Part shown: positions 1 to 64,000 of the stretch, piece after piece | Position numbering within the stretch: the first letter of the stretch is position 1 | Layout: each line of letters opens with the position of its first letter | DNA from: an uncultured Alphaproteobacteria bacterium | GTDB lineage: Bacteria; Pseudomonadota; Alphaproteobacteria; Rs-D84 | Assembly (NCBI GenBank): GCA_947367055.1 | Contig: CANBCI010000001.1 | Coordinates: forward strand, 124,001-188,000 | Direction of reading: 5' to 3' | DNA: 64,000 bases | The notes under the pieces: model-generated | The model's database searches: none | Told to the model about the DNA's origin: nothing | The model's input: the letters and a program-made list of their open reading frames with translations, nothing else | Translations under genes and position numbers: made by a program

Positions 1-1226
1 CCCAGATTAAGAAGCGACATGGACTCTTCTATATTTTTTGAAATTATGTCATCTTTTATCGCTGTATGTGCAACAATTCCGCGATTTTTTACCGTTCCAA
101 GTATTTTACGCCCCGTATCAAACCCGGATAAAAATTTTTCAACACTGCCGTTAATGCTGGGGCGCGTCATAACGTATTTCACCGTCTGTTCGCCCAGCAG
201 GAAATGTCCGTTTCTATAAATATTATTTATATCAACCTTGGAAAACGCATCACGACGCATTTTTAACAAATCCTCCGTGGTTATCACGCCGGCGGCATAC
301 GCAGCGCAAACCCAGCGGCGCTTTAACGTACCCTCGCGCCACTTGGACGGGATTTTTCCTGCGGCAAATGCGTCCGCAACTTCCTGAGCCGTTTGGGCCA
401 CATCTAGGCGTGCGGCAATATGCGCCATATCGGACGGGCGCTGATACCCGGCCAGCACCAGTGCAATCGCATGCCGGTCCGTAATATTCTTTGCCCCCCC
501 CGTCGCCCGAACCAGTGCGGGCATTGTATCAAATTCCAGGTGGCGACGCACCTGTTCATAGTTTTCATCCCTGTCGCGAATGTTCGTATTGTCGTCGTTC
601 GGCATTTGGCGCAGTTTGCCGTTATCGTCATAAAAATACGTCCACGTCGTTCCCAGTCCATAAGTATACCGGGATTCGCCGACATGTTTTCGCGGGGTCG
701 CACGATACGTTTCCAGTTCGGTCAACCCGACCGCAATATCGGCCCAATATGCATCCAGCGACAAAACAGCGGAACCGGCAACTTCTTTATCGGGGTTTAC
801 TTTGTCGACAATTTCAATTTTTGCGACATTTGAATCATCGCGCGCATCGTCGCGCAGCCTGTTCCCACCGGCAACAATTCCGGCCAGCATCATGTAATAT
901 GTCAGATAAGACAATATCCACGGATGCCTCTGCATAAACTCAACAAATTTGTCATCGACGCTCTCGGTCTTGATTTCCGCCGTAAAGAGAGATTTGTACC
1001 CCCGTTCCATACCGCGCAGCAGCGCATTGTTGACAAGCACAATGTCAAACGTTTTTATCATATATGAAATCAGCGACAACAGAAAATATCCGCCGACCTT
1101 TGCGGTCTGCCCCAGTTTTGATTCCGGATATATCTGCAACAGTCGCCGGCGCGCGTTATCAAATTTTTCCGCCGCCCAATCAGGCCCCCGCCCGATTTTT
1201 TCCGTAGCAGTTTTTTTATTTGCCAT
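1..1226 (-). CDS. Unknown protein, C-terminus cut by the window edge
   Basis: An open frame runs from ATG at 1226 off the left edge, giving at least 408 codons without a stop. I do not recognise the family. Two hydrophobic stretches are visible, residues 45-67 and 103-120, so it may be membrane associated; the rest is soluble, charged and helix-rich. Codon use is typical of its neighbours and the other frames here are broken, which supports it as real. Its start lies 11 bases inside the end of the mucR-like gene, so the two are almost certainly co-transcribed and translationally coupled. No function is assigned; the missing C-terminal part lies outside the window. Confidence 0.75.
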   Translation of the reverse strand, partial: MANKKTATEKIGRGPDWAAEKFDNARRRLLQIYPESKLGQTAKVGGYFLLSLISYMIKTFDIVLVNNALLRGMERGYKSLFTAEIKTESVDDKFVEFMQRHPWILSYLTYYMMLAGIVAGGNRLRDDARDDSNVAKIEIVDKVNPDKEVAGSAVLSLDAYWADIAVGLTELETYRATPRKHVGESRYTYGLGTTWTYFYDDNGKLRQMPNDDNTNIRDRDENYEQVRRHLEFDTMPALVRATGGAKNITDRHAIALVLAGYQRPSDMAHIAARLDVAQTAQEVADAFAAGKIPSKWREGTLKRRWVCAAYAAGVITTEDLLKMRRDAFSKVDINNIYRNGHFLLGEQTVKYVMTRPSINGSVEKFLSGFDTGRKILGTVKNRGIVAHTAIKDDIISKNIEESMSLLNL

Positions 1227-1602
1227 GTTTTGCATCCCTGCCGCTTTTTCCCAACCCCGTCTTTTTCGCAATTGTTGAACGCCGGGCGGCATATGCCGGC
1301 GCAACAAACGGATAATCATCCGGCAAACCCCATTTCGCACGATACTGTTCCGGCGACATACCGAACTTTCGCCGCACATACCGACGCAGCATTATGTGCC
1401 ATGTGCCATCTTCTAGGCACTGAATTTTGTCGTGACGCACGCTGTCTGCAATTTGCTTTGGCGTCGCGACTGCGCCGCGCAGGCTCTCGCGCGCGGCACG
1501 AACCGCCGCATCCATGGACAGGGACGGATTTGCCGCGATCGCCGCCGCCGCCAGATTCGCCACCGCCAGCGCAAATTCGGAATTTTTATCAGTATTTACC
1601 AA
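1216..1602 (-). CDS. MucR/Ros-family transcriptional regulator, zinc site degenerate
   Basis: MucR/Ros proteins are alphaproteobacterial DNA-binding regulators of surface polysaccharide, motility and cell-cycle genes. The 128-residue product carries the family signature near residues 75-115: CLEDG, then YRAKWGLPDDYP, VAPAYAARRS and KKTGLG. The zinc finger of classical members (CxxC then HxxxH) is not intact: the second Cys is Asp and both His positions are Tyr/Phe-like (RRYVRRKFGM). I chose TTG at 1602 because an AAGGTG ribosome site sits about seven bases upstream and the family N-terminus fits; a longer frame to 1752 would add an unrelated hydrophobic leader. Its end overlaps the next gene by 11 bases. 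Confidence 0.9.
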   Translation of the reverse strand: MVNTDKNSEFALAVANLAAAAIAANPSLSMDAAVRAARESLRGAVATPKQIADSVRHDKIQCLEDGTWHIMLRRYVRRKFGMSPEQYRAKWGLPDDYPFVAPAYAARRSTIAKKTGLGKSGRDAKHGK

Positions 1603-1677
1603 TTGCCAACACCTTGTTTTTTTAATAAAATTATTATACCATAAATAAAAAGCAAATAAAACAAAGTAAAACAGATT

Positions 1678-2958
1678 ATGAAAACCGATAACAGACCACT
1701 TGCCGACCAAATGCGCCCAAACACGATTGACGATGTCGTGGGCCAGCGTCAATTGCTGGGGGAAAACGGACTGGTTCGGCGAATGGTTGAAAACGGAAAA
1801 TTATCAAACCTGATTTTATGGGGGCCGCCCGGGTGCGGCAAAACAACAATCGCGCGCGCATTGGCAAATTCCGTTGATATGGATTTTGTGCCAATGTCGG
1901 CAGTGTTTGCCGGAACGGCGGACATAAAAAAAACGATGGAGGCGGCAAAACTGCGACGCGACATCGGACGCAACACTTTGTTGTTCATTGACGAAATACA
2001 CAGATTTAACAAAACGCAGCAGGACACCCTGCTGCCATATCTGGAGGACGGAACCGTGGTCTTTATGGGCGCCACGACCGAAAACCCCAGTTTTAATTTG
2101 AACAACGCATTGCTTTCACGTTGTCATGTCGGCGTGCTGCAGCCGCTGGATACGGAAGATTTGGCCGTCCTGATGACGCGCGCCGAAGATTTTTTAAATA
2201 AAAAACTGCCCCTGGACGCCCAGGCACGAATTCATATGGCGGAAATGGCCGACGGCGATGCGCGATTTTTGCTGAACACGGTGGAATATTTAATCAACGC
2301 AAATTTCAAAGGCGCCCTGTCCCCGGACGAACTGGACAAAGCCGTGCAAAAGCGCGCGCCGATGTCCGACAAATCCGGCGACGAACACTATAACCTGATT
2401 TCCGCCGTGCACAAATCACTGCGCGCATCGGATACAGACGCCGCCCTATATTGGACGGGACGCATGATGACATCCGGCCAGGATCCGATGTATCTGTTTC
2501 GGCGCCTAACCAGATTTGCAATGGAGGACGTGGGCCTGGCCGATCCGAACGCACTGCAAATGGCGATAAGCGCATGGCAGGCATACGAACGCATGGGCAG
2601 TCCAGAGGGGGATTTGGCGCTGACGCAACTTGTCATATATTTGGGTACCGCCCCGAAAAGCACCGCAAACTATCGTGCGCAAAAGGCGGCATATGCCGCC
2701 GCCCGCGAAAATGGCAGTTTGATGCCGCCCAAAAACATTCTAAACGCGCCGACAAAAATGATGCGTGAACTGGGATATGGCGCCGGGTATGTTTATGAGC
2801 CCGATACGGCGTCGGGTTTTTCCGGCCAAAACTGCTTCCCAGAATCCATGCCGCGGCAAAAATTTTATGTTCCGATTGAACGCGGATTTGAACGCGAAAT
2901 AAAAAAGCGCGTTGAATACTGGGACGGACTGCGCGAAAAACTAAATTCAAAAAAATAA
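1678..2958 (+). CDS. rarA: Replication-associated recombination protein A (RarA/MgsA AAA+ ATPase)
   Basis: RarA is a clamp-loader-like AAA+ ATPase that acts at stalled replication forks together with SSB and RecA. The 426-residue product has the usual length. Visible motifs are the N-terminal RPNTIDDVVGQ segment, Walker A GPPGCGKTT at about residue 46, Walker B LLFIDEIHRFN at about residue 100, sensor 1 GATTENPSF and the arginine finger region LLSRCHV, followed by the family C-terminal tetramerisation domain. It is convergent with fabD, with only four bases between the stop codons, and divergent from mucR. The ribosome site is weak (AAAGTAAAACAG). No oddities. Confidence 0.97.
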   Translation: MKTDNRPLADQMRPNTIDDVVGQRQLLGENGLVRRMVENGKLSNLILWGPPGCGKTTIARALANSVDMDFVPMSAVFAGTADIKKTMEAAKLRRDIGRNTLLFIDEIHRFNKTQQDTLLPYLEDGTVVFMGATTENPSFNLNNALLSRCHVGVLQPLDTEDLAVLMTRAEDFLNKKLPLDAQARIHMAEMADGDARFLLNTVEYLINANFKGALSPDELDKAVQKRAPMSDKSGDEHYNLISAVHKSLRASDTDAALYWTGRMMTSGQDPMYLFRRLTRFAMEDVGLADPNALQMAISAWQAYERMGSPEGDLALTQLVIYLGTAPKSTANYRAQKAAYAAARENGSLMPPKNILNAPTKMMRELGYGAGYVYEPDTASGFSGQNCFPESMPRQKFYVPIERGFEREIKKRVEYWDGLREKLNSKK

Positions 2959-2962
2959 CAAT

Positions 2963-3931
2963 TTACAAAGTATGCGCAATTGCCGCGGACAATTCATTTA
3001 ACATATTCTTTACATTTGAAAAAGTGTCTGTATTGGAACATGTGCATCCGACATTTGCGCGGTTAATCAGTCCGGTCAATGTGCGCCCCGGGCCGAGTTC
3101 ATATGCGCGCGTAATATTATAATTGGGGAAATTTTCCATTATCTCCAGCCAGCGGACACCATGCGTCATCTGGTCGGCCAGCGCATCTTTGATATCCATG
3201 GGGTTAGACATTACGTTGCCGGTTTGATTTGAGAACCAATTTGTTTTCGGCGGCGCAATTTCTATTTTTTCCAAATGCTTTCTTAATAATTTCTCCGCGC
3301 CGCTCATCAACGCGCAATGTGCGGGCACAGAAATATTCAGGCGCTTTGCCACGCGCGCGCCACTATGACGCGCCGCCGCAAGCACCGCGTCAAGCGCCTC
3401 GTTCTGACCGCTTATTATAAATTGGTCGCACGCATTGTGATTGGCAATTTCGGCATACCCGTGCCCGGTAGAGGCAAGCAATGCTTTCTCTACCCCCCCC
3501 CGGTCCAATCCGACGATTGCGCCCATTCCGCCGCCGTCTTTGTTGGTCATTGACATATATGTGGAACGCGCGGTCAATACGTTAAGTGCATCTTTTATTT
3601 TCATACTGCCTATACAATACAATGCCGAATACTGCCCCATTGAGTGTCCGGACATCGCATAGGCAATCTTATACAAAGGCATAGCAAATTCAGATTCTAT
3701 TATTCTGGCAATGGCAACGGAATGCGCAAATGTCGCCAATGATGTATTTTCTGCCATCGTCAATTTTTGGGCGGGCCCATTAAAACATATGTCGGCAATA
3801 TTGCGACCGGTAATTGTTTCTATTTCTTCAAATGCGTAACGCACAACGGCAAATTCACTAAAAATATCTTTTGCCATACCAACATACTGGGCACCCTGTC
3901 CGGGAAAAACAAATATTATTTTTTCTTTCAT
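2963..3931 (-). CDS. fabD: Malonyl-CoA:ACP transacylase (FabD)
   Basis: FabD transfers malonyl from CoA to acyl carrier protein to feed fatty-acid elongation in the cytoplasm. The 322-residue protein shows FPGQGAQ at the N-terminus, the nucleophile motif GHSMGQYSAL (usually GHSLGEYSAL), the substrate Arg in LTARSTYMS and the catalytic His in VPAHCALM. I start at ATG 3931 rather than the longer in-frame ATG at 3988, because MKEKIIFVFPGQG is the normal family start and because a perfect promoter overlaps the upstream codons. fabD stands alone here, away from other fab genes. There is no clear ribosome site, consistent with a nearly leaderless message. Confidence 0.95.
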   Translation of the reverse strand: MKEKIIFVFPGQGAQYVGMAKDIFSEFAVVRYAFEEIETITGRNIADICFNGPAQKLTMAENTSLATFAHSVAIARIIESEFAMPLYKIAYAMSGHSMGQYSALYCIGSMKIKDALNVLTARSTYMSMTNKDGGGMGAIVGLDRGGVEKALLASTGHGYAEIANHNACDQFIISGQNEALDAVLAAARHSGARVAKRLNISVPAHCALMSGAEKLLRKHLEKIEIAPPKTNWFSNQTGNVMSNPMDIKDALADQMTHGVRWLEIMENFPNYNITRAYELGPGRTLTGLINRANVGCTCSNTDTFSNVKNMLNELSAAIAHTL

Positions 3932-3941
3932 AATGCCAAGC

Positions 3942-3970
3942 ATTATAACACAAATATAATATTTTGTCAA
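3942..3970 (-). promoter_or_regulatory. Consensus sigma-70 promoter of fabD
   Basis: On the minus strand TTGACA (3970-3965) and TATAAT (3947-3942) are separated by exactly 17 bases, a full consensus match. The predicted start site lies about three or four bases before the fabD ATG at 3931, so the transcript would have almost no 5' leader. An upstream in-frame ATG overlaps the TATAAT box and therefore cannot be on the message. Confidence 0.85.
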
Positions 3971-3979
3971 TGATTTTAT

Positions 3980-4010
3980 ATAAAACAACCCCGCACTTAA
4001 ACGGTGCGGG
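3980..4010 (-). terminator. Intrinsic terminator of the 239-residue beta-barrel gene
   Basis: CCCGCAC (3990-3996) and GTGCGGG (4004-4010) form a seven-pair stem with a seven-base loop. On the minus strand it is followed by TTGTTTTAT. It lies just after the stop codon at 4018 and just before the fabD promoter. Confidence 0.8.
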
Positions 4011-4017
4011 ATTTTTA

Positions 4018-4737
4018 TTAAAACAGAATATTGACCTTGACGCCCGCCTGTACATCGTCACTTTCAAATTCATAATCTATGTGACCTATGTACTGTGTGC
4101 GGCCGTATTGACGGACAATCTTTCCACCCAGCCATTCCTGATCATAATCCGGATTTGTCGCCTTGCGCCATGTGAAGTTCGCGCCCAGCCTCCAATCGGG
4201 GGCAATGCGGAAATATGCCTCGGGCATGAAATCTATGTACGCCATGCCGCGCTTGTCATCAAAAATCCAATTTGACTTTATCGTTGCGGCCAATGTCATC
4301 CCAGTCCACTGACGACCGAAACGCAGACCCGCATAATATGTCGAATCAGCAAAATACGGTGTGCGCACATGCGAAGAGCCGCCAATTTTCACACCGAACA
4401 TTACATCCGATATTATTCGTTCCGAATTGTCCGCCGCGGTCGCCATGCGATATGTCGCCCCCAAATCAACGGCGGAAAATCCGTCTTCATCGTCTTTGAA
4501 ATCTTCCTGGTAATGAATATTCGCGCTGACACTCAATCTGTCGTTCAGGCCATATGACGCGACCTGCCCCAAACGCAGGATATGATCCCAATACACCAGG
4601 CTGGTTTGCGACAATATCGCATTATCCTGTAGCATATACAACGGATCGGCCGTATCACGCGCCAACACGTCATTAGCCTGTGCGGCACCGCAAAAGCCCG
4701 CCCCTATTATTAAAACCGGTAAAAATTTACACCTCAT
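4018..4737 (-). CDS. Outer-membrane beta-barrel protein, function unknown
   Basis: A 239-residue exported protein. The N-terminus is a typical signal peptide (MRCKFLPVLIIGAGFCGAAQA, cleavage after AQA). The mature part alternates hydrophobic and polar residues in many short strands (for example YRMATAAD, RFGRQWTGMTLAATIK, WRLGANFTW) and ends in a C-terminal Phe preceded by a beta strand (VQAGVKVNILF), the usual barrel-assembly signal. It resembles small OmpW/transporter-like barrels in general layout only. The neighbouring upstream gene encodes a larger barrel; 80 bases separate them, so they may be one transcript, and a terminator follows this gene. Confidence 0.8.
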   Translation of the reverse strand: MRCKFLPVLIIGAGFCGAAQANDVLARDTADPLYMLQDNAILSQTSLVYWDHILRLGQVASYGLNDRLSVSANIHYQEDFKDDEDGFSAVDLGATYRMATAADNSERIISDVMFGVKIGGSSHVRTPYFADSTYYAGLRFGRQWTGMTLAATIKSNWIFDDKRGMAYIDFMPEAYFRIAPDWRLGANFTWRKATNPDYDQEWLGGKIVRQYGRTQYIGHIDYEFESDDVQAGVKVNILF

Positions 4738-4817
4738 AATAACACACCCCGTTTGTTATGTAAGCATCACACGCGCATGCGCGCCGATGCGGCGCGCATT
4801 TGCCCGTGCAATATTGG

Positions 4818-6074
4818 TTAGAAATAAAATATAGCCTGCAGACCGATTGATGTTTCCGCATAATCCTTTAGTTTTACGGAACCGATATTGGTCAGACTGT
4901 TAAATCCGACGGCAGGTTCCATGAAATACAGCGACAAATGTTTGTCATTTGCACTGTCGTAAAATGCGGTTTCCGCATACAGGTTCAACGCGAACCAATC
5001 GTTCGGCTGCCAGCCAATTGCGCCGCGAACGGCCGCCTGGTTGTGCCAGTCATAGTATCCGAACACACCTTCTAGGTTAAGCGTCCAGTCCTCGTCTAAA
5101 ACTGTAAAGACACCAAGGCCGCCCTCTGCATAGAATATATTGTCGTCCACATTTGTCTTGTACGCGATATAGGTCATCGCATAGTTGTCTTTATCCTTGT
5201 TTTCGACGGCGTTTCCATATGTATTCCCGTCAAAATTCACATACCAGCCACGCGCCAGTCCGTATATTGTCGACGAGCCCACTTTATAGCCGCCCTTTAA
5301 TTCCAGAATGAAATTATTCGCAATATCCTTTTGATGCTGGAAATAACCGGAAACATTGGCAATCCATTTATCATTGTCAATGAAACGCCAACGCGCCCCT
5401 ATTCCGTACAGGTTCAAGTCATTATCGTCATCCTTGTCATCGGGAATAAGCGGATCGTCCCATTTGAATTTATATTCCGAAAAATCATAACGCAGCATCG
5501 CCATAAGCGCGACCGTGTCCGTTATACCGTAACTGAAATCTTCTTGGACTGAAAACTGGTTCATGTTCCATTTGGACTTCAGCCAGTCAAACAGCAATTG
5601 ATTGCTAACCGCGTCTGGAACGGTCTGATGTATATCAAACTTGTACGAATTGGTTAAGTATGAAAAATCCGTAACAGAACCGAATTTCCCCTTTAACGGC
5701 TGAAAGAACGGATGCGCCAAATAATATTTGCGCTTCATTTCACGACGCACGGTTTCCGCGCGTGTTGTACGAACCGTTGTCTGCGTCGTTGTCATGGTTG
5801 ACGACGTGCGGGCCGCATCATAATTCTTGTACAATGCGCTGCGGTTCTGCGGCGCGGTGTAATATATGTTTTTCCCGTCGCCGGCGTTATATGTGCGGTT
5901 AGTTGTACGCGTTTCGTATTTTTGATAATTTACGTTTTCACGCGTGCGCGTTGCCGGCATCCCGGTTAGGTCCGCACTGGACGCGGCACGCGTTCCACCA
6001 TTTGGCGCCGCCAAAACAGGCGACATACCGAACAGCGCAACCGCCCAAACAAACAAAGACATCTGCTTTTTCAT
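4818..6074 (-). CDS. Outer-membrane beta-barrel protein with disordered N-terminal region
   Basis: A 418-residue exported protein with a signal peptide (cleavage near VLAAPNG, residue 23). Residues about 25-115 are Thr/Arg/Asn-rich and low in hydrophobics, probably a periplasmic linker; residues 120-418 are repeated amphipathic beta strands ending in LQAIFYF, a C-terminal aromatic barrel signal. Asp-rich turns (DPLIPDDKDDDNDLN) suggest surface or periplasmic loops. No family is recognised. The ribosome site AAGGAG precedes the ATG by about eight bases. It lies upstream of the smaller barrel gene in the same orientation, suggesting a related envelope role. Confidence 0.8.
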   Translation of the reverse strand: MKKQMSLFVWAVALFGMSPVLAAPNGGTRAASSADLTGMPATRTRENVNYQKYETRTTNRTYNAGDGKNIYYTAPQNRSALYKNYDAARTSSTMTTTQTTVRTTRAETVRREMKRKYYLAHPFFQPLKGKFGSVTDFSYLTNSYKFDIHQTVPDAVSNQLLFDWLKSKWNMNQFSVQEDFSYGITDTVALMAMLRYDFSEYKFKWDDPLIPDDKDDDNDLNLYGIGARWRFIDNDKWIANVSGYFQHQKDIANNFILELKGGYKVGSSTIYGLARGWYVNFDGNTYGNAVENKDKDNYAMTYIAYKTNVDDNIFYAEGGLGVFTVLDEDWTLNLEGVFGYYDWHNQAAVRGAIGWQPNDWFALNLYAETAFYDSANDKHLSLYFMEPAVGFNSLTNIGSVKLKDYAETSIGLQAIFYF

Positions 6075-6144
6075 GATATAAATTCTCCTTGAATATAAAC
6101 ATTATATCACAAATCGGCATCGCAAAAAAGCATTAAAATATAAG

Positions 6145-6174
6145 AAAAAAGGCCGGCATTTACCGGCCTTTTTT
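6145..6174 (-). terminator. Terminator after ftsK
   Basis: GGCCGG (6151-6156) pairs with CCGGCC (6163-6168) across a six-base loop, flanked by A-runs and T-runs on both sides, so it can act in both directions. It begins within the ftsK stop codon and closes the long yajC-to-ftsK gene run. Confidence 0.85.
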
Positions 6175-8422
6175 ACAATATATGACGTTTGTTGTTTGCA
6201 TCAGGCGGACTGACAATTCCTTCCTGTTCCATGCGTTCCATAAAGCCGGCGGCCTTGTTATAGCCGACCTGCAGCCTGCGCTGAATATATGAAATCGTCG
6301 GCTTTTTATCGCGCAACACGCATTCCTTTGCCTGGGTGTAAAGATCGGCATCCTTTTCCGCCTTGCCCGGGACGGCCGGCGGCATTCCCGGTATTGCGGC
6401 ATCATCGGCGTCATCAACAATTCCCGCAACATATTCCGGTTCGCCCTGCGCCTTTAGGAAATCTGCAACCTGGTTTATTTCCGTGTTTTCTATGAATGCG
6501 CCGTGAATGCGCACCGGTACGCGGCCGGCTTCGCTGAACAACATGTCGCCACACGCCAACAGATTTTCCGCGCCCTTTTCACCCAATGTCGTCATGGAGT
6601 CTATATTACTGCGCGCCTGGAAAGAAATACGCGTCGGGAAATTCGCCTTGATAACACCGGTAATCGTCGTAGCGTCCGGACGCTGGGTCGCCATAACCAG
6701 ATGAATTCCGGCCGCGCGCGCCTTTTGCGCCAGGCGCTGCACACAAAGTTCGACATCCTTGCGCGCAATTGTCATAAGGTCCGCAACCTCGTCTATGATG
6801 ACGACCAAATACGGCATATCGGACATGTCGACTTCCTGGGTTTCAAATTCCAGTTCGCCGGTTTCCGGATCCGTTCCGACCGCGACCTGACGTGTCAAGA
6901 CTTCGCCCGCCGCCCTCTTTTTTGCAATCGCTTCGTTATAGCCTTCAATATTCTGAACCCCCAGCATCTGCAGACGTTTGTAACGTTCCTCCATTTCGCG
7001 GACAGACCATTTAAGACCGTTCACCGCTTCGTTCGCATCCTTCATAACGGGCGTGATCAAATGCGGGATGTCATCCCAAAGCGTAAAGTCGACACCCTTG
7101 GGGTCAACAATCATCAGTTTGCATTTGTCAGGTGTAAAATGATATAAAATCGACATTATGATTGATTGAACAAACACGGACTTGCCCGACCCGGTGCGCC
7201 CTGCAATCAAAACATGCGGCATTTTGGCCAAATCAAAGTACATGGGATTTCCGCCAATGTCCACACCCAGCGCCAACGGAATCTTGTATTTACTGTTAAC
7301 GAACAACTGGTTGTCGACAAGCGACTGCATGCGGACCGTCTGGCGGTTCAGGTTCACCATTTCAACACCAATAAGTTCCGTTCGCGGTATATGCGCGATA
7401 CGGATATTTTCCGTCGCCATGGCGCGCGTCATGTCCTTAACGGTTTTGCTGATGTCCACCATGCGCACACCGCTTTCGGGCATAAATTCGTAAAGCGTCA
7501 CAATCGGCCCGGGACGTATTCCAACCACACGACCGCGAACGCCGTATTCGGCAAAATGAACCTCCATGGCGGCAGCGTTGCGCTTTAATTCCGGGGTTAC
7601 AATATTTTTTCCAAAATTGGAACGTTCCAAAAAGCGCGGATCCGGCAATTCATAATCATGACCTTCTTCGCGTGCACGTCCGCGGCGTGACGCACGGCGC
7701 GTGGTGCTGCGTGATTGGCGGCGCGACGCGCGTTTCTGTGTGGCAACCGCATCCTCGTCTTCTTCATCGTCATCCGGCGCTTCTTCCGCCTCATATTCTT
7801 GGTCAATTTCCTCATAATCACCGGGATTTGCCGGGGAAACCAAATGAAATACGGACAAAATCCACCGAATGGACCGATAGATCATTTTTATTGCCGACAC
7901 GATATTGGCCCATCTTATATTAAGCAGCATCGCCCCCAGCAATAAAAACACCGCAAGCGCGATAAAACCAACCGCAAGCCCCCATGCCCCGAGCAATCTG
8001 GATACATCGGCCCCGGCAATTGCACCGACCAGCCCGCCATAGGTCGCCATTGGGGCAATTATGCCAAATCCGGCCGCCCCGGCAAATGTTGCGATAAAGC
8101 CGCGCAATAGATCATATTCGGGCGCCGTCCCCAGTCCGCCACCAATCATAAGAACAAGGCCCGCCCGCATAATGCACAGCAGTACGAACAAACTGGGGAC
8201 AAAACCGACAAAATACCTTATCGCGCCGACAATGTTCCCCATAAATGACTGTGTTCCAAATGTGCCGGCGGCCGCAAAACCGTCCAAATACGGATTATGA
8301 AAAAACAATGCCACGGTCGCCCAAATCCCCAGCGCCAACATCACAACCCCCAGCACCCGGGAAAAAACGCTTTTTATTGCGCCCGATACGCTGTCCGGTA
8401 AAAATTTCGATTTCCTTTCCAT
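6173..8422 (-). CDS. ftsK: DNA translocase FtsK
   Basis: FtsK is the septal DNA pump that clears and sorts chromosome termini and activates XerCD recombination. The 749-residue protein has an N-terminal block of membrane segments (residues about 18-170), an acidic then Arg-rich linker (about 200-255), the motor with Walker A GRTGSGKSV near residue 410 and Walker B VVIIDEVADLM near 543, and a C-terminal winged-helix gamma domain (about 690-749, PTISYIQRRLQVGYNKA) that reads KOPS-type sequences. The linker is shorter than in E. coli, as is usual for compact FtsK/SpoIIIE proteins. A terminator follows directly. An XerC/D gene lies at 17.2 kb. Confidence 0.97.
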   Translation of the reverse strand: MERKSKFLPDSVSGAIKSVFSRVLGVVMLALGIWATVALFFHNPYLDGFAAAGTFGTQSFMGNIVGAIRYFVGFVPSLFVLLCIMRAGLVLMIGGGLGTAPEYDLLRGFIATFAGAAGFGIIAPMATYGGLVGAIAGADVSRLLGAWGLAVGFIALAVFLLLGAMLLNIRWANIVSAIKMIYRSIRWILSVFHLVSPANPGDYEEIDQEYEAEEAPDDDEEDEDAVATQKRASRRQSRSTTRRASRRGRAREEGHDYELPDPRFLERSNFGKNIVTPELKRNAAAMEVHFAEYGVRGRVVGIRPGPIVTLYEFMPESGVRMVDISKTVKDMTRAMATENIRIAHIPRTELIGVEMVNLNRQTVRMQSLVDNQLFVNSKYKIPLALGVDIGGNPMYFDLAKMPHVLIAGRTGSGKSVFVQSIIMSILYHFTPDKCKLMIVDPKGVDFTLWDDIPHLITPVMKDANEAVNGLKWSVREMEERYKRLQMLGVQNIEGYNEAIAKKRAAGEVLTRQVAVGTDPETGELEFETQEVDMSDMPYLVVIIDEVADLMTIARKDVELCVQRLAQKARAAGIHLVMATQRPDATTITGVIKANFPTRISFQARSNIDSMTTLGEKGAENLLACGDMLFSEAGRVPVRIHGAFIENTEINQVADFLKAQGEPEYVAGIVDDADDAAIPGMPPAVPGKAEKDADLYTQAKECVLRDKKPTISYIQRRLQVGYNKAAGFMERMEQEGIVSPPDANNKRHIL

Positions 8423-8477
8423 CTTTTATCCCCCGATATCCAAGGCCTGTTCCACAAATACTGCGATTCGACAAAAT

Positions 8478-9161
8478 CTAAATACGGGAACATATTGCCG
8501 ATTTTGCAAAGTCCGCAAACACCATTCCAACAAAGGCGCCGAGCAGAATATCCGTGGGCCAATGCGCACCTGCGCATACCCTTGACACACCAATAACAAT
8601 CGCCAACGACCATGTCAGCCATTTATATTTTGGCGCCAACAATCCTATCATTACAAGTCCCGCAAAAGACACCGCCGTATGGCCGGACGGCATCGAATTA
8701 AATGCCCATTCTGTTGACGGCGGAAAGAATCCGGTCATATTTAACGCCTCAAAAAATATGGGTCGTGCACGGCCAATAACCGTTTTTAACAACTTTACCG
8801 CAACGCCCGTCCCGAAAACGGAGCAAAATATAAAAAACGCATAACTAGTCTTTGTTTTTTCTATAAAATCCACAAAAACTGCCCTAATATTAAACCATTT
8901 TATGTTTTTTGCCACAGATTCCGTTGTGTTTACTCTTTTTTTAATATATACAAGCAGGACCGCCACACCGGATAAAACAATCCAATTTTTCCAATCAAAA
9001 ATAACCCCTGCTATATTGGCCCAATGTCCATCAAAATTACGCAGGAATAAAAACAACGGCTTGTCATACCAAAAAATGCCGGCAAAGGTCAGCGCCAACA
9101 TTATCACTGATGCCACCAGCAACCGTTTCCACTTTATCTTATTTTCACTTGTTAAAAACAT
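8478..9161 (-). CDS. PAP2-family membrane phosphatase
   Basis: A 227-residue multi-pass membrane protein of the phosphatidic-acid phosphatase type 2 superfamily. All three catalytic motifs are present: KTVIGRARP (KxxxxxxRP), the MPSGHTAVS motif carrying PSGH, and SRVCAGAHWPTD (SRxxxxxHxxxD). At least five hydrophobic segments surround them, placing the active site on the periplasmic face. Members dephosphorylate undecaprenyl diphosphate, phosphatidylglycerophosphate or lipid A; the sequence alone does not decide which. It follows the S41-like gene by nine bases and precedes ftsK, so it appears to be part of the same transcript. A role in recycling the cell-wall lipid carrier would suit this context but is an inference. 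Confidence 0.9.
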   Translation of the reverse strand: MFLTSENKIKWKRLLVASVIMLALTFAGIFWYDKPLFLFLRNFDGHWANIAGVIFDWKNWIVLSGVAVLLVYIKKRVNTTESVAKNIKWFNIRAVFVDFIEKTKTSYAFFIFCSVFGTGVAVKLLKTVIGRARPIFFEALNMTGFFPPSTEWAFNSMPSGHTAVSFAGLVMIGLLAPKYKWLTWSLAIVIGVSRVCAGAHWPTDILLGAFVGMVFADFAKSAICSRI

Positions 9162-9170
9162 TTCCGTGCC

Positions 9171-10679
9171 CTATTGCGCAATCAAATTGTTATAGACCTT
9201 TTTATCGGTCAATATTTTAGCGGCCACCGCGGCGGATAATGCATCCTCGTCCGCGCCGCTGGATATAACCGGACAACCGCGACGTATCGCGTCCGCCGGG
9301 ATGTCCGTCTGCTTATTAAAATCCCGGGCGTTAAAATCGTTGTTTATAACATTCAAAAAGAACGCGTTCTGTTGCGACGCCGACCTGATGTTCGACAAAC
9401 ACACAATCGGGAACACGCCACGCCCGTCAATTTCGCGACCCGACCCCGTTTTTATGGACCGGTTCAGCAATTCCAATGCGGCGCCAGAATCTAAATCTAT
9501 ACGCGTTGCAATTCTTGCCGCGCCATGCGTCGGCGTTCCAACCAATACGCCGCGGGCATTTTCATAAAATGCGGCGGCCACCGCCTCGGCCGTGCCGCGT
9601 GTCTGATCGGACATCAACACCACAACCGGCGCCTTTGTCACCGCGTTGCCGCCGGGAACAACCTCCACCTCTTCCAGCGCGGTTTGCGCAATCCGCATCA
9701 CGGGCGTCTGTCCGACAAATAGCCCCGCCAATTTCGCCGCAGCCCTTTCATCATCACCGCCGCTGCTGCGCAGGTCCAAAATTATGCCGGCCGCATCGCC
9801 GTACTTGCCAAGCGCCTCGCTCACAATCGAGACGGTATTGTCGGTTATATTATGAATAACGATTTCCAAGATGTCCCCAGCATCGCCCCCGGTCCGATGC
9901 ACAACATCGGCATCCGCGACAACGACCGTTGCGCGGCGCAAAACAACGTCACGATTTCCCGACGGCGACAATAATTTGATTTTTGCGGTCCCAGAATTAA
10001 ACCCGTCCAACGCCGCCGCCAAGTCTGCGTCATCCATATCGGATACGGCAACACCATTTATATTTACTATCAGATCACCCGCCGCGACACCGGCCGCGTC
10101 CGCGGGCGAGCCCTTAAATACGCCGTTTATGCGGAAATTCCCACGCGAATCACGCGCCCCGGTCACCCCAACCGTCGTCAGCATTCGGTTATCTTCCAGC
10201 ATTTCCGCCGTACGCGACGGAATATAACGCCCGTTTTCATCAATTCCGCGCGTCAGTGTTTCAACAACCTTTTTATACAACTCCGTCGGGGTTGCACGGC
10301 GCAATGCGGCATCGCGCGCGCGCAGTTGCAACATCAATGCGGTCGTTATTTCGCCAAAGCCATTCCAGTCACGCTGTGCCGGCCGCGGAAAATTTGCCAC
10401 AATCGCATCGTCCCAGACCAAAACAACACGTTCATCCGTCGCGGCGATATGCGCATGCGGATTTAATTTTTCCAGGCTTTCAACCGCAACATTTATATTG
10501 CGACCACCCCAGCGCACGCCGTCCAGTTTTTCATATATGTCAGCAAATGTTTTTGACGCCTCGATAACATTTATGCCATTTTGTACGGGTTCGTCTTCGA
10601 AAAACAGACTGTCAGCCGATGCGGCCATGGGCGTTACCACGGCCAAAAACATCGGCAAAATAATTTTATTCAAATTCAT
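9171..10679 (-). CDS. Exported S41/C-terminal-processing-protease homologue lacking the catalytic dyad
   Basis: A 502-residue protein with a signal peptide (cleavage near AASADS), a PDZ domain around residues 165-250 (VGVTGARDSRG, GSPADAAGVAAGDLIVNINGV) and a C-terminal S41 peptidase fold (LDLRSSGG, VVVLMSDQ, GREIDGRGVFP). In active CtpA-type enzymes the nucleophile is three residues before the Glu of the SASE motif and the general base is the Lys of TFGKG. Here the aligned residues are Gly362 (in QTRGTAE) and Ala387 (in THGAAR). It is therefore probably an inactive scaffold or peptide-binding relative. It sits 31 bases after secF and 9 before the PAP2 gene, with a strong GGAGGAAG ribosome site. 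Confidence 0.85.
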   Translation of the reverse strand: MNLNKIILPMFLAVVTPMAASADSLFFEDEPVQNGINVIEASKTFADIYEKLDGVRWGGRNINVAVESLEKLNPHAHIAATDERVVLVWDDAIVANFPRPAQRDWNGFGEITTALMLQLRARDAALRRATPTELYKKVVETLTRGIDENGRYIPSRTAEMLEDNRMLTTVGVTGARDSRGNFRINGVFKGSPADAAGVAAGDLIVNINGVAVSDMDDADLAAALDGFNSGTAKIKLLSPSGNRDVVLRRATVVVADADVVHRTGGDAGDILEIVIHNITDNTVSIVSEALGKYGDAAGIILDLRSSGGDDERAAAKLAGLFVGQTPVMRIAQTALEEVEVVPGGNAVTKAPVVVLMSDQTRGTAEAVAAAFYENARGVLVGTPTHGAARIATRIDLDSGAALELLNRSIKTGSGREIDGRGVFPIVCLSNIRSASQQNAFFLNVINNDFNARDFNKQTDIPADAIRRGCPVISSGADEDALSAAVAAKILTDKKVYNNLIAQ

Positions 10680-10709
10680 CGTATCTGCTTCCTCCCCCGG
10701 GATTAAGTC

Positions 10710-11573
10710 TCAATATTTCGTATCGCGCAGATTAAAGTGATACAAAACAACATTTGAGATATAGATACTGGTCAATGTTCCCATTACAATCGAGAATGTC
10801 ATTGCGATTGCAAAATCCTTTAGCATTACACCGCCAAAGAAATAAAGTCCGACCATTGCCAATATGGTTGAAATACTGGTCATCAAAGTTCTGTGCAGCA
10901 TTTCATTCACCGACAAATCAATCAGGTCGTTCATCGGCATTTTATGGTATTTCTTGATATTCTCGTCAATGCGGTCATAGTTCACAACCTTGTCGTTTAT
11001 GGAATATCCTATACCCATCAAGATGACCGCAATGGATGTTTGGTTGAATTCCAGACCCGCCACGGAAAAGAATCCGAACATCAAGATAAAATCCAGTACC
11101 AGCGATACAAACGAACCCACCGCATACCCGCCGCGATAACGAATCCAGATGTACACGCTCATCAGAACGAATGAAACGAGTATCGCCAAAATTCCGCCGC
11201 GAACCAATTCCCCGCCGATTTTTGGCCCCACAATCTGAACCTGGGAATATTGGACATTGTCACCCAGAATATTCTTTATTTCCGCGACGCGAACATTTTG
11301 CTCTGCATCCGTCGCGCCCTTGGGCAGACCAACACGCACCAATATGGAATTGTCGCCGACCGTCTGCAGTTCGGGGCTGAACGGCGCCAATGCCGCGCGC
11401 ATTTTGTCGATTGTGTATTCCGGCGTTGTCGGCGTCACCTCCATCGATATGCCGCCCGCAAAATCAATGCCATAGTTCAAGCCGCGTGTCGCCAACGATA
11501 CAATCGACAACGCAACCAGGATTCCCGAAATCCAATACGACAATTTACGATATTTCATAAAATGCAGTTTCAT
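10710..11573 (-). CDS. secF: Protein translocase subunit SecF
   Basis: SecF forms with SecD the proton-driven RND-type accessory to SecYEG that pulls exported proteins into the periplasm. The 287-residue product has the usual length and order: first membrane segment, periplasmic domain beginning RGLNYGIDFAGGISMEV, then five membrane segments including LMGIGYSINDKVVNYDRIDE, the conserved family motif. It starts ten bases after secD with an AAGGAAAG ribosome site. An internal Met at residue 6 is an alternative start. It belongs to the yajC-secD-secF run, the standard bacterial order. Confidence 0.97.
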   Translation of the reverse strand: MKLHFMKYRKLSYWISGILVALSIVSLATRGLNYGIDFAGGISMEVTPTTPEYTIDKMRAALAPFSPELQTVGDNSILVRVGLPKGATDAEQNVRVAEIKNILGDNVQYSQVQIVGPKIGGELVRGGILAILVSFVLMSVYIWIRYRGGYAVGSFVSLVLDFILMFGFFSVAGLEFNQTSIAVILMGIGYSINDKVVNYDRIDENIKKYHKMPMNDLIDLSVNEMLHRTLMTSISTILAMVGLYFFGGVMLKDFAIAMTFSIVMGTLTSIYISNVVLYHFNLRDTKY

Positions 11574-11583
11574 AATACTTTCC

Positions 11584-13143
11584 TTATTTATTTCTGATAT
11601 ATCCGATTTTCTTGTTTTTGCCGTTCATGTACCAGTCAATCAAAACACGCGACAGCATCAGGCATGTAAACAGCGTCGTAATAACACCAATTGACAGTGT
11701 AACCGCAAACCCGCGTATCGGGCCCGCGCCGAACTGGAACAAAATCAACGAACAAATCAGGTTTGTCAGATTTCCGTCCATAACTGTCTTGACGGAACGA
11801 TTGAACCCAAGGTCAACCGCACGCAGTGGCGCGACGCCCGCGCGAACCTCATCGCGGATTCGTTCAAACGGCAGGATATTCGCATCCACCGCCATCCCCA
11901 GCGTCAGTACGATACCCGCAATTCCGGGCAGTGTCAGCGTCGCCCCCAGCAGTGCGGACACGCCGATAATCATCGCCAAATTCACCAGCAACACTATGTC
12001 CGCAATCAGCCCGAATGTGCGATAGGCAAATATCATGAACAATATTACAAACAGCACGCCAACCGCCGAACCAATTTTACCGGTCGCGATTGTATCCGCC
12101 CCCAGGCCCGCGCCAACCGTGCGTTCCTCTATCACCTGAAGCGGCGCCGGCAATGCGCCCGACCGCAGCAACACAGCCAAATCCTTTGCGCTTTGCAATG
12201 TAAAGTTCCCAGAAATTTGCCCCTTGCCACCGGGTATCGGTTCGCGTATAACCGGGGCGGACAAAACCTTGCCGTCAAGGACGATTGCAAAGCGTTCATT
12301 TACATGCTCGGTCGTAAGGCGCGTGAACTTGCGGCCGCCCGCCGCATCAAACGCCATTGATACAACCGGCATCTGATTATTGTCATATGCAGCCTGGGCG
12401 TCTTTTAGTGATTCACCGGAAACCTCGACACGGGAATAAACCGGTATAACGGCGCCGCCCGAATCCATATCCGGCAGGAATTCTGTCCCCGCGGGCGCAT
12501 GCCCCGACGCCAACTGTTCGGCCGTCACATTTTCATTAACCAAATGGAATGTCATCTTGGCGGTTTGACCAATCAATTCCTTTATGCGTTCAGGGTTGTC
12601 GACACCCGGCAACTGAACCAGAATGTATTTGCCGCCCTGACTCTGGATAGACGGTTCCTTGGTCCCCAGCGCATCGATACGACGACGCACAATTTCAATA
12701 CTGCGGCTTAACGCATCGCTGACCATTTCCTGTTTTTGTTTTTCAGAATAGGATAATTTTACCGTCTTTGCATCCGAAGTAATATCGACGCCACCCCCCA
12801 AGACCGATTTCAAACGACCCTTTGCGGCGGAAACCTGATCCGCATCGCGAACGACAAACGACACAACGCCGTCCGCACTGCGCAGATTTGAAAAACGGAT
12901 TACACCCTTGTCACGGTCAATCAGGGTACTGCGCACCTCTTCATACAATTGCGCCGCCTTTTCCTGAAACATTGTGTCGGTGTCAACCTCCAGCAACAAC
13001 TGCGCCCCGCCCTTCAAATCCAGGCCCAGCGGGATCGGCCGTATCCATGACGGGAAATACGGCGCCAGGCGCGGCGACATCGTCGGCACCGCCAGCAATA
13101 CGCCGAACACCGCAACAAAAATTATCGCAAGTTTCTTAAACAT
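11584..13143 (-). CDS. secD: Protein translocase subunit SecD
   Basis: The 519-residue SecD has one N-terminal membrane segment, a large periplasmic region (about residues 30-340) with GLDLKGGAQLLLEV, RRRIDALGTKEPSIQ and the LPGVDNPERIK segment, then five C-terminal membrane helices containing GMAVDANILPFERIRDE, the D-x-N/F-E/R motif needed for proton coupling. It sits between yajC (12 bases upstream) and secF (10 bases downstream). Length and motifs are normal. The product works in the inner membrane with SecF and YajC on SecYEG. Confidence 0.97.
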   Translation of the reverse strand: MFKKLAIIFVAVFGVLLAVPTMSPRLAPYFPSWIRPIPLGLDLKGGAQLLLEVDTDTMFQEKAAQLYEEVRSTLIDRDKGVIRFSNLRSADGVVSFVVRDADQVSAAKGRLKSVLGGGVDITSDAKTVKLSYSEKQKQEMVSDALSRSIEIVRRRIDALGTKEPSIQSQGGKYILVQLPGVDNPERIKELIGQTAKMTFHLVNENVTAEQLASGHAPAGTEFLPDMDSGGAVIPVYSRVEVSGESLKDAQAAYDNNQMPVVSMAFDAAGGRKFTRLTTEHVNERFAIVLDGKVLSAPVIREPIPGGKGQISGNFTLQSAKDLAVLLRSGALPAPLQVIEERTVGAGLGADTIATGKIGSAVGVLFVILFMIFAYRTFGLIADIVLLVNLAMIIGVSALLGATLTLPGIAGIVLTLGMAVDANILPFERIRDEVRAGVAPLRAVDLGFNRSVKTVMDGNLTNLICSLILFQFGAGPIRGFAVTLSIGVITTLFTCLMLSRVLIDWYMNGKNKKIGYIRNK

Positions 13144-13155
13144 ACCAAAACCCTT

Positions 13156-13470
13156 TTATTTTTCAACGCTTGCAACGGCGTTCTTGTTAACCTCAACAAC
13201 GACGCCTTTGGCGATTTCAACCTCGATTGTTTGTTCGTTTATTTTTTTAATCGTACCCAAAATACCGGCCGCCATGACGCGGTTGCCAACCTGCATAGAA
13301 TCCAGCATTTTTTGATATTCAGCCATGCGCCGCTTGTTCGGGCGAACCATGAATATATAGATTATCGCAAATACAACCGCGCAATACATCGCCATGTACA
13401 ACCAATTGCCCTGCTGGGCGGCATTGGCCGCAACAACCGCATTGTCGGCAACAACAGTTTCTACTGCCAT
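13156..13470 (-). CDS. yajC: Sec translocon accessory protein YajC
   Basis: YajC is a small single-pass inner-membrane partner of SecDF. The 104-residue product has a hydrophobic helix around residues 24-42 (MAMYCAVVFAIIYIFMVRP), the conserved RPNKRRMAEYQKML segment directly after it and a small cytoplasmic beta domain (VGNRVMAAGILGTIKKINEQ). It begins with an AAGGAGAAATT ribosome site and is the first gene of the Sec run. The 75 bases up to the mutL stop contain no clear terminator. Confidence 0.95.
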   Translation of the reverse strand: MAVETVVADNAVVAANAAQQGNWLYMAMYCAVVFAIIYIFMVRPNKRRMAEYQKMLDSMQVGNRVMAAGILGTIKKINEQTIEVEIAKGVVVEVNKNAVASVEK

Positions 13471-13545
13471 AATTTCTCCTTACCTTATTATAAGTTCAGA
13501 ATAGTAAAAAAAGGTGGCGCTTGTAAAGGCAAAAAACGCGCAAAA

Positions 13546-15345
13546 CTACACGCGTTCAAACCACGCGTCCATGTCCGAAATCGGTATTATTTTGTACACC
13601 GGCCGGCCATGGTTGCATTGGCCCGCGCGTTCGGTCCGTTCAACATCACGCAACAACGCGTCCATTTGTTCCATGCTTAATTTCTGGCCTGCGCGCACGG
13701 AATGGTGGCACGCATAATTGGCCAACTTCAAATGCAGCCGTTCGCCCAAGCCCGACGAATAACCGTTTGCGCGCACCTCGTCCGCGACCGCGCGCAGCAA
13801 ATCCGCCCAGTTCAAATCCCAGTCGGCCGGCTTTTCAAAAATGGCGACGGCGTCTTCACCAAACGCGTCCACGCGCAGGCCAGCGGCCGCCATTTCATTT
13901 GCAACCGCCAAAACGGCGTTCACATCTTCGGTGCGCAGCGCAATTACAATCGGAGTCAGCAACGGCTGCGTCTTTATCGCATGATGACGCATCTTCTCGT
14001 ATGTGATGCGTTCATGGGCGGCATGCTGATCAACCACAACAAGGCCGTCACCACGGGCCGCCATGATGTATTTGTTCCCAACCTGGCCAATAACGCGCCC
14101 CAGGGGCAATTCTTCAAACGAATTTTGTGATGATGCGGCCGGTGTCAAATTATCACATTCACCGCGCGTGGCCGCCGTTTGAATTTCGGGGTCCGCACCC
14201 GTCCGCGGCGCGGGCGCCCGCGCACCGAACATGTTATTTGCGCGGTTCTGCACCGTATCGCATACGCGTGACGCGGCGGCGGGCGCATTAAAATAATTTG
14301 GCGAAACGAAAGTCATCGGTGTCACCGCCGCAGACATCGGCGCCGCGGCGGGCGATGAATTCGACCTTTCAATCATTGTCCGTGCCAACGCATCGCGCAG
14401 GCTTTTTATTATAAAAGAACGCACATGCGCGGGTTCCAAAAAGTGCACCTCGGTCTTGGCGGGTGAAACATTCACATCCACATTCTGCGGCGCCAGCGTC
14501 AGGTACAACGCACAAAGCGGGAATTCACGTGCATGCATAACATCCATATACGCGGCACGCAACGCACCGACCAGCACCTTGTCCTTGACCGGACGGCCGT
14601 TCACAAACAAATATTGGTCTATGGATGACGCACGGCGCAGCGTCGCCTCCGACACAAATCCCGTCAGGCGCATTTTTGTGGCGGACTGGCTCTGGCTGTC
14701 TATTTCCAGCATGCGCCCCGCCACGTCATCACCCATGACCGCCGTTATTCTGTCGCGCATATCCTGATTTTTTGGGAACCGCCACTTGTTGTTCAATGTA
14801 AACCCTACATCGGGCCGCGCCATAGCCAAACGCTTTACAACCTCTAAAACGGACATCATTTCGGCCCGGTCGCCACGCAAAAATTTCAACCGTGCGGGCG
14901 TCTTGGAAAACAGGTTCTGAACCCGCACGCGCGTGCCGTTTTCCCAATCGGACGGCCGCACGTCGCCGGTATTTGCATCAAGGCACCATCCGTTCTCATC
15001 ACCGCGCCGGCATGTGTCTATGGTCATGTCGGCAACACTGGCGATTGAAGGCAGCGCCTCGCCGCGAAAGCCCATAAAGTTTATGTTCAGCAAATCATCG
15101 TCCGGCAATTTTGACGTTGCGTGTCTTGTGACGCTTTTTTCCAAGTCGTCGCGCGACATCCCGGACCCGTTGTCGATAATTGAAATCATTGTGCGACCGC
15201 CGTCCACGACATCGACAACAATTTGGTCCGCGCCCGCGTCCAGGGCGTTTTCAATCAATTCCTTTACAACACTGGCGGGGCGTTCAACAACCTCGCCGGC
15301 GGCGATTTGATTGACAAGATAATCCGGCAAAACACGTACGGTCAT
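13546..15345 (-). CDS. mutL: DNA mismatch repair protein MutL
   Basis: MutL couples MutS mismatch recognition to strand incision. The 599-residue protein shows the GHKL ATPase motifs KELIENALDAGAD, DNGSGM and GFRGEALPS in its first 100 residues. The C-terminal dimerisation domain contains DQHAAHERITYE near residue 437, matching the metal-binding DQHAx2Ex4E motif of MutL proteins with their own endonuclease activity, plus ACHHSVRAG and CNHGRP. So a MutH-independent nicking mechanism is expected. The linker (about 340-410) is Ala/Pro-rich. greA lies 16 bases upstream in the same direction, so the two may share the greA promoter. Confidence 0.97.
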   Translation of the reverse strand: MTVRVLPDYLVNQIAAGEVVERPASVVKELIENALDAGADQIVVDVVDGGRTMISIIDNGSGMSRDDLEKSVTRHATSKLPDDDLLNINFMGFRGEALPSIASVADMTIDTCRRGDENGWCLDANTGDVRPSDWENGTRVRVQNLFSKTPARLKFLRGDRAEMMSVLEVVKRLAMARPDVGFTLNNKWRFPKNQDMRDRITAVMGDDVAGRMLEIDSQSQSATKMRLTGFVSEATLRRASSIDQYLFVNGRPVKDKVLVGALRAAYMDVMHAREFPLCALYLTLAPQNVDVNVSPAKTEVHFLEPAHVRSFIIKSLRDALARTMIERSNSSPAAAPMSAAVTPMTFVSPNYFNAPAAASRVCDTVQNRANNMFGARAPAPRTGADPEIQTAATRGECDNLTPAASSQNSFEELPLGRVIGQVGNKYIMAARGDGLVVVDQHAAHERITYEKMRHHAIKTQPLLTPIVIALRTEDVNAVLAVANEMAAAGLRVDAFGEDAVAIFEKPADWDLNWADLLRAVADEVRANGYSSGLGERLHLKLANYACHHSVRAGQKLSMEQMDALLRDVERTERAGQCNHGRPVYKIIPISDMDAWFERV

Positions 15346-15361
15346 GAGCTTTTAATTTCCA

Positions 15362-15832
15362 CTATTGTCTGAACTTTACATCCAGAATTTCATATTCTTT
15401 CTCGCCACCGGGCAATTTGACAATGCACGTGTCGCCGACGCACTTTCCAATCATTGCGCGCCCCACCGGCGAAGTGCATGAAATAACGGTGCGACCGTCG
15501 GATTCTATGTCGGACAAAATGCGGCATTGCATTTTGTTGCCATCCTCGTCCTCGGCGGTGACAATTGCGCCGAAAACAACCCGGTCGCCGGACAAAGACT
15601 CCACATCTATCACGGCGGCGTTTTCTATAACTTCTTCGATGAAGCCGATGCGCTTGTCAATCTGGCGCTGCTTTTCCTTGGCGGCGCTGTAATCGGCGTT
15701 TTCAGACAAATCGCCCAACGAACGCGCCCATTGCACTGTTTTTAATATTTCCGGGCGCTGAACCTCCTTCAAGTCACGCAATTCCTTGACAAGGGCGTCA
15801 AACCCGGTACGGGAAATCGGTTTCTTTTCCAT
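15362..15832 (-). CDS. greA: Transcription elongation factor GreA
   Basis: GreA rescues backtracked RNA polymerase by stimulating transcript cleavage. The 156-residue product has the coiled-coil N-terminal domain with the catalytic acidic tip (LGDLSENADYSAAKE) and the C-terminal FKBP-like domain ending SPVGRAMIGKCVGD and VKLPGGEKEYEILDV. Length is normal. It is divergent from lptG; the two promoters appear to share one palindromic -35 hexamer at 15881-15886. mutL follows 16 bases downstream. Confidence 0.97.
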   Translation of the reverse strand: MEKKPISRTGFDALVKELRDLKEVQRPEILKTVQWARSLGDLSENADYSAAKEKQRQIDKRIGFIEEVIENAAVIDVESLSGDRVVFGAIVTAEDEDGNKMQCRILSDIESDGRTVISCTSPVGRAMIGKCVGDTCIVKLPGGEKEYEILDVKFRQ

Positions 15833-15858
15833 TTTTATTAACCTTGTTTTTTATCAAA

Positions 15859-15909
15859 ATTATATCCATTCATTTTAATTTTGCAATTGCCAAATTAACA
15901 GGCTATACT
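15859..15909. promoter_or_regulatory. Back-to-back greA and lptG promoters sharing a palindromic -35
   Basis: TTGCAA at 15881-15886 is its own reverse complement. Leftward, a 16-base spacer leads to TATAAT (15864-15859 on the minus strand) for greA. Rightward, a 17-base spacer leads to TATACT (15904-15909) for lptG. If both are used, the same six bases serve polymerase in both directions, so the two promoters cannot be occupied together. A second TATAAT at 15924-15929 is an alternative rightward -10 without a good -35. Confidence 0.55.
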
Positions 15910-15944
15910 TTTCCCGATACACATATAATATATTGTAAGGCATC

Positions 15945-17006
15945 ATGTTCAAATTTAATATTTTAAACAGATTTTTAATGCGTCGTTTTTTTGGCGGCGT
16001 GGGTCTTGTCATGCTGGTTGTGTGCGGAATCATTGTCGCGGTTACATTTGTGGAACGGCTGCCGTCAAACCCGACAATTGGCGCCGCGCTTATGGAATCA
16101 TGGATACGGCTTTTGGAATATATGCCGTTGTTTCTGCCGATGGCGGTGTTTATGGGGACATTGCTGGCCTCCTACAACCTGACCAAATCAACAGAAAAGA
16201 TAATAATTGCCAGTGCGGGTCTGTCGCCGTATCAATCGGCGCGGCCGTTTTTACTGGGCGCGGCACTGATCGGGTTTGTCGCGACAATGGTGATAAATCC
16301 CTACTCGGTTAATTTAAGCGAAAAAAACATAACGTCGCACAACCTGAAACTTATTGACGACGCCGTCTGGCTGCGCGAGGCGGGGGAAAACGGATTCATA
16401 ACCATGCGGGCGGGAAAAATGCTGGCCGCGACCAAAGACGAAATGGTCTTCGCAAATGCGACCGTATACATCCAGGATCCACAGTTCCGCCCCGTCCAGC
16501 AGGTTCAGGCGGATAAAATAACCCTGACCGAAGACGGACTCGACGCGCCGCGCGCACGCGTATGGAACTCAATCGGCGCCATGAAAACGGAAAAATGGTC
16601 GATAAAAACGCGCCTTACGCCGCGCACTGTTTTGGACAGATACCTTCAGCCGGACCAGATTTCATTCTGGGATTTACCGGCGTTTATAAAAAAGATGAGC
16701 GCAATCGGAATTCCCATGCGCGGTCATTTGGTTCAGTTTTGGACATTGCTGTTTCTGCCGCTGACAATGGTTGCAATGGCGACATTGGGCGTGGCGTTTT
16801 CACAAACGCGCCAACGCAGGAATTACAGTTTCGGCGTAAAATTCAGTTCCGGCGTCATTACATGCTTTGCGCTGTATTTCCTGACAAACCTGTTTAACGC
16901 GCTGGGGGCGACGGGGGCATTGCCGGCAATGCTGTCGGTCATTGCGCCGCCACTGATTATAATTGCCGCGGCGGGAATGTTCATCGCCAGTTTTGATTCT
17001 ATATAA
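15945..17006 (+). CDS. lptG: LptF/LptG-family lipopolysaccharide export permease, probably LptG
   Basis: LptF and LptG form the inner-membrane permease pair that, with LptB, extracts lipopolysaccharide for transport to the outer membrane. The 353-residue protein has the YjgP/YjgQ layout: three N-terminal helices (residues about 15-120), a periplasmic beta-jellyroll region (about 130-250) and three C-terminal helices (about 265-350) with LFLPLTMVAMATLGVAFS. The LptG assignment over LptF is by general resemblance only; no partner permease lies nearby. The ribosome site is GTAAGG. It heads a plus-strand run with a small membrane protein, xerC/D and a J-domain gene. Confidence 0.88.
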   Translation: MFKFNILNRFLMRRFFGGVGLVMLVVCGIIVAVTFVERLPSNPTIGAALMESWIRLLEYMPLFLPMAVFMGTLLASYNLTKSTEKIIIASAGLSPYQSARPFLLGAALIGFVATMVINPYSVNLSEKNITSHNLKLIDDAVWLREAGENGFITMRAGKMLAATKDEMVFANATVYIQDPQFRPVQQVQADKITLTEDGLDAPRARVWNSIGAMKTEKWSIKTRLTPRTVLDRYLQPDQISFWDLPAFIKKMSAIGIPMRGHLVQFWTLLFLPLTMVAMATLGVAFSQTRQRRNYSFGVKFSSGVITCFALYFLTNLFNALGATGALPAMLSVIAPPLIIIAAAGMFIASFDSI

Positions 17007-17026
17007 AAAACCAAAGGAAAACCGAC

Positions 17027-17158
17027 ATGCCGTTGCGTAAAAAGAACACTTTGCGGAATAACATAATAATATGGACGCTGATTGCGGTGCTGGTTCTGCT
17101 GATGATAATATCATTCGCCCCGCATCCGCAAATGACCGAAATAGTACTGTTTCCATGA
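17027..17158 (+). CDS. Small single-pass membrane protein, 43 residues
   Basis: ATG at 17027 follows an AAAGGA ribosome site by about seven bases, 20 bases after the lptG stop. The 43-residue product is a basic N-terminus (MPLRKKNTLRNN) followed by one membrane helix (IIIWTLIAVLVLLMIISF) and a short tail. Its TGA stop overlaps the ATG of the recombinase gene (ATGA), so the two are translationally coupled. The positive-inside rule puts the N-terminus in the cytoplasm. It is too short for most gene callers, but spacing, ribosome site and overlap all support it. Function unknown. Confidence 0.75.
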   Translation: MPLRKKNTLRNNIIIWTLIAVLVLLMIISFAPHPQMTEIVLFP

Positions 17159-18024
17159 ATTATATCGAGATATTTTTAGAGGCGTTGGCCGCTGAAAAAG
17201 GACGCAGTGAAAAAACAATCTACAATTATTCGGCGGATTTACATGCGGCCGACGCGGCAATTGCGGGCGGATTGATGTCAGCCGATGCAAAAGACGTGCA
17301 AAATTACATATCGTCGCTGAAAATAAAACCGTCGTCCATTGCGCGCAAGGCCAGTTGCCTGCGGTCTTTCTATAAATTTATGATGACGGAAAAAATAATA
17401 TCGAAAAATCCGACCATGGGGCTGGAACTGCCGCGGCGGGCGCGGGTATTGCCGAAACTTTTAAGTGCGGATGAAATAAACCTGCTGATATCGTCGGCCG
17501 GCGACACACGAAATGTTGTGCGACTGCGTGCGATGATTGAACTGACATACGCATCGGGGCTGCGCGTATCGGAATTATGCGAACTGCCCGTGCGGGCGAT
17601 ACTGGGGGACAAACTGCTGATTCATGGCAAGGGCGCGAAAGAAAGAATTGTCCCCATGCACCAAGGCGCCGTGCACGCCCTGGAAAAGTGGATGGATGTT
17701 CGCGGCCCGGACAATTCAAAATTCGTATTTCCCGGTCCCGGAAAAACAGGCCACATAACGCGTGACGGATTTTTCAAAATACTAAAAAAGTGCGCGTTGC
17801 TGGCCGGCATATCCCCAGACAGGGTAAGCCCGCATGTACTGCGTCATTCATTTGCGTCGCACCTACTGGCGGGCGGGGCGAACCTGCGGGCGATACAGAC
17901 AATGCTGGGGCACGAAGACATTTCAACAACCCAGATTTACACCCATGTCGCGCCGGAAAAACTGATTGACGCGGTTGCGATGCATCATCCGCTGGGGAAC
18001 AAGACAAAGGCTACGGACAAATGA
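17155..18024 (+). CDS. Tyrosine recombinase XerC/XerD
   Basis: Site-specific recombinase that resolves chromosome dimers at dif, controlled by FtsK. The 289-residue protein has the N-terminal SAM-like core-binding domain (residues 1-85) and the catalytic domain with the full set of active residues: Arg in ASGLRVSEL, Lys in GKGAKERIVPM, the HVLRHSFASHL motif, the His of LGHEDISTTQ and the Tyr nucleophile in IYTHV. ATG 17155 is chosen because it overlaps the stop of the small membrane gene and gives the usual family N-terminus (MNYIEIFLEALAAEKG). It ends with an ATGA overlap into the J-domain gene. XerC and XerD cannot be separated with certainty. Confidence 0.93.
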   Translation: MNYIEIFLEALAAEKGRSEKTIYNYSADLHAADAAIAGGLMSADAKDVQNYISSLKIKPSSIARKASCLRSFYKFMMTEKIISKNPTMGLELPRRARVLPKLLSADEINLLISSAGDTRNVVRLRAMIELTYASGLRVSELCELPVRAILGDKLLIHGKGAKERIVPMHQGAVHALEKWMDVRGPDNSKFVFPGPGKTGHITRDGFFKILKKCALLAGISPDRVSPHVLRHSFASHLLAGGANLRAIQTMLGHEDISTTQIYTHVAPEKLIDAVAMHHPLGNKTKATDK

Positions 18025-18521
18025 TAAAAAAATGCGACCATGCCGGATGCACCAAGGCCGGGACATGCCGCGCGCCAAAAACGCGCGATCTTAAGGAATA
18101 CTGGTTCTTTTGCCAGGAGCATGCCGCCGAATACAACAAAAACTGGAACTATTATGCGAATATGACCCCGAACGAGATTGAGGCCGAATGGGAACGCGAA
18201 ACATTCGGGGCGCCGCTAAAAGACAAAAAAACCGCCAATGCCGATGCGGCGGATTACGCAAAATTTATAAATGATTTTCTAACGGGGCGCACATCATTTG
18301 ACCGCGCGCCGCGGCGGGCGCTCCCCGGCCCGGTTATGAGTGCATTAAAAACACTGGATTTGCCGGTGACGGCGACACTGCGCGACGCGGCCGCACGATA
18401 CAGAACACTTGCCAAGAAATATCATCCGGATACGGCGGACGACAAAAAATCCGCGGCCGATAAATTTGCAAAAATCGCGGCCGCATACGAAATATTAAAA
18501 AAGCATTTTGGCAAAAAATAA
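18021..18521 (+). CDS. J-domain (DnaJ-like) co-chaperone
   Basis: A 166-residue protein with an N-terminal Cys/His segment (CDHAGCTKAGTCRAPK, then WFFCQEHAAEYN) and a C-terminal J domain from about residue 115 (ATLRDAAARYRTLAKKYHPDTADDKK) with the intact HPD triad that stimulates DnaK. This arrangement, with a small putative zinc site in front of a C-terminal J domain, is a known alphaproteobacterial family of otherwise unknown role. Its start overlaps the recombinase stop by four bases. It converges with the Cys-rich gene at 18537 with only 15 bases between them. Confidence 0.88.
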   Translation: MIKKCDHAGCTKAGTCRAPKTRDLKEYWFFCQEHAAEYNKNWNYYANMTPNEIEAEWERETFGAPLKDKKTANADAADYAKFINDFLTGRTSFDRAPRRALPGPVMSALKTLDLPVTATLRDAAARYRTLAKKYHPDTADDKKSAADKFAKIAAAYEILKKHFGKK

Positions 18522-18536
18522 TTAATCCACGCAACA

Positions 18537-19157
18537 TCAGTCGTGCGCGCATGGCGCCGACAGTATATAGGCTCCGCTGCTGTCTTTATAATTTCCGGTC
18601 GGCAATTTGCATTGCGCGACTGACGTACTGCCGGACGCACTGGTGCCATAGATAGTGGCGCCGCTTGAATTTTTCTCTCCCGGGCAGCGCGTGCAATTAA
18701 GCGATGATGTCGTGCCAACACCATAATAGCCCGACGCACACCTATATTCGTTTGTCGCCGTCGCATTACCTGTTGTCCCGCATCCGGAAACAACATTATA
18801 TTTTCTCTCACGGCCCGTCCCGGACGCTCGCCATTCAATCGTGGTGCTCATCTGGCACCCACAACCTATAAGTCTTGGACTGTTATTGTAATCAACAACC
18901 GCAGTGGCACCATTAAATTCCAAATCACACATGGATTCGCAATCCTCTACATAAGAACCGCCATATCCGTCAGAATAATAGCAAAGGTTTGAACCCTCGT
19001 CATAGCATTCGTCAATATCGGAACATTCGCCGGGCGATATGGGTTCACTTACCCCGCCAAAAGTATAAAGTATATTTACATTTGGATCATTATCATATAA
19101 ATAAGCATTTGCCGCAAACGGCAACATAAAAAACACCGCGACAATTATTCCCTTCAT
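18537..19157 (-). CDS. Secreted Cys-rich protein, unknown function
   Basis: I start at ATG 19157, seven codons inside the longest frame, because AAGGAG lies seven bases upstream and a clean signal peptide follows (MKGIIVAVFFMLPFAANA). The mature part, about 188 residues, has many Cys in short spacings (CSDIDECYDEGSNLCYY, CESMC, CGCQM, CTRCPGEKN), suggesting disulphide-bonded modules, and is rich in Ser, Thr and Gly. The segment GYYGVGTTSSLNCTRCPG resembles the Cys repeats of the products at 22.1 and 32.9 kb. A 166-base leader RNA with its own terminator lies directly upstream. No enzymatic motif is seen. Confidence 0.8.
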   Translation of the reverse strand: MKGIIVAVFFMLPFAANAYLYDNDPNVNILYTFGGVSEPISPGECSDIDECYDEGSNLCYYSDGYGGSYVEDCESMCDLEFNGATAVVDYNNSPRLIGCGCQMSTTIEWRASGTGRERKYNVVSGCGTTGNATATNEYRCASGYYGVGTTSSLNCTRCPGEKNSSGATIYGTSASGSTSVAQCKLPTGNYKDSSGAYILSAPCAHD

Positions 19158-19181
19158 GTTTGATCTCCTTTTTATCACAAC

Positions 19182-19347
19182 AAAAAACCACTAAAAAATC
19201 AGTGGTTGGAGGTTCGAAACAATTATCAGGAATTGTGGGCTTATTTTGTTATATCGCCACCCTCCAACCTGTGGCTGGGGGAAATTTTTTCCTGATAAGG
19301 GGTTTCGACACCCCATCGGCAGAACGCCCACCGACAAATTTATTATA
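19182..19347 (-). promoter_or_regulatory. Structured leader RNA with terminator, type 1, copy A
   Basis: Minus-strand order: TATAAT (19347-19342); hairpin P0 (19334-19316); GGGTGT (19313-19308); P1 5' strand GAAACCCCTTATCAGGAA (19306-19289); small hairpin P2; hairpin P3 (19281-19261, CCCCCAGCC with GGTTGGAGG); an AAGCCCAC segment; P1 3' strand TTCCTGATAATTGTTTC (19232-19216); CCTCCAACC (19212-19204), complementary to the P3 3' arm; terminator stem AACCACT/AGTGGTT (19207-19186) and a T-run. The gene start is 25 bases further on. The CCTCCAACC segment can pair either with P3 or partly with the terminator, a classical attenuator design. Confidence 0.75.
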
Positions 19348-19406
19348 AATAAAATAAGAAATAATGTAAAACAAAATATGCGTCCACAAAAGAACGGGAC
19401 GCCTGT

Positions 19407-19433
19407 AAAAAAGCCGGCATATGCCGGCTTTTT
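19407..19433 (-). terminator. Terminator after the AMP-ligase gene
   Basis: A perfect 20-base palindrome at 19411-19430 (AAGCCGGCAT and its complement) with T-runs on both sides. It lies three bases past the stop codon at 19436. Confidence 0.85.
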
Positions 19434-19435
19434 CC

Positions 19436-21016
19436 CTATTCCTTGCGTATCGGGTATTGCCCGTCAATCAAGTTTTGACGCACCACGTGGTGTTTCACCT
19501 TTTGCGTGCTGGTGGTTGGCAGGTCATCGGTTGTCATTGCGAAATGCGTCACCCATTTATAACTTGCAACCTTTTTATTTGCATTGGCGACGGCCGCCGA
19601 CAACTTTTCCAGTGTCATGTCCGGTTCAACACTGAACACACCGTAAGTGACGGTCTTTCCCTTTACCTTGTGTTCAAACACGGCAACATTCTTTACACCC
19701 GGGATTTCAATGAACATGCCCTCCAGTTCGTCGGGATATACATTCTTGCCCGAATCCAGAACAATCACCTGTTTCTTGCGGCCGGCAAAGTGCAGTTCGC
19801 CATTCTTGTCCATGGAAACCATGTCGCCCGTGTTAAAGAATCCGCGTTCATCAAACACTTCCTCGTTCACGCCGGGGTTGTTCAGATAGCCGCCGAACAC
19901 CTGGTGGCCGCGCAGCCACAAAACACCGACACCGTCTTCGTTCATATCACGAATTTCGCATTCGTTGTTTGTTGTCGGCGCCCCAAATGCAAACGGCATA
20001 CGCTTTTTATTATGCTTTGAAATGCAAATTGGCCCAACGGTTTCTGTCAAACCATATCCTTGGATAAAGCGCATCCCCAGGCGTTCATAGAAAGTTTCAA
20101 CCTCTGGCTTGGTGGCGGCGCCCCCCGCAATCAGCAGTGACACACGCCCGCCGAATATAGCACGGACCGGATCCTGCACTTTCTTTACCAGGAAGCCCAG
20201 ACCGATTTTATTCAAGATTTTTCCGTATTTCAGCACCAAGCGCGCAATCCACCATTTATGCTGCGCTTTCAAGGTGTCTATTATTCGGTTACGAATTACC
20301 TCAAACAAACGCGGAACGGCCGGGATTGCCTGCGGACGATATTTCTTGAAATCCTCCATGATTTCCTTTGGATTAACCGTCGGCTGCAGCAAAACACCCG
20401 CGCCGTAATGCAGCGTCGCCAGAATTTCAACCGCAAACCCGAATATATGATACATCGGCAGAAAACCGTACATAATTTCGCCGGCATGAAAATATTCGCG
20501 CATGTCATCAAGCGAATTTGCACATTCAATCAGATTAAAGTGCGTAAGCGGCACAACCTTTGGCGTGCCGGTCGAACCGGACGTGAACGACAGCGTCGCC
20601 ACATCCAGCGATTCCAACGCCGCCGGCTTTAACGCCGGGTTGATTTTGCCGTCTTTTTTATTAATGTCATAAAACTTGAACTTGTCGGTCTTGTAAAAGA
20701 AAGACTTTTCAGCGCACACGATGTGGCAGTCCGTTGTGGATGTCATGTTATCGTATTCAAACGGCGTCAAATTCGTATCCAGCAACAACACTGTGCCCCC
20801 CAGATACCATATCGCGAACAAAGTTAATGGAAATTCTGGAATATTGTGCGACAGCAATCCCACGATATTTCCGCGTTTAACACCCGCCGCCGCAAGTGAC
20901 GCGGCGCGCGCCTTTACCATGTCTTGGAAAGCGGAAAACGTAACGTTTTCACGAACCAAGAAAATATTATCCGGCCATGTGGCAACCGCCTTTTCCAGCA
21001 ATTGATACATATTCAT
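19436..21016 (-). CDS. AMP-dependent acyl-CoA synthetase/ligase
   Basis: Adenylate-forming enzyme that activates a carboxylic acid, probably a fatty acid, to an acyl-AMP and then a thioester. The 526-residue protein has the signature LSFTSGSTGTPKVVPLTH near residue 170, GYGLTETVGP near 325, NTGDMVSMDKNGELHF and GRKKQVIVLDSGKNVYPDELE near 400, and a C-terminal lid with the Lys region TSTQKVKHH. It lacks a fused acyl-carrier or acyltransferase domain. The substrate cannot be read from the sequence. The gene is divergent from xthA and has AAGGA upstream of its start; a second Met at residue 3 is possible. Confidence 0.9.
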   Translation of the reverse strand: MNMYQLLEKAVATWPDNIFLVRENVTFSAFQDMVKARAASLAAAGVKRGNIVGLLSHNIPEFPLTLFAIWYLGGTVLLLDTNLTPFEYDNMTSTTDCHIVCAEKSFFYKTDKFKFYDINKKDGKINPALKPAALESLDVATLSFTSGSTGTPKVVPLTHFNLIECANSLDDMREYFHAGEIMYGFLPMYHIFGFAVEILATLHYGAGVLLQPTVNPKEIMEDFKKYRPQAIPAVPRLFEVIRNRIIDTLKAQHKWWIARLVLKYGKILNKIGLGFLVKKVQDPVRAIFGGRVSLLIAGGAATKPEVETFYERLGMRFIQGYGLTETVGPICISKHNKKRMPFAFGAPTTNNECEIRDMNEDGVGVLWLRGHQVFGGYLNNPGVNEEVFDERGFFNTGDMVSMDKNGELHFAGRKKQVIVLDSGKNVYPDELEGMFIEIPGVKNVAVFEHKVKGKTVTYGVFSVEPDMTLEKLSAAVANANKKVASYKWVTHFAMTTDDLPTTSTQKVKHHVVRQNLIDGQYPIRKE

Positions 21017-21085
21017 CTTAAAAAATCCTTGTTGTTTTTATATTGGACAGTGTGTATTATAATCCCAATAAAAAGGATTGCAATC

Positions 21086-21856
21086 ATGAAAATTTTGACA
21101 TTAAACATAAACTCAATACGGGCGCACGCCGAAAGTTTTATCGATGTGCTTAAATCCGGCGTATACGACACAATCCTGGTCCAGGAATTAAAGGTTGAAA
21201 ATGCGGCGTTTCCGCACAACCTGTTTGACTACTATGGATACAATATCAAGGTGTTCGGCCAAAAAAGTTGGAACGGCGTCGCGGTGTTTTCAAAATTTTC
21301 AATCGAAGACGTGACGCGCGGTCTGCCGAATTATGCGGATGCGAACGCCAGATTTATCGAATGCGTGATTGACGGCCGCGTGCGCGTCATATGCGTATAC
21401 ATGCCGAACGGCGACACCGTGCAATCACCAAAGTTCCCGTACAAACTGGAATGGATGCGCGCATTCACGGATTACATTTCTCAGTATACCGCATCCCCGG
21501 AACCGGTTATTGTCGCGGGTGATTTTAATGTTGCAATCGAAGACCGTGATGTATGGAATCCCGCAAACTATGTCGGCATCGCCATCGCCGCGCCAGAGGC
21601 GCGCGCAATAATGCGCGAATGGCTGGACGCCGGTTGGACCGACGCATGGCGCGCACTGCACCCGGACACGGTTGATTATACATGGTACGGGTACCGCGGC
21701 GGCGATACAATCGGTAAAAAAATGGGCCTGCGCCTGGATTATTTCCTGTGCAATCCGGCCGCAATGACGCGCGTCAAATCGTGCGAGATAGATATGTCCC
21801 CGCGCCTGGCGGAAAAGCCGACGGACCACACGGGACTTGCACTGGAATTAGAATAA
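21086..21856 (+). CDS. xthA: Exodeoxyribonuclease III family AP endonuclease
   Basis: Base-excision repair nuclease that cuts DNA at abasic sites and trims 3' ends. The 256-residue protein shows the metal and catalytic motifs in order: LNINSIRAH, QELKVENAAFP, GVAVFSKF, VICVYMPNG, VAGDFNVAIEDRDVWN, TWYGYRGG, GLRLDYFL and the final DHTGLALEL. The start at 21086 is set by the AAAGGA ribosome site and the canonical MKILTLNIN beginning; the open frame extends further upstream only by chance. It is divergent from the AMP-ligase gene. The next feature downstream is a leader RNA, not a terminator for this gene. Confidence 0.95.
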   Translation: MKILTLNINSIRAHAESFIDVLKSGVYDTILVQELKVENAAFPHNLFDYYGYNIKVFGQKSWNGVAVFSKFSIEDVTRGLPNYADANARFIECVIDGRVRVICVYMPNGDTVQSPKFPYKLEWMRAFTDYISQYTASPEPVIVAGDFNVAIEDRDVWNPANYVGIAIAAPEARAIMREWLDAGWTDAWRALHPDTVDYTWYGYRGGDTIGKKMGLRLDYFLCNPAAMTRVKSCEIDMSPRLAEKPTDHTGLALELE

Positions 21857-21903
21857 AAACACGCGCCGCATAAAAACAGATTGCGGCGCAAAATATTTTC
21901 CCA

Positions 21904-22088
21904 TATAATAAAAACGATGCGGGGTGTTCCCGTATCGGGGTGTCAGAGCCTATATCACGGCGTCCTTTGTCGGACGATAAATCTCCTGCCGACCGGCAGG
22001 AGGGTTGATGTTATATATTGAAGGCATCACACAATTTCCGTGAAATTGCTCTGAACCTCCTGCCACTCTGATTGAGTGGTTTTGTTTT
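21904..22088 (+). promoter_or_regulatory. Structured leader RNA with terminator, type 1, copy B
   Basis: TATAAT (21904-21909) is followed by hairpin P0 (21915-21937, CGATGCGGG with CCCGTATCG), GGGTGT (21938-21943), P1 5' strand CAGAGCCTATATCACGG (21944-21960), hairpin P2 (21961-21976, CGTCC/GGACG), hairpin P3 (CTCCTGCC with GGCAGGAG), a variable loop region, P1 3' strand CCGTGAAATTGCTCTG (22038-22053), CCTCCTGCC (22056-22064, complementary to P3) and terminator stem CCACTC/GAGTGG (22063-22079) with TTTTGTTTT. Every helix is kept while its bases differ from copies A and C. The Cys-rich gene starts 20 bases later. Confidence 0.8.
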
Positions 22089-22108
22089 GATACAGGGGCG
22101 AGGAAAAA

Positions 22109-23308
22109 ATGAAATTCAAAAAAATATCATGCGCGCTTGCCGCGATTATGTTTGCCGTTGCCGCGCATGGCAATGACATGCCGTCAAATATAAAAGATGC
22201 ATGGGGCAATCCCAAATTGATTTCTGAATCTTGGAACCGTGGCAAGGGACACGACAGCAGCACAAACATGCCGGACCAGACATTCTGGATGAGCAAAAAG
22301 GTCCGCGCCGCGAACGCAACCGACGAAGCGATTGTAATCGTATACATGGCGCGCCGGGTCGTATTACACGGCGGATACTTTTGCGCGACGCAACTGCGTT
22401 CACGTAACAAGGGTTCATCAGGATGCCCGGACATTTGGACCCAGTATCAAAACCCGGCCGGTGATTTTGAACGCACATGCTTTTGGCTGTGCGAACCGGG
22501 ATACACCGGTGAAAATTGTGCCAGCGGCACCGCAAAATCCGCGGACGCGTGCAAATACACAAACTTATCCGCGGACACACTGCTTAAAAACATAGATTTT
22601 CAGCAAACGGGCGGGTATGACACCGCAACGGTGGAAAGCGCCATACATGATGCCGGCGCACGGTTTGTTTACAGCAACACCACCCGCAGCTCTGACGAAT
22701 CCGACGTCATTCTTTTGGCAAAATCATATCTTGAAAACGGACACGGAATTGTCGCGTCGCCCGCAACATTTTCCGCACACGGCGGCATGTGGAACGCCGA
22801 CAATTATTCGGACGAATGGCTTGACTGCAAATATGGTGATTCCAATTTAACCGTGACGGCCAATGGCGGCGGCTACACAACAAAGATACTGTGCATGCCG
22901 GGATTTGACGGTGAAAACTGCAAAACCACACTTTGCAAAACATGCGACGATCCGCTTGCCAAATACAACGACGCAACGGGCTCCTGCAGTGATTGCATCG
23001 AAAACTATATCCGCAACAAAGCAGGCGAATGCGAAAAGTGTCCTGAGGGAACAACGGCGGTCCCAGATAAAAACATATGCCTGGAATGCAAGAAAACGGA
23101 ATATGTAAAGAACGGCGAATGCGCCCCACGGGCCGTAATTGGAAAAAATGTGCTTTACGATTGCTATCCAAACGAATACGCAAACGATTTCAAGGCATGC
23201 GTATCAGATACATGCACAAATGACATAAAGGTAAAATGCATAACCGCACAAAAACAAATCGGAACAAAAAAATGTACGAATGGCAAATGGGGCGCATGCA
23301 CAAAATAA
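22109..23308 (+). CDS. Secreted Cys-rich protein with EGF-like motifs
   Basis: A 399-residue exported protein with a signal peptide (MKFKKISCALAAIMFAVAAHG). The mature region has two EGF-like closing motifs (CEPGYTGENC near residue 130, CMPGFDGENC near 265) and a Cys-dense C-terminal third (CKTCDDPLAK, CSDCIENYIR, CEKCPEGTTAVP, CLECKK). Such CxxC-x(n)-CPEGT repeats are typical of disulphide-rich surface proteins. The middle part (residues 150-250) has no recognised domain. It lies behind leader copy B with a GGGGCGAGG ribosome site. I infer an extracytoplasmic structural or adhesive role only from export and Cys pattern. Confidence 0.8.
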   Translation: MKFKKISCALAAIMFAVAAHGNDMPSNIKDAWGNPKLISESWNRGKGHDSSTNMPDQTFWMSKKVRAANATDEAIVIVYMARRVVLHGGYFCATQLRSRNKGSSGCPDIWTQYQNPAGDFERTCFWLCEPGYTGENCASGTAKSADACKYTNLSADTLLKNIDFQQTGGYDTATVESAIHDAGARFVYSNTTRSSDESDVILLAKSYLENGHGIVASPATFSAHGGMWNADNYSDEWLDCKYGDSNLTVTANGGGYTTKILCMPGFDGENCKTTLCKTCDDPLAKYNDATGSCSDCIENYIRNKAGECEKCPEGTTAVPDKNICLECKKTEYVKNGECAPRAVIGKNVLYDCYPNEYANDFKACVSDTCTNDIKVKCITAQKQIGTKKCTNGKWGACTK

Positions 23309-23315
23309 TGAAACA

Positions 23316-25823
23316 CTAATCCGCAATACGGGCCAAATCGTCATATGCACGGTATTTTGCATCTGTTGTCGGGCGGTATTCATAGGGTGCGCCGCCGGCC
23401 GAATACATGTTGAACAATTCAGTCGTCCGATCCACCGCGGCACGCATCATCTGGGCGGTGGTAATCGCGTCATATTTAATTGCGTGCGCGTCGTTTGCGC
23501 GCAGTTGCAAGAATGTCATAACGGGCGTTGCCGCCGCGGGAACATCCGCAAAGCCCCCGGATTGCAGTATATAGGCCTCAAGCGGCAATTGCGGCATGTT
23601 CCCGTCCAGCAATTGTTTTGTCGACGGCGCGGCGCCTGTTTTTATATCCAGTACGCCTGCCGGCCACACCAAATCCGCGCGTGCGCGCACACGCCGGCCG
23701 GCAATTTCGACCGCGCCGCCGATTTCGGAAAACGCGCCCTGCAATGCGTTTAATTCATTCGAAATAACGGGCGCGATTTCCAAAAATCGCCGATGCCAGA
23801 AATGAAACAGCACATTGTCCGCACCCAATATTTCAGCCGCGCGCCTGTCCATGTCCGCGACAAGTGCGGCGGGTGTAAAATCGCGTGCATCCTTTACCGC
23901 GTCATGCACCAGGTTTCCAAATGTGCGCGCATCCACCCCGGTCCAGTAATCATCCAACGGGCGTAGCCGCAGAATATGCCGCACATAAAACGCATACGGA
24001 TTATGTATCAATAGTTCCAGTTCCGTCACGAAAACATCCGACCAGTCCGCCGGTGGCGACGGCGCCGAATAATCCAGCGGCCGCAATGGCACATCATCGC
24101 GGGCGCGCACCGCGCGCAATATGTCCAATGCCGCCCCGTCATTCATATCCGCACCGCGCGCCGCGCATCGCGATAAAAATCTGGATTCCGTTGTGGCGAC
24201 GCCGCCGGCGGTTCTGCTGCGCGTCCAATACACCTCTGCCCCGCATGACAGGTTCATGAAATCCAGCGACATTAACGATACTTTTCTATCGGCGGGCGGC
24301 AGTCCTATCTTTTCCGCGAGTGCACGCGGCAACCATGAATTTTCATATCCGCGCGCCGGAAACATGCCGTCGTTGAGGCCCGTCAAAATCACCACATCCG
24401 CGGTCTGCATTCTGGATTCGATTGTACCCAAAACCGTTACGCCAATGCAATCGGACATCGTGCCACGTACCGAAACGGCGGACAATGCGTCGCTTATAAA
24501 TGCGCGCGCATCCGCCACTGATAGCTTTAACCCGGCGCGCCCCACGCAATCGGACAAATTCTTTATAGCCATGAAAACCGCCATGGACGGCGCGTCATCC
24601 AATAAAAACTGCGGCGCGAAATCATGTAAATTTTCATCAACCGCGCGGGCAACAATTTCAAACAAATCACCGCCGCATGCGGCGTACAACTTTTCAAACG
24701 CGCCGTTGTCCTTTTCAATCCACGCGTCAAACATGTTAAGTATTGCGCGTCCCGCCGCCGTCATTGTGCCCGGCATGCCGCCGGAAAAATCGGCGATCAG
24801 TCCGCGCGACGCAAACGCGGTCGCGATACGTTGATTGGCCGCCGCATCGGGCGTTATGATCAAGACGCTTTTGCCGGCATTTGCGGCGCGCGACGCAATT
24901 TCGGCAACACAAAGTGCCTCTTCCGCTTCGCGGGCGCATTCAATCAAATGGCAGTTTGAGAGCGTATATCGGCAACGCTCGGCGCCATTATTTCCAAATG
25001 CCACATTCATAAAGTCAATTGCGGACGGCCCGACATCAATCGGAACGACATCCGACGGCGCCACACCGATGCGGCACAAAAATTTATATTCGCAATGATA
25101 CGGGTTTGTCGGCAGTTCAAAGTCAGACGCACGCCCGGAAATACGGCCCGGCAATATGATGCGCCCATTTGGCGCGCGGGCAATCGCCACCATCAAATCC
25201 GCCGTGGCGGGCACACTGGCGGTTGAGGCGCACACAACAATAAGACCATATTCACCGATATGCTCTATCCATGCGCGAATTCCGCGATTGCGCGCGGCGG
25301 TTGTCGTTGGACGCCCCGCGCGATACGCCGGCATCGCCGTTGACAGGATGTTTAAAATTGCGGCCTTGCGCTGAAAGTGCGCGGCGTATTTTTCATCAAC
25401 CAACGACGCCCAGTCTATGGATGAAATATCAATCCCTTCGTTTTCCAGATACGACGACATTCGCACCAAATCGCGCGCAATCGGCAACGCCGTGGACAGG
25501 TTTCCGATGTCCGCGTCCGCCGCAAGCAGGCCTGATAAAACCGCAACCTGTTCTGTATCGGAAACGGCGTCGGGTGCATTAAAATCAGAGTCCGCGTCCG
25601 TGTCATCGGCCCCCTCGCCCAGGGCGACCAAACGCGGCAGCATGCACGCCCCGCCGCCGGCACGCCCCGCAATCGCCCGTTCCACCGTGCGCACGGCACG
25701 CCGACTGGGCAAAAATATCAGCATATCGGATAAATCAACCCCGGACGCATCAAGAACGCCAATCAATGCGTCCGTCATTCGCGCCGGGTTTGTCACACAA
25801 AAAATGTTTTTATTTGATGCCAA
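23316..25823 (-). CDS. addB: AddB-like double-strand-break repair nuclease subunit
   Basis: AddB pairs with AddA in the alphaproteobacterial equivalent of RecBCD, resecting broken ends for RecA. The 835-residue product is shorter than most AddB proteins (about 1000 residues). The N-terminal half has a degenerate helicase-like fold with LIFLPSRRAVRTVERAI and LPRLVALGE; the middle keeps TIESRMQTADVVILTGLNDGMFP; the C-terminal PD-(D/E)xK nuclease is visible as RARADLVWP and GVLDIKTG near residue 720, with the following PQLPLEAYIL. Its start overlaps the engB end by 14 bases. addA is not in the window. Confidence 0.9.
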   Translation of the reverse strand: MASNKNIFCVTNPARMTDALIGVLDASGVDLSDMLIFLPSRRAVRTVERAIAGRAGGGACMLPRLVALGEGADDTDADSDFNAPDAVSDTEQVAVLSGLLAADADIGNLSTALPIARDLVRMSSYLENEGIDISSIDWASLVDEKYAAHFQRKAAILNILSTAMPAYRAGRPTTTAARNRGIRAWIEHIGEYGLIVVCASTASVPATADLMVAIARAPNGRIILPGRISGRASDFELPTNPYHCEYKFLCRIGVAPSDVVPIDVGPSAIDFMNVAFGNNGAERCRYTLSNCHLIECAREAEEALCVAEIASRAANAGKSVLIITPDAAANQRIATAFASRGLIADFSGGMPGTMTAAGRAILNMFDAWIEKDNGAFEKLYAACGGDLFEIVARAVDENLHDFAPQFLLDDAPSMAVFMAIKNLSDCVGRAGLKLSVADARAFISDALSAVSVRGTMSDCIGVTVLGTIESRMQTADVVILTGLNDGMFPARGYENSWLPRALAEKIGLPPADRKVSLMSLDFMNLSCGAEVYWTRSRTAGGVATTESRFLSRCAARGADMNDGAALDILRAVRARDDVPLRPLDYSAPSPPADWSDVFVTELELLIHNPYAFYVRHILRLRPLDDYWTGVDARTFGNLVHDAVKDARDFTPAALVADMDRRAAEILGADNVLFHFWHRRFLEIAPVISNELNALQGAFSEIGGAVEIAGRRVRARADLVWPAGVLDIKTGAAPSTKQLLDGNMPQLPLEAYILQSGGFADVPAAATPVMTFLQLRANDAHAIKYDAITTAQMMRAAVDRTTELFNMYSAGGAPYEYRPTTDAKYRAYDDLARIAD

Positions 25824-26364
25824 TCACAGCCCTTAATTTATCAAGACCGGTTTTCTTTTCCGCGGATGTTTCCAAAATTTCGGCCGCCATTGCACCGTGC
25901 GAATCATGGGATAGTTTTAGTTGCTCGGTCTCGCGCACTTTTTTGTCTTTCTTTGTGTAAACGATTTGATACGGCACGGCGTGCGCATCGCAAAAATCCA
26001 TCAGTTCCAAGTCCGCGTTACGCGGCCCGATGCGTGAATCAATCAGAATAAACAGGCGCCGCAGCTGACGCCGCGAAAGCAAATATTCCTCCAGCCGTTC
26101 CAGCCAGCGCACCGCATCCGTTTTAGACACACGCGCATATCCGTATCCCGGCAAATCAACAATCATCACGCGGTCGTCCACATTAAACAGATTCAGCGAC
26201 TGCGTTCGGCCCGGCGTGTTTGATGTACGTGCCACCGGCGCGCCGAGCACCGCATTTATCAACGAAGATTTCCCGACATTACTGCGCCCGACAAAGGCAT
26301 ATTCCGAAAACTGTGTATTCGGCAAATCGGGCACCCGTTCAAAACTGCCAACAAATTTTATCAT
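25810..26364 (-). CDS. engB: Ribosome biogenesis GTPase YihA/EngB
   Basis: Small GTPase involved in assembly of the large ribosomal subunit. The 184-residue protein has G1 GRSNVGKSSLI at about residue 27, the switch-I Thr in NTPGRTQSLN, G3 DLPGYGYARV, G4 TKKDK and a C-terminal SAEKKTGLD segment. Length is normal. It starts inside the rsmI stop (ATGA overlap) and ends inside the addB start, so rsmI-engB-addB are a single translationally coupled unit. Confidence 0.95.
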   Translation of the reverse strand: MIKFVGSFERVPDLPNTQFSEYAFVGRSNVGKSSLINAVLGAPVARTSNTPGRTQSLNLFNVDDRVMIVDLPGYGYARVSKTDAVRWLERLEEYLLSRRQLRRLFILIDSRIGPRNADLELMDFCDAHAVPYQIVYTKKDKKVRETEQLKLSHDSHGAMAAEILETSAEKKTGLDKLRAVIGIK

Positions 26365-27158
26365 TCGTCCCCCTTTTCCAGCAGGCGCCTGTACGCCTCT
26401 TTCTTTGAAATGCCGGTTCGTGCGGCCAAATCCGCCGCCGCCGATTTTGTTGATGCGTTTGATACGACATCATTCACGATTTCCGATATTTCCGCATCCG
26501 TCATGGCGCGGTCCGGGGCCGGTGCGACGACAATCACAATTTCACCGCGCGGCGGCGTGATATTTACCAGTTCCGCCGGGTATCCGATTATGCACTCCTC
26601 GTGCACCTTGGTTATTTCGCGAACAATTGCAATCTGGCGTTCGGGCATTACGCGCGCCATTGCGGCAATCGTTGCCATGATGCGGTTTGGGCTTTCATAA
26701 TAAATTATGGTGTGTCGTATCTTATTGTCGGCGGACAATTTCTTTTCATCAAAAAATCCGCAAAACGTAAATCTGTCGGTCGGAAATCCCGACAAAACCA
26801 AGGCCGAAATCGCCGCCGTGGGGCCCGGTACGACAAACACAGGCAGGCCCGCCGCGCGTGCGGCCCGCACCAGACGGAAACCCGGGTCACTGATTCCTGG
26901 CATGCCCGCATCGGACACCGCGGCCACGGCCGCACCCGACGCAATCTTTTCAATAATTTCGGGAACCACGTCGCGTTCATTATGCTCATGACAGGAAACG
27001 CGCGGCGTCTTTATATCAAAATGCGACGCCAGTTTGCCGAAAACCCGCGTATCTTCGGCCGCGATTAAATCCGCACCACGCAATACCTCAATCGCGCGCG
27101 GCGACATATCGGACAAGTTTCCAATCGGTGTTCCGACAATATAAAGCCCTGTTTGCAT
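26361..27158 (-). CDS. rsmI: 16S rRNA (cytidine-1402-2'-O)-methyltransferase RsmI
   Basis: RsmI methylates C1402 in the ribosomal decoding centre. The 265-residue product begins LYIVGTPIGNLSDMSPRAIE and shows AAEDTRVFGKL, SDAGMPGISDPGFRLV, PGPTAAISALVLSGFPTDRF and YESPNRI, the tetrapyrrole-methylase-family signatures of RsmI. I start at 27158 (MQTGLY) rather than at the longer frame to 27338, since the family begins here and the extra stretch overlaps the start region of the divergent lipoprotein gene. The arrangement with an LpoA-like gene is the same as yraL-yraM of enterobacteria. Confidence 0.95.
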   Translation of the reverse strand: MQTGLYIVGTPIGNLSDMSPRAIEVLRGADLIAAEDTRVFGKLASHFDIKTPRVSCHEHNERDVVPEIIEKIASGAAVAAVSDAGMPGISDPGFRLVRAARAAGLPVFVVPGPTAAISALVLSGFPTDRFTFCGFFDEKKLSADNKIRHTIIYYESPNRIMATIAAMARVMPERQIAIVREITKVHEECIIGYPAELVNITPPRGEIVIVVAPAPDRAMTDAEISEIVNDVVSNASTKSAAADLAARTGISKKEAYRRLLEKGDE

Positions 27159-27206
27159 TCGTAATCCTTTTGTAGTAAAATGATACAAAATAAAATGGAA
27201 TTTGCA

Positions 27207-28805
27207 ATGTATATGAACAGATTTTTGATTTTTGGTGCCATGGGTGCGATATTGGCGGGGTGTGCACAAAATTCGCAACGGCGCGACTGGTTTTCCGAAT
27301 ATGGTGAAATCCCAACGGGCACCCCGGTACAGATGCAATATGGCACGACACCCGCATCCGCGTCAGAATCCGACACACCGCGGCGCATGGCGGTTATGCT
27401 GCCGTTATCGGGGGATGCGGCCGCGGCGGGCGGCGCGATACAATCTGCAATTGAAATCGCCGTATTACAGAACGCACCAAAAAACTTGTCGGTTTCATTT
27501 TACGACACTGCGGCGGACGCATCACGACAAATTGCAACCGCATTGGCGACAAATCCGGAAATAATCATTGGGCCACTGTTCGCGCGTGATGCCAATATGG
27601 TTCGCACACAAAAGTCAATGGAAACTCCGGTCTTATCGTTCACATCGGACGCGACCGCGGTTGGTGGCGGCGTCATGACAATGGCGCTGATGCCCACCAA
27701 CAGTGTCGAGGCTATCGTGGGCGAAATGGCCGCGGACCGCGTTGACAATTTCATAATAATTTCCCCGGATAACGAGTCCGGCCGCCTAATGGCGGGGGTC
27801 GCGGCCCGTGCCGCAAAATTACAGCAGATTAACATAAGCGGCATATTCTACTATACAGAAAATGATACGGAATCCATAAAAAACGCGACGATTGACGCAA
27901 CCATGAACAAGGCGCGGACCGCCGCAAACACACGTGCGCGTGAAATACTGTCGGACATACTGACGACGGAACGGCTGACGGCGATTGAAAAGTCCGACTT
28001 GACCATGCAATTGGAAAAAATATCAAAAACAGATACAATCGGCAACCTGCCGTATAATGCGGTATTGTTTTTGGGGTCGGGCGACGATACGAAAAGCCTG
28101 GCGTCCTTTATGCGCTATTACGGGCTGGGGGCGCGTGACGCACGTTTCTATGGAACGGCCGTGTGGGACGGCGCCGACATAATGTACGACCTTACCATGT
28201 CTGGTGCAAAATTTGCGACGCTGCCGCCGGTTGATCCGGAATTCTCGCTGCTGTACGAACAGGTGACGGGCACGCAACCGTCCAGACTTGCCACATTCGG
28301 TTTTGACGCCGCGCGCATGGCGATCGGAATGATAAATTCTGAAAAGTCCAATGCGGCATACCTGCTGGACCCCAGTGGATACATCGGAACGGACGGTCTG
28401 CTGCGTCTGCGGCCGAACGGTGAAAACGAACGTGCATTGCGCATTGTGCAATTAAACGGAACGGCCACACCGCGCGAAATAAAACCGGCGCAACAAAATT
28501 TCATGACCCCGATTTACAACATTGAACAACGCCATGTGTCACCGGCATCCGCAATGGAATTGGAAACACCGGGCATCAATCCCATGGACTACATCAAAAT
28601 ACCGGACCGTTTGCGCGACAGATATAACGAAAAAACATACGGAACGCATTTGACGGTCACGCCGATTGCACCCGGGCAGATTGACAATGTTGTTACCATA
28701 TTACCCGAAGACGACAGCGACGTAATTGTCGCACCGGATTTTCAACCTGTAAATTTGGAATCGGTAAACCGAAAATACATAGAAGATGTGGAAATAACCG
28801 AATAA
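27207..28805 (+). CDS. LpoA/LppC-like lipoprotein, penicillin-binding-protein activator
   Basis: Outer-membrane lipoprotein family that stimulates peptidoglycan synthases from outside. The start region has several Met codons; 27207 or 27213 gives a lipoprotein signal peptide with lipobox LAGC (Cys about residue 19). The mature part has a type-I periplasmic-binding-protein fold: MAVMLPLSGDAAAAGGAIQSAIE, IIIGPLFARDANMV, FIIISPDNESGRLMA and LATFGFDAARMA. The N-terminal TPR domain of E. coli LpoA is absent, as in alphaproteobacterial LppC proteins. It is divergent from rsmI and followed by a terminator. Confidence 0.85.
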   Translation: MYMNRFLIFGAMGAILAGCAQNSQRRDWFSEYGEIPTGTPVQMQYGTTPASASESDTPRRMAVMLPLSGDAAAAGGAIQSAIEIAVLQNAPKNLSVSFYDTAADASRQIATALATNPEIIIGPLFARDANMVRTQKSMETPVLSFTSDATAVGGGVMTMALMPTNSVEAIVGEMAADRVDNFIIISPDNESGRLMAGVAARAAKLQQINISGIFYYTENDTESIKNATIDATMNKARTAANTRAREILSDILTTERLTAIEKSDLTMQLEKISKTDTIGNLPYNAVLFLGSGDDTKSLASFMRYYGLGARDARFYGTAVWDGADIMYDLTMSGAKFATLPPVDPEFSLLYEQVTGTQPSRLATFGFDAARMAIGMINSEKSNAAYLLDPSGYIGTDGLLRLRPNGENERALRIVQLNGTATPREIKPAQQNFMTPIYNIEQRHVSPASAMELETPGINPMDYIKIPDRLRDRYNEKTYGTHLTVTPIAPGQIDNVVTILPEDDSDVIVAPDFQPVNLESVNRKYIEDVEITE

Positions 28806-28832
28806 AAAAACCGGCAAATGCCGGTTTTTTAT
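28806..28832 (+). terminator. Terminator after the LpoA-like gene
   Basis: An ACCGGCA/TGCCGGT stem with a short loop, preceded by A6 and followed by T6, directly after the stop codon. It can also serve the convergent gene at 28853. Confidence 0.85.
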
Positions 28833-28852
28833 TACTCTTTATCCGTATTGTA

Positions 28853-29434
28853 TTAACGAATTTTTCCGCCATAACATTTTTGCAAAAATGCCATATCGGC
28901 GCATTCTTGTCCCTTACAGAATTTATCAGTTATGCGATATAATTCGGCACGCTCCGACATCGCGTCAATAATTTTGTACCGTATATGTTCCAGCTTTGCA
29001 TCTGTATTATAATCTATTTGTTCATTTTGTTCTTTTAACAGCATGCGCATTCTTATGCGGTCCCGTTCTTCCAATTCTTCGACAACAGAATCCAACCATT
29101 CCTGTTCGGGCAAAACCGACGGACAATTATATTTATATAGTTCCATGCGATAATTGCGGCGGTCCGTACAGCGCCATTCGCCCTGCCGATGCGGTTTTAC
29201 ATTTGATTCGACAAGTTTAACCGTACCTACACCTTTTTCAAAATCTTTTCTTTTCAAAAGCGGTTTCTCATTCGGCCGCGGCGTTGCATGCACCTGCGCC
29301 CCTGCGACCGCGGGGCGGGATATTGCGTTCGGCTTTTTTGAATTCAAAACCGGGCCGTGCACATTAAATAAAAAATGAGTTGGCTTAAAATCATATCTGT
29401 TTTTCATCATATTTTCTTTTCTCGAAATTTTCAT
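28853..29434 (-). CDS. Hypothetical soluble protein, 193 residues
   Basis: I do not recognise this product. It has no signal peptide or membrane segment. The N-terminal half (residues 1-75) is basic and Pro/Asn-rich, probably disordered; residues 105-165 are strongly charged and helical (DSVVEELEERDRIRMRMLLKEQNEQ), suggesting a coiled coil; four Cys lie at WRCTD, YNCPS, FCKGQECAD and KCYGG. The start may instead be Met9 or Met10. A TATAAT-like box lies in the AT-rich stretch upstream. No neighbour suggests a role: an LpoA-like gene converges on it and mnmE ends 73 bases away. Confidence 0.65.
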   Translation of the reverse strand: MKISRKENMMKNRYDFKPTHFLFNVHGPVLNSKKPNAISRPAVAGAQVHATPRPNEKPLLKRKDFEKGVGTVKLVESNVKPHRQGEWRCTDRRNYRMELYKYNCPSVLPEQEWLDSVVEELEERDRIRMRMLLKEQNEQIDYNTDAKLEHIRYKIIDAMSERAELYRITDKFCKGQECADMAFLQKCYGGKIR

Positions 29435-29507
29435 AAAATCTCCTTATTAGATTTTTATAATATACAAAAGAGAAAAAACGTTCAACAAAAATATTTTTGG
29501 TCAAAAA

Positions 29508-30806
29508 TTATTTCCCCAAACACAGCTGGGAAAAAGTGACATCCATAACCTCGGCTGCGGTGATTGTCCCCAAAATCTTGCCAATGGCGTCGGACGCGCG
29601 CCGCGTATGTTCGGCAAAAATATCATAATCGTCCACGGGCGACATCAATGCAGATTTTAATTCATCGGCCGCCACCTGCAACAGGCTGCGCGTACGTGCA
29701 TTTATGGCCAGCGCACCGTCCGCCCCATCCAGCATTTCATGCATCCGCACCTCTATCGCGCGCAGCAAATTGTCAATCCCCGCGCCCGTTTTTGCAGAAA
29801 CATATACGGCGTCCGGAATATTTTTTTGCGAAATCAAATCTGATTTGTTTACGACCAGTATTTCATTTGCGCCCGCGCGCACATCAACGTTTTCATCATA
29901 AACACGCAAAACCAAATCCGCATTTTCAATTTCGTCATGCGTTTTTTCAATGCCTATTTTTTCAATCGCATCAGACGCATCATCGCGCAGGCCGGCCGTA
30001 TCAGAAATATTGACCATGTATCCGTCAATGTCGATTGTTGCGCCGACAACGTCGCGCGTGGTACCGGGCGTGTCCGACACAATCGCGCGGTTTGCGCCGA
30101 CAATGCGATTAAATATCGATGACTTGCCAACATTTGGCCGCCCCGCAAGCGTTATGTTAAAACCGCCGCGCACCGCACGCACCGCCGCATAGCGCGACAG
30201 CGCCCCACTTATTTCATCATGCAGCGCACACACTGCGGCACGGATTTTTTCACCGATGTTTGCCGGCAATTCGTCCGCCGCATAATCCGTCATCGCGGCG
30301 GCGTAGGCCGAAACCTCAACCATGCGGCGGCGCCACGCGTCATAGACTTTCCCGTCGCCCCCCATCATTGAACGCAGTGCGGATTTTCTTTGCGCATCCG
30401 TTTTTGCATCCAGCAACGCGGCCAGACCGTCAACATCCGTCAAATCCATTTTGTTATTGTAAAATGCGCGGCGGGAAAATTCGCCGGGCGCCGCCATGCG
30501 GGCGCCGCGCGCATGCAAATCATCAAATATCTTTTCAATTACGGCCGGCGCACCGTGGCAATGAATTTCAATCACATCTTCGCCGGTGAATGAATTTGGC
30601 GCCGGGAAATACAGCAACAAAACCTGGTCTATCAAATCCCCGTGCACATCGCGCAGATTTGTAAAATATGCGTAGCGCGGCGTTATCGACGCGCGGCCGG
30701 ACATTGATAAAAACGCGTCATGCAAATTATCGCCCGACACGCGGATAACCGCAACACCCGATTTGCCATGACCGCTGCTTAACGCAAAAATTGTGTCCGC
30801 ATTCAT
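29508..30806 (-). CDS. mnmE: tRNA modification GTPase MnmE
   Basis: MnmE with MnmG installs the 5-carboxymethylaminomethyl group on wobble uridine of tRNAs. The 432-residue protein has the folate-binding N-terminal domain (TIFALSSGHGKSGVAVIRVSG), the helical domain, the inserted Ras-like G domain with GRPNVGKSSIFN, DTPGTTRDV, DTAGLRDD and VNKSDL, and the C-terminal CLGK, which carries the conserved Cys of the C-x-G-K tail. Length is slightly short for the family. Its start overlaps the ruvA stop by four bases, so ruvA-mnmE are coupled. Confidence 0.96.
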   Translation of the reverse strand: MNADTIFALSSGHGKSGVAVIRVSGDNLHDAFLSMSGRASITPRYAYFTNLRDVHGDLIDQVLLLYFPAPNSFTGEDVIEIHCHGAPAVIEKIFDDLHARGARMAAPGEFSRRAFYNNKMDLTDVDGLAALLDAKTDAQRKSALRSMMGGDGKVYDAWRRRMVEVSAYAAAMTDYAADELPANIGEKIRAAVCALHDEISGALSRYAAVRAVRGGFNITLAGRPNVGKSSIFNRIVGANRAIVSDTPGTTRDVVGATIDIDGYMVNISDTAGLRDDASDAIEKIGIEKTHDEIENADLVLRVYDENVDVRAGANEILVVNKSDLISQKNIPDAVYVSAKTGAGIDNLLRAIEVRMHEMLDGADGALAINARTRSLLQVAADELKSALMSPVDDYDIFAEHTRRASDAIGKILGTITAAEVMDVTFSQLCLGK

Positions 30807-31369
30807 TTTGATATTTCCTTTAGCGCGCGCGGCACCAGCGCCGCGACATCCATTCCCGGATTTTCCGCAACCAATTTTTGCGCCATATCGACAACATCCA
30901 CGCGGCGATACCCTAATGCCTCCAATGCTGACAACAAATCCGGCAATGCGCCGCCGGGTGCGTCCGCGACATCAAATACGACGCCCCCGACCTTGGACTT
31001 TAATTCCAGAATTATTTTTTCCGCGACCTTTTTGCCGACGCCCGGCGCCGTTGCAATCGTCTTGGCATCGCCCGTCGCAATCGCAGACATCAATGTTTCG
31101 GCCTTTATCGTGGACAGGATTGCCATGGCAACCTTGGGCCCGACACCGGAAACGCCGGTCAACTGATTAAACAAATTCTGGGCGCCAAGTGTTGAAAAGC
31201 CGAACAAACGAATGGAATCTTCGCGAACAATGGTTTCAACCCACAGCGTCACGGTCGCCCCCGGCGTCAGATATTCCGGGGTAAAAACCTTGTACCCGAC
31301 GGGACCCGCCATAATAATCGCATAATCCGAACCTAAAAAATCAACAATGCCTTGCAATTTGCCAATCAT
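30803..31369 (-). CDS. ruvA: Holliday junction helicase subunit RuvA
   Basis: RuvA recognises four-way junctions and loads the RuvB motor. The 188-residue protein starts MIGKLQGIVDFLGSDY, has the OB-fold domain, two helix-hairpin-helix motifs (LTGVSGVGPKVAMAIL and TAPGVGKKVAEKIILELK) and a short C-terminal RuvB-binding domain (LLSALEALGYRRVDV). Normal length. ruvC lies separately at 34.0 kb and ruvB is not in the window, so the usual ruvCAB cluster is dispersed. It is divergent from yebC. Confidence 0.96.
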   Translation of the reverse strand: MIGKLQGIVDFLGSDYAIIMAGPVGYKVFTPEYLTPGATVTLWVETIVREDSIRLFGFSTLGAQNLFNQLTGVSGVGPKVAMAILSTIKAETLMSAIATGDAKTIATAPGVGKKVAEKIILELKSKVGGVVFDVADAPGGALPDLLSALEALGYRRVDVVDMAQKLVAENPGMDVAALVPRALKEISK

Positions 31370-31419
31370 TTGCTATCCTTTTGGGGTAATTGTAAACTAA
31401 TAAAATTAAAAGGTCAAAT

Positions 31420-32136
31420 ATGAGTGGACACAGCAAATGGCACAATATACAGCATAAAAAGGGTGCCGTGGACGCCGCGCGCAGCGGTCTGTTCACAAAA
31501 CTGGCACGTGAAATAACGATGGCTGCAAAACTGGGCGACAAGAATCCGGACAATAACCCGAGATTGCGTCTTGCAATTTTGCAGGCACGAAAAAATTCCA
31601 TGCCGAACGATAACATCAAGCGCGCAATTGACAAGGCATCGGGTTCAAACACCGAAAACTATGTGGCCGTGCGCTACGAAGGATACGGCCCGAACGCGGT
31701 CCCGGTAATTGTCGAGGCGCTGACCGACAACCCGCGCCGCACCGTACCGGAAATTCGCAATATATTCGCCAAAAACGGCGGCAACATGGGCGAAGAAGGC
31801 AGCGTCGTGTTCATGTTCACGCGCGCGGGACAGATTATGTATCCGGCCTCTGTCGGCAAGACCGAGGATGAAATGATGGAAATCGTCATGGATGCCGGCG
31901 CGGATAATCTGGAATCGTCCGAAGAAGGATTTATCATAACGACAAAACCTGATGATTTCATCACCGTGCAAAAGACATTGTCGGACGCGCTGGGCGAACC
32001 GGAAAACGCGGAACTGACCTGGTTGCCGAATATGCCGGTTGATTTGGACGACGAAGCATACGCCAAGATTGAAAAACTGGTTGACGCACTAGACGACAAC
32101 GACGATGTTCAAAAAGTCTTTACCGCGGCGGCATAA
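31420..32136 (+). CDS. yebC: YebC/TACO1-family protein
   Basis: YebC/PmpR proteins were described as transcription factors, and several members promote translation through proline stretches. The 238-residue product begins with the invariant MSGHSKWHNIQHKKGAVDAARS and continues with FTKLAREITMAAKLG, MPNDNIKRAIDKASG and NMGEEGSVVFMF, all typical. Length is normal. It is divergent from ruvA, a common neighbour in proteobacteria. The downstream nucleotidyltransferase-like gene follows after 26 bases. Confidence 0.95.
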   Translation: MSGHSKWHNIQHKKGAVDAARSGLFTKLAREITMAAKLGDKNPDNNPRLRLAILQARKNSMPNDNIKRAIDKASGSNTENYVAVRYEGYGPNAVPVIVEALTDNPRRTVPEIRNIFAKNGGNMGEEGSVVFMFTRAGQIMYPASVGKTEDEMMEIVMDAGADNLESSEEGFIITTKPDDFITVQKTLSDALGEPENAELTWLPNMPVDLDDEAYAKIEKLVDALDDNDDVQKVFTAAA

Positions 32137-32162
32137 TATTTATTAAATGTGTAATAAAATTT

Positions 32163-32849
32163 ATGCCTGCGATCAGGGTTGATTTTGATAAAGCATGCAA
32201 AAACGCCACACGCCGATTAAGCGCGGTGGCGTTACAAATTGAGGACAATTTTTGTTGTGATAACTTTTGCCTAGTCGGTGGTTCGGTACGCGATATTTTT
32301 ATCGGCGAACTGCTTGGGCGCAAAATATCTGTCAAAGATTACGATATGATTATGCCAACGCCACCGCACCTTGACGGCAACAAAAATATTTTAAATAGTC
32401 AGAAAAATTCGTTTGGCGGAATAAAACTGACTATGCGTGATATTGGAATCGTTGATATATTTCATAAATACACAGATGATGTACCCGCCTTTATTGCGAC
32501 CAAGTTTGATTTTACCTGCAACAGTTTGTACTATTCCCACCAAACCCGCAGCATAGAGTGCAGTGTATATTTTTATCATTTTTTAGAAACACTGGCCCTG
32601 CGCATGTGTGTAGGATACCAGGCAAGTCCGGAAAGTATCGCAATACGCGCAATAAAATTCAAAATGAAATTTGCGTCAGAATTCGGGTTAAAAGTTCGCC
32701 TGGGGGATGACATAATGGCCTTAATGCGCGCAATGGATAAATCCAACGATGCGGCGGCATTACGATACGCCCAGGAAAAAATCTATAATGCGGATTTATA
32801 TCGACGCACAATTGGTTTTTATTACAGCCAAAGAGGACGCGTACTATAA
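32163..32849 (+). CDS. Stand-alone poly(A)-polymerase/CCA-type nucleotidyltransferase head domain
   Basis: A 228-residue protein with the nucleotidyltransferase motif of class II CCA-adding enzymes and poly(A) polymerases: LVGGSVRDIFIGE followed by the acidic pair in VKDYDMIMP at about residue 60, and later a helical part with RAIKFKMKFASEFGLKV. The RNA-binding neck, body and tail domains of true CCA enzymes are missing, and there is no HD domain. The second acidic strand (GIVDIFHKYTDD) is present. It may modify RNA ends or be an uncharacterised transferase; a specific substrate cannot be named. It follows yebC closely and converges with the Cys-rich gene at 32903. Confidence 0.75.
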   Translation: MPAIRVDFDKACKNATRRLSAVALQIEDNFCCDNFCLVGGSVRDIFIGELLGRKISVKDYDMIMPTPPHLDGNKNILNSQKNSFGGIKLTMRDIGIVDIFHKYTDDVPAFIATKFDFTCNSLYYSHQTRSIECSVYFYHFLETLALRMCVGYQASPESIAIRAIKFKMKFASEFGLKVRLGDDIMALMRAMDKSNDAAALRYAQEKIYNADLYRRTIGFYYSQRGRVL

Positions 32850-32902
32850 ACACATCGGCCACATAAATAAAAAATATACAGCCGGGGAATATAACCCCGT
32901 TT

Positions 32903-33799
32903 TTACGCCAATTCAAACAAATACATTATTATGTCACGACCGCCGTATGACGCGCCGTCTGCAATTCCGGTGATATTCGTCTGATTTGTGTTTGTGTTCC
33001 ACTGGCCCGCCGGGGCGTACGATGTCGTCGCGGACACATATGTTTCATGGGCCGTATCAATAAAAAATTGAATTATATTGTTGCCCCAAATCGCCGCAAA
33101 TCCGACCGGGCGATCAAACACCGCCATATAAGCATACGACACTGATGCGCTCCGCCCGTCCAATGCATCGATTATATCCGGTCTGTTTGAAATTCCCGGC
33201 CCCTTGTAACGCGCGACAAAAAGGTAGGTTCCCGGCCCTATGGTTCCGCCCATGCACATGTCATCAACCGAAAATTCGTCCATGTTTGAACTGGTTATAT
33301 TCGCATTCATTTTTGCACAGGATTTTACCAGGCGCCAGGCACTCATGTCGGATTTCGGGATAAACTTTTCAACCGCGTCCAGTGTCATGAACTGGTTAAC
33401 ATGCGCCATGCCGGCCGCAGACGCAACGGCATTGGTTGAAAATGAATTGCCGGGGCACCCTATTGCGCCATATGTGCACACCGCGCGATGCAAACCGCCC
33501 GTGCAATAGTACCCCATGCCGCAATCCGTGCATTCACTGTTATTCTTTAAATACCGGCCCGGCACGCACCACTTGCCAACCCAATAATCCGTTGAATTTA
33601 CCCGCATACGAAGTGCGCCCGCGGGCGCATCGGACGAATACATCGCCCCGTACCACACGTCACCGTCGATTCCGACCGCCAATGACGGCGTAGTATGCCG
33701 CACCGTGTCCAGCGTCACGGAAGCGTTGCCAAAATGCAACACCCGCGCGTTCGCTGACGCGGAAAACATAATCACAAAAGCAAACACAAACCATTTCAT
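32903..33799 (-). CDS. Secreted protein with Cys-rich segment, unknown function
   Basis: I start at ATG 33799 (GTGGAA just upstream), which gives a signal peptide (MKWFVFAFVIMFSASANA); the longer frame to 33955 runs through the leader RNA. Of 298 residues, the part around 85-120 is Cys-rich (WCVPGRYLKNNSECTDCGMGYYCTGGLHRAVCTYGAIGCPG), quoted here as motif positions only in outline: CxxCGMGYYCTGG is its core. The rest looks beta-rich and includes an aromatic C-terminal region (AGQWNTNTNQTNITGIADG). It resembles the other two leader-controlled genes in export and Cys modules, not in overall sequence. No catalytic motif is seen. Confidence 0.8.
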   Translation of the reverse strand: MKWFVFAFVIMFSASANARVLHFGNASVTLDTVRHTTPSLAVGIDGDVWYGAMYSSDAPAGALRMRVNSTDYWVGKWCVPGRYLKNNSECTDCGMGYYCTGGLHRAVCTYGAIGCPGNSFSTNAVASAAGMAHVNQFMTLDAVEKFIPKSDMSAWRLVKSCAKMNANITSSNMDEFSVDDMCMGGTIGPGTYLFVARYKGPGISNRPDIIDALDGRSASVSYAYMAVFDRPVGFAAIWGNNIIQFFIDTAHETYVSATTSYAPAGQWNTNTNQTNITGIADGASYGGRDIIMYLFELA

Positions 33800-33808
33800 T
33801 TTCCACAC

Positions 33809-33990
33809 AAAAAACCGCCGGCATATTACAAGCGGTTGGAGGTTAGAAACTATAAAACGGTATAGTGGGCTTATTTTGTGTATTCGCCGCCCTCCAACCA
33901 TCTGGCTGGAGGTATTTTTCGTCCCCACGGACGCCGTTTTTATGAGTTTCCACACCCAACAGCATTATTTTATGCCGCATCGTAATTATA
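33809..33990 (-). promoter_or_regulatory. Structured leader RNA with terminator, type 1, copy C
   Basis: Minus-strand order: extended -10 TGTTATAAT with TATAAT at 33990-33985; hairpin P0 (33977-33960, CGGCAT/ATGCTG); GGGTGT (33957-33952); P1 5' strand GGAAACTCATAAAAACGG (33951-33934); hairpin P2 (33933-33920, CGTCC/GGACG); hairpin P3 (33912-33891, CCTCCAGCC/GGTTGGAGG); AAGCCCAC; P1 3' strand CCGTTTTATAGTTTC (33860-33846); CCTCCAACC, complementary to P3; terminator AACCGC/GCGGTT (33837-33813) with T6. The gene's ATG is only ten bases past the T-run, so the terminator tail holds the ribosome site. Confidence 0.78.
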
Positions 33991-34040
33991 ACATAAAATA
34001 TTCTTTATACGCCACAGATAATTTCCTATAATACCAACAT

Positions 34041-34520
34041 ATGACTAGAATACTTGGGATTGATCCCGGACTTTTGCATACGGGCTGGGCGGTGATAGAA
34101 AGCCGTGGCTCAACCCGCAACTATGTCGCCAGCGGCGTCATCCTGCCGCCGGCAAAGTTGTCGTTTGCAGAAAGACTCGCCATAATTTTTCGCGGGGTCG
34201 ACGAATTGTGCGAACAATTTCAACCGGACTGTTGCAGCATAGAGGTCATATTCGTCAACGTCAACCCCAAGACGACACTGATTCTGGGCCAGGCACGCAG
34301 TGCGGCGATCGTCGCGGTTGCAAACCGTGATATTCCGGTTTATGAATACGAGCCGAACAAAATAAAAAAGGCGCTAACCGGGGCGGGACACGCGGACAAG
34401 TCACAGATTGATAAAATGGTGCGCATACTTATGCCGGCGGCACACCCCAAAACACCGGACGAGGCGGACGCAATCGCAATCGCACTGGCGCACAGCAATA
34501 TGAATAAATTCGTTTTATAA
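34041..34520 (+). CDS. ruvC: Holliday junction resolvase RuvC
   Basis: RuvC cuts four-way junctions bound by RuvAB. The 159-residue protein has the RNase-H-like acidic residues: Asp7 in LGIDPGLLHTGWAV, Glu in CSIEVIFVNVNPKTT, and the final DEADAIAIALAH. The loop after the second acid reads FVNVNPKTTLILGQAR, close to the family pattern. Length is normal. It begins 50 bases beyond leader copy C, transcribed away from it, and is separate from ruvA (30.8 kb). Confidence 0.95.
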   Translation: MTRILGIDPGLLHTGWAVIESRGSTRNYVASGVILPPAKLSFAERLAIIFRGVDELCEQFQPDCCSIEVIFVNVNPKTTLILGQARSAAIVAVANRDIPVYEYEPNKIKKALTGAGHADKSQIDKMVRILMPAAHPKTPDEADAIAIALAHSNMNKFVL

Positions 34521-34569
34521 CAACGTACCTTTTTGTGTTATAATGGTAAAAACAACAAAGGGGAAAATC

Positions 34570-34848
34570 ATGAAAAAAGAATTTATTGAAATCGAATCTG
34601 AAAAACTGCGCCTGCGGCAACGGATGCTGTTCCGCACGTTTTGGGTAAATGTAATTCTGGGCGTTATTGCGTGGGGCCTGACCCTGGTGCCGGGGATACT
34701 TTATTTCGGCGTATGGATGACAGGTTTCTCGGCAATGCTGATGTATTACTCCGCAATAAGCGCGATTGCCCTGTGGCAAATGCTGAATGTCGTATTTTTC
34801 TTTGCGCCGGCCGTCGCCGCATGGTGGGAAAGAAAGATGATGAAATAA
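34570..34848 (+). CDS. Small two-helix membrane protein
   Basis: The start at 34570 follows AAAGGGGAAA at ideal distance; an upstream in-frame ATG at 34543 has no ribosome site. The 92-residue product has a charged N-terminal helix (MKKEFIEIESEKLRLRQRM), two membrane helices (residues about 25-45 and 55-80) and a basic end (WWERKMMK). No family is recognised. It follows ruvC by 49 bases and is closed by a strong terminator. Confidence 0.7.
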   Translation: MKKEFIEIESEKLRLRQRMLFRTFWVNVILGVIAWGLTLVPGILYFGVWMTGFSAMLMYYSAISAIALWQMLNVVFFFAPAVAAWWERKMMK

Positions 34849-34877
34849 AAAACGGCGGTATACCGCCGTTTTTTTAT
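34849..34877 (+). terminator. Terminator after the small membrane gene
   Basis: AACGGCGGTATACCGCCGTT (34851-34870) is a perfect palindrome followed by T7 on the plus strand and preceded by A-runs, so it also serves the convergent trxB gene. Confidence 0.88.
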
Positions 34878-34894
34878 TTGATGCGCATTTCACC

Positions 34895-35803
34895 CTACTG
34901 CATTGAGTTCAGGTACGCGATTGCGTTCATGGCGGCCTCGCACCCGGTGCCGACCGCGGTTGCAATCTGCATCTTTATCCCAGAATGAACGTCACCCGCC
35001 ACAAACAGACCCGCCGGCATTTCGCCCGGCATCAGGCGCCCCATGTTGTCGCGCATGACATCCTCGCTTAAATAATCGGTGTTCGCCTCGTGTCCGATTG
35101 CAACGAACAGACCGTCAACAATTATTTCCTTGTCGTCCGTTGTTGTTACAACAAGTTTGTCGTCGTCGCGCTTTGCGATTTTTTTCAAATCGGTATTAAA
35201 CAGGCATTCAATATTTTCGCGTTCCGCGACGCGGTTGCGCAATACGGCCTCAGCCCGGGTAAAGGCCCCCTTGCGATAAACTATTTTTACAGATTTCGCC
35301 TGGTCCGCCAGATAGAGCGCGTCATTAAGCGCACTGTTTCCGCCGCCCATTACGATAACATCCTTGCCCATGTAAAAGAATCCGTCGCATGTGGCGCAAT
35401 ACGATACGCCCTTGCCCATTAGTTCGCGCGCGCCGTCTATTTCCAGGCGCCGGGGCGACGCGCCGGTTGCGATAATCACCGTGCGCCCGACATAGCGGTT
35501 ACCATCGTCGCCCAGCACATTAAACCCGGACGCCGCATCGCCCGAAATGGATTTTGCACCGACAAATTTTATTTCCGCGCCAAATGATTCGGCCTGTTGT
35601 TTCATAAATTCAGCCAAATCCATGCCGGAACCCAAAAAACCCGGATAATTTTCCAATTTGGCGATGCCGGCCATCTGACCGCCCAGCCTGTCGCCGCCCA
35701 GCACCAGCGTCTTTTTCCCGGCGCGCCCCGCATACAGCGCCGCCGTCAGTCCCGCAGGCCCAGAGCCCAAAATGATAACATCATTCATAATAATGTCGTT
35801 CAT
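34895..35803 (-). CDS. trxB: Thioredoxin reductase
   Basis: NADPH-dependent flavoprotein that reduces thioredoxin. The 302-residue product has FAD-binding IILGSGPAGLTAALYAGRAG, the redox motif CATCD in VSYCATCDGFF, NADPH-binding VIVMGGGNSALNDALYL and the C-terminal FAD motif GLFVAGDV. The start at 35803 is supported by AAGGAAG seven bases upstream; Met46 of the longest frame is an alternative, and the extra N-terminus back to 35923 overlaps the divergent serS region. Normal family length. Confidence 0.95.
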   Translation of the reverse strand: MNDIIMNDVIILGSGPAGLTAALYAGRAGKKTLVLGGDRLGGQMAGIAKLENYPGFLGSGMDLAEFMKQQAESFGAEIKFVGAKSISGDAASGFNVLGDDGNRYVGRTVIIATGASPRRLEIDGARELMGKGVSYCATCDGFFYMGKDVIVMGGGNSALNDALYLADQAKSVKIVYRKGAFTRAEAVLRNRVAERENIECLFNTDLKKIAKRDDDKLVVTTTDDKEIIVDGLFVAIGHEANTDYLSEDVMRDNMGRLMPGEMPAGLFVAGDVHSGIKMQIATAVGTGCEAAMNAIAYLNSMQ

Positions 35804-35947
35804 GCCATTCTTCCTTTTATTATATTTCACGGCACACCATATCATAATGCGAAGCGACGCGCAAATTAAAATATAAGCCATATGAAAATATTGATTTTTC
35901 AATATATATGGACTATATTTCATGGGAAATCAAAGGATTACAAAGCC

Positions 35948-37225
35948 ATGCTGGATATAAAATTTATTCGTGAAAACCCGGAAACGGTCAAAAACGCGTG
36001 TCGGGTCAAGGGATTTGACGACCATGTCGATGAAATACTGGCGCTGGATGCGCGGGTGCGCGAACTTAAAACCGCAACCCAGACAATGACCGCCGAAAAA
36101 AACCGCATAACGCGCGAAATTCCGACGGCATCGGACAAGGCGCCGCTGATTGCGCGTTCCAAGGAAATAGGCAGTGAAATTGCCGCCGACATGGCGGAAT
36201 TGGCCGAAAAAGAGGATGCGTTTAATGATTTAATGCACCGCGTGCCGCAAATCCCCAGCGAAAGCGCGCCAATCGGTCCCGACGACGCATCGAATGTAGA
36301 GGTAAAACGCGTCGGTGAACCACGCAAATTCGATTTTACGCCGCGCGCCCAGTGGGACTTGCTGGACATGAACAATTGGTGGATGCCGGAAAAAATCGGG
36401 CAAATATGCGGCACGCGTACATACGCGCTAAAGGGCGAGGCCGCCGAATTGCAACTGGCGATTGAAACATATGTCATTCAGAAACTGATTCAAAAAGGCT
36501 TCACTTTTATTGAATGCCCCGCGATTACAAAACCGGAAACAATATTTAACGCCGGCCACTTTATGGGGGCGGATCCGTCGGTTATGGAAAACGACGTGTT
36601 CATGCTGACCGGAACTGACCGGTGCCTGGCCGGAACGGCGGAAATCATTCTGAATTCCCTGCACGGGGGCGAGGTTTTGAATGAATCCGACCTGCCGATA
36701 AAATATGCCGGGTTTTCGCCATGCTTTCGCAAAGAAGCGGGCGCGGCCGGCCGTGACACACGCGGACTGGCACGGTTTCATCAGTTTAACAAGGTTGAAC
36801 AATACATCTATTGTACACCCGCGCAATCGGACGAGATGCACGAACATATTTTGAACAACCTGTGCGAGGTTATGGAAGACCTGGAACTGCCGTACCGCGT
36901 GATTGCAAACTCAACCGGCGACATGGGCTTTAACAAGGTGAAGATGAACGATGTGGAGGCATGGGTGCCGTCGGAAAACGGGTACAAGGAACTGGGCAGC
37001 TGTTCATCAATCGGCACGTTCCAGGCCCGCCGTACAAATACGCGCTATCGCGCGAATGACGGTTCAATGCAGTTTTGCGCGACGTTGAACAACACCGGAA
37101 TCGCCGTGCCACGCGCACTGGTACCCGTATTGGAAAACCACCAAAACCCGGACGGCAGCGTGAATATCCCGAAAAAACTGCAGCCGCTTATGGGCGGACG
37201 CACCAAAATCGGGGGGAAACATTAA
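35948..37225 (+). CDS. serS: Seryl-tRNA synthetase
   Basis: Class II aminoacyl-tRNA synthetase that charges tRNA-Ser. The 425-residue product begins MLDIKFIRENPETVKNACRV and has the long N-terminal coiled coil (residues about 30-105), motif 2 in FRKEAGAAGRDTRGLARFHQF and motif 3 in GTLNNTG-like form (CATLNNTGIAVPRALV), with SSIGTFQARR before it. Motif 2 is outlined by FRKEAG and RDTRGL. I start at 35948; the 22 upstream codons of the longest frame are AT-rich promoter sequence. The next gene begins one base after the stop. Confidence 0.96.
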   Translation: MLDIKFIRENPETVKNACRVKGFDDHVDEILALDARVRELKTATQTMTAEKNRITREIPTASDKAPLIARSKEIGSEIAADMAELAEKEDAFNDLMHRVPQIPSESAPIGPDDASNVEVKRVGEPRKFDFTPRAQWDLLDMNNWWMPEKIGQICGTRTYALKGEAAELQLAIETYVIQKLIQKGFTFIECPAITKPETIFNAGHFMGADPSVMENDVFMLTGTDRCLAGTAEIILNSLHGGEVLNESDLPIKYAGFSPCFRKEAGAAGRDTRGLARFHQFNKVEQYIYCTPAQSDEMHEHILNNLCEVMEDLELPYRVIANSTGDMGFNKVKMNDVEAWVPSENGYKELGSCSSIGTFQARRTNTRYRANDGSMQFCATLNNTGIAVPRALVPVLENHQNPDGSVNIPKKLQPLMGGRTKIGGKH

Positions 37226-37226
37226 C

Positions 37227-37760
37227 ATGTACGCGACGGCAATTTATGATCCAAACAAAAAATATGACGAGGCGACGGTTTACCGCGCGATAAAATCGGC
37301 ATTTTCAGATTTCCGGACAATCGCGCGGGCAAACGCCGCCACGCACTGGGCGCGCATGTCGCGCACAGAAAAATACAACACGGGACGCGGATTGGCCTTT
37401 ATGGCCGATATTGCACGCGACCCGGCAAGGTACTTTGCGCGGGCGCACACGGTGAATCTTTGGGACTTCCCCATAAATTCCCTGACAGTAAGCCCGGCCA
37501 CAATAGTGTTAAACAGAATTAACGGATACAATATTTTGCCGGAAAAATTCAAATATCATTTTTCCAAGATGTGCGAAATGGCCCAAAACTGGGAATACGA
37601 CAGAAAATCATCATACGATATAGTAAGACGAAATACCAACCTGTACGCCCATTTTATAACGCAAAAGGCATACAACATAGGCCGCGCCGCGCAAATCGCA
37701 TCACGCCCCAGAATCATCCAGCCGATTTTACGGTTCATGCAAAATCTGCGGCAATACTAG
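37227..37760 (+). CDS. Hypothetical protein, 177 residues, co-transcribed with serS
   Basis: Starts one base after the serS stop with a GGGGGGAAAC ribosome site inside the serS end, so it is very likely translated from the same message. The product is basic, has no signal peptide or membrane helix, and is rich in Arg, Tyr and Asn (YRAIKSAFSDFRTIARANAATHW, outlined only). I recognise no domain; the composition (many Arg/Lys, amphipathic helices) would allow nucleic-acid binding, but this is a guess. A terminator follows. Confidence 0.7.
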   Translation: MYATAIYDPNKKYDEATVYRAIKSAFSDFRTIARANAATHWARMSRTEKYNTGRGLAFMADIARDPARYFARAHTVNLWDFPINSLTVSPATIVLNRINGYNILPEKFKYHFSKMCEMAQNWEYDRKSSYDIVRRNTNLYAHFITQKAYNIGRAAQIASRPRIIQPILRFMQNLRQY

Positions 37761-37767
37761 CAACAGG

Positions 37768-37790
37768 AAACCGGCATTGCCGGTTTTTTT
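37768..37790 (+). terminator. Terminator after the serS operon
   Basis: AAACCGGC pairs with GCCGGTTT around a three-base loop and is followed by a T-run; it lies eight bases past the stop codon at 37760. Confidence 0.85.
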
Positions 37791-37873
37791 ATTTCCAAAC
37801 AAATCATATAAATTGTTGAAAATTTGAATTTATTGTATAAACTTAAAAAAATTAAAATCTTAAAGGCACAAAA

Positions 37874-39706
37874 ATGAAAATTCGTAATATTGCAATTATC
37901 GCGCACGTTGACCACGGTAAAACAACACTGGTGGACAACATGCTGAAACAGGCGGGGACATTCCGTGAAAACGAACGCGTCGAAGAACGCGTCATGGACA
38001 GCGGCGACATCGAACGCGAACGCGGTATCACCATTTCGGCAAAGCCGACATCAATCCAGTGGGGCGAATACAAAATCAATATCGTCGACACACCGGGCCA
38101 CGCCGATTTCGGCGGCGAAGTAGAACGCATTTTATCCATGGTTGATGGCGTGGTTCTGCTGGTCGACAGTGCGGAGGGTCCCCTGCCCCAGACAAAGTTT
38201 GTATTGAGCAAGGCATTGAAACTGGGGCTGCGGCCGATTGTGTGTATTAACAAGGTGGACCGCGCGGATGCCCGCCCGGACGAAGTTCTGACCGAAACAT
38301 TTGATTTGTTTGACAAACTGGGCGCGACGGATTCGCAACTTGATTTCCCGTATTTGTATTCAGTCGGGCGCGACGGCTGGGCTGTGCGCGACCTAAAGGA
38401 CGAGCATAAAGACCTGACGCCGCTGTTCCAATTGATCGTTGACCATGTGCCGGCCCCCGACTGCAACGGCGACAGATGCCAGATAGACGCACCGTTCCGC
38501 ATGCTGGCCACAACGTTGGAGGCGGACCCCTATGTGGGCCGAATCCTGACGGGAAAAATCGAATCCGGCACGGTAAAGGTCGGCCAATCGGTCAAAGCGA
38601 TAAACATGAAGGGCGAATTTATCGAAAACGCCAAAATAACAAAAATTATCGAACACCGCGGTGTCGAAAAAATCTCGCGAGAGAGCGCATCCGCCGGCGA
38701 CATTGTCGTGCTGGCCGGATTTTCCAAGGCGACCGTGGCGGACACACTGTGCGACCCGTCCGTGACGGAGCCGATTCCCGCCATGCCGATTGATCCGCCG
38801 ACGCTGACCATGACATTCTTTGTTAACACGTCACCGTTGGCCGGAAAATCCGGAAAGAAGCTGACATCGCGCATGATTGGCGAAAGACTTTTCAAAGAGG
38901 CCGAAACCAATATCGCCCTGCGCGTCACCCAAAGCGCAAACAACGAGGCGTTTGAAGTGTCGGGCCGCGGCGAACTGCAGCTGGGCATTTTGATTGAAAC
39001 AATGCGCCGCGAAGGATTTGAACTGTCCGTGTCGCGTCCGCGCGTTGTCATGATTGATGGGCCGAACGGCGAACAACTGGAACCGATTGAAGATGTCGTC
39101 ATTGACGTTGACGATGAATTTTCTGGCGTCGTAATCGAAAAAATGACCAAGCGCAAGGCGACAATTACCGAAATGAAATCGTCCGGCGCCGGCAAAACGC
39201 GCATCGTGTTTTCTGCACCGTCGCGCGGCTTGATCGGATACCTGTCGGAATTTAGAACGGATACACGCGGCACGGGCATCATGAACCGCGTGTTTTCCGA
39301 ATACGGCGAATACCGCGGCCCGATAATGCAATACCGTCCGGGCGTGCTGGTATCAATGGAAAACGGTTCGGCGGCGACATACGCGTTGTTTAACCTGCAG
39401 CCGCGCGGAACATTGTTCATCGGCCCGCAGACAGAGGTTTATTCCGGCATGATTATCGGCGAACACAGCAAGGAAAACGATTTGGAAGTGAACCCCATAA
39501 AGGGCAAGGAACTGACCAACATGCGTTCGGTGACGGCCGATGAAAAACTGTTCCTGGCGCCGCCGCGCCGCATATCGCTGGAAGAGGCGTTGTCCTATAT
39601 CCAGGACGATGAACTGGTTGAAATAACACCCGCGACCATACGACTGCGAAAAAAGGAACTGGACAGCAACACGCGCAAAAAGACGCACAAAAACACGGGG
39701 GCATAA
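37874..39706 (+). CDS. typA: Translational GTPase TypA/BipA
   Basis: Ribosome-binding GTPase of the EF-G family used in stress, cold growth and ribosome assembly. The 610-residue product has G1 AHVDHGKTTLV, G2 RGITI, G3 DTPGHADFGGEVERIL, G4 NKVDRADA, EF-G-like domains II, III and V, and the characteristic TypA C-terminal domain (NLQPRGTLFIGPQTEVYSGM in outline). Normal length. Its stop codon lies within the loop of its terminator. Confidence 0.97.
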   Translation: MKIRNIAIIAHVDHGKTTLVDNMLKQAGTFRENERVEERVMDSGDIERERGITISAKPTSIQWGEYKINIVDTPGHADFGGEVERILSMVDGVVLLVDSAEGPLPQTKFVLSKALKLGLRPIVCINKVDRADARPDEVLTETFDLFDKLGATDSQLDFPYLYSVGRDGWAVRDLKDEHKDLTPLFQLIVDHVPAPDCNGDRCQIDAPFRMLATTLEADPYVGRILTGKIESGTVKVGQSVKAINMKGEFIENAKITKIIEHRGVEKISRESASAGDIVVLAGFSKATVADTLCDPSVTEPIPAMPIDPPTLTMTFFVNTSPLAGKSGKKLTSRMIGERLFKEAETNIALRVTQSANNEAFEVSGRGELQLGILIETMRREGFELSVSRPRVVMIDGPNGEQLEPIEDVVIDVDDEFSGVVIEKMTKRKATITEMKSSGAGKTRIVFSAPSRGLIGYLSEFRTDTRGTGIMNRVFSEYGEYRGPIMQYRPGVLVSMENGSAATYALFNLQPRGTLFIGPQTEVYSGMIIGEHSKENDLEVNPIKGKELTNMRSVTADEKLFLAPPRRISLEEALSYIQDDELVEITPATIRLRKKELDSNTRKKTHKNTGA

Positions 39707-39720
39707 ACCCCGTGTTTTTT
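39693..39720 (+). terminator. Terminator overlapping the typA stop codon
   Basis: CACGGGG (39694-39700) pairs with CCCCGTG (39708-39714), followed by T6; the loop contains the TAA stop of typA. Confidence 0.88.
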
Positions 39721-39809
39721 ATTCGCACGGATGTATCCACCCACTGTATTCATTTGTTGAAAATACGATTAAAAACATATATTATTTATATATAAACATA
39801 TAAACAAAC

Positions 39810-40652
39810 ATGAATACAAAAAGACTTTTCCTATTTGCCGGATATGATCCAAAGGGTGTTGTTGACGAAGCGCTGGTGTATTATGTTCGCGCATTGTCCA
39901 AACTGGGCGATGTGGTTCTTTTTATGGACAGTGACTGCAGTGCGGCGCAATTAAAAAAACTGGCGCCATATGTGATATGGGCGGGCGCCCGGCGGCACGG
40001 GGAATACGACTTCGGCTCATACAAGCGCGCATACGAATACGCGGCAAAGAAAAAAATTCTGAACCAGTACGATTTCGTGTATTTGGTAAACGATTCCGTA
40101 TACGGGCCGATGCGCCCATTAAAGCCGATTATAGAAAAATTGGAATCCCGTGGTCTGGATGCATTCGGCATGGTAAAAAATCCGAACCACCATGCGCCGC
40201 ACATCGGATCCTGGTTCATCGGGATGCGGCCGGGGGTGTTTCTATCGCCAATGTTCGATAAATTTATGCGCAGCATCACGCGCCAACCGGACAAGGGCTC
40301 GGTCGCCATTTTATACGAGCACGGGTTTACCAAAATGATCATGTCGGCCGGATTTTCGTGGGGATGCCAAAAAACGGTATTCAACCGCGGTGTGTACAAC
40401 CGGGTAAAGGCGCAGTTCAAATCAAACGTACCGTTCATAAAAAAATTATCGTTCACACGGCACAACGGATCGCTTGGCCGACAGATAAATTATGTTCTGC
40501 GGCATGCGGACGCGCCCGCGCGCAATGCGGCGCTTAAATCCGCGCGACGAACAATGGGCGCCGAATATATCGACTGGTTGCTGCGGGGCGGCAAAATGAC
40601 AATGGCCGCGCGTTTCCTGAAATACATGTGGAAAAAATACAAGAACGGATAA
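39810..40652 (+). CDS. Rhamnan-synthesis F (RgpF)-like glycan protein
   Basis: A 280-residue cytosolic protein with the RgpF-family pattern: FLFAGYDPKGVVDEALVYYV at the start, EYDFGSYKRAYEYAAKK, YDFVYLVNDSVYGPMRPL and WFIGMRPGVF. RgpF-type proteins take part in assembling rhamnose-containing or other surface polysaccharides, generally as glycosyltransferases. It opens a six-gene glycan cluster and is followed three bases later by a second glycosyltransferase. AT-rich promoter sequence precedes it. The sugar cannot be named. Confidence 0.82.
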   Translation: MNTKRLFLFAGYDPKGVVDEALVYYVRALSKLGDVVLFMDSDCSAAQLKKLAPYVIWAGARRHGEYDFGSYKRAYEYAAKKKILNQYDFVYLVNDSVYGPMRPLKPIIEKLESRGLDAFGMVKNPNHHAPHIGSWFIGMRPGVFLSPMFDKFMRSITRQPDKGSVAILYEHGFTKMIMSAGFSWGCQKTVFNRGVYNRVKAQFKSNVPFIKKLSFTRHNGSLGRQINYVLRHADAPARNAALKSARRTMGAEYIDWLLRGGKMTMAARFLKYMWKKYKNG

Positions 40653-40655
40653 AAA

Positions 40656-41489
40656 ATGCAAAAACAAAAGCGCATCGCCGCAATAACTATGGCACGAAAC
40701 GACGATTTCTTTCTGGGTCGCTGGATTAAATATTACGGAAATGAAATCGGTCGCGAGAACCTGTATGTTTACCTGGACGGGTTGGACCAATCCGCACCGC
40801 GTGATGCGCGCGATATAAACATAACAAAACTGCCCCACGTGGAAGAGGCCGTGCAACACGGTGACAAACGTCGAATACTGTTGCTGTCGGATTTGGCAAA
40901 AAAACTTTTCGATGCTGGATACGACATTGTTATCGGATGCGACTGCGATGAATTTCTGATTGTGGACCCTGCGGAAAATAAAAGCCTTGCCGAGTACCTG
41001 TCCGGGATTGACGGCGTCACATCCGTATCGGGCCTGGGGCTGGATGTTGGAATGGATTTGAACACTGAATCCGCGCTGGACATGCGCGCGCCGTTTCTAA
41101 CGCAGCGCAAATACGCCCTGCTGTCGACGCGGTACACAAAACCCGTCATAATGTTCCGCCCGGCAACATGGGGCAGCGGGTTTCACAGTGTAAAGGGCAA
41201 AAACTTTCACATTGATAAAAATCTGTATCTGCTGCATTTCGGCGGTGTTGATTACAACATGATAAAAAACAAAATCGGTGATCGAAATCCGTCCTGGGAA
41301 AAACACTTGAAAAAACGCGCACGCACAATCGAAATAATAACAAAGGCGCACCGTCGCAATACGCCGCCAAAAATTGCACGTACGATGCAGACCTTGCTGC
41401 GCCCTGTATACGACTGGAACAAGCCGGCAATGTTTGGTTTGAAACTGGTTGCAACAATACCGGAAAGATTTATAAAAACAGGCATATAA
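40656..41489 (+). CDS. Glycosyltransferase family 2-type enzyme (Glyco_tranf_2_4-like)
   Basis: A 277-residue cytosolic protein that begins RIAAITMARNDDFFLGRWIKYY, continues with the acidic motif VIGCDCDEFLIVD (DxD-like, binding the sugar-nucleotide metal) and ends with HSVKGKNFHIDKNLYLLHFGG. This is the pattern of a GT-A fold family found in polysaccharide loci, where enzymes act on a glycan at the inner face of the membrane. It lies three bases after the RgpF-like gene and converges with the three GT2 genes across a shared terminator. Confidence 0.82.
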   Translation: MQKQKRIAAITMARNDDFFLGRWIKYYGNEIGRENLYVYLDGLDQSAPRDARDINITKLPHVEEAVQHGDKRRILLLSDLAKKLFDAGYDIVIGCDCDEFLIVDPAENKSLAEYLSGIDGVTSVSGLGLDVGMDLNTESALDMRAPFLTQRKYALLSTRYTKPVIMFRPATWGSGFHSVKGKNFHIDKNLYLLHFGGVDYNMIKNKIGDRNPSWEKHLKKRARTIEIITKAHRRNTPPKIARTMQTLLRPVYDWNKPAMFGLKLVATIPERFIKTGI

Positions 41490-41512
41490 AAAACGGGGCG
41501 CGCCCCGTTTTA
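41490..41512. terminator. Bidirectional terminator between convergent glycan genes
   Basis: A perfect 18-base palindrome (41492-41509: AACGGGGCG and its complement) with A-runs before and T-runs after on both strands, placed exactly between two convergent stop codons. Confidence 0.88.
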
Positions 41513-42514
41513 TTTACGTCCAATCAATTTCAATATGCGCCGCCGATATTTGCGCGCACGCATTGTACGCGCAACCCCCAGCGCACCGTCCCGGTACATT
41601 TTTTCAAAATATATTCGCGCGGCGTCCATGCCGCCCGAAAAGCCGCGCGCCGCGCGCATAACAATTATGAAAAACGGCCACAAAAATTCACGCGACCATG
41701 TTCCAAATTCCCCCGCCGTGGCGTGTTTTTTCGCATACGAATACGCCGCCGCAGTCGCGCGCGATATGTTTTCAAACACTTTGTGCGATGTTGCGGAATT
41801 TAATGCCGACGACATGTTGGGCACATAATAATACAGCGGCGCCCGCAAAATAACCGCGTGCGGTCGACGCAATAAAATTTCAGTCCACCAGGGAAAATCC
41901 TCCGCTATTTTTATGGACGTGTCAAATTTCATTCCGGAAATAAATTTGCGCCGCATCAAATGCAAAACGGGATAGCAGTGCCGGATGCGGAACAATCCAA
42001 GGGAATGGCTGCGCTCTGTCGAATACCACAGCAGGTTATCCGTAACTACGCACGGCACGCATTGCGGCTTATAAGCACGCGCCATGGATTTTGGAACAAA
42101 ATCCGCAGTATCAGAACCCGCACGCAACAAACGGCGCATTTCCTTTTGCGCACGTGCGTCAAAACGGAAAGAAACAATGTCTGCATTATTTTTATCCGCC
42201 AAGTGCGCTGTTATCTCAAACAATTGCGGATGTATAAAATCATCGCTGTCGATAAATATAACAAATTCGCCGCGGGCATGCTTCATGCCGTCGTTTCGCG
42301 CCGCCGACACCCCCGCGTTCTCCTTGTGTATCACACGAAAGCGTTTGTCGCGCGCCGCGTATTCATCCAGTATCTTTCCGCTGTCGTCCATACTGCCGTC
42401 GTCGACGCATATCGCCTCCCAGTCCGTAAATGTCTGGGCAATAACACTATCCAGACAGCGTCGCAGGTATCTCTCTACTTTATATACCGGTATTATTACA
42501 CTTATTTTGGGCAT
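41510..42514 (-). CDS. Family 2 glycosyltransferase, paralogue 1
   Basis: A 334-residue GT-A enzyme: ISVIIPVYKVERYLRRCLDS, VDDGSMDDSG, GVSAARNDGM and the catalytic/metal motif FIDSDDF, all within the first 100 residues. The C-terminal half contains MKFDTSIKIAEDFPWWTEIL and basic helices (MRARKYRRRILKLIGRK) that may touch the membrane. Its first 85 residues are nearly identical in DNA to the next upstream paralogue, while its C-terminal half resembles the third one (43327-44352): TERSHSLGLF against TERTHNPFNL and EDFPWW against EDVPWW. Three bases separate it from the upstream gene. Confidence 0.9.
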   Translation of the reverse strand: MPKISVIIPVYKVERYLRRCLDSVIAQTFTDWEAICVDDGSMDDSGKILDEYAARDKRFRVIHKENAGVSAARNDGMKHARGEFVIFIDSDDFIHPQLFEITAHLADKNNADIVSFRFDARAQKEMRRLLRAGSDTADFVPKSMARAYKPQCVPCVVTDNLLWYSTERSHSLGLFRIRHCYPVLHLMRRKFISGMKFDTSIKIAEDFPWWTEILLRRPHAVILRAPLYYYVPNMSSALNSATSHKVFENISRATAAAYSYAKKHATAGEFGTWSREFLWPFFIIVMRAARGFSGGMDAARIYFEKMYRDGALGVARTMRARKYRRRILKLIGRK

Positions 42515-42517
42515 GGC

Positions 42518-43324
42518 CTATCCCCTAAAAAATTTTCCGACATACGGTAATTTTTGCAGTTTGCGCATACGCCACAACCACATCAGTCCGTGTTCGCGCG
42601 CAAAAGCACGTCGAAATTCTTTGCTGGCCTTGTAATCCAGTTTCATTTTTTTTCTTTTTTCCGCATCACGCGTATTCAGCAACGACAAATCATTAAACAT
42701 ATAGTGGTACAAAACATCCGGCACAACAACCAGCACGCGCATGCGCACCAGAATCTGCAACAGGAAATTCATATCCTCCATGGTCAGCATGCCAACCGGA
42801 AAAGAAATGCCGCAATCGGATAAAAACTTTTTTGAAAAAACATAGCGCCAAACATACCCGTCCGACAGTGCATTTGTCCGTTTAAAAATCTTGAACGTAT
42901 TACGCACAACACGCGTACGGCGATAGCGCAACCCTTTGGTATATTTGACGTTTGTCACAAACCCGCTGACCGCGGCGTCGGCACCGGCACGCACCAGCGC
43001 ATCAATCATTTTTTCATAATAGTCGGGATCGATAAAATCGTCACTATCCATAAAATGCACAAATTCGCCGCGGGCAAGTTTTATCCCATCGTTTCGCGCC
43101 GCCGACACTCCCGCGTTCTCCTTGTGTATCACACGAAAGCGTTTGTCGCGCGCCGCGTATTCATCCAGTATCTTTCCGCTGTCGTCCATACTGCCGTCGT
43201 CGACGCATATCGCCTCCCAGTCCGTAAATGTCTGGGCAATAACACTATCCAGGCATCTGCGCAGATACCTTTCCACTTCATATACCGGTATTATTACACT
43301 TATTTTGGGCTTTTTTAATGTCAT
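42518..43324 (-). CDS. Family 2 glycosyltransferase, paralogue 2
   Basis: A 268-residue GT2 enzyme with IPVYEVERYLRRCLDS, VDDGSMDDSG, GVSAARNDGI and MDSDDFIDPDYYEKM. Beyond residue 95 it differs from its two neighbours: a short acceptor region with FPVGMLTMEDMNFLLQIL, where MEDM is the usual second-half acidic motif of GT2 enzymes, and a basic C-terminus. The gene is packed between the other two paralogues (three and two bases away). Substrate unknown; a role in the same surface glycan is likely. Confidence 0.9.
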   Translation of the reverse strand: MTLKKPKISVIIPVYEVERYLRRCLDSVIAQTFTDWEAICVDDGSMDDSGKILDEYAARDKRFRVIHKENAGVSAARNDGIKLARGEFVHFMDSDDFIDPDYYEKMIDALVRAGADAAVSGFVTNVKYTKGLRYRRTRVVRNTFKIFKRTNALSDGYVWRYVFSKKFLSDCGISFPVGMLTMEDMNFLLQILVRMRVLVVVPDVLYHYMFNDLSLLNTRDAEKRKKMKLDYKASKEFRRAFAREHGLMWLWRMRKLQKLPYVGKFFRG

Positions 43325-43326
43325 GG

Positions 43327-44352
43327 CTATTTATTCCCGGGCCGGATAAAATCATATATGTTTGCGCGAACCTTGGCCGCCCACTTGAACGGCGGATTAT
43401 CCAATGCGCCAATCTTGTTCATCTCTATAAAGCATTCGCGCGCCGCATTCAAATCAGATACGTTGTCAATGTATTTTGTCTTGCTGAACGCCTTTCTTAT
43501 AAAGAACCATTTGAAATTGTCCGTCCAGCAGCGCATCTGATATTCATTTGCGTTTTTACGATACAGCGTGTACGCATCGTTAATTCCGACGCACAGCCCC
43601 TGCATTATGTGTAGCGCCTTGGCCGACAGCACAATCCCGCCAAAATTCGGACGATAAAAAACCAGCGGCATGCGCGTAATTGTGGTACGCGGCTGTTTCA
43701 GCAACAGCGCGGACCACCACGGAACATCCTCAAACAAAATCCCCTTGATAAAGGCGATATCCTGAATCATTTCGCGCCGGTACAGGTTTTTCCAAACCTG
43801 ACAGTGCTTTACCAGCCATTTTCTGTTTAAATTAAACGGATTATGTGTGCGTTCGGTCGCGTACTTGAATATGTCGTCCGTTACGCGTGTTTTTATTTTT
43901 GCGGCATCATACATGCGCTTCATGTTTTTAGGCACAACATTGTCCGTATCCAAACCCAGTTTGTGTCGTATCATCATTTTCGGCCGATACGAACGATCAT
44001 ACGTAAACGCCACCATGTCCGAATTGTCGCGCCGCGCCAGGGTGTATGTAACCTCCATCGCCTGCGGATGCAGAAAGTCGTCACTGTCCAGGTACATGAC
44101 ATAATCGCCGCGGGCATGCTTCATGCCGACATTTCGCGCAACGGACAGACCCATGTTTTCCTGTGTAAAAACCTTGAACCGTTTATCACGTGCGGCGTAT
44201 TCAGACAAAATCCCGCCACAGTTGTCCGGACTGCCGTCGTCGATGCATATCGCCTCCCAGTCTGTGAATGTCTGGGCCAAAACACTGTCCAGACACTGAC
44301 GCAGATATTTTTCAACATTGAAAACAGGTATGATTATTGAAATCGCCGGCAT
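43327..44352 (-). CDS. Family 2 glycosyltransferase, paralogue 3
   Basis: A 341-residue GT2 enzyme: ISIIIPVFNVEKYLRQCLDS, IDDGSPDNCG, GLSVARNVGM and YLDSDDFLHPQ. It shares with paralogue 1 the acceptor half (TERTHNPFNL, LFEDVPWWSALL, a Tyr-rich PLVFYRPN segment), indicating an older duplication. Its N-terminal DNA is similar but clearly more diverged than that of the other two. It is the first of the three to be transcribed, 12 bases after the GT32-like gene. Confidence 0.9.
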   Translation of the reverse strand: MPAISIIIPVFNVEKYLRQCLDSVLAQTFTDWEAICIDDGSPDNCGGILSEYAARDKRFKVFTQENMGLSVARNVGMKHARGDYVMYLDSDDFLHPQAMEVTYTLARRDNSDMVAFTYDRSYRPKMMIRHKLGLDTDNVVPKNMKRMYDAAKIKTRVTDDIFKYATERTHNPFNLNRKWLVKHCQVWKNLYRREMIQDIAFIKGILFEDVPWWSALLLKQPRTTITRMPLVFYRPNFGGIVLSAKALHIMQGLCVGINDAYTLYRKNANEYQMRCWTDNFKWFFIRKAFSKTKYIDNVSDLNAARECFIEMNKIGALDNPPFKWAAKVRANIYDFIRPGNK

Positions 44353-44364
44353 GCGCGCCCCTTT

Positions 44365-45270
44365 TTATTTATTCATCTTGTTTATCATGACGTCGGCAAC
44401 GCTGCCAGGAATCGGATTTTTGGCCCACGGGCTTTTGTATGCCGTTTTCTGGAAAAATGCGCCCGATGTGTATTTGTCGAACAATTCCTGACTAAACGGT
44501 TCGTTTGCGATTTTCCACCACAGGGCATGTGTCGGATCCTGGTCGATGTGCGGCATCTTTTCAAAATATTTGGCCGCCACAGGGTCATTTTCAACAAGCG
44601 CCTTGAACATCAGTTGATGCATGAAATAGTCGAATTCACGCGGTTCATGCGTCCAGAAATTATGAATTACGGCGCGCCATGCCTCCAGCAGATAAGCCCC
44701 TTTGCGGCCGCGGATGAAACAGTTCTGGATAAAGCTGTACGGACTGCCAACATTGTCACCAGCCATAAAGACAAAGAAATCCTGGTCCACAATATACTGC
44801 GGGATGGGCGACGTCACAAACCCCGTTGAATCCAGCCAGAACCCGCCATGATTATGCAACAGTTCAACCCGGCAAATATCCAGGAAATGCGCAACCGCAA
44901 TTTTGCCCGCCCGAAACTTGTCCATGATTACGCCCGGCAAGTCTATATAGTCGAACAAAGTCTTTTCATCAAGCAGCAACACTTTCTGCGTCAGGTTCTT
45001 TTCCGCACTGCGCATGCACGCCTTGACCAAATCGGGCATCGGATTATATCCCCAGAACACAAACACATTTTCATTGGCGTCGTTCTTTACCGCCGCCTGT
45101 TCCGCGATTGTACCCGGCGCCGGCACATATCGCGCCAGATAGCGCGGTATCGCAACGGTCGCAACCGCGCACCGGTGCGCGCGCCGCTTATCACGCGGCC
45201 ACCACAGCGGATTTAATACGTGCGCACGCAACACAATGTCCGTCAACGCCAATGTTCTGCTTAATTTCAT
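44365..45270 (-). CDS. Capsular polysaccharide/GT32-type glycosyltransferase
   Basis: A 301-residue protein with the layout of Caps_synth and GT32 sugar transferases: VFVFWGYNPMPDLVKACM, DICRVELLHNHGGFWLDSTGF, where HGGFWLD supplies the DxD-like acidic site, and HEPREFDYFMHQL. It has no signal peptide; the N-terminus is basic. It heads the minus-strand glycan genes, followed by the three GT2 paralogues. A poor-quality ribosome site and an AT-rich gap separate it from recA. Confidence 0.82.
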   Translation of the reverse strand: MKLSRTLALTDIVLRAHVLNPLWWPRDKRRAHRCAVATVAIPRYLARYVPAPGTIAEQAAVKNDANENVFVFWGYNPMPDLVKACMRSAEKNLTQKVLLLDEKTLFDYIDLPGVIMDKFRAGKIAVAHFLDICRVELLHNHGGFWLDSTGFVTSPIPQYIVDQDFFVFMAGDNVGSPYSFIQNCFIRGRKGAYLLEAWRAVIHNFWTHEPREFDYFMHQLMFKALVENDPVAAKYFEKMPHIDQDPTHALWWKIANEPFSQELFDKYTSGAFFQKTAYKSPWAKNPIPGSVADVMINKMNK

Positions 45271-45353
45271 AAGACACCCTTTTGGTTATAAATTACAATA
45301 TATTTAGTGTTTTTTACCATTCGTCTATATCAGGTAACATTTTGCTTTCCTCC

Positions 45354-46436
45354 TTATTCTTCCGTAATCGGCATTTCATCCGCATCGTCTTCGGACGGGC
45401 CGGTTGTCATCTCTTCGGCAATGCCCGATGCACGCGCCATGATTTTTTCCAACAATTCTTTCTGCACATCTTCGTGGTCACGCAGCCACTGGCGCGCGTT
45501 CGCCTCGCCCTGGCCCATGCGTTCGCTGTTGTATGAATAGAAACTGCCCGCCTTTTCAATCAGGTCGTATTTCACGCCCATATCCAGGATTTCACTGACG
45601 CGGCTGATACCTTCGCCATACATGATCTTGAAATCAACCGTACGGAACGGCGGGGCGACTTTGTTTTTAACAACCTTGACGCGCGTTTCGTTGCCGACAA
45701 CATTTTCCTTGTCCTTGATTTGGCCTGTGCGGCGGATATCAAGGCGTACAGACGCATAGAACTTTAACGCATTACCGCCAGATGTCGTTTCCGGATTTCC
45801 GAACATAACGCCGATTTTCATACGAATTTGATTGATAAAGATAAGAAGCGTGTTGCTGCGTGAAACGGAACCGGCCAGTTTTTTCAAACTCTGACTCATT
45901 AATCGGGCGGTGGTGCCGACAAAGGAATCGCCGATGTTTCCCTCTAATTCCGCACGCGGAACCAGCGCCGCGACACTGTCGATTACAACAACATCAACCG
46001 CGCCGGATTTTACCAAAGTATCGGTGATTTCCAATGCCTGTTCGCCGGAATCAGGCTGTGATATAATCAGGTTTGATACATCAACACCCAACTTTTTGGC
46101 ATAACTTGGATCCAGCGCATTTTCCGCATCAATATACGCACATGTGCCGCCTTTCTTCTGGGCTTCGGCCACCGCATGCAGGGCAAGCGTTGTTTTACCC
46201 GAACTTTCCGGACCATAAATTTCAATGATGCGACCGCGCGGATAACCGCCGATGCCCAACGCAATGTCCAGCCCCAATGATCCGCTGGATATCGCCTCGA
46301 TGTTCTGCTGGGTGCCGTCACCCATTTTCATAATGGCTTCCTTGCCGAATTGCTTTTGAATTTGCGCCAACGCCGATTCCAATGCCGGATTTTTTGCGGC
46401 CGCGCCCGTTTCTTTCACTGCTTCTTTTTTTGCCAT
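45354..46436 (-). CDS. recA: RecA recombinase
   Basis: Strand-exchange ATPase of homologous recombination and SOS induction. The 360-residue protein has Walker [13 protein letters not shown], the MAW region, L1/L2 loops ([20 protein letters not shown] in outline), VVDSVAAL-type Walker [13 protein letters not shown] and QIRMKIG. The C-terminus is acidic ([12 protein letters not shown]), as usual. It ends 83 bases before the glycan genes. I see no convincing LexA box in the short upstream region. Confidence 0.98.
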
Positions 46437-46504
46437 AAATTTCCCCTTTTTTCTTTAGTTTTAATGATACAAGGAAATTTACCCGCGCGCAATGAAATAA
46501 TATT

Positions 46505-47695
46505 TCAAGAATTGCCCCGTCCCATCAGTACCAGGGCCGCCATAACGCCGATTGCCGCCGTCACAATCCAAACGGCGGATGTGGCCCCAAATATTGCGAT
46601 GCATGCCGCCCCCAGCATGGGCGCCACAACATTCGGCAGATTCACGCTGGTGCGGAACACACCATAGAAACGGTTCTGCTGGGCGCGGGTCACATTGTCA
46701 AAGAACATCAAATCATGCACCGATTCCATAAGCGCGCCCGACACCTGCCACAGGATGAATATGGACAGCAGCGTATACCCGCCCGCAAATGTCGCAACCG
46801 CGGAAAATGCCGCAAACGACAGGAAGCCCAGCATCAGCCACAATTTCTTGCCAAACCGCCGCACGGCGCGCCCCATAAATTCACTTAACAGCAAATATGG
46901 AACAATCCCCAGCGTCAAAACCAGCCCCAGCGTATCTTTGGAAAATCCGTTTTCAATGACAACAATCGGCACATAAAGGTAACGCATCGCCCGCAACGAA
47001 TAATATCCAAAATTAACCAAATACGCCCGCAGCATGCCCGGCGCACGAAAAAACGCACGCGTATTTCGCATAAGCGCGCGCATCGTTTTGCGCGGGTCGG
47101 CGGGGCGCGTTTTTTTATCTTCCTGTACGATGCCAAAGTACTTAAAGAACATCCACCCGGCCAGGTATATTACGGCCGATGCGAAAAACGCGGCCCTGTT
47201 TCCGAAAACATTTGCAATCTGAACCGCAATCATCGGCGCAAAAAATGCCCCGATATTCAACCACAGATGATAGCGCGCATTTAATTTCGCCATTCCGATG
47301 TTTTTAGAGAAATCCGCCATAAACAACGGAATCAGCACGCCAACCAATGTAATCGCGATACCTGTGGTGTAATCCAGAATTATAAATGTGGACGGCCTGA
47401 TTGAAAAACTCATCATCGCATAGCACAATGCCAGCGCCAACATCGAAAAATAAAACAGGCGCGCCTTGGAAAACATGCGCAGCAGTTCATTCGCAAACAA
47501 CCCCACAATCATGCAGAACGCGGAATAAAACGCAACATAGACACCGACAACCGCCGACGACAGGAAAATCTCCAGAATGACCAGCGAATAAACCGCGTTG
47601 TAAATACCGTCGGCGAACCCGGTGAACAGCCCCAGATTCGAGAACGAAAACCCGCTTACATTTTCCCTTACCGAAATATACTTGTCCTTTGACAT
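46505..47695 (-). CDS. Major facilitator superfamily transporter
   Basis: A 396-residue polytopic inner-membrane protein with about twelve hydrophobic helices and the two-half MFS symmetry. Cytoplasmic loop motifs are weak (ELLRMFSKARLFYF after helix 2-3; EFMGRAVRRFGKKLW after helix 8, a degenerate GxxxDRxGRR loop). Two cytoplasmic basic loops (QEDKKTRPADPRKTMRAL) separate the halves. The substrate cannot be read. It is transcribed toward recA with 68 bases between, in the same direction. Confidence 0.82.
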   Translation of the reverse strand: MSKDKYISVRENVSGFSFSNLGLFTGFADGIYNAVYSLVILEIFLSSAVVGVYVAFYSAFCMIVGLFANELLRMFSKARLFYFSMLALALCYAMMSFSIRPSTFIILDYTTGIAITLVGVLIPLFMADFSKNIGMAKLNARYHLWLNIGAFFAPMIAVQIANVFGNRAAFFASAVIYLAGWMFFKYFGIVQEDKKTRPADPRKTMRALMRNTRAFFRAPGMLRAYLVNFGYYSLRAMRYLYVPIVVIENGFSKDTLGLVLTLGIVPYLLLSEFMGRAVRRFGKKLWLMLGFLSFAAFSAVATFAGGYTLLSIFILWQVSGALMESVHDLMFFDNVTRAQQNRFYGVFRTSVNLPNVVAPMLGAACIAIFGATSAVWIVTAAIGVMAALVLMGRGNS

Positions 47696-47757
47696 ATGCG
47701 TACCCCAAATATCCTGTGGGCAAATATTACCATAATGCGGCGCGCAAAAACATCCGA

Positions 47758-48090
47758 TTATTTTCTGAAACTAATTTTTTCAACGACGCTGCGGCCGAAA
47801 TAGCGGTTTATTTTTTCCGCAATTTCATCCGCCATATATGACAACTGCAATGCGAACGCCGGATTTGCGGGCCGAATTGCAATGTTGTACCCCCCGTTGC
47901 GCGTTTTTTTTATGGCGGCCAGTTTTGCAATCCTTGCGATTTCCGCCCCCATGATTTCATCCCAGCGCGCGGACAAGTCCGCATCGGACGCGCGCGCGCC
48001 GAATATGCGCATAAGACCGCCCATCGCACCCGCGATCGTCATCGGGCGCGATGCGCGCGCCGTTATGTTTTTATTTTGCTGGTTTGACAT
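47758..48090 (-). CDS. DciA-like DUF721 protein
   Basis: A 110-residue protein matching the DUF721/DciA domain, the ancestral loader of the replicative helicase DnaB: an N-terminal region with IAGAMGGLMRIFGARASDADLSARWDEIMG, then the NGGYNIAIRPANPAFALQLSYMADEIAEKINRYFG core outlined by ALQLSYM and INRYFG. Its start overlaps the mltA end by 20 bases. If the assignment is right it acts in the cytoplasm at replication initiation; no helicase gene lies near. Confidence 0.78.
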   Translation of the reverse strand: MSNQQNKNITARASRPMTIAGAMGGLMRIFGARASDADLSARWDEIMGAEIARIAKLAAIKKTRNGGYNIAIRPANPAFALQLSYMADEIAEKINRYFGRSVVEKISFRK

Positions 48091-49165
48091 ACTCGTATTC
48101 TTTCGGCATCAGGATAAACATTTCGCCGCGCGCATTCTGGCCGTGCGCGAATTCAAACGCCTCGTCACCCACGCCAAAGTAAATGTCGCCGCGTATCCAG
48201 CCCTTTATGGCGCCGCCGGTATCCTGGGCAATCATAAGACGGCGGAATTTGCGCCCGTCGGACAGATTTGTGCTGATATAGACCGGCATCCCCAACGTGT
48301 AAATGCTATCGTCAACCGCCAGGGTGCGTATCTTGGACAATTTTACACCCATCTTGCCGACAACGTCAAAGTTTGTGGCCTCGCGGTAATAGACATAGCG
48401 CGGATTGTTGTCTATCAGTTCATTGGCCAAATCGCGGTGCTGCTTCAAATACGCGCGCACCGATTTCATGTTGTACCCGCCGTCCGGTTTAATGCCGCGC
48501 TTTAACAATTGCGACCCCACACCGTTGAACGGCAGATCATTTGTTGACGCAACATTCAGTTTTACTTTCTGGCCGTCTTCCAGTATCAACGTAGCGGAAC
48601 CCATATCCTGCAAATCAATCGGATCTATCCAGTATATGACGCGCCCGATACGGTTTTTAACCAATGTTTTGCTGTCAACGCCCTTGTAATTGCGGCCGTC
48701 GGTCGGCGTATCCATAATCGGGGCGCTGCATTTCGCCGTCTGGGTTCGGCACGCCTGAACAACGGGCGAATAGTACCCGGTAAATTTTCCCTTGTCCGAA
48801 TATGAATCATCGTAAATCTGATACGGCTGGAAATTGGATTCAAACCATGCCCGCACCGTCGCCACATCTGCGGACGCGCTGGGCAACGAATTGCACTTTT
48901 CCTCTACCAATGCGCGGTCGGGGATTACGCGGCCGGTATATTGAATCTTTGCCCGGCACGAATTGCGAAACGCCTGCAGGGCATACCTGACATCATCATC
49001 GCGCCAGCCCGGCAAATCGGAATACGACACGCGCCGCAGATTGCCCGGCACAACGGAATCATCGCCCGAATGACGCGACGGCGACAAATCACACCCGGCA
49101 ATCGCCACCAGGCACAACGCCGCCAAAACCCCACGCAAAAACCGATTGTTTTCCCAAATCTTCAT
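48071..49165 (-). CDS. mltA: Membrane-bound lytic murein transglycosylase A (MltA)
   Basis: Lipoprotein that cleaves peptidoglycan glycan strands. The 364-residue protein has a signal peptide with lipobox IAGC (Cys about residue 24), the MltA domain with FTGYYSPVVQA, GSQLLKRGIKPDGGYN, NPRYVYYREA and the 3D domain at the end (LMIAQDTGGAIKGWIRGDIYFG in outline), whose Asp residues are catalytic (AQDTGGAIKG, RGDIYFG). Normal length. It is divergent from secB and overlaps the DciA-like gene by 20 bases. Confidence 0.94.
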   Translation of the reverse strand: MKIWENNRFLRGVLAALCLVAIAGCDLSPSRHSGDDSVVPGNLRRVSYSDLPGWRDDDVRYALQAFRNSCRAKIQYTGRVIPDRALVEEKCNSLPSASADVATVRAWFESNFQPYQIYDDSYSDKGKFTGYYSPVVQACRTQTAKCSAPIMDTPTDGRNYKGVDSKTLVKNRIGRVIYWIDPIDLQDMGSATLILEDGQKVKLNVASTNDLPFNGVGSQLLKRGIKPDGGYNMKSVRAYLKQHRDLANELIDNNPRYVYYREATNFDVVGKMGVKLSKIRTLAVDDSIYTLGMPVYISTNLSDGRKFRRLMIAQDTGGAIKGWIRGDIYFGVGDEAFEFAHGQNARGEMFILMPKEYEYVKPAK

Positions 49166-49275
49166 TTTTTATCGTCCCCCCACTTGTAAAACAACTTCTT
49201 TCATGCTATATTAACATAAAATATGGGGTTAAGTCCAGACCGGGTTTGCCCCGGAAAACAAGGAGCAAACAAAAA

Positions 49276-49716
49276 ATGGCAAATTTTAACATTATTTCCC
49301 AGTTCTTAAAGGACATTTCATTTGAAAGCCCGAACGTTCCGGAATTGTTCTTTAAGCAGGACAACAGCCCGGCCAAAATGGAAATCAACATTGACATGCA
49401 GGTAAAGGGCGCGGAAAACAACCTGTTCATGGTTGATTTGATTATCAAGGCACATTCAAAACTAGAGGCGGACGAAAAATCAATATTCATGATTGACTGC
49501 ACATATTCCAGCCTGGTTCAAATGGACGAAAACGTCAAGGACGAAGAAACGAAAAAACGTGCACTGTTGATTGATGTGCCGACACTGCTGTTCCCGGCGG
49601 TGCGCGCGCTGATTGTGCGTTTGACCGCGGAATCTGGATTCCCGCCGTTCGCGATGCAGCCGGTTGATTTCGAGGCACTATACAACCAGAAACAAAATGC
49701 TGCGGCCGGTAAATAA
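49276..49716 (+). CDS. secB: Protein-export chaperone SecB
   Basis: Tetrameric cytosolic chaperone that holds precursors for SecA. The 146-residue product starts ANFNIISQFLKDISFESPNVPELF and has ERLTAESGFPP-like RLTAESGFPPFAMQPVDFEALY near the end, both family signatures. The start at 49276 has AAGGAG eleven bases upstream; the earlier in-frame ATG at 49246 lacks one. A likely promoter is TTGTAA-N17-TATATT about 65 bases upstream. It complements the secDF-yajC run at 10.7-13.5 kb. Confidence 0.95.
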   Translation: MANFNIISQFLKDISFESPNVPELFFKQDNSPAKMEINIDMQVKGAENNLFMVDLIIKAHSKLEADEKSIFMIDCTYSSLVQMDENVKDEETKKRALLIDVPTLLFPAVRALIVRLTAESGFPPFAMQPVDFEALYNQKQNAAAGK

Positions 49717-49737
49717 TCGGTTTGTGATAAAAATTCA

Positions 49738-49763
49738 CCCCGGAAATTCCGGGGTTTTGTTTT
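49738..49763 (+). terminator. Terminator after secB
   Basis: CCCCGGAA pairs with TTCCGGGG with a one-base loop, so the effective loop is larger, and TTTTGTTTT follows. Confidence 0.82.
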
Positions 49764-49782
49764 ACAGGCCTCGCACCCGCGA

Positions 49783-50802
49783 TTACTTTTCATTTGCCAT
49801 TTTATTAAGATACCCCGTAATTGAACGCCCGATAAAATACGAACTTTTTTCAGTCGGGTTAATATGATATTGCGCAATATTTTCGGCAGCCTGTGCATAA
49901 ATTAACCGACTGTCCCATATTTTTTGAGCTCCCAATGCGCCATAATTCGCCACCGTATAATCTATGAAATGAGCAAATTCATGAAAAAAATTACCACAAA
50001 TCATATTAAATAATTCTGAATCAGTCTTGTCGGGATTACTCTTTATCATATTTGCACGATTTATAACGATAAAACGATAAACCTTTTCGGTTTTATCCCT
50101 ATAACGTAAATACGCGCCATCTGTATTTTTATCATAAGTCACGACAACAGGTGTGTTTTCCTTTACGGAATCGGGCAAATTATTCCATGAATTGATTACA
50201 AAAACTTTCAAATCAATTTCCGCCAACCCTATGTTCGCCTTTAGCGTATCCGCCAATTTTTGAAAAAATTTTTGCAATACAATCCTGTCGCCATGAACGA
50301 CATTGGCTCGTGCCTCTTTGTAACTATCCTGGTTTTCGGCAATAAACTTTTTAAATTCATGAATATAGTACAGCGCCACCTCCGGCAAATTATAAACCTT
50401 GTCCGCAATATGCTGACGCAGATCTTCTGCGGATGCACCGTTCTTTTTCATTTTTGCTATATCCGCATCAAATGTTGAAAACACGCCACCAACATCAAAC
50501 AAATCAGGGCTGCGGACAAATTGGTAAATGGACATGTCGCGCGGGCGCGACGCATCCATTTCAATCGCGCGCCGCATGCGGTCAATTGTTCCAACAATTC
50601 CAAACTCGGCAATCAAAGACTTGATTGCCGGGGCAAATTTTTCATGCAACTCGGCTTTGCGTGATATGTCCGCATCAATATATTCCGTCAATCGCGACAA
50701 CCAAATTTCCGCATCGCGCGCAGTCCAGCTGACCTCCTTCGCGTCGTTTTCCGCCGCAATCAATTTTTTGGACGCATTGGTAAAATTCGTTTCTTTTTTC
50801 AT
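49783..50802 (-). CDS. Putative zinc metallopeptidase (HEFAH motif), unknown family
   Basis: A 339-residue cytosolic-looking protein (start at Met 50802; a Met four codons earlier is possible). Near residue 275 it has FFHEFAHFIDY, an HExxH motif with a hydrophobic context typical of zincin peptidases, but no clear third ligand that I can name; the following TVANYGALG and a later QAAENIAQY could supply it. The first 200 residues are helical and charged without a recognised domain. No signal peptide. It lies at the left edge of the AT-rich accessory stretch and converges with secB. Confidence 0.6.
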   Translation of the reverse strand: MKKETNFTNASKKLIAAENDAKEVSWTARDAEIWLSRLTEYIDADISRKAELHEKFAPAIKSLIAEFGIVGTIDRMRRAIEMDASRPRDMSIYQFVRSPDLFDVGGVFSTFDADIAKMKKNGASAEDLRQHIADKVYNLPEVALYYIHEFKKFIAENQDSYKEARANVVHGDRIVLQKFFQKLADTLKANIGLAEIDLKVFVINSWNNLPDSVKENTPVVVTYDKNTDGAYLRYRDKTEKVYRFIVINRANMIKSNPDKTDSELFNMICGNFFHEFAHFIDYTVANYGALGAQKIWDSRLIYAQAAENIAQYHINPTEKSSYFIGRSITGYLNKMANEK

Positions 50803-50894
50803 TGCATGTTCCATATCTTGAACGCATTATACCACAAATGTGTACACAAAAAACATAATGAATATTCCCGCGGCTATATGCCGATTTATAAAAA

Positions 50895-51221
50895 CTAAAC
50901 GCGGCCGGATTTATAATCCGTGCCCCATTTTTCCATAGCGCCCAATATCGGCCGCAGTGATTTTCCCAAATCTGACAATGCGTATTCCACGCGTGGCGGC
51001 ACCTCTGGAAAAACGGTTCGCGTAATCAGGCCGGCCGCCTCCATTGTGCGCAGACTGTCCGTTAACATTCGCTGGCTGCAACCATCCAAATTTTTCAGCA
51101 GTTCGTTAAACCGCCACGGCCGCATCATCAGATTGCGTATAATCAGCAACTTCCATTTCCCGCCAATCAATTCAACTATCGCGGCAACGGGACACGCCGG
51201 TAATTCTTTTTTCTCGCGCAT
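50895..51221 (-). CDS. HxlR-family winged-helix regulator
   Basis: A 108-residue DNA-binding protein: CPVAAIVELIGGKWKLLIIRNLM, RFNELLKNLDGCSQRMLTDSLRTME and VPPRVEYALSDLGKSL, the family pattern with the conserved N-terminal Cys used by redox-sensing members and a winged helix. It is divergent from the cupin gene, 188 bases apart, so it probably controls that gene and itself. A weak palindrome TTTTGCGCAAAA lies in the shared intergenic region. Confidence 0.9.
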   Translation of the reverse strand: MREKKELPACPVAAIVELIGGKWKLLIIRNLMMRPWRFNELLKNLDGCSQRMLTDSLRTMEAAGLITRTVFPEVPPRVEYALSDLGKSLRPILGAMEKWGTDYKSGRV

Positions 51222-51355
51222 GCATTGTTTCCTTTATACATTCAATATGAATATTACATACAAAATTAAAAAATTCAAAATTTTTTTTATTGCCCATGGG
51301 CACAAAATCTCACAAAAGTTACAAAATTATACCTTGGTGATAAAAATGTGCGTAC

Positions 51356-51383
51356 TTGTTTTGCGCAAAATTATTTATATATT
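51356..51383 (+). promoter_or_regulatory. Probable promoter of the cupin gene
   Basis: TTGTTT (51356-51361), a 16-base spacer and TATATT (51378-51383). The palindrome TTTTGCGCAAAA covers the spacer's left end and would be a reasonable operator for the divergent HxlR regulator; this is inference. Confidence 0.4.
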
Positions 51384-51409
51384 TTGCATGTAATCAAAAG
51401 GAGTGAAAC

Positions 51410-51787
51410 ATGAAAAACTATTCAAAAACAGAATTGGGGACAATGGACACGATTGCAAAATCCGAAAACGGCAAAGTATTTTTGCATGACGCATTAAATC
51501 TTACCAGTTGTGAAATATCGATAAACAGTGTTCCCGCCGGATTCAAGGTTCCGTTTAATCATAAACACATTCAGAACGAAGAAATATACATAGTGTTGTC
51601 CGGAACGGGCCGCATGACAATTGACGGCGTTGATGAGGCGATGCGCCCCGGTACGGCATTGCGCATTGCGCCGCAGGCCGCACGAACAATTGAAAACACC
51701 GGTGCGGACAATATGCAGTTCATCTGCATCCAGGCCCGCGACGGCGGCCTAAACCAATTTGGCCTGGCTGATGCAGAAATTTGCTAA
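51410..51787 (+). CDS. Cupin-domain protein
   Basis: A 125-residue single-domain cupin: VPAGFKVPFNHKHIQNEEIYIVLSG (motif 1 with His-x-His and Glu, the metal site) and PGTALRIAPQAARTIENTG (motif 2, in which the usual His is replaced by Ala-Arg). Small stand-alone cupins sense or convert small molecules. Ribosome site AAAAGGAG. It is divergent from an HxlR-type regulator, a pairing common for genes induced by reactive electrophiles or quinones, which suggests but does not prove such a role. Confidence 0.85.
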   Translation: MKNYSKTELGTMDTIAKSENGKVFLHDALNLTSCEISINSVPAGFKVPFNHKHIQNEEIYIVLSGTGRMTIDGVDEAMRPGTALRIAPQAARTIENTGADNMQFICIQARDGGLNQFGLADAEIC

Positions 51788-51793
51788 CCAGGC

Positions 51794-51997
51794 CTAGCCG
51801 CCACAAACCTTGCACGGCCGTCCGCCACGGCGGATGGCCTCGCGGCTGTCTATGTGCACACAATTTTTCGTGCACTTTTTGGCCCATTCACAATTATGCT
51901 TGTGATAAATATGCGAATTTTTGTTATATGACACCGGGTACGCATTTGCCCCACCAACAAGGCCCACAACAAACAACGCAATAATAATTTTTCTCAT
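51794..51997 (-). CDS. Small secreted protein with a Cys/His metal-binding-type domain
   Basis: A 67-residue product with a signal peptide (MRKIIIALFVVGLVGGANA). The mature 48 residues read as the small domain YHKHNCEWAKKC...REAIRRGGRPCKVCGG: a YHxxxC start and a GxxPCxxC end are known from phage and exported proteins and resemble the Ada-type Cys cluster. The four Cys could bind zinc or form disulphides. It ends seven bases from the convergent cupin stop. AT-rich upstream DNA (51998-52248) holds a TTGACA but no further gene. Confidence 0.75.
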   Translation of the reverse strand: MRKIIIALFVVGLVGGANAYPVSYNKNSHIYHKHNCEWAKKCTKNCVHIDSREAIRRGGRPCKVCGG

Positions 51998-52248
51998 TTG
52001 CTCACTCTAATTACACAGCCTTACATTTGCACACAAAACATATTTTGTCAATATAATTCGATTGATAAATGTACAAGCCACCGGAACATCTAGGCACAGA
52101 ATTAAGGTGGTATTATTTTGTACACCTATTTATTATTCATATAAAATTCAATCCATGGTTGATTTTATAAAATATAACAATTTCTTTGTTGGAACGCCAC
52201 CGACAAAGCATAAAACCACACCAAGCATAAATTACTTGTATTTCCTTT

Positions 52249-52800
52249 TTAAAAATCATCGTTATCCGCTGCATCAAGAATACGATCCATGATTGATTTT
52301 GGTGCCTGTTGATTGCTTTTTTTATTGTTATTGTCATGTTTTTTTCTGCCGCCAATAATTGTCCTTTCTCTATATTTATTATTCTCTAAGACTGATGGCA
52401 AACATAGCAAACAAGTATTTATAATAGATAGAGAAAATCCAAAAACTATTAAACCTTCTCCGCCATAAGATAAAATTAAAGCAATTAAATTTATGAAATA
52501 AAACCACCAGCCAGAAATTCCGATATCGTGCATCCTGCGTATTGTTAACGTAACACGAGGAATTATTGTGGCAATTATAAACATGGCATAAATTATCATA
52601 CCAAAGTAAAACCATTTGATTGACATTGTAAAACCTAGTATAAAAAACATACCAGCACTAACCGCAATTAACACAAAAAACAACTGAATCCACCAATATT
52701 CTGCTCTTGTTGCGGTTCCTTTATAATCAGCATATTTTTCAAAAAAATTTCTTATCGCATCTATAAAACCCACAAAATTATTCGAATTTTGATTTTTCAT
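52249..52800 (-). CDS. DUF805-family membrane protein
   Basis: A 183-residue membrane protein with the DUF805 pattern: FFEKYADYKGTATRAEYWWIQLFF at the start (the GxxxRxEYW core), three or four membrane helices and IRRMHDIGISGWWFYFI, where RRxHDxGxSGWW is invariant in the family. The C-terminal 40 residues are hydrophilic and basic. The start at 52800 follows GGAGTTAGAT, the same ribosome site as the 59-residue gene at 53267, suggesting duplication of the translation start. It is the third gene behind leader type 2 copy A. Role unknown. Confidence 0.85.
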   Translation of the reverse strand: MKNQNSNNFVGFIDAIRNFFEKYADYKGTATRAEYWWIQLFFVLIAVSAGMFFILGFTMSIKWFYFGMIIYAMFIIATIIPRVTLTIRRMHDIGISGWWFYFINLIALILSYGGEGLIVFGFSLSIINTCLLCLPSVLENNKYRERTIIGGRKKHDNNNKKSNQQAPKSIMDRILDAADNDDF

Positions 52801-52874
52801 ATCTAACTCCATAAAAAATAATATAAACAAGTTGGTGCCAATAAACTAATTACCACCAACTTAAACAATATAAA

Positions 52875-53075
52875 TTAAAATAAATTATTTCTCTGCACTG
52901 TTCCCCATGAATTTGTATGGTGTCCCGCCGGCGCACGACGCATTCCCATATTATTTACCCGACCTGTTGATTGATATCTGCCAGTAAAAGAGTTTTTTGT
53001 TCTATAATATCCTGCTTCGGCATTTGTTGCCCCTGCAAAAATACACAATACAACCATCAACATTAATTTTTTCAT
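52875..53075 (-). CDS. Small secreted protein, 66 residues
   Basis: Signal peptide MKKLMLMVVLCIFAGATNAEA, then 45 polar, basic residues (GYYRTKNSFTGRYQSTGRV, HHTNSW) without Cys. I recognise no family. It begins 13 bases after the 59-residue gene with a GGGGCAAAG ribosome site and precedes the DUF805 gene, so the three form an operon behind leader type 2 copy A. Confidence 0.65.
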   Translation of the reverse strand: MKKLMLMVVLCIFAGATNAEAGYYRTKNSFTGRYQSTGRVNNMGMRRAPAGHHTNSWGTVQRNNLF

Positions 53076-53087
53076 TCTTTGCCCCTT

Positions 53088-53267
53088 TTATTCAAAATCC
53101 ATAAAGCCCATTACTGCACCCGGTATTGTTGTTATCGCACCAATAACACGAGTAGTCCTACAACCGCTTGTATTGCAATCCCAAATGCGTACTATATTAT
53201 TTACATATCCGAAAAATCCGACTATGCATAACAAAAGGTACACAATCCCCCAAAAATTATCTTTCAT
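53088..53267 (-). CDS. Small membrane protein, 59 residues
   Basis: ATG 53267 follows AAAGGAGTTAGAT. The product has two hydrophobic helices (WGIVYLLLCIVGFFGYV and VIGAITTIPGAVMGFM) joined by a polar loop with two Cys (WDCNTSGCRTTR). It is the first gene after leader type 2 copy A and its terminator, so it is the direct target of that control. The short length explains why it is easily missed. Function unknown. Confidence 0.7.
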   Translation of the reverse strand: MKDNFWGIVYLLLCIVGFFGYVNNIVRIWDCNTSGCRTTRVIGAITTIPGAVMGFMDFE

Positions 53268-53286
53268 ATCTAACTCCTTTTTTTAT

Positions 53287-53538
53287 ATAAAAACAGACCG
53301 CCAACAAGAATTGACGGTCGGGGAGTTCAAAAATCATATATCCAATGACTCCGCCAGCCTTCGGAAAACCCTGTTTTATAAACTGACGGCTCCCCGACAT
53401 AACTGGCGGGGCATACAATAAAAGACGCTTTCGCGCCCCTTATTCGAGCGGATTCAGCATGAACACTATTTCATACTGGGATATATGGGCTTTTGAAAAC
53501 CCCGAACCAACATCCCTGTTGATTCATTTATAATTATA
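53287..53538 (-). promoter_or_regulatory. Structured leader RNA with terminator, type 2, copy A
   Basis: Minus-strand order: TATAAT (53538-53533); hairpin P0 (53525-53504, GAATCAAC with GTTGGTTC); GGGGTTTTCAAAAGCCCATA; P1 5' strand CATATATCC (53487-53479); internal hairpins; GTCGGGGAG (53398-53390); a conserved CCGAAGGC...GGAGTCATT block; P1 3' strand GGATATATG (53343-53335), extended by TTTTTGAA against TTTTCAAAA; CTCCCCGAC (53325-53317), complementary to GTCGGGGAG; terminator stem GACCGTCAA/TTGGCGGTC (53319-53296) and a T-run. The 59-residue gene starts 20 bases later. Confidence 0.75.
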
Positions 53539-53580
53539 TATTGCTTTTTTTATAAAATAAAGAAAAAACGAATATGACAA

Positions 53581-53778
53581 TTATGTGAATTTACTTTTTC
53601 TCGAATACAACCACATGCGAATGCCCGGTGTATTTTTCTGGGCCTCGTAAAAGCCGGCAACATCCGGTTTTTCTAATTGATGATGCGGAGGCAAGTTCAA
53701 AACCCTGTCGCCGTACAATTCCGCCCAAGATACTTTCAAGTTGCGAAACAGATTAGATTTCCAAAGAAAAACGACCGT
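53581..53778 (-). pseudogene. Gene remnant: C-terminal coding fragment without a start
   Basis: Between two stops lies a 65-codon frame whose middle and end look coding and GC-richer than the surroundings (WAELYGDRVLNLPPHHQLE, DVAGFYEAQKNTPGIRMWLY). No start codon with a ribosome site exists, and its left boundary is a repeat shared with 54875-54893, so it is probably the tail of a gene cut by rearrangement. I do not recognise the parent family. Confidence 0.5.
53759..53777. repeat. 19-base repeat, copy 1
   Basis: TTCCAAAGAAAAACGACCG, identical to 54875-54893. In the second copy it is the T-tract half of a terminator hairpin; here only that half is present, joined to the coding remnant. Both copies are followed at a short distance by AAGC(T/A)ATTTTCT, so a longer, diverged duplication is likely. 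Confidence 0.7.
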
Positions 53779-53802
53779 TTATTTCTGTTCACAACAAGCA
53801 AG

Positions 53803-54528
53803 CTATTTTCTGACTCCTGCTTTTAATGTTTTCCTCATTATTTTTGTTATTTTTTTGTTAAGCATGTAATTAAAAAGAGCCGCGTCAAATTCTTCCATGT
53901 TCTTTAATTCGCCCACCCAATTGTCATTTATATTAATTTTTGCAAACAATTTATCCTTTGATAAATTTATACAATAAACATTCTGTATAGGGAACTTCAT
54001 CACTTTCTTTGATTGGTTAATGATAATCACACTAAAATCATTTGCTTTCCTGTACTTACAGATTTCTTTAATAAAAGCATTCACTTGATTAACACCTATT
54101 ACTTCCCAGGTGGCAATGACAAAATATAAATAATCATCCGTCTGCTCTAATACTGAATATAAGTTTTTTATCCTATTATCATATCGTTTCTTGAATTCAT
54201 GCATTGGCATATTATCATGATTAAATATCAATTTATACGTGTTATTTATCCAATATTTTTTTGCATGGTCATATTCCAAATCATCATAAAAATTGATAAA
54301 TTTGCTGGATAAAAGGTTTGTATTACATTCAAAATTAGAGAAGCATAAATCAAAAGGGAATGTTTTTTCAGACTCTTTTTTTGAAGGTTTGACGTTGTTA
54401 ATAGTGGTAATAACGCGTGGCAGACAATAACATCCAAACGGAATTATTTTATATTTTTTCCGGCCTTTTCTAAATCGCAAAGAATTTTGAAATCTAATAA
54501 TCTTTAGCAATAACCTATAAAAAAACAT
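53803..54528 (-). CDS. DUF1796-like protein (putative papain-like peptidase family)
   Basis: A 241-residue cytosolic protein in AT-rich DNA. It matches the DUF1796 pattern: IIPFGCYCLPRVI with the family Cys, TFPFDLCFSNFE (usually PFDW), FNHDN then FKKRYDNRIKNLYSVL, and a strand YLYFVIATWE. The family is annotated as putative cysteine peptidases but is often found in surface-glycan gene sets; activity is unproven. It sits alone behind leader type 2 copy B with an AAAGGTT ribosome site. No second gene follows in the unit. Confidence 0.68.
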   Translation of the reverse strand: MFFYRLLLKIIRFQNSLRFRKGRKKYKIIPFGCYCLPRVITTINNVKPSKKESEKTFPFDLCFSNFECNTNLLSSKFINFYDDLEYDHAKKYWINNTYKLIFNHDNMPMHEFKKRYDNRIKNLYSVLEQTDDYLYFVIATWEVIGVNQVNAFIKEICKYRKANDFSVIIINQSKKVMKFPIQNVYCINLSKDKLFAKININDNWVGELKNMEEFDAALFNYMLNKKITKIMRKTLKAGVRK

Positions 54529-54543
54529 AAAATAACCTTTGTA

Positions 54544-54770
54544 TAAAAAATCAAACCGTCAAAGGAACTGACGGTCGGGTATTTTCAAGGTCATAAGTTG
54601 AATGACTCTGCGGCTTTCGGCGAACCTATTGTATAACCGTAGATACCCGACCATTAGTCAGGCAATAACAGTGCGAAAAGCACCATTGGTGGATAACGAT
54701 GCCCTCGCACCGCAACTTATGGGCTTGAAAACCCAGAACCCAATTCCCGTTGGATTCAATGCAGATTATA
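54544..54770 (-). promoter_or_regulatory. Structured leader RNA with terminator, type 2, copy B
   Basis: Minus-strand order: extended -10 TGTTATAAT with TATAAT at 54770-54765; hairpin P0 (54757-54736, GAATCCAA with TTGGGTTC); GGGTTTTCAAGCCCATA; P1 5' strand CATAAGTTG (54721-54713); hairpin GTGCG/CGCAC; GGTCGGGTATC (54652-54642); a conserved GCCGAAAGCCGC...GAGTCATT block; P1 3' strand CAACTTATG (54600-54592), extended by TTGAAAAT; ATACCCGACC (54582-54573), complementary to GGTCGGGTAT; terminator ACCGTC/GACGGT (54575-54555) with T6. The DUF1796-like gene starts 16 bases later. Confidence 0.75.
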
Positions 54771-54874
54771 ACAATAAAAATCCTATTTAGGAATAAAATT
54801 TATTAACAATTCCAAAATTGGTAAAAAAACACCTGTTCCTTGCGCCCTACTTTCGAACTCTAAAAAAACTTAAA

Positions 54875-54893
54875 TTCCAAAGAAAAACGACCG
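54875..54893. repeat. 19-base repeat, copy 2
   Basis: TTCCAAAGAAAAACGACCG, identical to 53759-53777. Here it forms the right arm and T-tract of the terminator at 54875-54909. Confidence 0.7.
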
Positions 54894-54909
54894 GATTTTG
54901 CCCGGTCGT
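54875..54909 (-). terminator. Terminator next to the duplicated tRNA-Tyr end
   Basis: ACGACCGG (54887-54894) pairs with CCGGTCGT (54902-54909); on the minus strand TTTTTCTTTGG follows. It sits immediately after a copied 3' end of tRNA-Tyr and is best read as the original terminator of that tRNA operon, displaced by an insertion. Confidence 0.65.
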
Positions 54910-54911
54910 TC

Positions 54912-54927
54912 ATTCTGGTGGGAGTGG
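54912..54927 (-). repeat. Copy of the tRNA-Tyr 3' end (possible attachment-site scar)
   Basis: ATTCTGGTGGGAGTGG is identical to 55831-55846, which is the last 12 bases of tRNA-Tyr including CCA plus four trailer bases. It has the same orientation as the tRNA. Direct repeats of a tRNA 3' end are the usual scar of integration by tyrosine-recombinase elements; the interval is about 0.9 kb and holds one unknown gene but no integrase. Confidence 0.6.
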
Positions 54928-55053
54928 GTAAGCAATTTTCTAGCCACAGATTTCTCGGGGTTCCTTGACATTTGACGGAATATGAAGTGCTTCAAACGAA
55001 GCACATCCATGCTGAATTCCTTTTCAATATTATCATCGCACTAAAATACATTA

Positions 55054-55569
55054 TTATAATTCATTCTTTACATCACACTTATAACCGGTATTCGTACGAA
55101 CCTGCATTATTATATTTTTAGGCGACTCTCCTTCAAGTTCTTCTGGCAAAATTAAAAAAAACACACAATCATAAGGGGGAATAACCAACCCAACCCCGGA
55201 TCTCATTATTGGTCTGGCATTTTCTAAACTTTGTACTTCCCCCAGCTTCCACCACAATATAAAATTATCTTCATGTGGTAAAGGAAGATTGCTCGCCCCC
55301 AATCTAACAGGATGATCTGTTTTATTTATTACTTTTAACATAATCTGATTGTCAAATCCGCGACGATATAATATCGCATTTAATTTATCCTTATGTTTAT
55401 ACGGAAATATACTTAAAATAGTAACTCCACATGTCCCCAAAGCAGCCAATGCAGAAACGATAAAAACAGGCCATCTTGATTCTGCATCTCTACACAATAA
55501 AATTGCAGAAGAAAGAATACCAATAACTAATAATTCCATAAACAGAAAAAACATTTTATTTTGTTTCAT
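55054..55569 (-). CDS. Hypothetical membrane protein, 171 residues
   Basis: Two N-terminal membrane helices (residues about 6-25 and 33-55: FFLFMELLVIGILSSAILL, WPVFIVSALAALGTCGVTIL) and a roughly 110-residue C-terminal domain that looks beta-rich (NQIMLKVINKTDHPVRLGA, GLVIPPYDCVFFLILPEELE). I recognise no family. Codon use is AT-rich compared with the housekeeping genes. It is the only gene between tRNA-Tyr and the copied tRNA end, so it may be cargo of the inserted segment. Ribosome site AAAGGGGGTAA. Confidence 0.65.
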   Translation of the reverse strand: MKQNKMFFLFMELLVIGILSSAILLCRDAESRWPVFIVSALAALGTCGVTILSIFPYKHKDKLNAILYRRGFDNQIMLKVINKTDHPVRLGASNLPLPHEDNFILWWKLGEVQSLENARPIMRSGVGLVIPPYDCVFFLILPEELEGESPKNIIMQVRTNTGYKCDVKNEL

Positions 55570-55802
55570 TTAACATTACCCCCTTTATTTTTTAACGTAC
55601 TTTATATAAAAAACATTTAATTTTTCAAGTAATTAACACAAACCGACCATCCGGTCAGTTTGTGTTTTGATGATAATGGCTGATTTCCTCGGCGCGATGC
55701 ACCTGCGGGGCGGTCGTATCGTTTGCTGACGCAAACTCCCAAGCGCTCTGCTCTTGGACTCCTTGTCAAACCAGCGCGGCTCCTCTTGCCCAAGCCACAA
55801 AA
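55570..55802. other. Intergenic stretch with a 13-pair hairpin and GC-rich segment
   Basis: The stretch between the 171-residue gene and the tRNA-Tyr terminator has no supported gene. It contains a strong inverted repeat at 55636-55665 (ACACAAAC...GTTTGTGT with GACC/GGTC inside) and a GC-rich 130-base segment to its right. Frames through the segment lack starts and run into the tRNA. It could be a relic or an untranslated RNA; nothing decides. Confidence 0.4.
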
Positions 55803-55804
55803 TA

Positions 55805-55832
55805 AAAATCCTGCACAAAGCAGGATTTTTAT
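55805..55832 (-). terminator. Terminator of the tRNA-Gly/tRNA-Tyr operon
   Basis: AAAATCCTGC and GCAGGATTTT form a ten-pair stem with a five-base loop; a T-run follows on the minus strand. It starts a few bases after the CCA of tRNA-Tyr. Confidence 0.88.
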
Positions 55833-55834
55833 TC

Positions 55835-55921
55835 TGGTGGGAGTGGCTGGATTCGAACCAGCTCAGGCTTAAGCCAACAGATTTACAGTCTGCCCCGGCT
55901 CTCCAACTCCGGCGCACGCCC
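55835..55921 (-). tRNA. tRNA-Tyr (GTA anticodon)
   Basis: 87 bases on the minus strand, class II with a long variable arm. Acceptor 5' strand GGGCGTG pairs with CACTCCC apart from one C-U mismatch at the fourth pair; anticodon stem-loop GCAGACTGTAAATCTGT; T-arm GCTGGTTCGAATCCAGC; CCA is encoded. The mismatch may mark a sequence replaced during integration at the 3' end, since the acceptor 3' strand is the part that is duplicated at 54912. Confidence 0.93.
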
Positions 55922-55945
55922 AATCTGAACCAAGATTTTTAATCT

Positions 55946-56020
55946 TGGTGCGGGCAGCGGGAATCGAACCCGCATTTCAAGCTTGGAAGGCTTGCATACT
56001 AGCCTTTGTACTATGCCCGC
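55946..56020 (-). tRNA. tRNA-Gly (TCC anticodon)
   Basis: 75 bases on the minus strand. Acceptor GCGGGCA with TGCCCGC, anticodon loop CTTCCAA, T-arm GCGGGTTCGATTCCCGC, CCA encoded. It lies upstream of tRNA-Tyr by 24 bases in the same transcript; a small CCAAGATT/AATCTTGG hairpin fills the spacer. Confidence 0.95.
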
Positions 56021-56039
56021 ACAAATTGTAAGCGTCGTT

Positions 56040-56067
56040 ATTATATACCAATTTTCCCAGAACGCAA
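56040..56067 (-). promoter_or_regulatory. Promoter of the tRNA-Gly/tRNA-Tyr operon
   Basis: TTGCGT (56067-56062), a 16-base spacer and TATAAT (56045-56040) on the minus strand, 20 bases before tRNA-Gly. It lies in the 51-base gap after the YjbR-family gene. Confidence 0.7.
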
Positions 56068-56071
56068 GCCA

Positions 56072-56446
56072 TTATTTTTGCCCGGCAATTTCATAACTGG
56101 CCGCAAGCAGCCGGCAAATATCACGCGTTGCCATGCGCCCATCCAAAACAACCGTTACCCAATGCTGCTTGTTCATGTGATAGCCCGGAAATATTTTCTT
56201 CTTATCCACAATAAAATCAGTCACATCCGGCGCGCAGCGAATATCCAGAATTTCCACCGTATCGTTGCCGGCATCGGGCATCACCCTGTTCGCCGCAATT
56301 GTCATTAAAACACCGAACCATTTGGCATTGTCACCGCGCCGCCATATGGCGTTGCCCGGCGAACGCGCCCATAAAAATTCCAATTCGCGGCTATAATTTT
56401 TACGCACGTATTCGATAATTTCGCGCGCCTGATTTGTTTTGAACAT
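56072..56446 (-). CDS. MmcQ/YjbR-family protein
   Basis: A 124-residue soluble protein with the YjbR double-wing fold pattern: REIIEYVRKNYS at the start, GDNAKWFGVLMTIAANRV, IRCAPDVTDFIVDKKKIFPGYHMNKQHWVTVVLDG (outlined by FPGYHMNKQHWVTV) and a helical end. Many homologues are called DNA-binding, without firm proof. I start at 56446 (MFKTNQ), giving the usual family length; the longer frame overlaps the upstream gene. It is the last gene of the lol-containing minus-strand run. Confidence 0.82.
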   Translation of the reverse strand: MFKTNQAREIIEYVRKNYSRELEFLWARSPGNAIWRRGDNAKWFGVLMTIAANRVMPDAGNDTVEILDIRCAPDVTDFIVDKKKIFPGYHMNKQHWVTVVLDGRMATRDICRLLAASYEIAGQK

Positions 56447-56456
56447 ACCAACACCG

Positions 56457-56987
56457 CTATTCAATCGGCGGGAAACATTCGCCGTCATCGCGACAGCATG
56501 CAAAGACTAAATTTCCCAAGTCCTTGAACTTTTCACCCGTGCAGCATCCAAATCTGTTCGGCTGCGTCCCGTCGGCGCATAGCCCCGCATTTATGTTTGC
56601 GGCAATTTCTTCGGCCGACAAAGGCTGTGGCGCCGCATCCTCAGACGGCGCCGAAGTCGCGTCATTGGCTGTATCCATCGTATCGTCCGCCACAACCGGC
56701 GCGGTATCCGCAACGGGCGCGGCAATTTCATCCGCGCGACCGGACGCACGACGCTTGACACTGCGCACAACGCAATCACGCCGATATATCGCCTGCAGTT
56801 CCGCAAGGCGCGCATTATCCTCATCAGTTGGGTTTGATAGTGCACTCAATTCGGCAATTTCGGCATTTGCGGCGACGCAGTCCGTTCGCTGTGCAACGGC
56901 CGACGCGTCATCGTCTGCGAACGCTGCCGGCATTGCCAATATGCCGGAAATCATGCATATACAAAGTTTTTTATAAATATTATTCAT
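56457..56987 (-). CDS. Secreted protein with Cys-rich C-terminus, unknown function
   Basis: A 176-residue product with a signal peptide (MNNIYKKLCICMISGILAMPAAFA). After a charged helical part (DCVAANAEIAELSALSNPTDED, YRRDCVV) comes an Ala/Asp/Pro-rich low-complexity linker (residues about 85-125) and a compact Cys cluster (LCADGTQPNRFGCCTGEKF, FACCRDDGECFPP) that resembles a small disulphide-knotted binding module. It overlaps the upstream gene by eight bases and precedes the YjbR gene by ten. Periplasmic or surface location; no function assigned. Confidence 0.75.
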   Translation of the reverse strand: MNNIYKKLCICMISGILAMPAAFADDDASAVAQRTDCVAANAEIAELSALSNPTDEDNARLAELQAIYRRDCVVRSVKRRASGRADEIAAPVADTAPVVADDTMDTANDATSAPSEDAAPQPLSAEEIAANINAGLCADGTQPNRFGCCTGEKFKDLGNLVFACCRDDGECFPPIE

Positions 56988-57714
56988 TGACTATCTTTTC
57001 CAATTCCAAAATAAAATCTATTGCCGGGTCTGTTATCTTTTGAACCTTGTTTATCACATCCTGGGCGGCGGTCTTCATTTGCAGTCGCTTGTATGTTTCA
57101 ACAACCTCGACTGTTTCACTATTGCTCATCTTATCATCAGATATGCCACGCGCGATTTCCAATTCACGTGCCGCAAGTTCCGTATATTTTTTTGCATTTT
57201 CCGGACAACCACGTTCCGCCAACTGGGCATAAATTTTTGCACATTGTATATGATCACCATCGCAATTCTGAATGTGCCAATCCAGTGAATTTTCTACAAC
57301 TTCACACGGACGTTTATCTTCAGCATCCTCAAGCGAGTTCATGATTTCTTTTTCGCGTTCAATCAAACCCTGATATTTTTCCTTGTTTTCGGGGCATCCG
57401 TTTTCAATTAAATTCTGATAAATCGCAATATTATAATTATGCGCAGCTGGGTTAAGATCCGTTTCATCCAACAAGCGCTTTATCTGCATCATTTCAATAA
57501 CTTCGCAGGTACGCATATCCGCGGTATTTTCGGAACTTTGTGCGGGCGCAACATCACCGGAACGCGTCATATTGCCACGAACAGATATTCCAAGCATCAA
57601 TCCGCACGCAAACAGTCCGCCCAGCGCAACTATGCCCAGCACCCGTTGTCTTACCGTCGCCCGAGTGCCCCGCCCCGCCGATGTGACGATTAAATTTTTA
57701 TCCTGTTGTTTCAT
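56980..57714 (-). CDS. Membrane-anchored periplasmic protein, unknown function
   Basis: A 244-residue protein with a basic cytosolic N-terminus (about 24 residues), one membrane helix (VLGIVALGGLFACGLMLGISV, residues 25-45) and a helical, charged periplasmic part. It contains two similar Cys-bearing units: TCEVIEMMQIKRLLDE...NLIENGCPENKEKYQGLIERE and PCEVVENSLDWHIQN...AERGCPENAKKYTELAARE, outlined by CEV, GCPEN and K(K/E)Y. This internal duplication suggests a repeat fold of about 80 residues. It follows lolD by 21 bases. Confidence 0.7.
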   Translation of the reverse strand: MKQQDKNLIVTSAGRGTRATVRQRVLGIVALGGLFACGLMLGISVRGNMTRSGDVAPAQSSENTADMRTCEVIEMMQIKRLLDETDLNPAAHNYNIAIYQNLIENGCPENKEKYQGLIEREKEIMNSLEDAEDKRPCEVVENSLDWHIQNCDGDHIQCAKIYAQLAERGCPENAKKYTELAARELEIARGISDDKMSNSETVEVVETYKRLQMKTAAQDVINKVQKITDPAIDFILELEKIVNE

Positions 57715-57735
57715 ATTCTCCCTCCTATTAAATAA

Positions 57736-58446
57736 TTATTTGACGATACCGTCTTTTATTGTAATCGTTCTGTCTGCGCGCGACGCCAGATTCATATCGT
57801 GCGTCACAAACAACATTGCCATTTTGTTTCTGCGCACCAAATCCAGCAACAATTCAAACACAGACACCGCATGCGCCGGATCCAAACTGCCGGTCGGTTC
57901 GTCCGCAAGCAATATGTCAGGGTTATTCGCCAATGCGCGTGCGACGGCGGTGCGCTGCTGTTCCCCGCCGGACATTTGTCCGGGCATGTGCGACGCGCGG
58001 TGCGCAACATTTGCCGCACGCAGCAATTTCATCGCACGCGCCGCGGCCACATCGCTATCCACGCCCGCCGCCATCATGGGCAACATGACATTTTCCAACG
58101 CCGTAAAATCAGACAGCAGATTGTGCCGCTGATAAACAAAGCCGATTTTGTCGCGCCGCAAGTCGGTGCGCATTTCCTCGCTCATTTTTTGCACGGGGTG
58201 GCCGGCGATTAAAATGCTGCCCGCGGTCGGCCGGTCAAGAAGCCCCACGCACTGCAGCAATGTTGACTTTCCCGAACCCGACGGCCCGACCAGCGCAACT
58301 ATTTCACCACGATGCAAATCAAACCCGCCGCCACGCAGAATATGCAACGGCTGGCCACCTTCCATAAATGTCTTTTTTATATCACGCACAGACATTACCA
58401 CATCGGGTGTCTGCGTTTTTGATAAAGATTTCAATATGTTCGCCAT
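57736..58446 (-). CDS. lolD: Lipoprotein-releasing ABC transporter ATPase LolD
   Basis: ATPase of the LolCDE complex that hands outer-membrane lipoproteins to LolA. The 236-residue protein has Walker A GPSGSGKSTLLQC, the Q-loop YQRHNLL, signature MSGGEQQRTAVARAL, Walker B ILLADEPTGSLD and the switch His in VTHDMNLA. I choose ATG 58446 because AGGTGA lies five bases upstream; a GTG at 58455 or ATG at 58452 would add three residues. lolC ends ten bases upstream. Confidence 0.95.
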   Translation of the reverse strand: MANILKSLSKTQTPDVVMSVRDIKKTFMEGGQPLHILRGGGFDLHRGEIVALVGPSGSGKSTLLQCVGLLDRPTAGSILIAGHPVQKMSEEMRTDLRRDKIGFVYQRHNLLSDFTALENVMLPMMAAGVDSDVAAARAMKLLRAANVAHRASHMPGQMSGGEQQRTAVARALANNPDILLADEPTGSLDPAHAVSVFELLLDLVRRNKMAMLFVTHDMNLASRADRTITIKDGIVK

Positions 58447-58455
58447 TTGCATCAC

Positions 58456-59712
58456 CTATTCATTGCGCAGTACATCAACGGGATCTGTGGACGATGCCTT
58501 CCATGCGGGGTAAAGCGTCGCCAAAAACGACAGTGCAATCGCCAGCACCGCAATCCCCGCAACGGTTGTCCACACAAGTTTTGACGGCAATTCGGACAGA
58601 TAATAAAGTTCCGCCGGGAACAAATCACGTCCGGTAATAAACTGCACCCCGCGCCGTATCGGTTCTATGTATATCGCCATCAGCACGCCAATAATTGTTC
58701 CGGCCATAGCGCCGATTGCGCCGATACTGGTCCCGGACAAAATGAAAATCTTCATCATTGAACGGCGCGACACACCGAATGTGCGCAGTACTGCGATGTC
58801 CTTTGACTTGTCCTTGACCAGCATGACCAGACTGGACACGATATTAAACGCGGCAACGATTACAATCAGCATCAGTATCAAAAACATGACATTTGATTCC
58901 ACCTGAAGCGCGCCGACAAACCCGCGGTTAAGTTCCCGCCAATCGCGCACCACAAACCCGTCCGGCAACAACCGCCCGAGTGCATCCGCCACCGCGGTCG
59001 TATCCTCCGGATCTTTTAGAAAAAGGTCTATGTGCGTGACCGCATCGCCGATGTTTAGGTATTTTTGCGCCGTCGCCAGCGGCATGAATATATATCCTGA
59101 ATCATATTCGTACATCCCCATAAAGAACGAAGACATAACCGGATAGGCCATTATTCGCGGCATGGTTCCAAACGGCGTCGGCGTTGCGCCGTTCGCGGAA
59201 ACGAGCGATATGTTCTCGCCCATCGTCACCCCAAGCGTGCGCGCAAGCGCGCTGCCGGCGACCAATTGACCATCCGTAATCTTATCCAAGGGCGTGCCAT
59301 AAATCTTTGTGCCGCCCGCAACCTTTGCCGCCAGGTCGGACATCCGTATCCCGCGAATCATGGCGCCCGTACTGTTTCCATTGGCGGTCGCCATCGCCTG
59401 GCCTTCGGCAACGGGGACTATTGCGGTCGCGCGTGATGACACAACCTTATTCGAACGCATTTTTTCAACCAGGTAATCATAATCGGAAATCGCGCCGTCC
59501 TGATGATAAACGACCACATGACCGTTCATGCCGACAATGCGCGACAACAGCGTGTCATGAAACCCGCCCATTACAGACATCACCACAATCAGGGTCGCGA
59601 CCCCCAGCATTATTCCAATCAGCGACACCCACGAAATCACGGATCCAAATCCGCGCTTTTTCGCCCACATATACCGATAGGCAACCTTTCGTTCCAATTT
59701 TGAGAACAGCAT
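58456..59712 (-). CDS. Lipoprotein-releasing permease LolC/LolE
   Basis: Membrane subunit of the lipoprotein release complex. The 418-residue product has the MacB/LolC topology: a first helix (GSVISWVSLIGIMLGVATLIVVMSVM, residues about 15-45, with GFHDTLLSRIVG after it), a periplasmic domain of about 210 residues and three C-terminal helices, ending YPAWKASSTDPVDVLRNE, a family signature. Only one permease gene is present beside lolD, so as in several alphaproteobacteria a single LolF-type protein may form a homodimer. Start at 59712 is set by AGGGA upstream. Confidence 0.93.
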   Translation of the reverse strand: MLFSKLERKVAYRYMWAKKRGFGSVISWVSLIGIMLGVATLIVVMSVMGGFHDTLLSRIVGMNGHVVVYHQDGAISDYDYLVEKMRSNKVVSSRATAIVPVAEGQAMATANGNSTGAMIRGIRMSDLAAKVAGGTKIYGTPLDKITDGQLVAGSALARTLGVTMGENISLVSANGATPTPFGTMPRIMAYPVMSSFFMGMYEYDSGYIFMPLATAQKYLNIGDAVTHIDLFLKDPEDTTAVADALGRLLPDGFVVRDWRELNRGFVGALQVESNVMFLILMLIVIVAAFNIVSSLVMLVKDKSKDIAVLRTFGVSRRSMMKIFILSGTSIGAIGAMAGTIIGVLMAIYIEPIRRGVQFITGRDLFPAELYYLSELPSKLVWTTVAGIAVLAIALSFLATLYPAWKASSTDPVDVLRNE

Positions 59713-59725
59713 TTTCGTCCCTTTC

Positions 59726-61048
59726 CTATTCACTTAAGAACGCCCGCAACGCGTCCCCGACCAGTGGCGTCATCGCATTATTCGGAACATCGGCCGGATC
59801 AACAATGGATATTATGCGCGGACTCATGAACACGACCAGTTCCGCGAACGGCGAAATCAAAGTTTCCGGCGTCGTCACAAATGCGTGCGTCGGTATCCCG
59901 ATAATTACATAATTGTCGCCGACGTTCGACGGAATATTAAATGATGACAATTCACCGCCGCTGGTGCGCAGGACTATCTTTGCGTCTATCTTTTTGTACC
60001 CGCCGTAATCGCCGTATTTGCCGGTGGCCCCTATAATCAAATCGGTTTCCAGTCGTTCTTCCTTGCCACACTGGCCAATGTCAAAGCGCGACTGCCACCC
60101 GTTTGGAATTACAAAGGTGCCCTGGGAAATTAGAACGACATTCGCCTGCTGGTTCAAAAATTCCTGCAGAGTTTTGGTGTTTATTTCCGGGCTTACCACC
60201 AGTGCGCGGCCGACAACACCCGGGATTGACATCTTTACATTGTTTTCGCCGAATGCCGGCAACAGATTCATCCAGACAATCGGGTTGTCTGTACGCGGAT
60301 AAACACGGTACACATCAATATCCCACGCCAGCATGTATTTTTTCGACGACACATCGGATATTATGCGCGCGACCTCGCGTTCGGTCTGATAATTGCCTTC
60401 AAATACGACGGTCTTGTCCTGCCAGTTGACAAGAAGATTGCGCATGTCGGCGCCGTGCATCGCGTCCAGCAGTGCCATTATAATGCTTTCGTCGCGCGGC
60501 ATTTTTATCATCCACTTTGCGCGATGGTCCAAATGGATTTCGCCGGCCTCGGCATCATAGGAATAATAGACGCGCCCCATTTTTGACATCAGTTCAACCG
60601 CATCGGAAAGCGCGCCGCTTGATATCGTCCCGGAAATTTTTTCGTACATCTCCTCGTCTTCTATGACCGAGATGTCCGTCCCATCCAGCAGTTTGTCCAG
60701 CGCCTGCTTTACCGTTTGTTCGGAAAAATCATAGTCCGACACCTGCAGTTCGGGCATATCGTCACCCGTCCCCAGGCGGACGATTTCAATTCTTTCCTCC
60801 GGCACGACGGAAACAACACTTTGGTTGTTCCAGTCAACCTCGCACCGCTTTGGCAGGTCAATAGAAAAACGGCGCGCCGTGTCGGTTGTCAATGCCGCCT
60901 TTTTCGGAAAAATCGGAACAGAGTTTTCATCAATGACCAAACTGTCCACCACCGTCACGGTGTCATAATCCTGCACCGGGGCATTGTTCTGCGTGCACGC
61001 AGCCAAAACCACCGCCAAAAGTATTCCAAAAATCTTTGTCATTTTCAT
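59726..61048 (-). CDS. Secretin-like lipoprotein with STN domain
   Basis: A 440-residue lipoprotein (MKMTKIFGILLAVVLAAC, lipobox LAAC). Residues about 100-175 look like a secretin N-terminal (STN) domain (YDFSEQTVKQALDKLLDGTD), and the last 150 residues follow the secretin core: TKTLQEFLNQQANVVLISQG, VLRTSGGELSSFNIPSNVG and FAELVVFMSPRII. It is closest in layout to PilN-type lipoprotein secretins of type IVb pili, but no other pilus or secretion genes accompany it. It lies upstream of lolC, with 13 bases between. Confidence 0.7.
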   Translation of the reverse strand: MKMTKIFGILLAVVLAACTQNNAPVQDYDTVTVVDSLVIDENSVPIFPKKAALTTDTARRFSIDLPKRCEVDWNNQSVVSVVPEERIEIVRLGTGDDMPELQVSDYDFSEQTVKQALDKLLDGTDISVIEDEEMYEKISGTISSGALSDAVELMSKMGRVYYSYDAEAGEIHLDHRAKWMIKMPRDESIIMALLDAMHGADMRNLLVNWQDKTVVFEGNYQTEREVARIISDVSSKKYMLAWDIDVYRVYPRTDNPIVWMNLLPAFGENNVKMSIPGVVGRALVVSPEINTKTLQEFLNQQANVVLISQGTFVIPNGWQSRFDIGQCGKEERLETDLIIGATGKYGDYGGYKKIDAKIVLRTSGGELSSFNIPSNVGDNYVIIGIPTHAFVTTPETLISPFAELVVFMSPRIISIVDPADVPNNAMTPLVGDALRAFLSE

Positions 61049-61062
61049 GATTCAACCTGTGC

Positions 61063-61386
61063 TTAAATGTTCATTATTTTTTCAAACTCTTCCAATGTCA
61101 TTTCATAAAACGGTTTCTGGGTTGGCGTCGCCAAATCGCGCACGCGTTCAAACTGTTCGGCGAACCGTTTAATCAACGCATCAATCTCCGGCGGGACCGG
61201 CGCACCGGACGCCACCAGACGGCGCCCGTATTCCGTAATATATTCCAGCGCATCCGCCGCAAAGAAACGGCCCACATAATTTTCCATGGCAATTCCGCCC
61301 TTTTGCACGCAAATTGCGGACATCACCATCATCGTCTGGTTATAATAATTCGCAAGTTTAATAAAATTTTGAACAGTTATGGCCAT
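61063..61386 (-). CDS. Hypothetical protein, 107 residues
   Basis: A small soluble helical protein (FIKLANYYNQTMMVMSAICV, YVGRFFAADALEYITEYGRRLV, FERVRDLATPTQKPFYEMTLEE) with no signal peptide. It starts the minus-strand run that continues with the secretin-like lipoprotein 14 bases later, so it may be a partner of that protein. AAGGGAAGGG lies upstream of the start. Not recognised. Confidence 0.65.
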   Translation of the reverse strand: MAITVQNFIKLANYYNQTMMVMSAICVQKGGIAMENYVGRFFAADALEYITEYGRRLVASGAPVPPEIDALIKRFAEQFERVRDLATPTQKPFYEMTLEEFEKIMNI

Positions 61387-61461
61387 GCGCGGTGTCCCTT
61401 CCCTTTTTATGCATTATAAAAACTATTGCCCCGGTAAGGCAATTAAATTATAATAAAAAAC

Positions 61462-61842
61462 ATGAGAATAAAATTCTTGGCATTATTTTTGGTTCTTTCG
61501 GCATGCGCATCCCCCAACCGCGGCAGCATTGATAACGCGACCGTCCTGAACTGGGAAAATGAGGCCGTCACCACCGAACAATTTGTCCGCGACCACAAGG
61601 CTTGCCTGGGGATAACCAAGCCGTCATATATGCCGCGGTCGCGGATTGCGAAACTGCTTGCCCCGAACCAAAGCGGCATTATGCCGGACTGGGACGGCCT
61701 ATGGGTGACATTCCAGTCGAACGAATACAAGGATGTCGGCCAGCGCAGCCTGATGAGCGTGCCGCGCAATACGACATCAAAATCGGTCGGTGCATACAGA
61801 AAGTGCATGTTCCGGCGCGGGTATTTGTTACGCGCGATGTAA
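61462..61842 (+). CDS. Small lipoprotein, 126 residues
   Basis: Signal peptide with lipobox SAC (MRIKFLALFLVLSACASPNRG), so probably a lipid-anchored periplasmic protein. The mature part has EQFVRDHKACLGITKPSYMPR and SVGAYRKCMFRRGYL, with two conserved-looking Cys that could pair. Such short lipoproteins are common in alphaproteobacteria; I know no function. It lies 54 bases upstream of ftsQ in the same direction. Confidence 0.7.
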   Translation: MRIKFLALFLVLSACASPNRGSIDNATVLNWENEAVTTEQFVRDHKACLGITKPSYMPRSRIAKLLAPNQSGIMPDWDGLWVTFQSNEYKDVGQRSLMSVPRNTTSKSVGAYRKCMFRRGYLLRAM

Positions 61843-61896
61843 AATTTATCGACCTGCCCCTTTTAACTTTCATGATTTTGTGATATAATTTGGAAC

Positions 61897-62577
61897 ATGA
61901 AACGTTCAATATTGTTTTGGCTGTATTTTGTCGTCGCCATATTGCTGGCGATTTATCTGTCCGTGCGATTGATTACACTAGGCGCCGCGCGGCACGGCCC
62001 CGTTTTTGTACGAAACATTTCAATTTCAGCCGACGCCCCGGGCAAGGATTTATCCGCCCTGGCGGCCAGCGCGGCCATTGCGCCGGGAACACGCACGTAT
62101 GCGGTCGACTTAAATTCGCTGGCGGCGCGCATCGGGGCGGTGCCCGGTGTCCGTGCGGTGGCGGTGCGGCGGCTGGCAAACGGGAATCTTTCGGTGCATG
62201 TAAAACTGCATCATGTTGTCGCGCAATGGACGGACGGCGAAAAATTTTTCCCACTGTCCGTGGACGGAACAATTGTCAACACCCCGGAACAGACACGTGA
62301 CAACGGCGGCATTTTGTTCCGCGGCGAGCTGCCCCGGGATGTTTCGCGCATAACAAACGCGGTTCAACGCATCGCCGGCGACATTGACTATATGGAATGG
62401 ATTGAAAACCGGCGCTGGAATCTGGTGACGCGCGGCGGCATAACGGTGATGCTGCCGGAAAAGGGTGCGGCGGACGCAATCGGCACGTTGATTGTAATGA
62501 ACGCTAACCACGGAATTTTGAACAAGCAAATCAGCGTCATTGACATGCGCGACGGCGCACGCATTCTGGTAAAATAA
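61897..62577 (+). CDS. ftsQ: Cell division protein FtsQ-like
   Basis: FtsQ is a single-pass inner-membrane protein that links early and late divisome proteins. The 226-residue product has an N-terminal helix (LFWLYFVVAILLAIYLSVRL), a POTRA-type domain (FVRNISISADAPGK, LNSLAARIGAVPGVRAVAVRRL) and the following beta domain (VHVKLHHVVAQWTDGEKFFPLSVDG). It is short for the family and weakly conserved, but the gene directly downstream is ftsA, the usual order. Seven bases separate the two. Confidence 0.82.
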   Translation: MKRSILFWLYFVVAILLAIYLSVRLITLGAARHGPVFVRNISISADAPGKDLSALAASAAIAPGTRTYAVDLNSLAARIGAVPGVRAVAVRRLANGNLSVHVKLHHVVAQWTDGEKFFPLSVDGTIVNTPEQTRDNGGILFRGELPRDVSRITNAVQRIAGDIDYMEWIENRRWNLVTRGGITVMLPEKGAADAIGTLIVMNANHGILNKQISVIDMRDGARILVK

Positions 62578-62584
62578 AAACAAA

Positions 62585-64000
62585 ATGAACCTGTTTGATT
62601 CATCTTTTCTGTGTCTTGACATCGGGACGGGTGGCGTTCGCGGAATTGCGCACCGCATAAAATCAGGCCAGATTGACAAATCCGCGGTGTTCTCAATCCA
62701 AAGCCAGGATACGGCATTCGCCCTGATGTCGGTCGTGGACGAACTGGAACATCAGCTGGGCGTTCATTTTGATTCGGCATTCGTCACCGGAAACTTTGGG
62801 CCCGCCGCATTCGACATATCGCTAAAAAGCATGCGCTGGTCCGGGGAACATAAAATAAGCCCCACCGACATTAAAATACTGGCTTCACAGATAACGCCGC
62901 CGGACGGTTTTTTCCCGATGCACATAATACCGTTGCGCTATGACACGGCCACGGCGCGAAACATGGACACCCCGGTTGGGCACACGGACCGGCAACTGGC
63001 GTCAATATTTTCATCAATATCATACGCGCGCGCGCGACTGGACAAAATACAGGCGGCCTTGCGCCGCGCACATATCCAGGCCAACGGATTCTATGACCCG
63101 CAATTTTTAATGAACGCGACAATGCGTCAAAAAAAGCAAATCGCAATGTTCATTGATTTTGGAAACGAATTCGTATCGGCATCCATTTGGACGGACCGCG
63201 GTCCCGTATGGTTTGAAAAATTTCCAAACGGGGGCGGGGAAATCACGGCCGCAATTTCGGAAAAAATGCACATATCCCCGGCCGAGGCCGCCCGCATCAA
63301 GCACGCCAGCATCAGCATGATTCCACGCGAAATGGACCGGTTTACGCCGGCCGATACCGCGTACGAATTTTCACGCGCGGACATTTGCGAAATTGCGGTG
63401 CCATATATAACAAATGCAATCGCCGCCATACGCAACGCGGCCGGCGGTATGCTGGAAAAGTACAAACCGTCAATGATAACAATATGCGGCGGCGGCGCGG
63501 AAATTGACGGCATTTCGGACGCAATTGAAAGCGCCTTTGGCATACAGGTCAATGTCGCCCAAACGGACGCTGTTGTCCGTGCATTGTCAAATTACATATG
63601 GGACTGCGAAGACGCACACCGCAACGCCTATGCGGCAAGACGTGAAAGATTTGCGCGTTACAAAGAAAAAATGTCAAAATTATTTCACCGCCGTCGCACA
63701 AAAAAACGCGCGCGTTTTATCCCGATTATGCCCAGCACGCTGTGCTTTAACATGAAAAGCCCGGCAACATATTCCCTGTTCCAATCGGGCGGCATATCCA
63801 TGATTCATGTGGACATAATGGACGGCCTGTACGTCAACCGCATTGCGGGCGGAATTGAAGAGCTGAAATACATCCGGTCGCACACGCGCGCATACCTGCA
63901 TGTTCATCTGATGACCGAAAGCCCCGGCGTCTGGGCGGCGGACGCGGTTGCGGCGGGCGCCAACACGGTAATATTGTCGACAAACACATCAGGGCTGCGC
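62585..64000 (+). CDS. FtsA fused in frame to a ribulose-phosphate 3-epimerase-like domain (C-terminus beyond window)
   Basis: FtsA is the actin-like protein that ties FtsZ to the membrane. Residues 1-350 show CLDIGTGGVRG (Asp12, phosphate 1), VDELEHQLGVH, AFVTGNFG, IDFGNEFVSASIW (Asp191, phosphate 2), FPNGGGEITAAI and ICGGGAEI (300-307). A basic, amphipathic stretch at 355-377 (KMSKLFHRRRTKK) stands where FtsA has its membrane anchor. With no stop, the frame then enters an epimerase-type TIM barrel: IMPSTLCFN (Ser384), HVDIMDGLYV (His408, Asp410) and HVHLMTESP (His441), three of the usual metal/substrate residues. All 472 codons to the edge are open. The E. coli-like motif FHPEAS is replaced by LSTNTSG. 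Confidence 0.85.
   Translation, partial: MNLFDSSFLCLDIGTGGVRGIAHRIKSGQIDKSAVFSIQSQDTAFALMSVVDELEHQLGVHFDSAFVTGNFGPAAFDISLKSMRWSGEHKISPTDIKILASQITPPDGFFPMHIIPLRYDTATARNMDTPVGHTDRQLASIFSSISYARARLDKIQAALRRAHIQANGFYDPQFLMNATMRQKKQIAMFIDFGNEFVSASIWTDRGPVWFEKFPNGGGEITAAISEKMHISPAEAARIKHASISMIPREMDRFTPADTAYEFSRADICEIAVPYITNAIAAIRNAAGGMLEKYKPSMITICGGGAEIDGISDAIESAFGIQVNVAQTDAVVRALSNYIWDCEDAHRNAYAARRERFARYKEKMSKLFHRRRTKKRARFIPIMPSTLCFNMKSPATYSLFQSGGISMIHVDIMDGLYVNRIAGGIEELKYIRSHTRAYLHVHLMTESPGVWAADAVAAGANTVILSTNTSGLR

Follow-up and report, generated by a model that had tools for sequence, protein, structure and literature searches.

Attenuator-like leaders with a phage C4/CI-type RNA layout in an uncultured alphaproteobacterium of the order Rs-D84

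Introduction

The window analysed here is a stretch of 64,000 nucleotides from an uncultured alphaproteobacterium of the order Rs-D84. Three dispersed elements in it lead from a TATAAT box through a series of hairpins to a gene, and a sequence-only reading described them as copies of one attenuator-like leader. The question is what family such an RNA belongs to and how it might act on the gene behind it. C4 and CI RNAs are well known from textbooks as immunity factors of phages, which usually carry just one, and sRNA-Xcc1 has so far been regarded as a virulence-linked sRNA acting in trans.

Three leaders in the window

The TATAAT boxes lie at 19347-19342 (minus strand, element E1), 21904-21909 (plus strand, E2) and 33990-33985 (minus strand, E3). 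Each is followed by a 5' hairpin, the motif GGGTGT, further hairpins, a terminator and a gene, at the places and on the strands that the sequence-only reading had given. The hairpin set it listed is present in E2 and E3, but E1 has no P2. Fold z-scores of the three elements are -5.6, -6.6 and -4.4, and none of 200 shuffles folds equally well. The parts of E2 are:

21904..21909, plus strand: -10 box TATAAT (sequence; fixed place just 5' of P0 in other copies)
21915..21936, plus strand: P0, the 5' hairpin (fold; compensatory change in the sister-species ortholog)
21937..21952, plus strand: H1, with a1 (21943-21949) in its loop (107 copies covary in H1 and in a1:a')
21955..21960, plus strand: b1, complement of b' in the P5 loop
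21961..21976, plus strand: P2 hairpin (fold; no U-run)
21982..22004, plus strand: P3, the anti-C4 hairpin (fold)
21995..22064, plus strand: C4/CI-like domain (covariation; layout as in phage P1 C4 and phage P4 CI)
22048..22054, plus strand: a', complement of a1 (98.9% of cells paired in 107 copies)
22062..22088, plus strand: intrinsic terminator, its 5' arm overlapping the 3' strand of the outer helix

The C4/CI-like domain runs from the 5' strand of the outer helix through hairpin P4, P5 with the b' loop and a' to the outer 3' strand. In the sister species both strands of P0 are altered (GCGGG/CCCGT to ATGGG/CCCAT). Phage homologues carry their terminator at the place that corresponds to P2, which lacks a U-run in E2. 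The parts of E1 are:

19342..19370, minus strand: promoter TTTACA-17-TATAAT (11 of 12 matches)
19315..19335, minus strand: P0 (fold)
19299..19314, minus strand: H1 with a1 (19302-19308) (covariation)
19289..19298, minus strand: b1 TTATCAGGAA, pairing with b' TTCCTGATAA (19223-19232)
19260..19281, minus strand: P3 (fold)
19204..19269, minus strand: C4/CI-like domain (covariation; RF02221 with 37.2 bits at 19196-19269)
Within this domain, minus strand: P4 19235-19260, P5 19219-19236, a' 19214-19220, outer 3' strand 19204-19212
19182..19207, minus strand: terminator

Those of E3 are:

33985..33990, minus strand: -10 box TATAAT
33960..33977, minus strand: P0
33943..33958, minus strand: H1 with a1 (33946-33952) (covariation)
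33934..33943, minus strand: b1
33920..33933, minus strand: P2 (fold)
33890..33912, minus strand: P3 (fold)
33834..33899, minus strand: C4/CI-like domain (covariation; RF02221 with 37.9 bits at 33826-33899)
Within this domain, minus strand: P4 33868-33888, P5 33849-33866, a' 33844-33850, outer 3' strand 33834-33842
33809..33837, minus strand: terminator (sequence)

Covarying pairings

Covariation was assessed in an alignment of 107 distinct copies. In total 93.2% of cells are paired, compared with 32-48% for slid partners. Changes on both sides of a pair occur in 346 cells (101 ± 13 in shuffles), and the covariation score of 0.404 compares with 0.148 in shuffles and 0.04-0.06 with slid partners. 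The sequence-only reading had seen helices that persist while paired bases change together and had proposed a covariance model as the check; covariation is overwhelmingly above background.

The strand 3' of hairpin P5, a', is the partner of a1. All four Watson-Crick pair types are found at three positions of a1:a', and 98.9% of its cells are paired. The small hairpin H1 that holds a1 in its loop is closed by GGG/CCC, elsewhere by AAGG/CCTT or GAGG/CCTC, and this stem covaries too (GC 60, AU 21). Both H1 and P5 show changes on both sides. An extension of helix P1 of that reading by GGGGT/AACCTC was rejected as a conserved helix in favour of H1 (86% of cells paired, merely 7 both-side changes). 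Directly after H1, b1 pairs with the P5 loop (b') over a mean of 8.1 bp, compared with 5.0 for mismatched copies, and only 3.5% of foreign loops equal the own loop in b1:b' score. The long closing helix P1 of the sequence-only reading is in fact two loop interactions, a1:a' and b1:b'.

The 9-bp outer helix encloses P4, P5 and a'. It is paired in 96.4% of cells, with exchanges from GC to UA and from UA to CG/AU. Its 5' strand also pairs with an arm upstream, forming P3, which therefore competes with the outer helix, and its 3' strand overlaps the 5' arm of the terminator (in some copies by just 2-3 nt). The "switch pair" proposed earlier stands as an alternative between a pairing and the terminator, but its identity changes: the helix concerned is the outer one of an antisense domain of C4/CI type. 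The switch segment can pair with the 3' arm of P3 or be left to the overlapping terminator, and to this extent the first description of a repeated, covarying, attenuator-like leader before exported proteins holds.

Among the own-genome copies there are 20 distinct a' in 38, and the own partner is the best one in 35 of 38. Avoidance of cross-pairing among paralogs was not found (strong matches 0.8%, compared with 1.2% for shuffled loops), which gives no support to active selection for orthogonality. The most conserved sequence of the copies is the loop of hairpin P4 (GAAUAUA ... AAUAA). Loci L122-L126 of a genome from another family of the order (G023) have the conserved strands of P4 swapped: their long apical hairpin carries AAAATAA in its 5' arm and GAATATA in its 3' arm and resembles a circularly permuted internal loop.

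Copy number and spread

E1, E2 and E3 reach 150, 126 and 143 bits with a covariance model (R1) built from them, whereas no other place in the window exceeds 11 bits. In the own 0.96-Mb genome R1 detects 39 places, 37 of them at E<=0.01. At least two extra copies with a longer P2 were retrieved only via RF02221, the Rfam model of sRNA-Xcc1. The genome thus holds about 40 copies of what had been taken for a three-copy element, and they follow one plan: promoter, P0, GGGG..., terminator, ribosome site, gene. R1 hits lean towards the a1:a'/b1:b' structure, because a1:a' and part of b1:b' were built into R1 as pairs. Two control sets not chosen by R1, namely sRNA-Xcc1 loci and RF02221-found loci of the window's own order, have the same a1/b1 layout.

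The search of related genomes that had been suggested for further copies retrieved the leader in 178 of 201 genomes of the order (18 of 23 genera). Among the class genomes sampled from outside the order, only 8 had it. When named genomes were scanned with a pattern, matches came from gut Alphaproteobacteria MAGs, including Candidatus Enterousia, a genus of Rs-D84 with genomes of ~1 Mb (PMC12306168). The window probably comes from this group. In the sister species the E1 and E2 leaders are conserved with unchanged a/b strands, and orthologous leaders are better conserved than the flanking DNA.

Tandem pairs also occur in the own genome (C5:20857/21112, C3:144098/144344, C3:163607/163829, C1:52068/52307). 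Each consists of two complete leaders, with a promoter of its own for each, upstream of one gene. The a/b strands are nearly identical in the C5 pair and differ in the others. Three IMG/VR "viral" contigs (L162, L163, L164) each carry one leader of the type described here, followed by a signal-sequence protein gene in L162 and L164 and by a gene for an ABC-transporter-like protein in L163; these contigs are possibly host DNA or prophage edges. A search for repeats around the copies found nothing of note, and a simple repeat or insertion origin was rejected on that basis. Integron attC sites were considered because sRNA-Xcc1 occurs in integrons, and were rejected since the long palindrome is in the wrong orientation (GTT...AAC).

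Relationship to phage antisense systems

The proposed comparison with Rfam gave a distant relative below threshold and no riboswitch family, in line with the earlier remark that the usual TPP, cobalamin, SAM and preQ1 motifs are absent. The relative is sRNA-Xcc1 (RF02221), whose match covers the C4 part of E3 (37.9 bits) and E1 (37.2 bits), below the gathering score of 53. The E-values are about 1e-5 in short stretches (E1, E3) and 0.005 for E3 over the whole window; E2 gave no RF02221 match in the Rfam scan. RF01695 and c4-2 did not match E1, E2 or E3 up to E 10. The leaders are not in the Rfam C4 family by score, and its a2/b2 targets were not detected in them. Support is strong for their being a structured RNA family, of C4/CI type by layout.

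In the annotated phage P1 record the order is a1, b1, C4 RNA, a2, b2, and a c4-a1b1 motif was listed by Weinberg 2010 (PMC2864571). The leaders share with phage P1/P7 C4 the P0 hairpin, a1 in a hairpin loop, b1, an anti-C4 hairpin and the C4 domain, which is alike in the leaders and phage P1 (outer helix, two hairpins, b' loop, single-stranded a'). The C4 fold is present in the order of phage P1, with the outer helix and P5 covarying in 107 copies, and a1/b1 complementary to a'/b' lie upstream. There are also differences. In phage P1, a2/b2 targets lie near the icd ribosome site, whereas none were detected in the leaders. The outer helix has 17 bp in phage P1 and is folded by default (computed probability 0.98), compared with about 9 bp in the leaders. 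The phage P1 terminator precedes C4 but in the leaders it follows C4, and the phage gene encodes an antirepressor rather than a secreted or HTH protein.

Satellite phage P4 has the same layout. Its P0 (CTGCCG...CGGCAG) and H1 (CGGG[CGTGAGAA]CCCG) are followed by b1 TTCACAGG and the CI RNA, and H1 shares the near-identical core GGGCGTGAGAACCC with the leaders. A seqA hairpin and a CI-like RNA in one transcript are thus found in the leaders by layout. In phage P4 copies of both target strands lie at the next gene, 3' of the CI RNA. The seqC copies are at that gene's ribosome site, whereas seqC was not detected in the leaders. The phage P4 intrinsic terminator lies between seqA/b1 and CI, while that of the leaders overlaps the outer helix. 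The output in phage P4 is premature transcription termination by an antisense RNA from the same transcript (PMC4825925).

For sRNA-Xcc1, 36 RF02221 loci from other Proteobacteria were used, found without recourse to a1/b1. An upstream complement of at least 7 nt of the domain core is present in 35 of 36 (27% in controls). A downstream complement (a2/b2) is present in 22 of 36 (15% in controls), often across the ribosome site. These loci, which precede SymE-like, antirepressor-like and other genes (proteins read by eye), share a1/b1 upstream with the leaders but often add a2/b2 downstream. In one of them (L139, from another Proteobacterium) sRNA-Xcc1 at 1501-1588 is followed by a SymE-like gene. 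The ribosome site of this gene is part of CTCACAGGAG, a complement of the b' loop (CTGTGAG). By this complementarity sRNA-Xcc1 is predicted to repress symE, as C4 does icd/ant. Another locus has a c4-2 RNA match at L148:2890-2958 (minus strand; 34.8 bits, below gathering), 1.3 kb from its sRNA-Xcc1.

The Gifsy-1 IsrK-anrP-antQ system (RF01394) is comparable in that a terminated short RNA shares its promoter with a long mRNA. However, IsrK acts on orf45/anrP translation in a prophage, and its terminator stands after the 5' domain and not after the C4-like part. IsrK of Salmonella is described as a structural homolog of phage P4 SeqA, with the processed RNA STnc1160 complementary to it (PMC4825925). 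A weak Rfam isrK match in the window (33927-33978, minus strand, 17 bits, E 0.1) spans P0 and H1 of E3, and Xylella has an isrK match 46 nt 5' of a C4 RNA (PMC12189769). Rfam isrK may therefore represent the a1 portion of this same module.

Acinetobacter baumannii Group 1 is a large group of C4-like sRNAs cut from longer transcripts (PMC5320573). It shares with the leaders the many C4-like RNAs per genome and a variable a' loop, but is described as phage-derived sRNAs rather than as leaders with an attenuating terminator before scattered genes for secreted proteins.

Relocation of the terminator

A terminator-like site follows C4 in 96 of 107 leaders and lies between a1 and C4 in 4 of 107. The sRNA-Xcc1 loci have the terminator between a1/b1 and the antisense RNA in 22 of 36 and downstream in 2 of 36, so theirs are mostly upstream, unlike those of the leaders. 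Phages P1 and P4 likewise have it before the antisense RNA. Near the C4 end, 83% of the leaders have a strong U-run (6 of 7 T), compared with 3% of sRNA-Xcc1 loci. Relative to the phage systems, the terminator has, by sequence comparison, evidently moved from before to after the antisense RNA. Downstream repeats are only in slight excess: b2-like ones (at least 6 nt) follow 28 of 107 leaders (20% in controls) and a2-like ones 12 of 107 (4.6% in controls). Clear a2/b2 or seqC-like target copies were not detected for the 107 leaders of the window's order.

Genes behind the leaders

The genes that follow the window leaders are:

22109..23308, plus strand: E2 gene, 399 aa, N-terminal signal sequence, 6.3% Cys
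18537..19157, minus strand: E1 gene, 206 aa, secreted, Cys-rich (about 6% Cys)
32903..33799, minus strand: E3 gene, 298 aa from its ATG, secreted, 2.7% Cys

All three products had been called secreted and Cys-rich. They do appear secreted, but only those of E1 and E2 (about 6%) are clearly Cys-rich. None of the three has a Pfam match. Gene calls and signal sequences were assigned by simple rules. With this caveat, a signal-like N-terminus was found in 23 of 33 own-genome products (crude rule), compared loosely with 17 of 48 long window ORFs. Pfam domains among leader-controlled products are trypsin, PLD, glycosyltransferase 8, OmpA-like, PAP2 and HTH. In the own genome, leaders e09, e14, e18, e23 and e26 precede small HTH-like (Cro/C1-type) proteins, with HTH_3 confirmed by Pfam for the e18 product; such genes recall the phage regulator setting of C4.

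A probable default-off attenuator

The leader is probably an a1-b1-C4 (seqA-CI) plan that has multiplied on the chromosome and been converted into a cis-acting transcription attenuator. Transcription would start at P0. H1 would then offer a1 in its loop, followed by b1, and P3 would hold the 5' strand of the C4 domain. Once the C4 part has been made, b' in the P5 loop and a' would pair with b1 and a1. The outer helix of C4 would be blocked, the overlapping terminator hairpin would form and the gene would be off. Candidate triggers of the on state are masking of a1/b1 or removal of the 5' part, whether by a C4 molecule in trans, a protein or RNase P-like processing. In that state the C4 domain would fold and its 9-bp outer helix would take the 5' arm of the terminator, letting RNA polymerase read through. 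The scheme is supported in the sequence by two alternative pairings, covariation, terminator overlap, copy number and kinship of layout. The direction of the switch, its trigger and an action of released C4 RNAs on other leaders in trans are what we infer beyond this.

In the full leader the computed pairing probabilities are 0.93 for a1:a', 0.85 for the terminator and 0.01 for the outer helix. The outer helix rises to 0.27 with a1/b1 removed and to 0.78 when the RNA begins at C4. Mean energies of the forced states, -55.9 (terminated) and -42.8 (C4), agree with this. The leader is therefore best read as a default-off attenuator, predicted to be opened by masking or removing a1/b1, with a caveat that the switch direction rests on energy models that ignore pseudoknots. 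The terminator stays at 0.63 without a1/b1, and P3 plus terminator are still favoured, so the on state would need a further trigger. The probabilities are also consistent with premature termination in the leaders through antisense pairing. It is possible that released C4 RNAs act in trans.

Alternative explanations

The leaders could instead be mainly a source of trans-acting antisense RNAs, as in phage P1 and Acinetobacter, with control of the downstream gene secondary. The terminator would then merely end a ~180-nt C4-like sRNA that acts on other mRNAs. C4-type domains do act in trans in phage P1, A. baumannii has its large group processed from longer transcripts (PMC5320573), and the a'/b' loops vary between copies. 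However, a2/b2-like copies downstream are in slight excess only, the own a1/b1 matches every a'/b' in cis, and each leader stands directly before a gene, with the ribosome site 15-35 nt past the terminator. This explanation is unlikely.

Far less probable is a riboswitch for a metabolite or protein, in which the terminal part of P4 (GAAUAUA ... AAUAA) would be the sensor and the a/b pairings the expression platform. The conservation of the P4 loop would fit a sensor, and high copy numbers have a precedent, since second-messenger riboswitches can reach them. Against this, the Rfam scans detected no riboswitch family, and a similar P4 is present in sRNA-Xcc1, within phage antisense systems that are not known to require a ligand. 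The variable strands are recognition strands and not a ligand pocket: other readings are better than a small-metabolite riboswitch, as the covarying strands vary between paralogs in the manner of private recognition sequences. Selection on pairing, indicated by covariation, also makes it very improbable that the leaders are functionless today, as mobile repeats dispersed through the genome or as remnants of prophages, although relatives are found in phages, integrons and satellites (PMC12444791). Divergence is strong outside the pairing rules, orthologous leaders are more conserved than flanking DNA, and promoter, terminator and gene order are kept in nearly every copy.

Significance

From the phage-type layout, the position before secreted-protein genes and the added terminator, what was a control device of phages seems to have been turned into a genome-wide system of gene control. 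The usual count is one C4 or CI per phage, while this 0.96-Mb genome has about 40, and most genomes of the order carry the leader. With the relocation of the terminator the antisense RNA's own outer helix would become the antiterminator, and the regulated genes are secreted proteins rather than antirepressors. Phage P1 C4, phage P4 CI, IsrK and sRNA-Xcc1 are joined in one scheme, in which sRNA-Xcc1 is predicted to repress its neighbouring gene through a2/b2 pairing.

More tentatively, and with considerable doubt, the leaders may form a domesticated phage immunity module: a network of ~40 switches with private a1b1/a'b' pairs at secreted, outer-membrane and HTH genes, where siblings are set in trans. 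If true, the C4 RNA from one leader would set the state of siblings or relatives, which would give a reduced-genome gut symbiont programmable, heritable on/off expression of its surface proteins. The leaders are a plausible main mode of gene control in this uncultured lineage.
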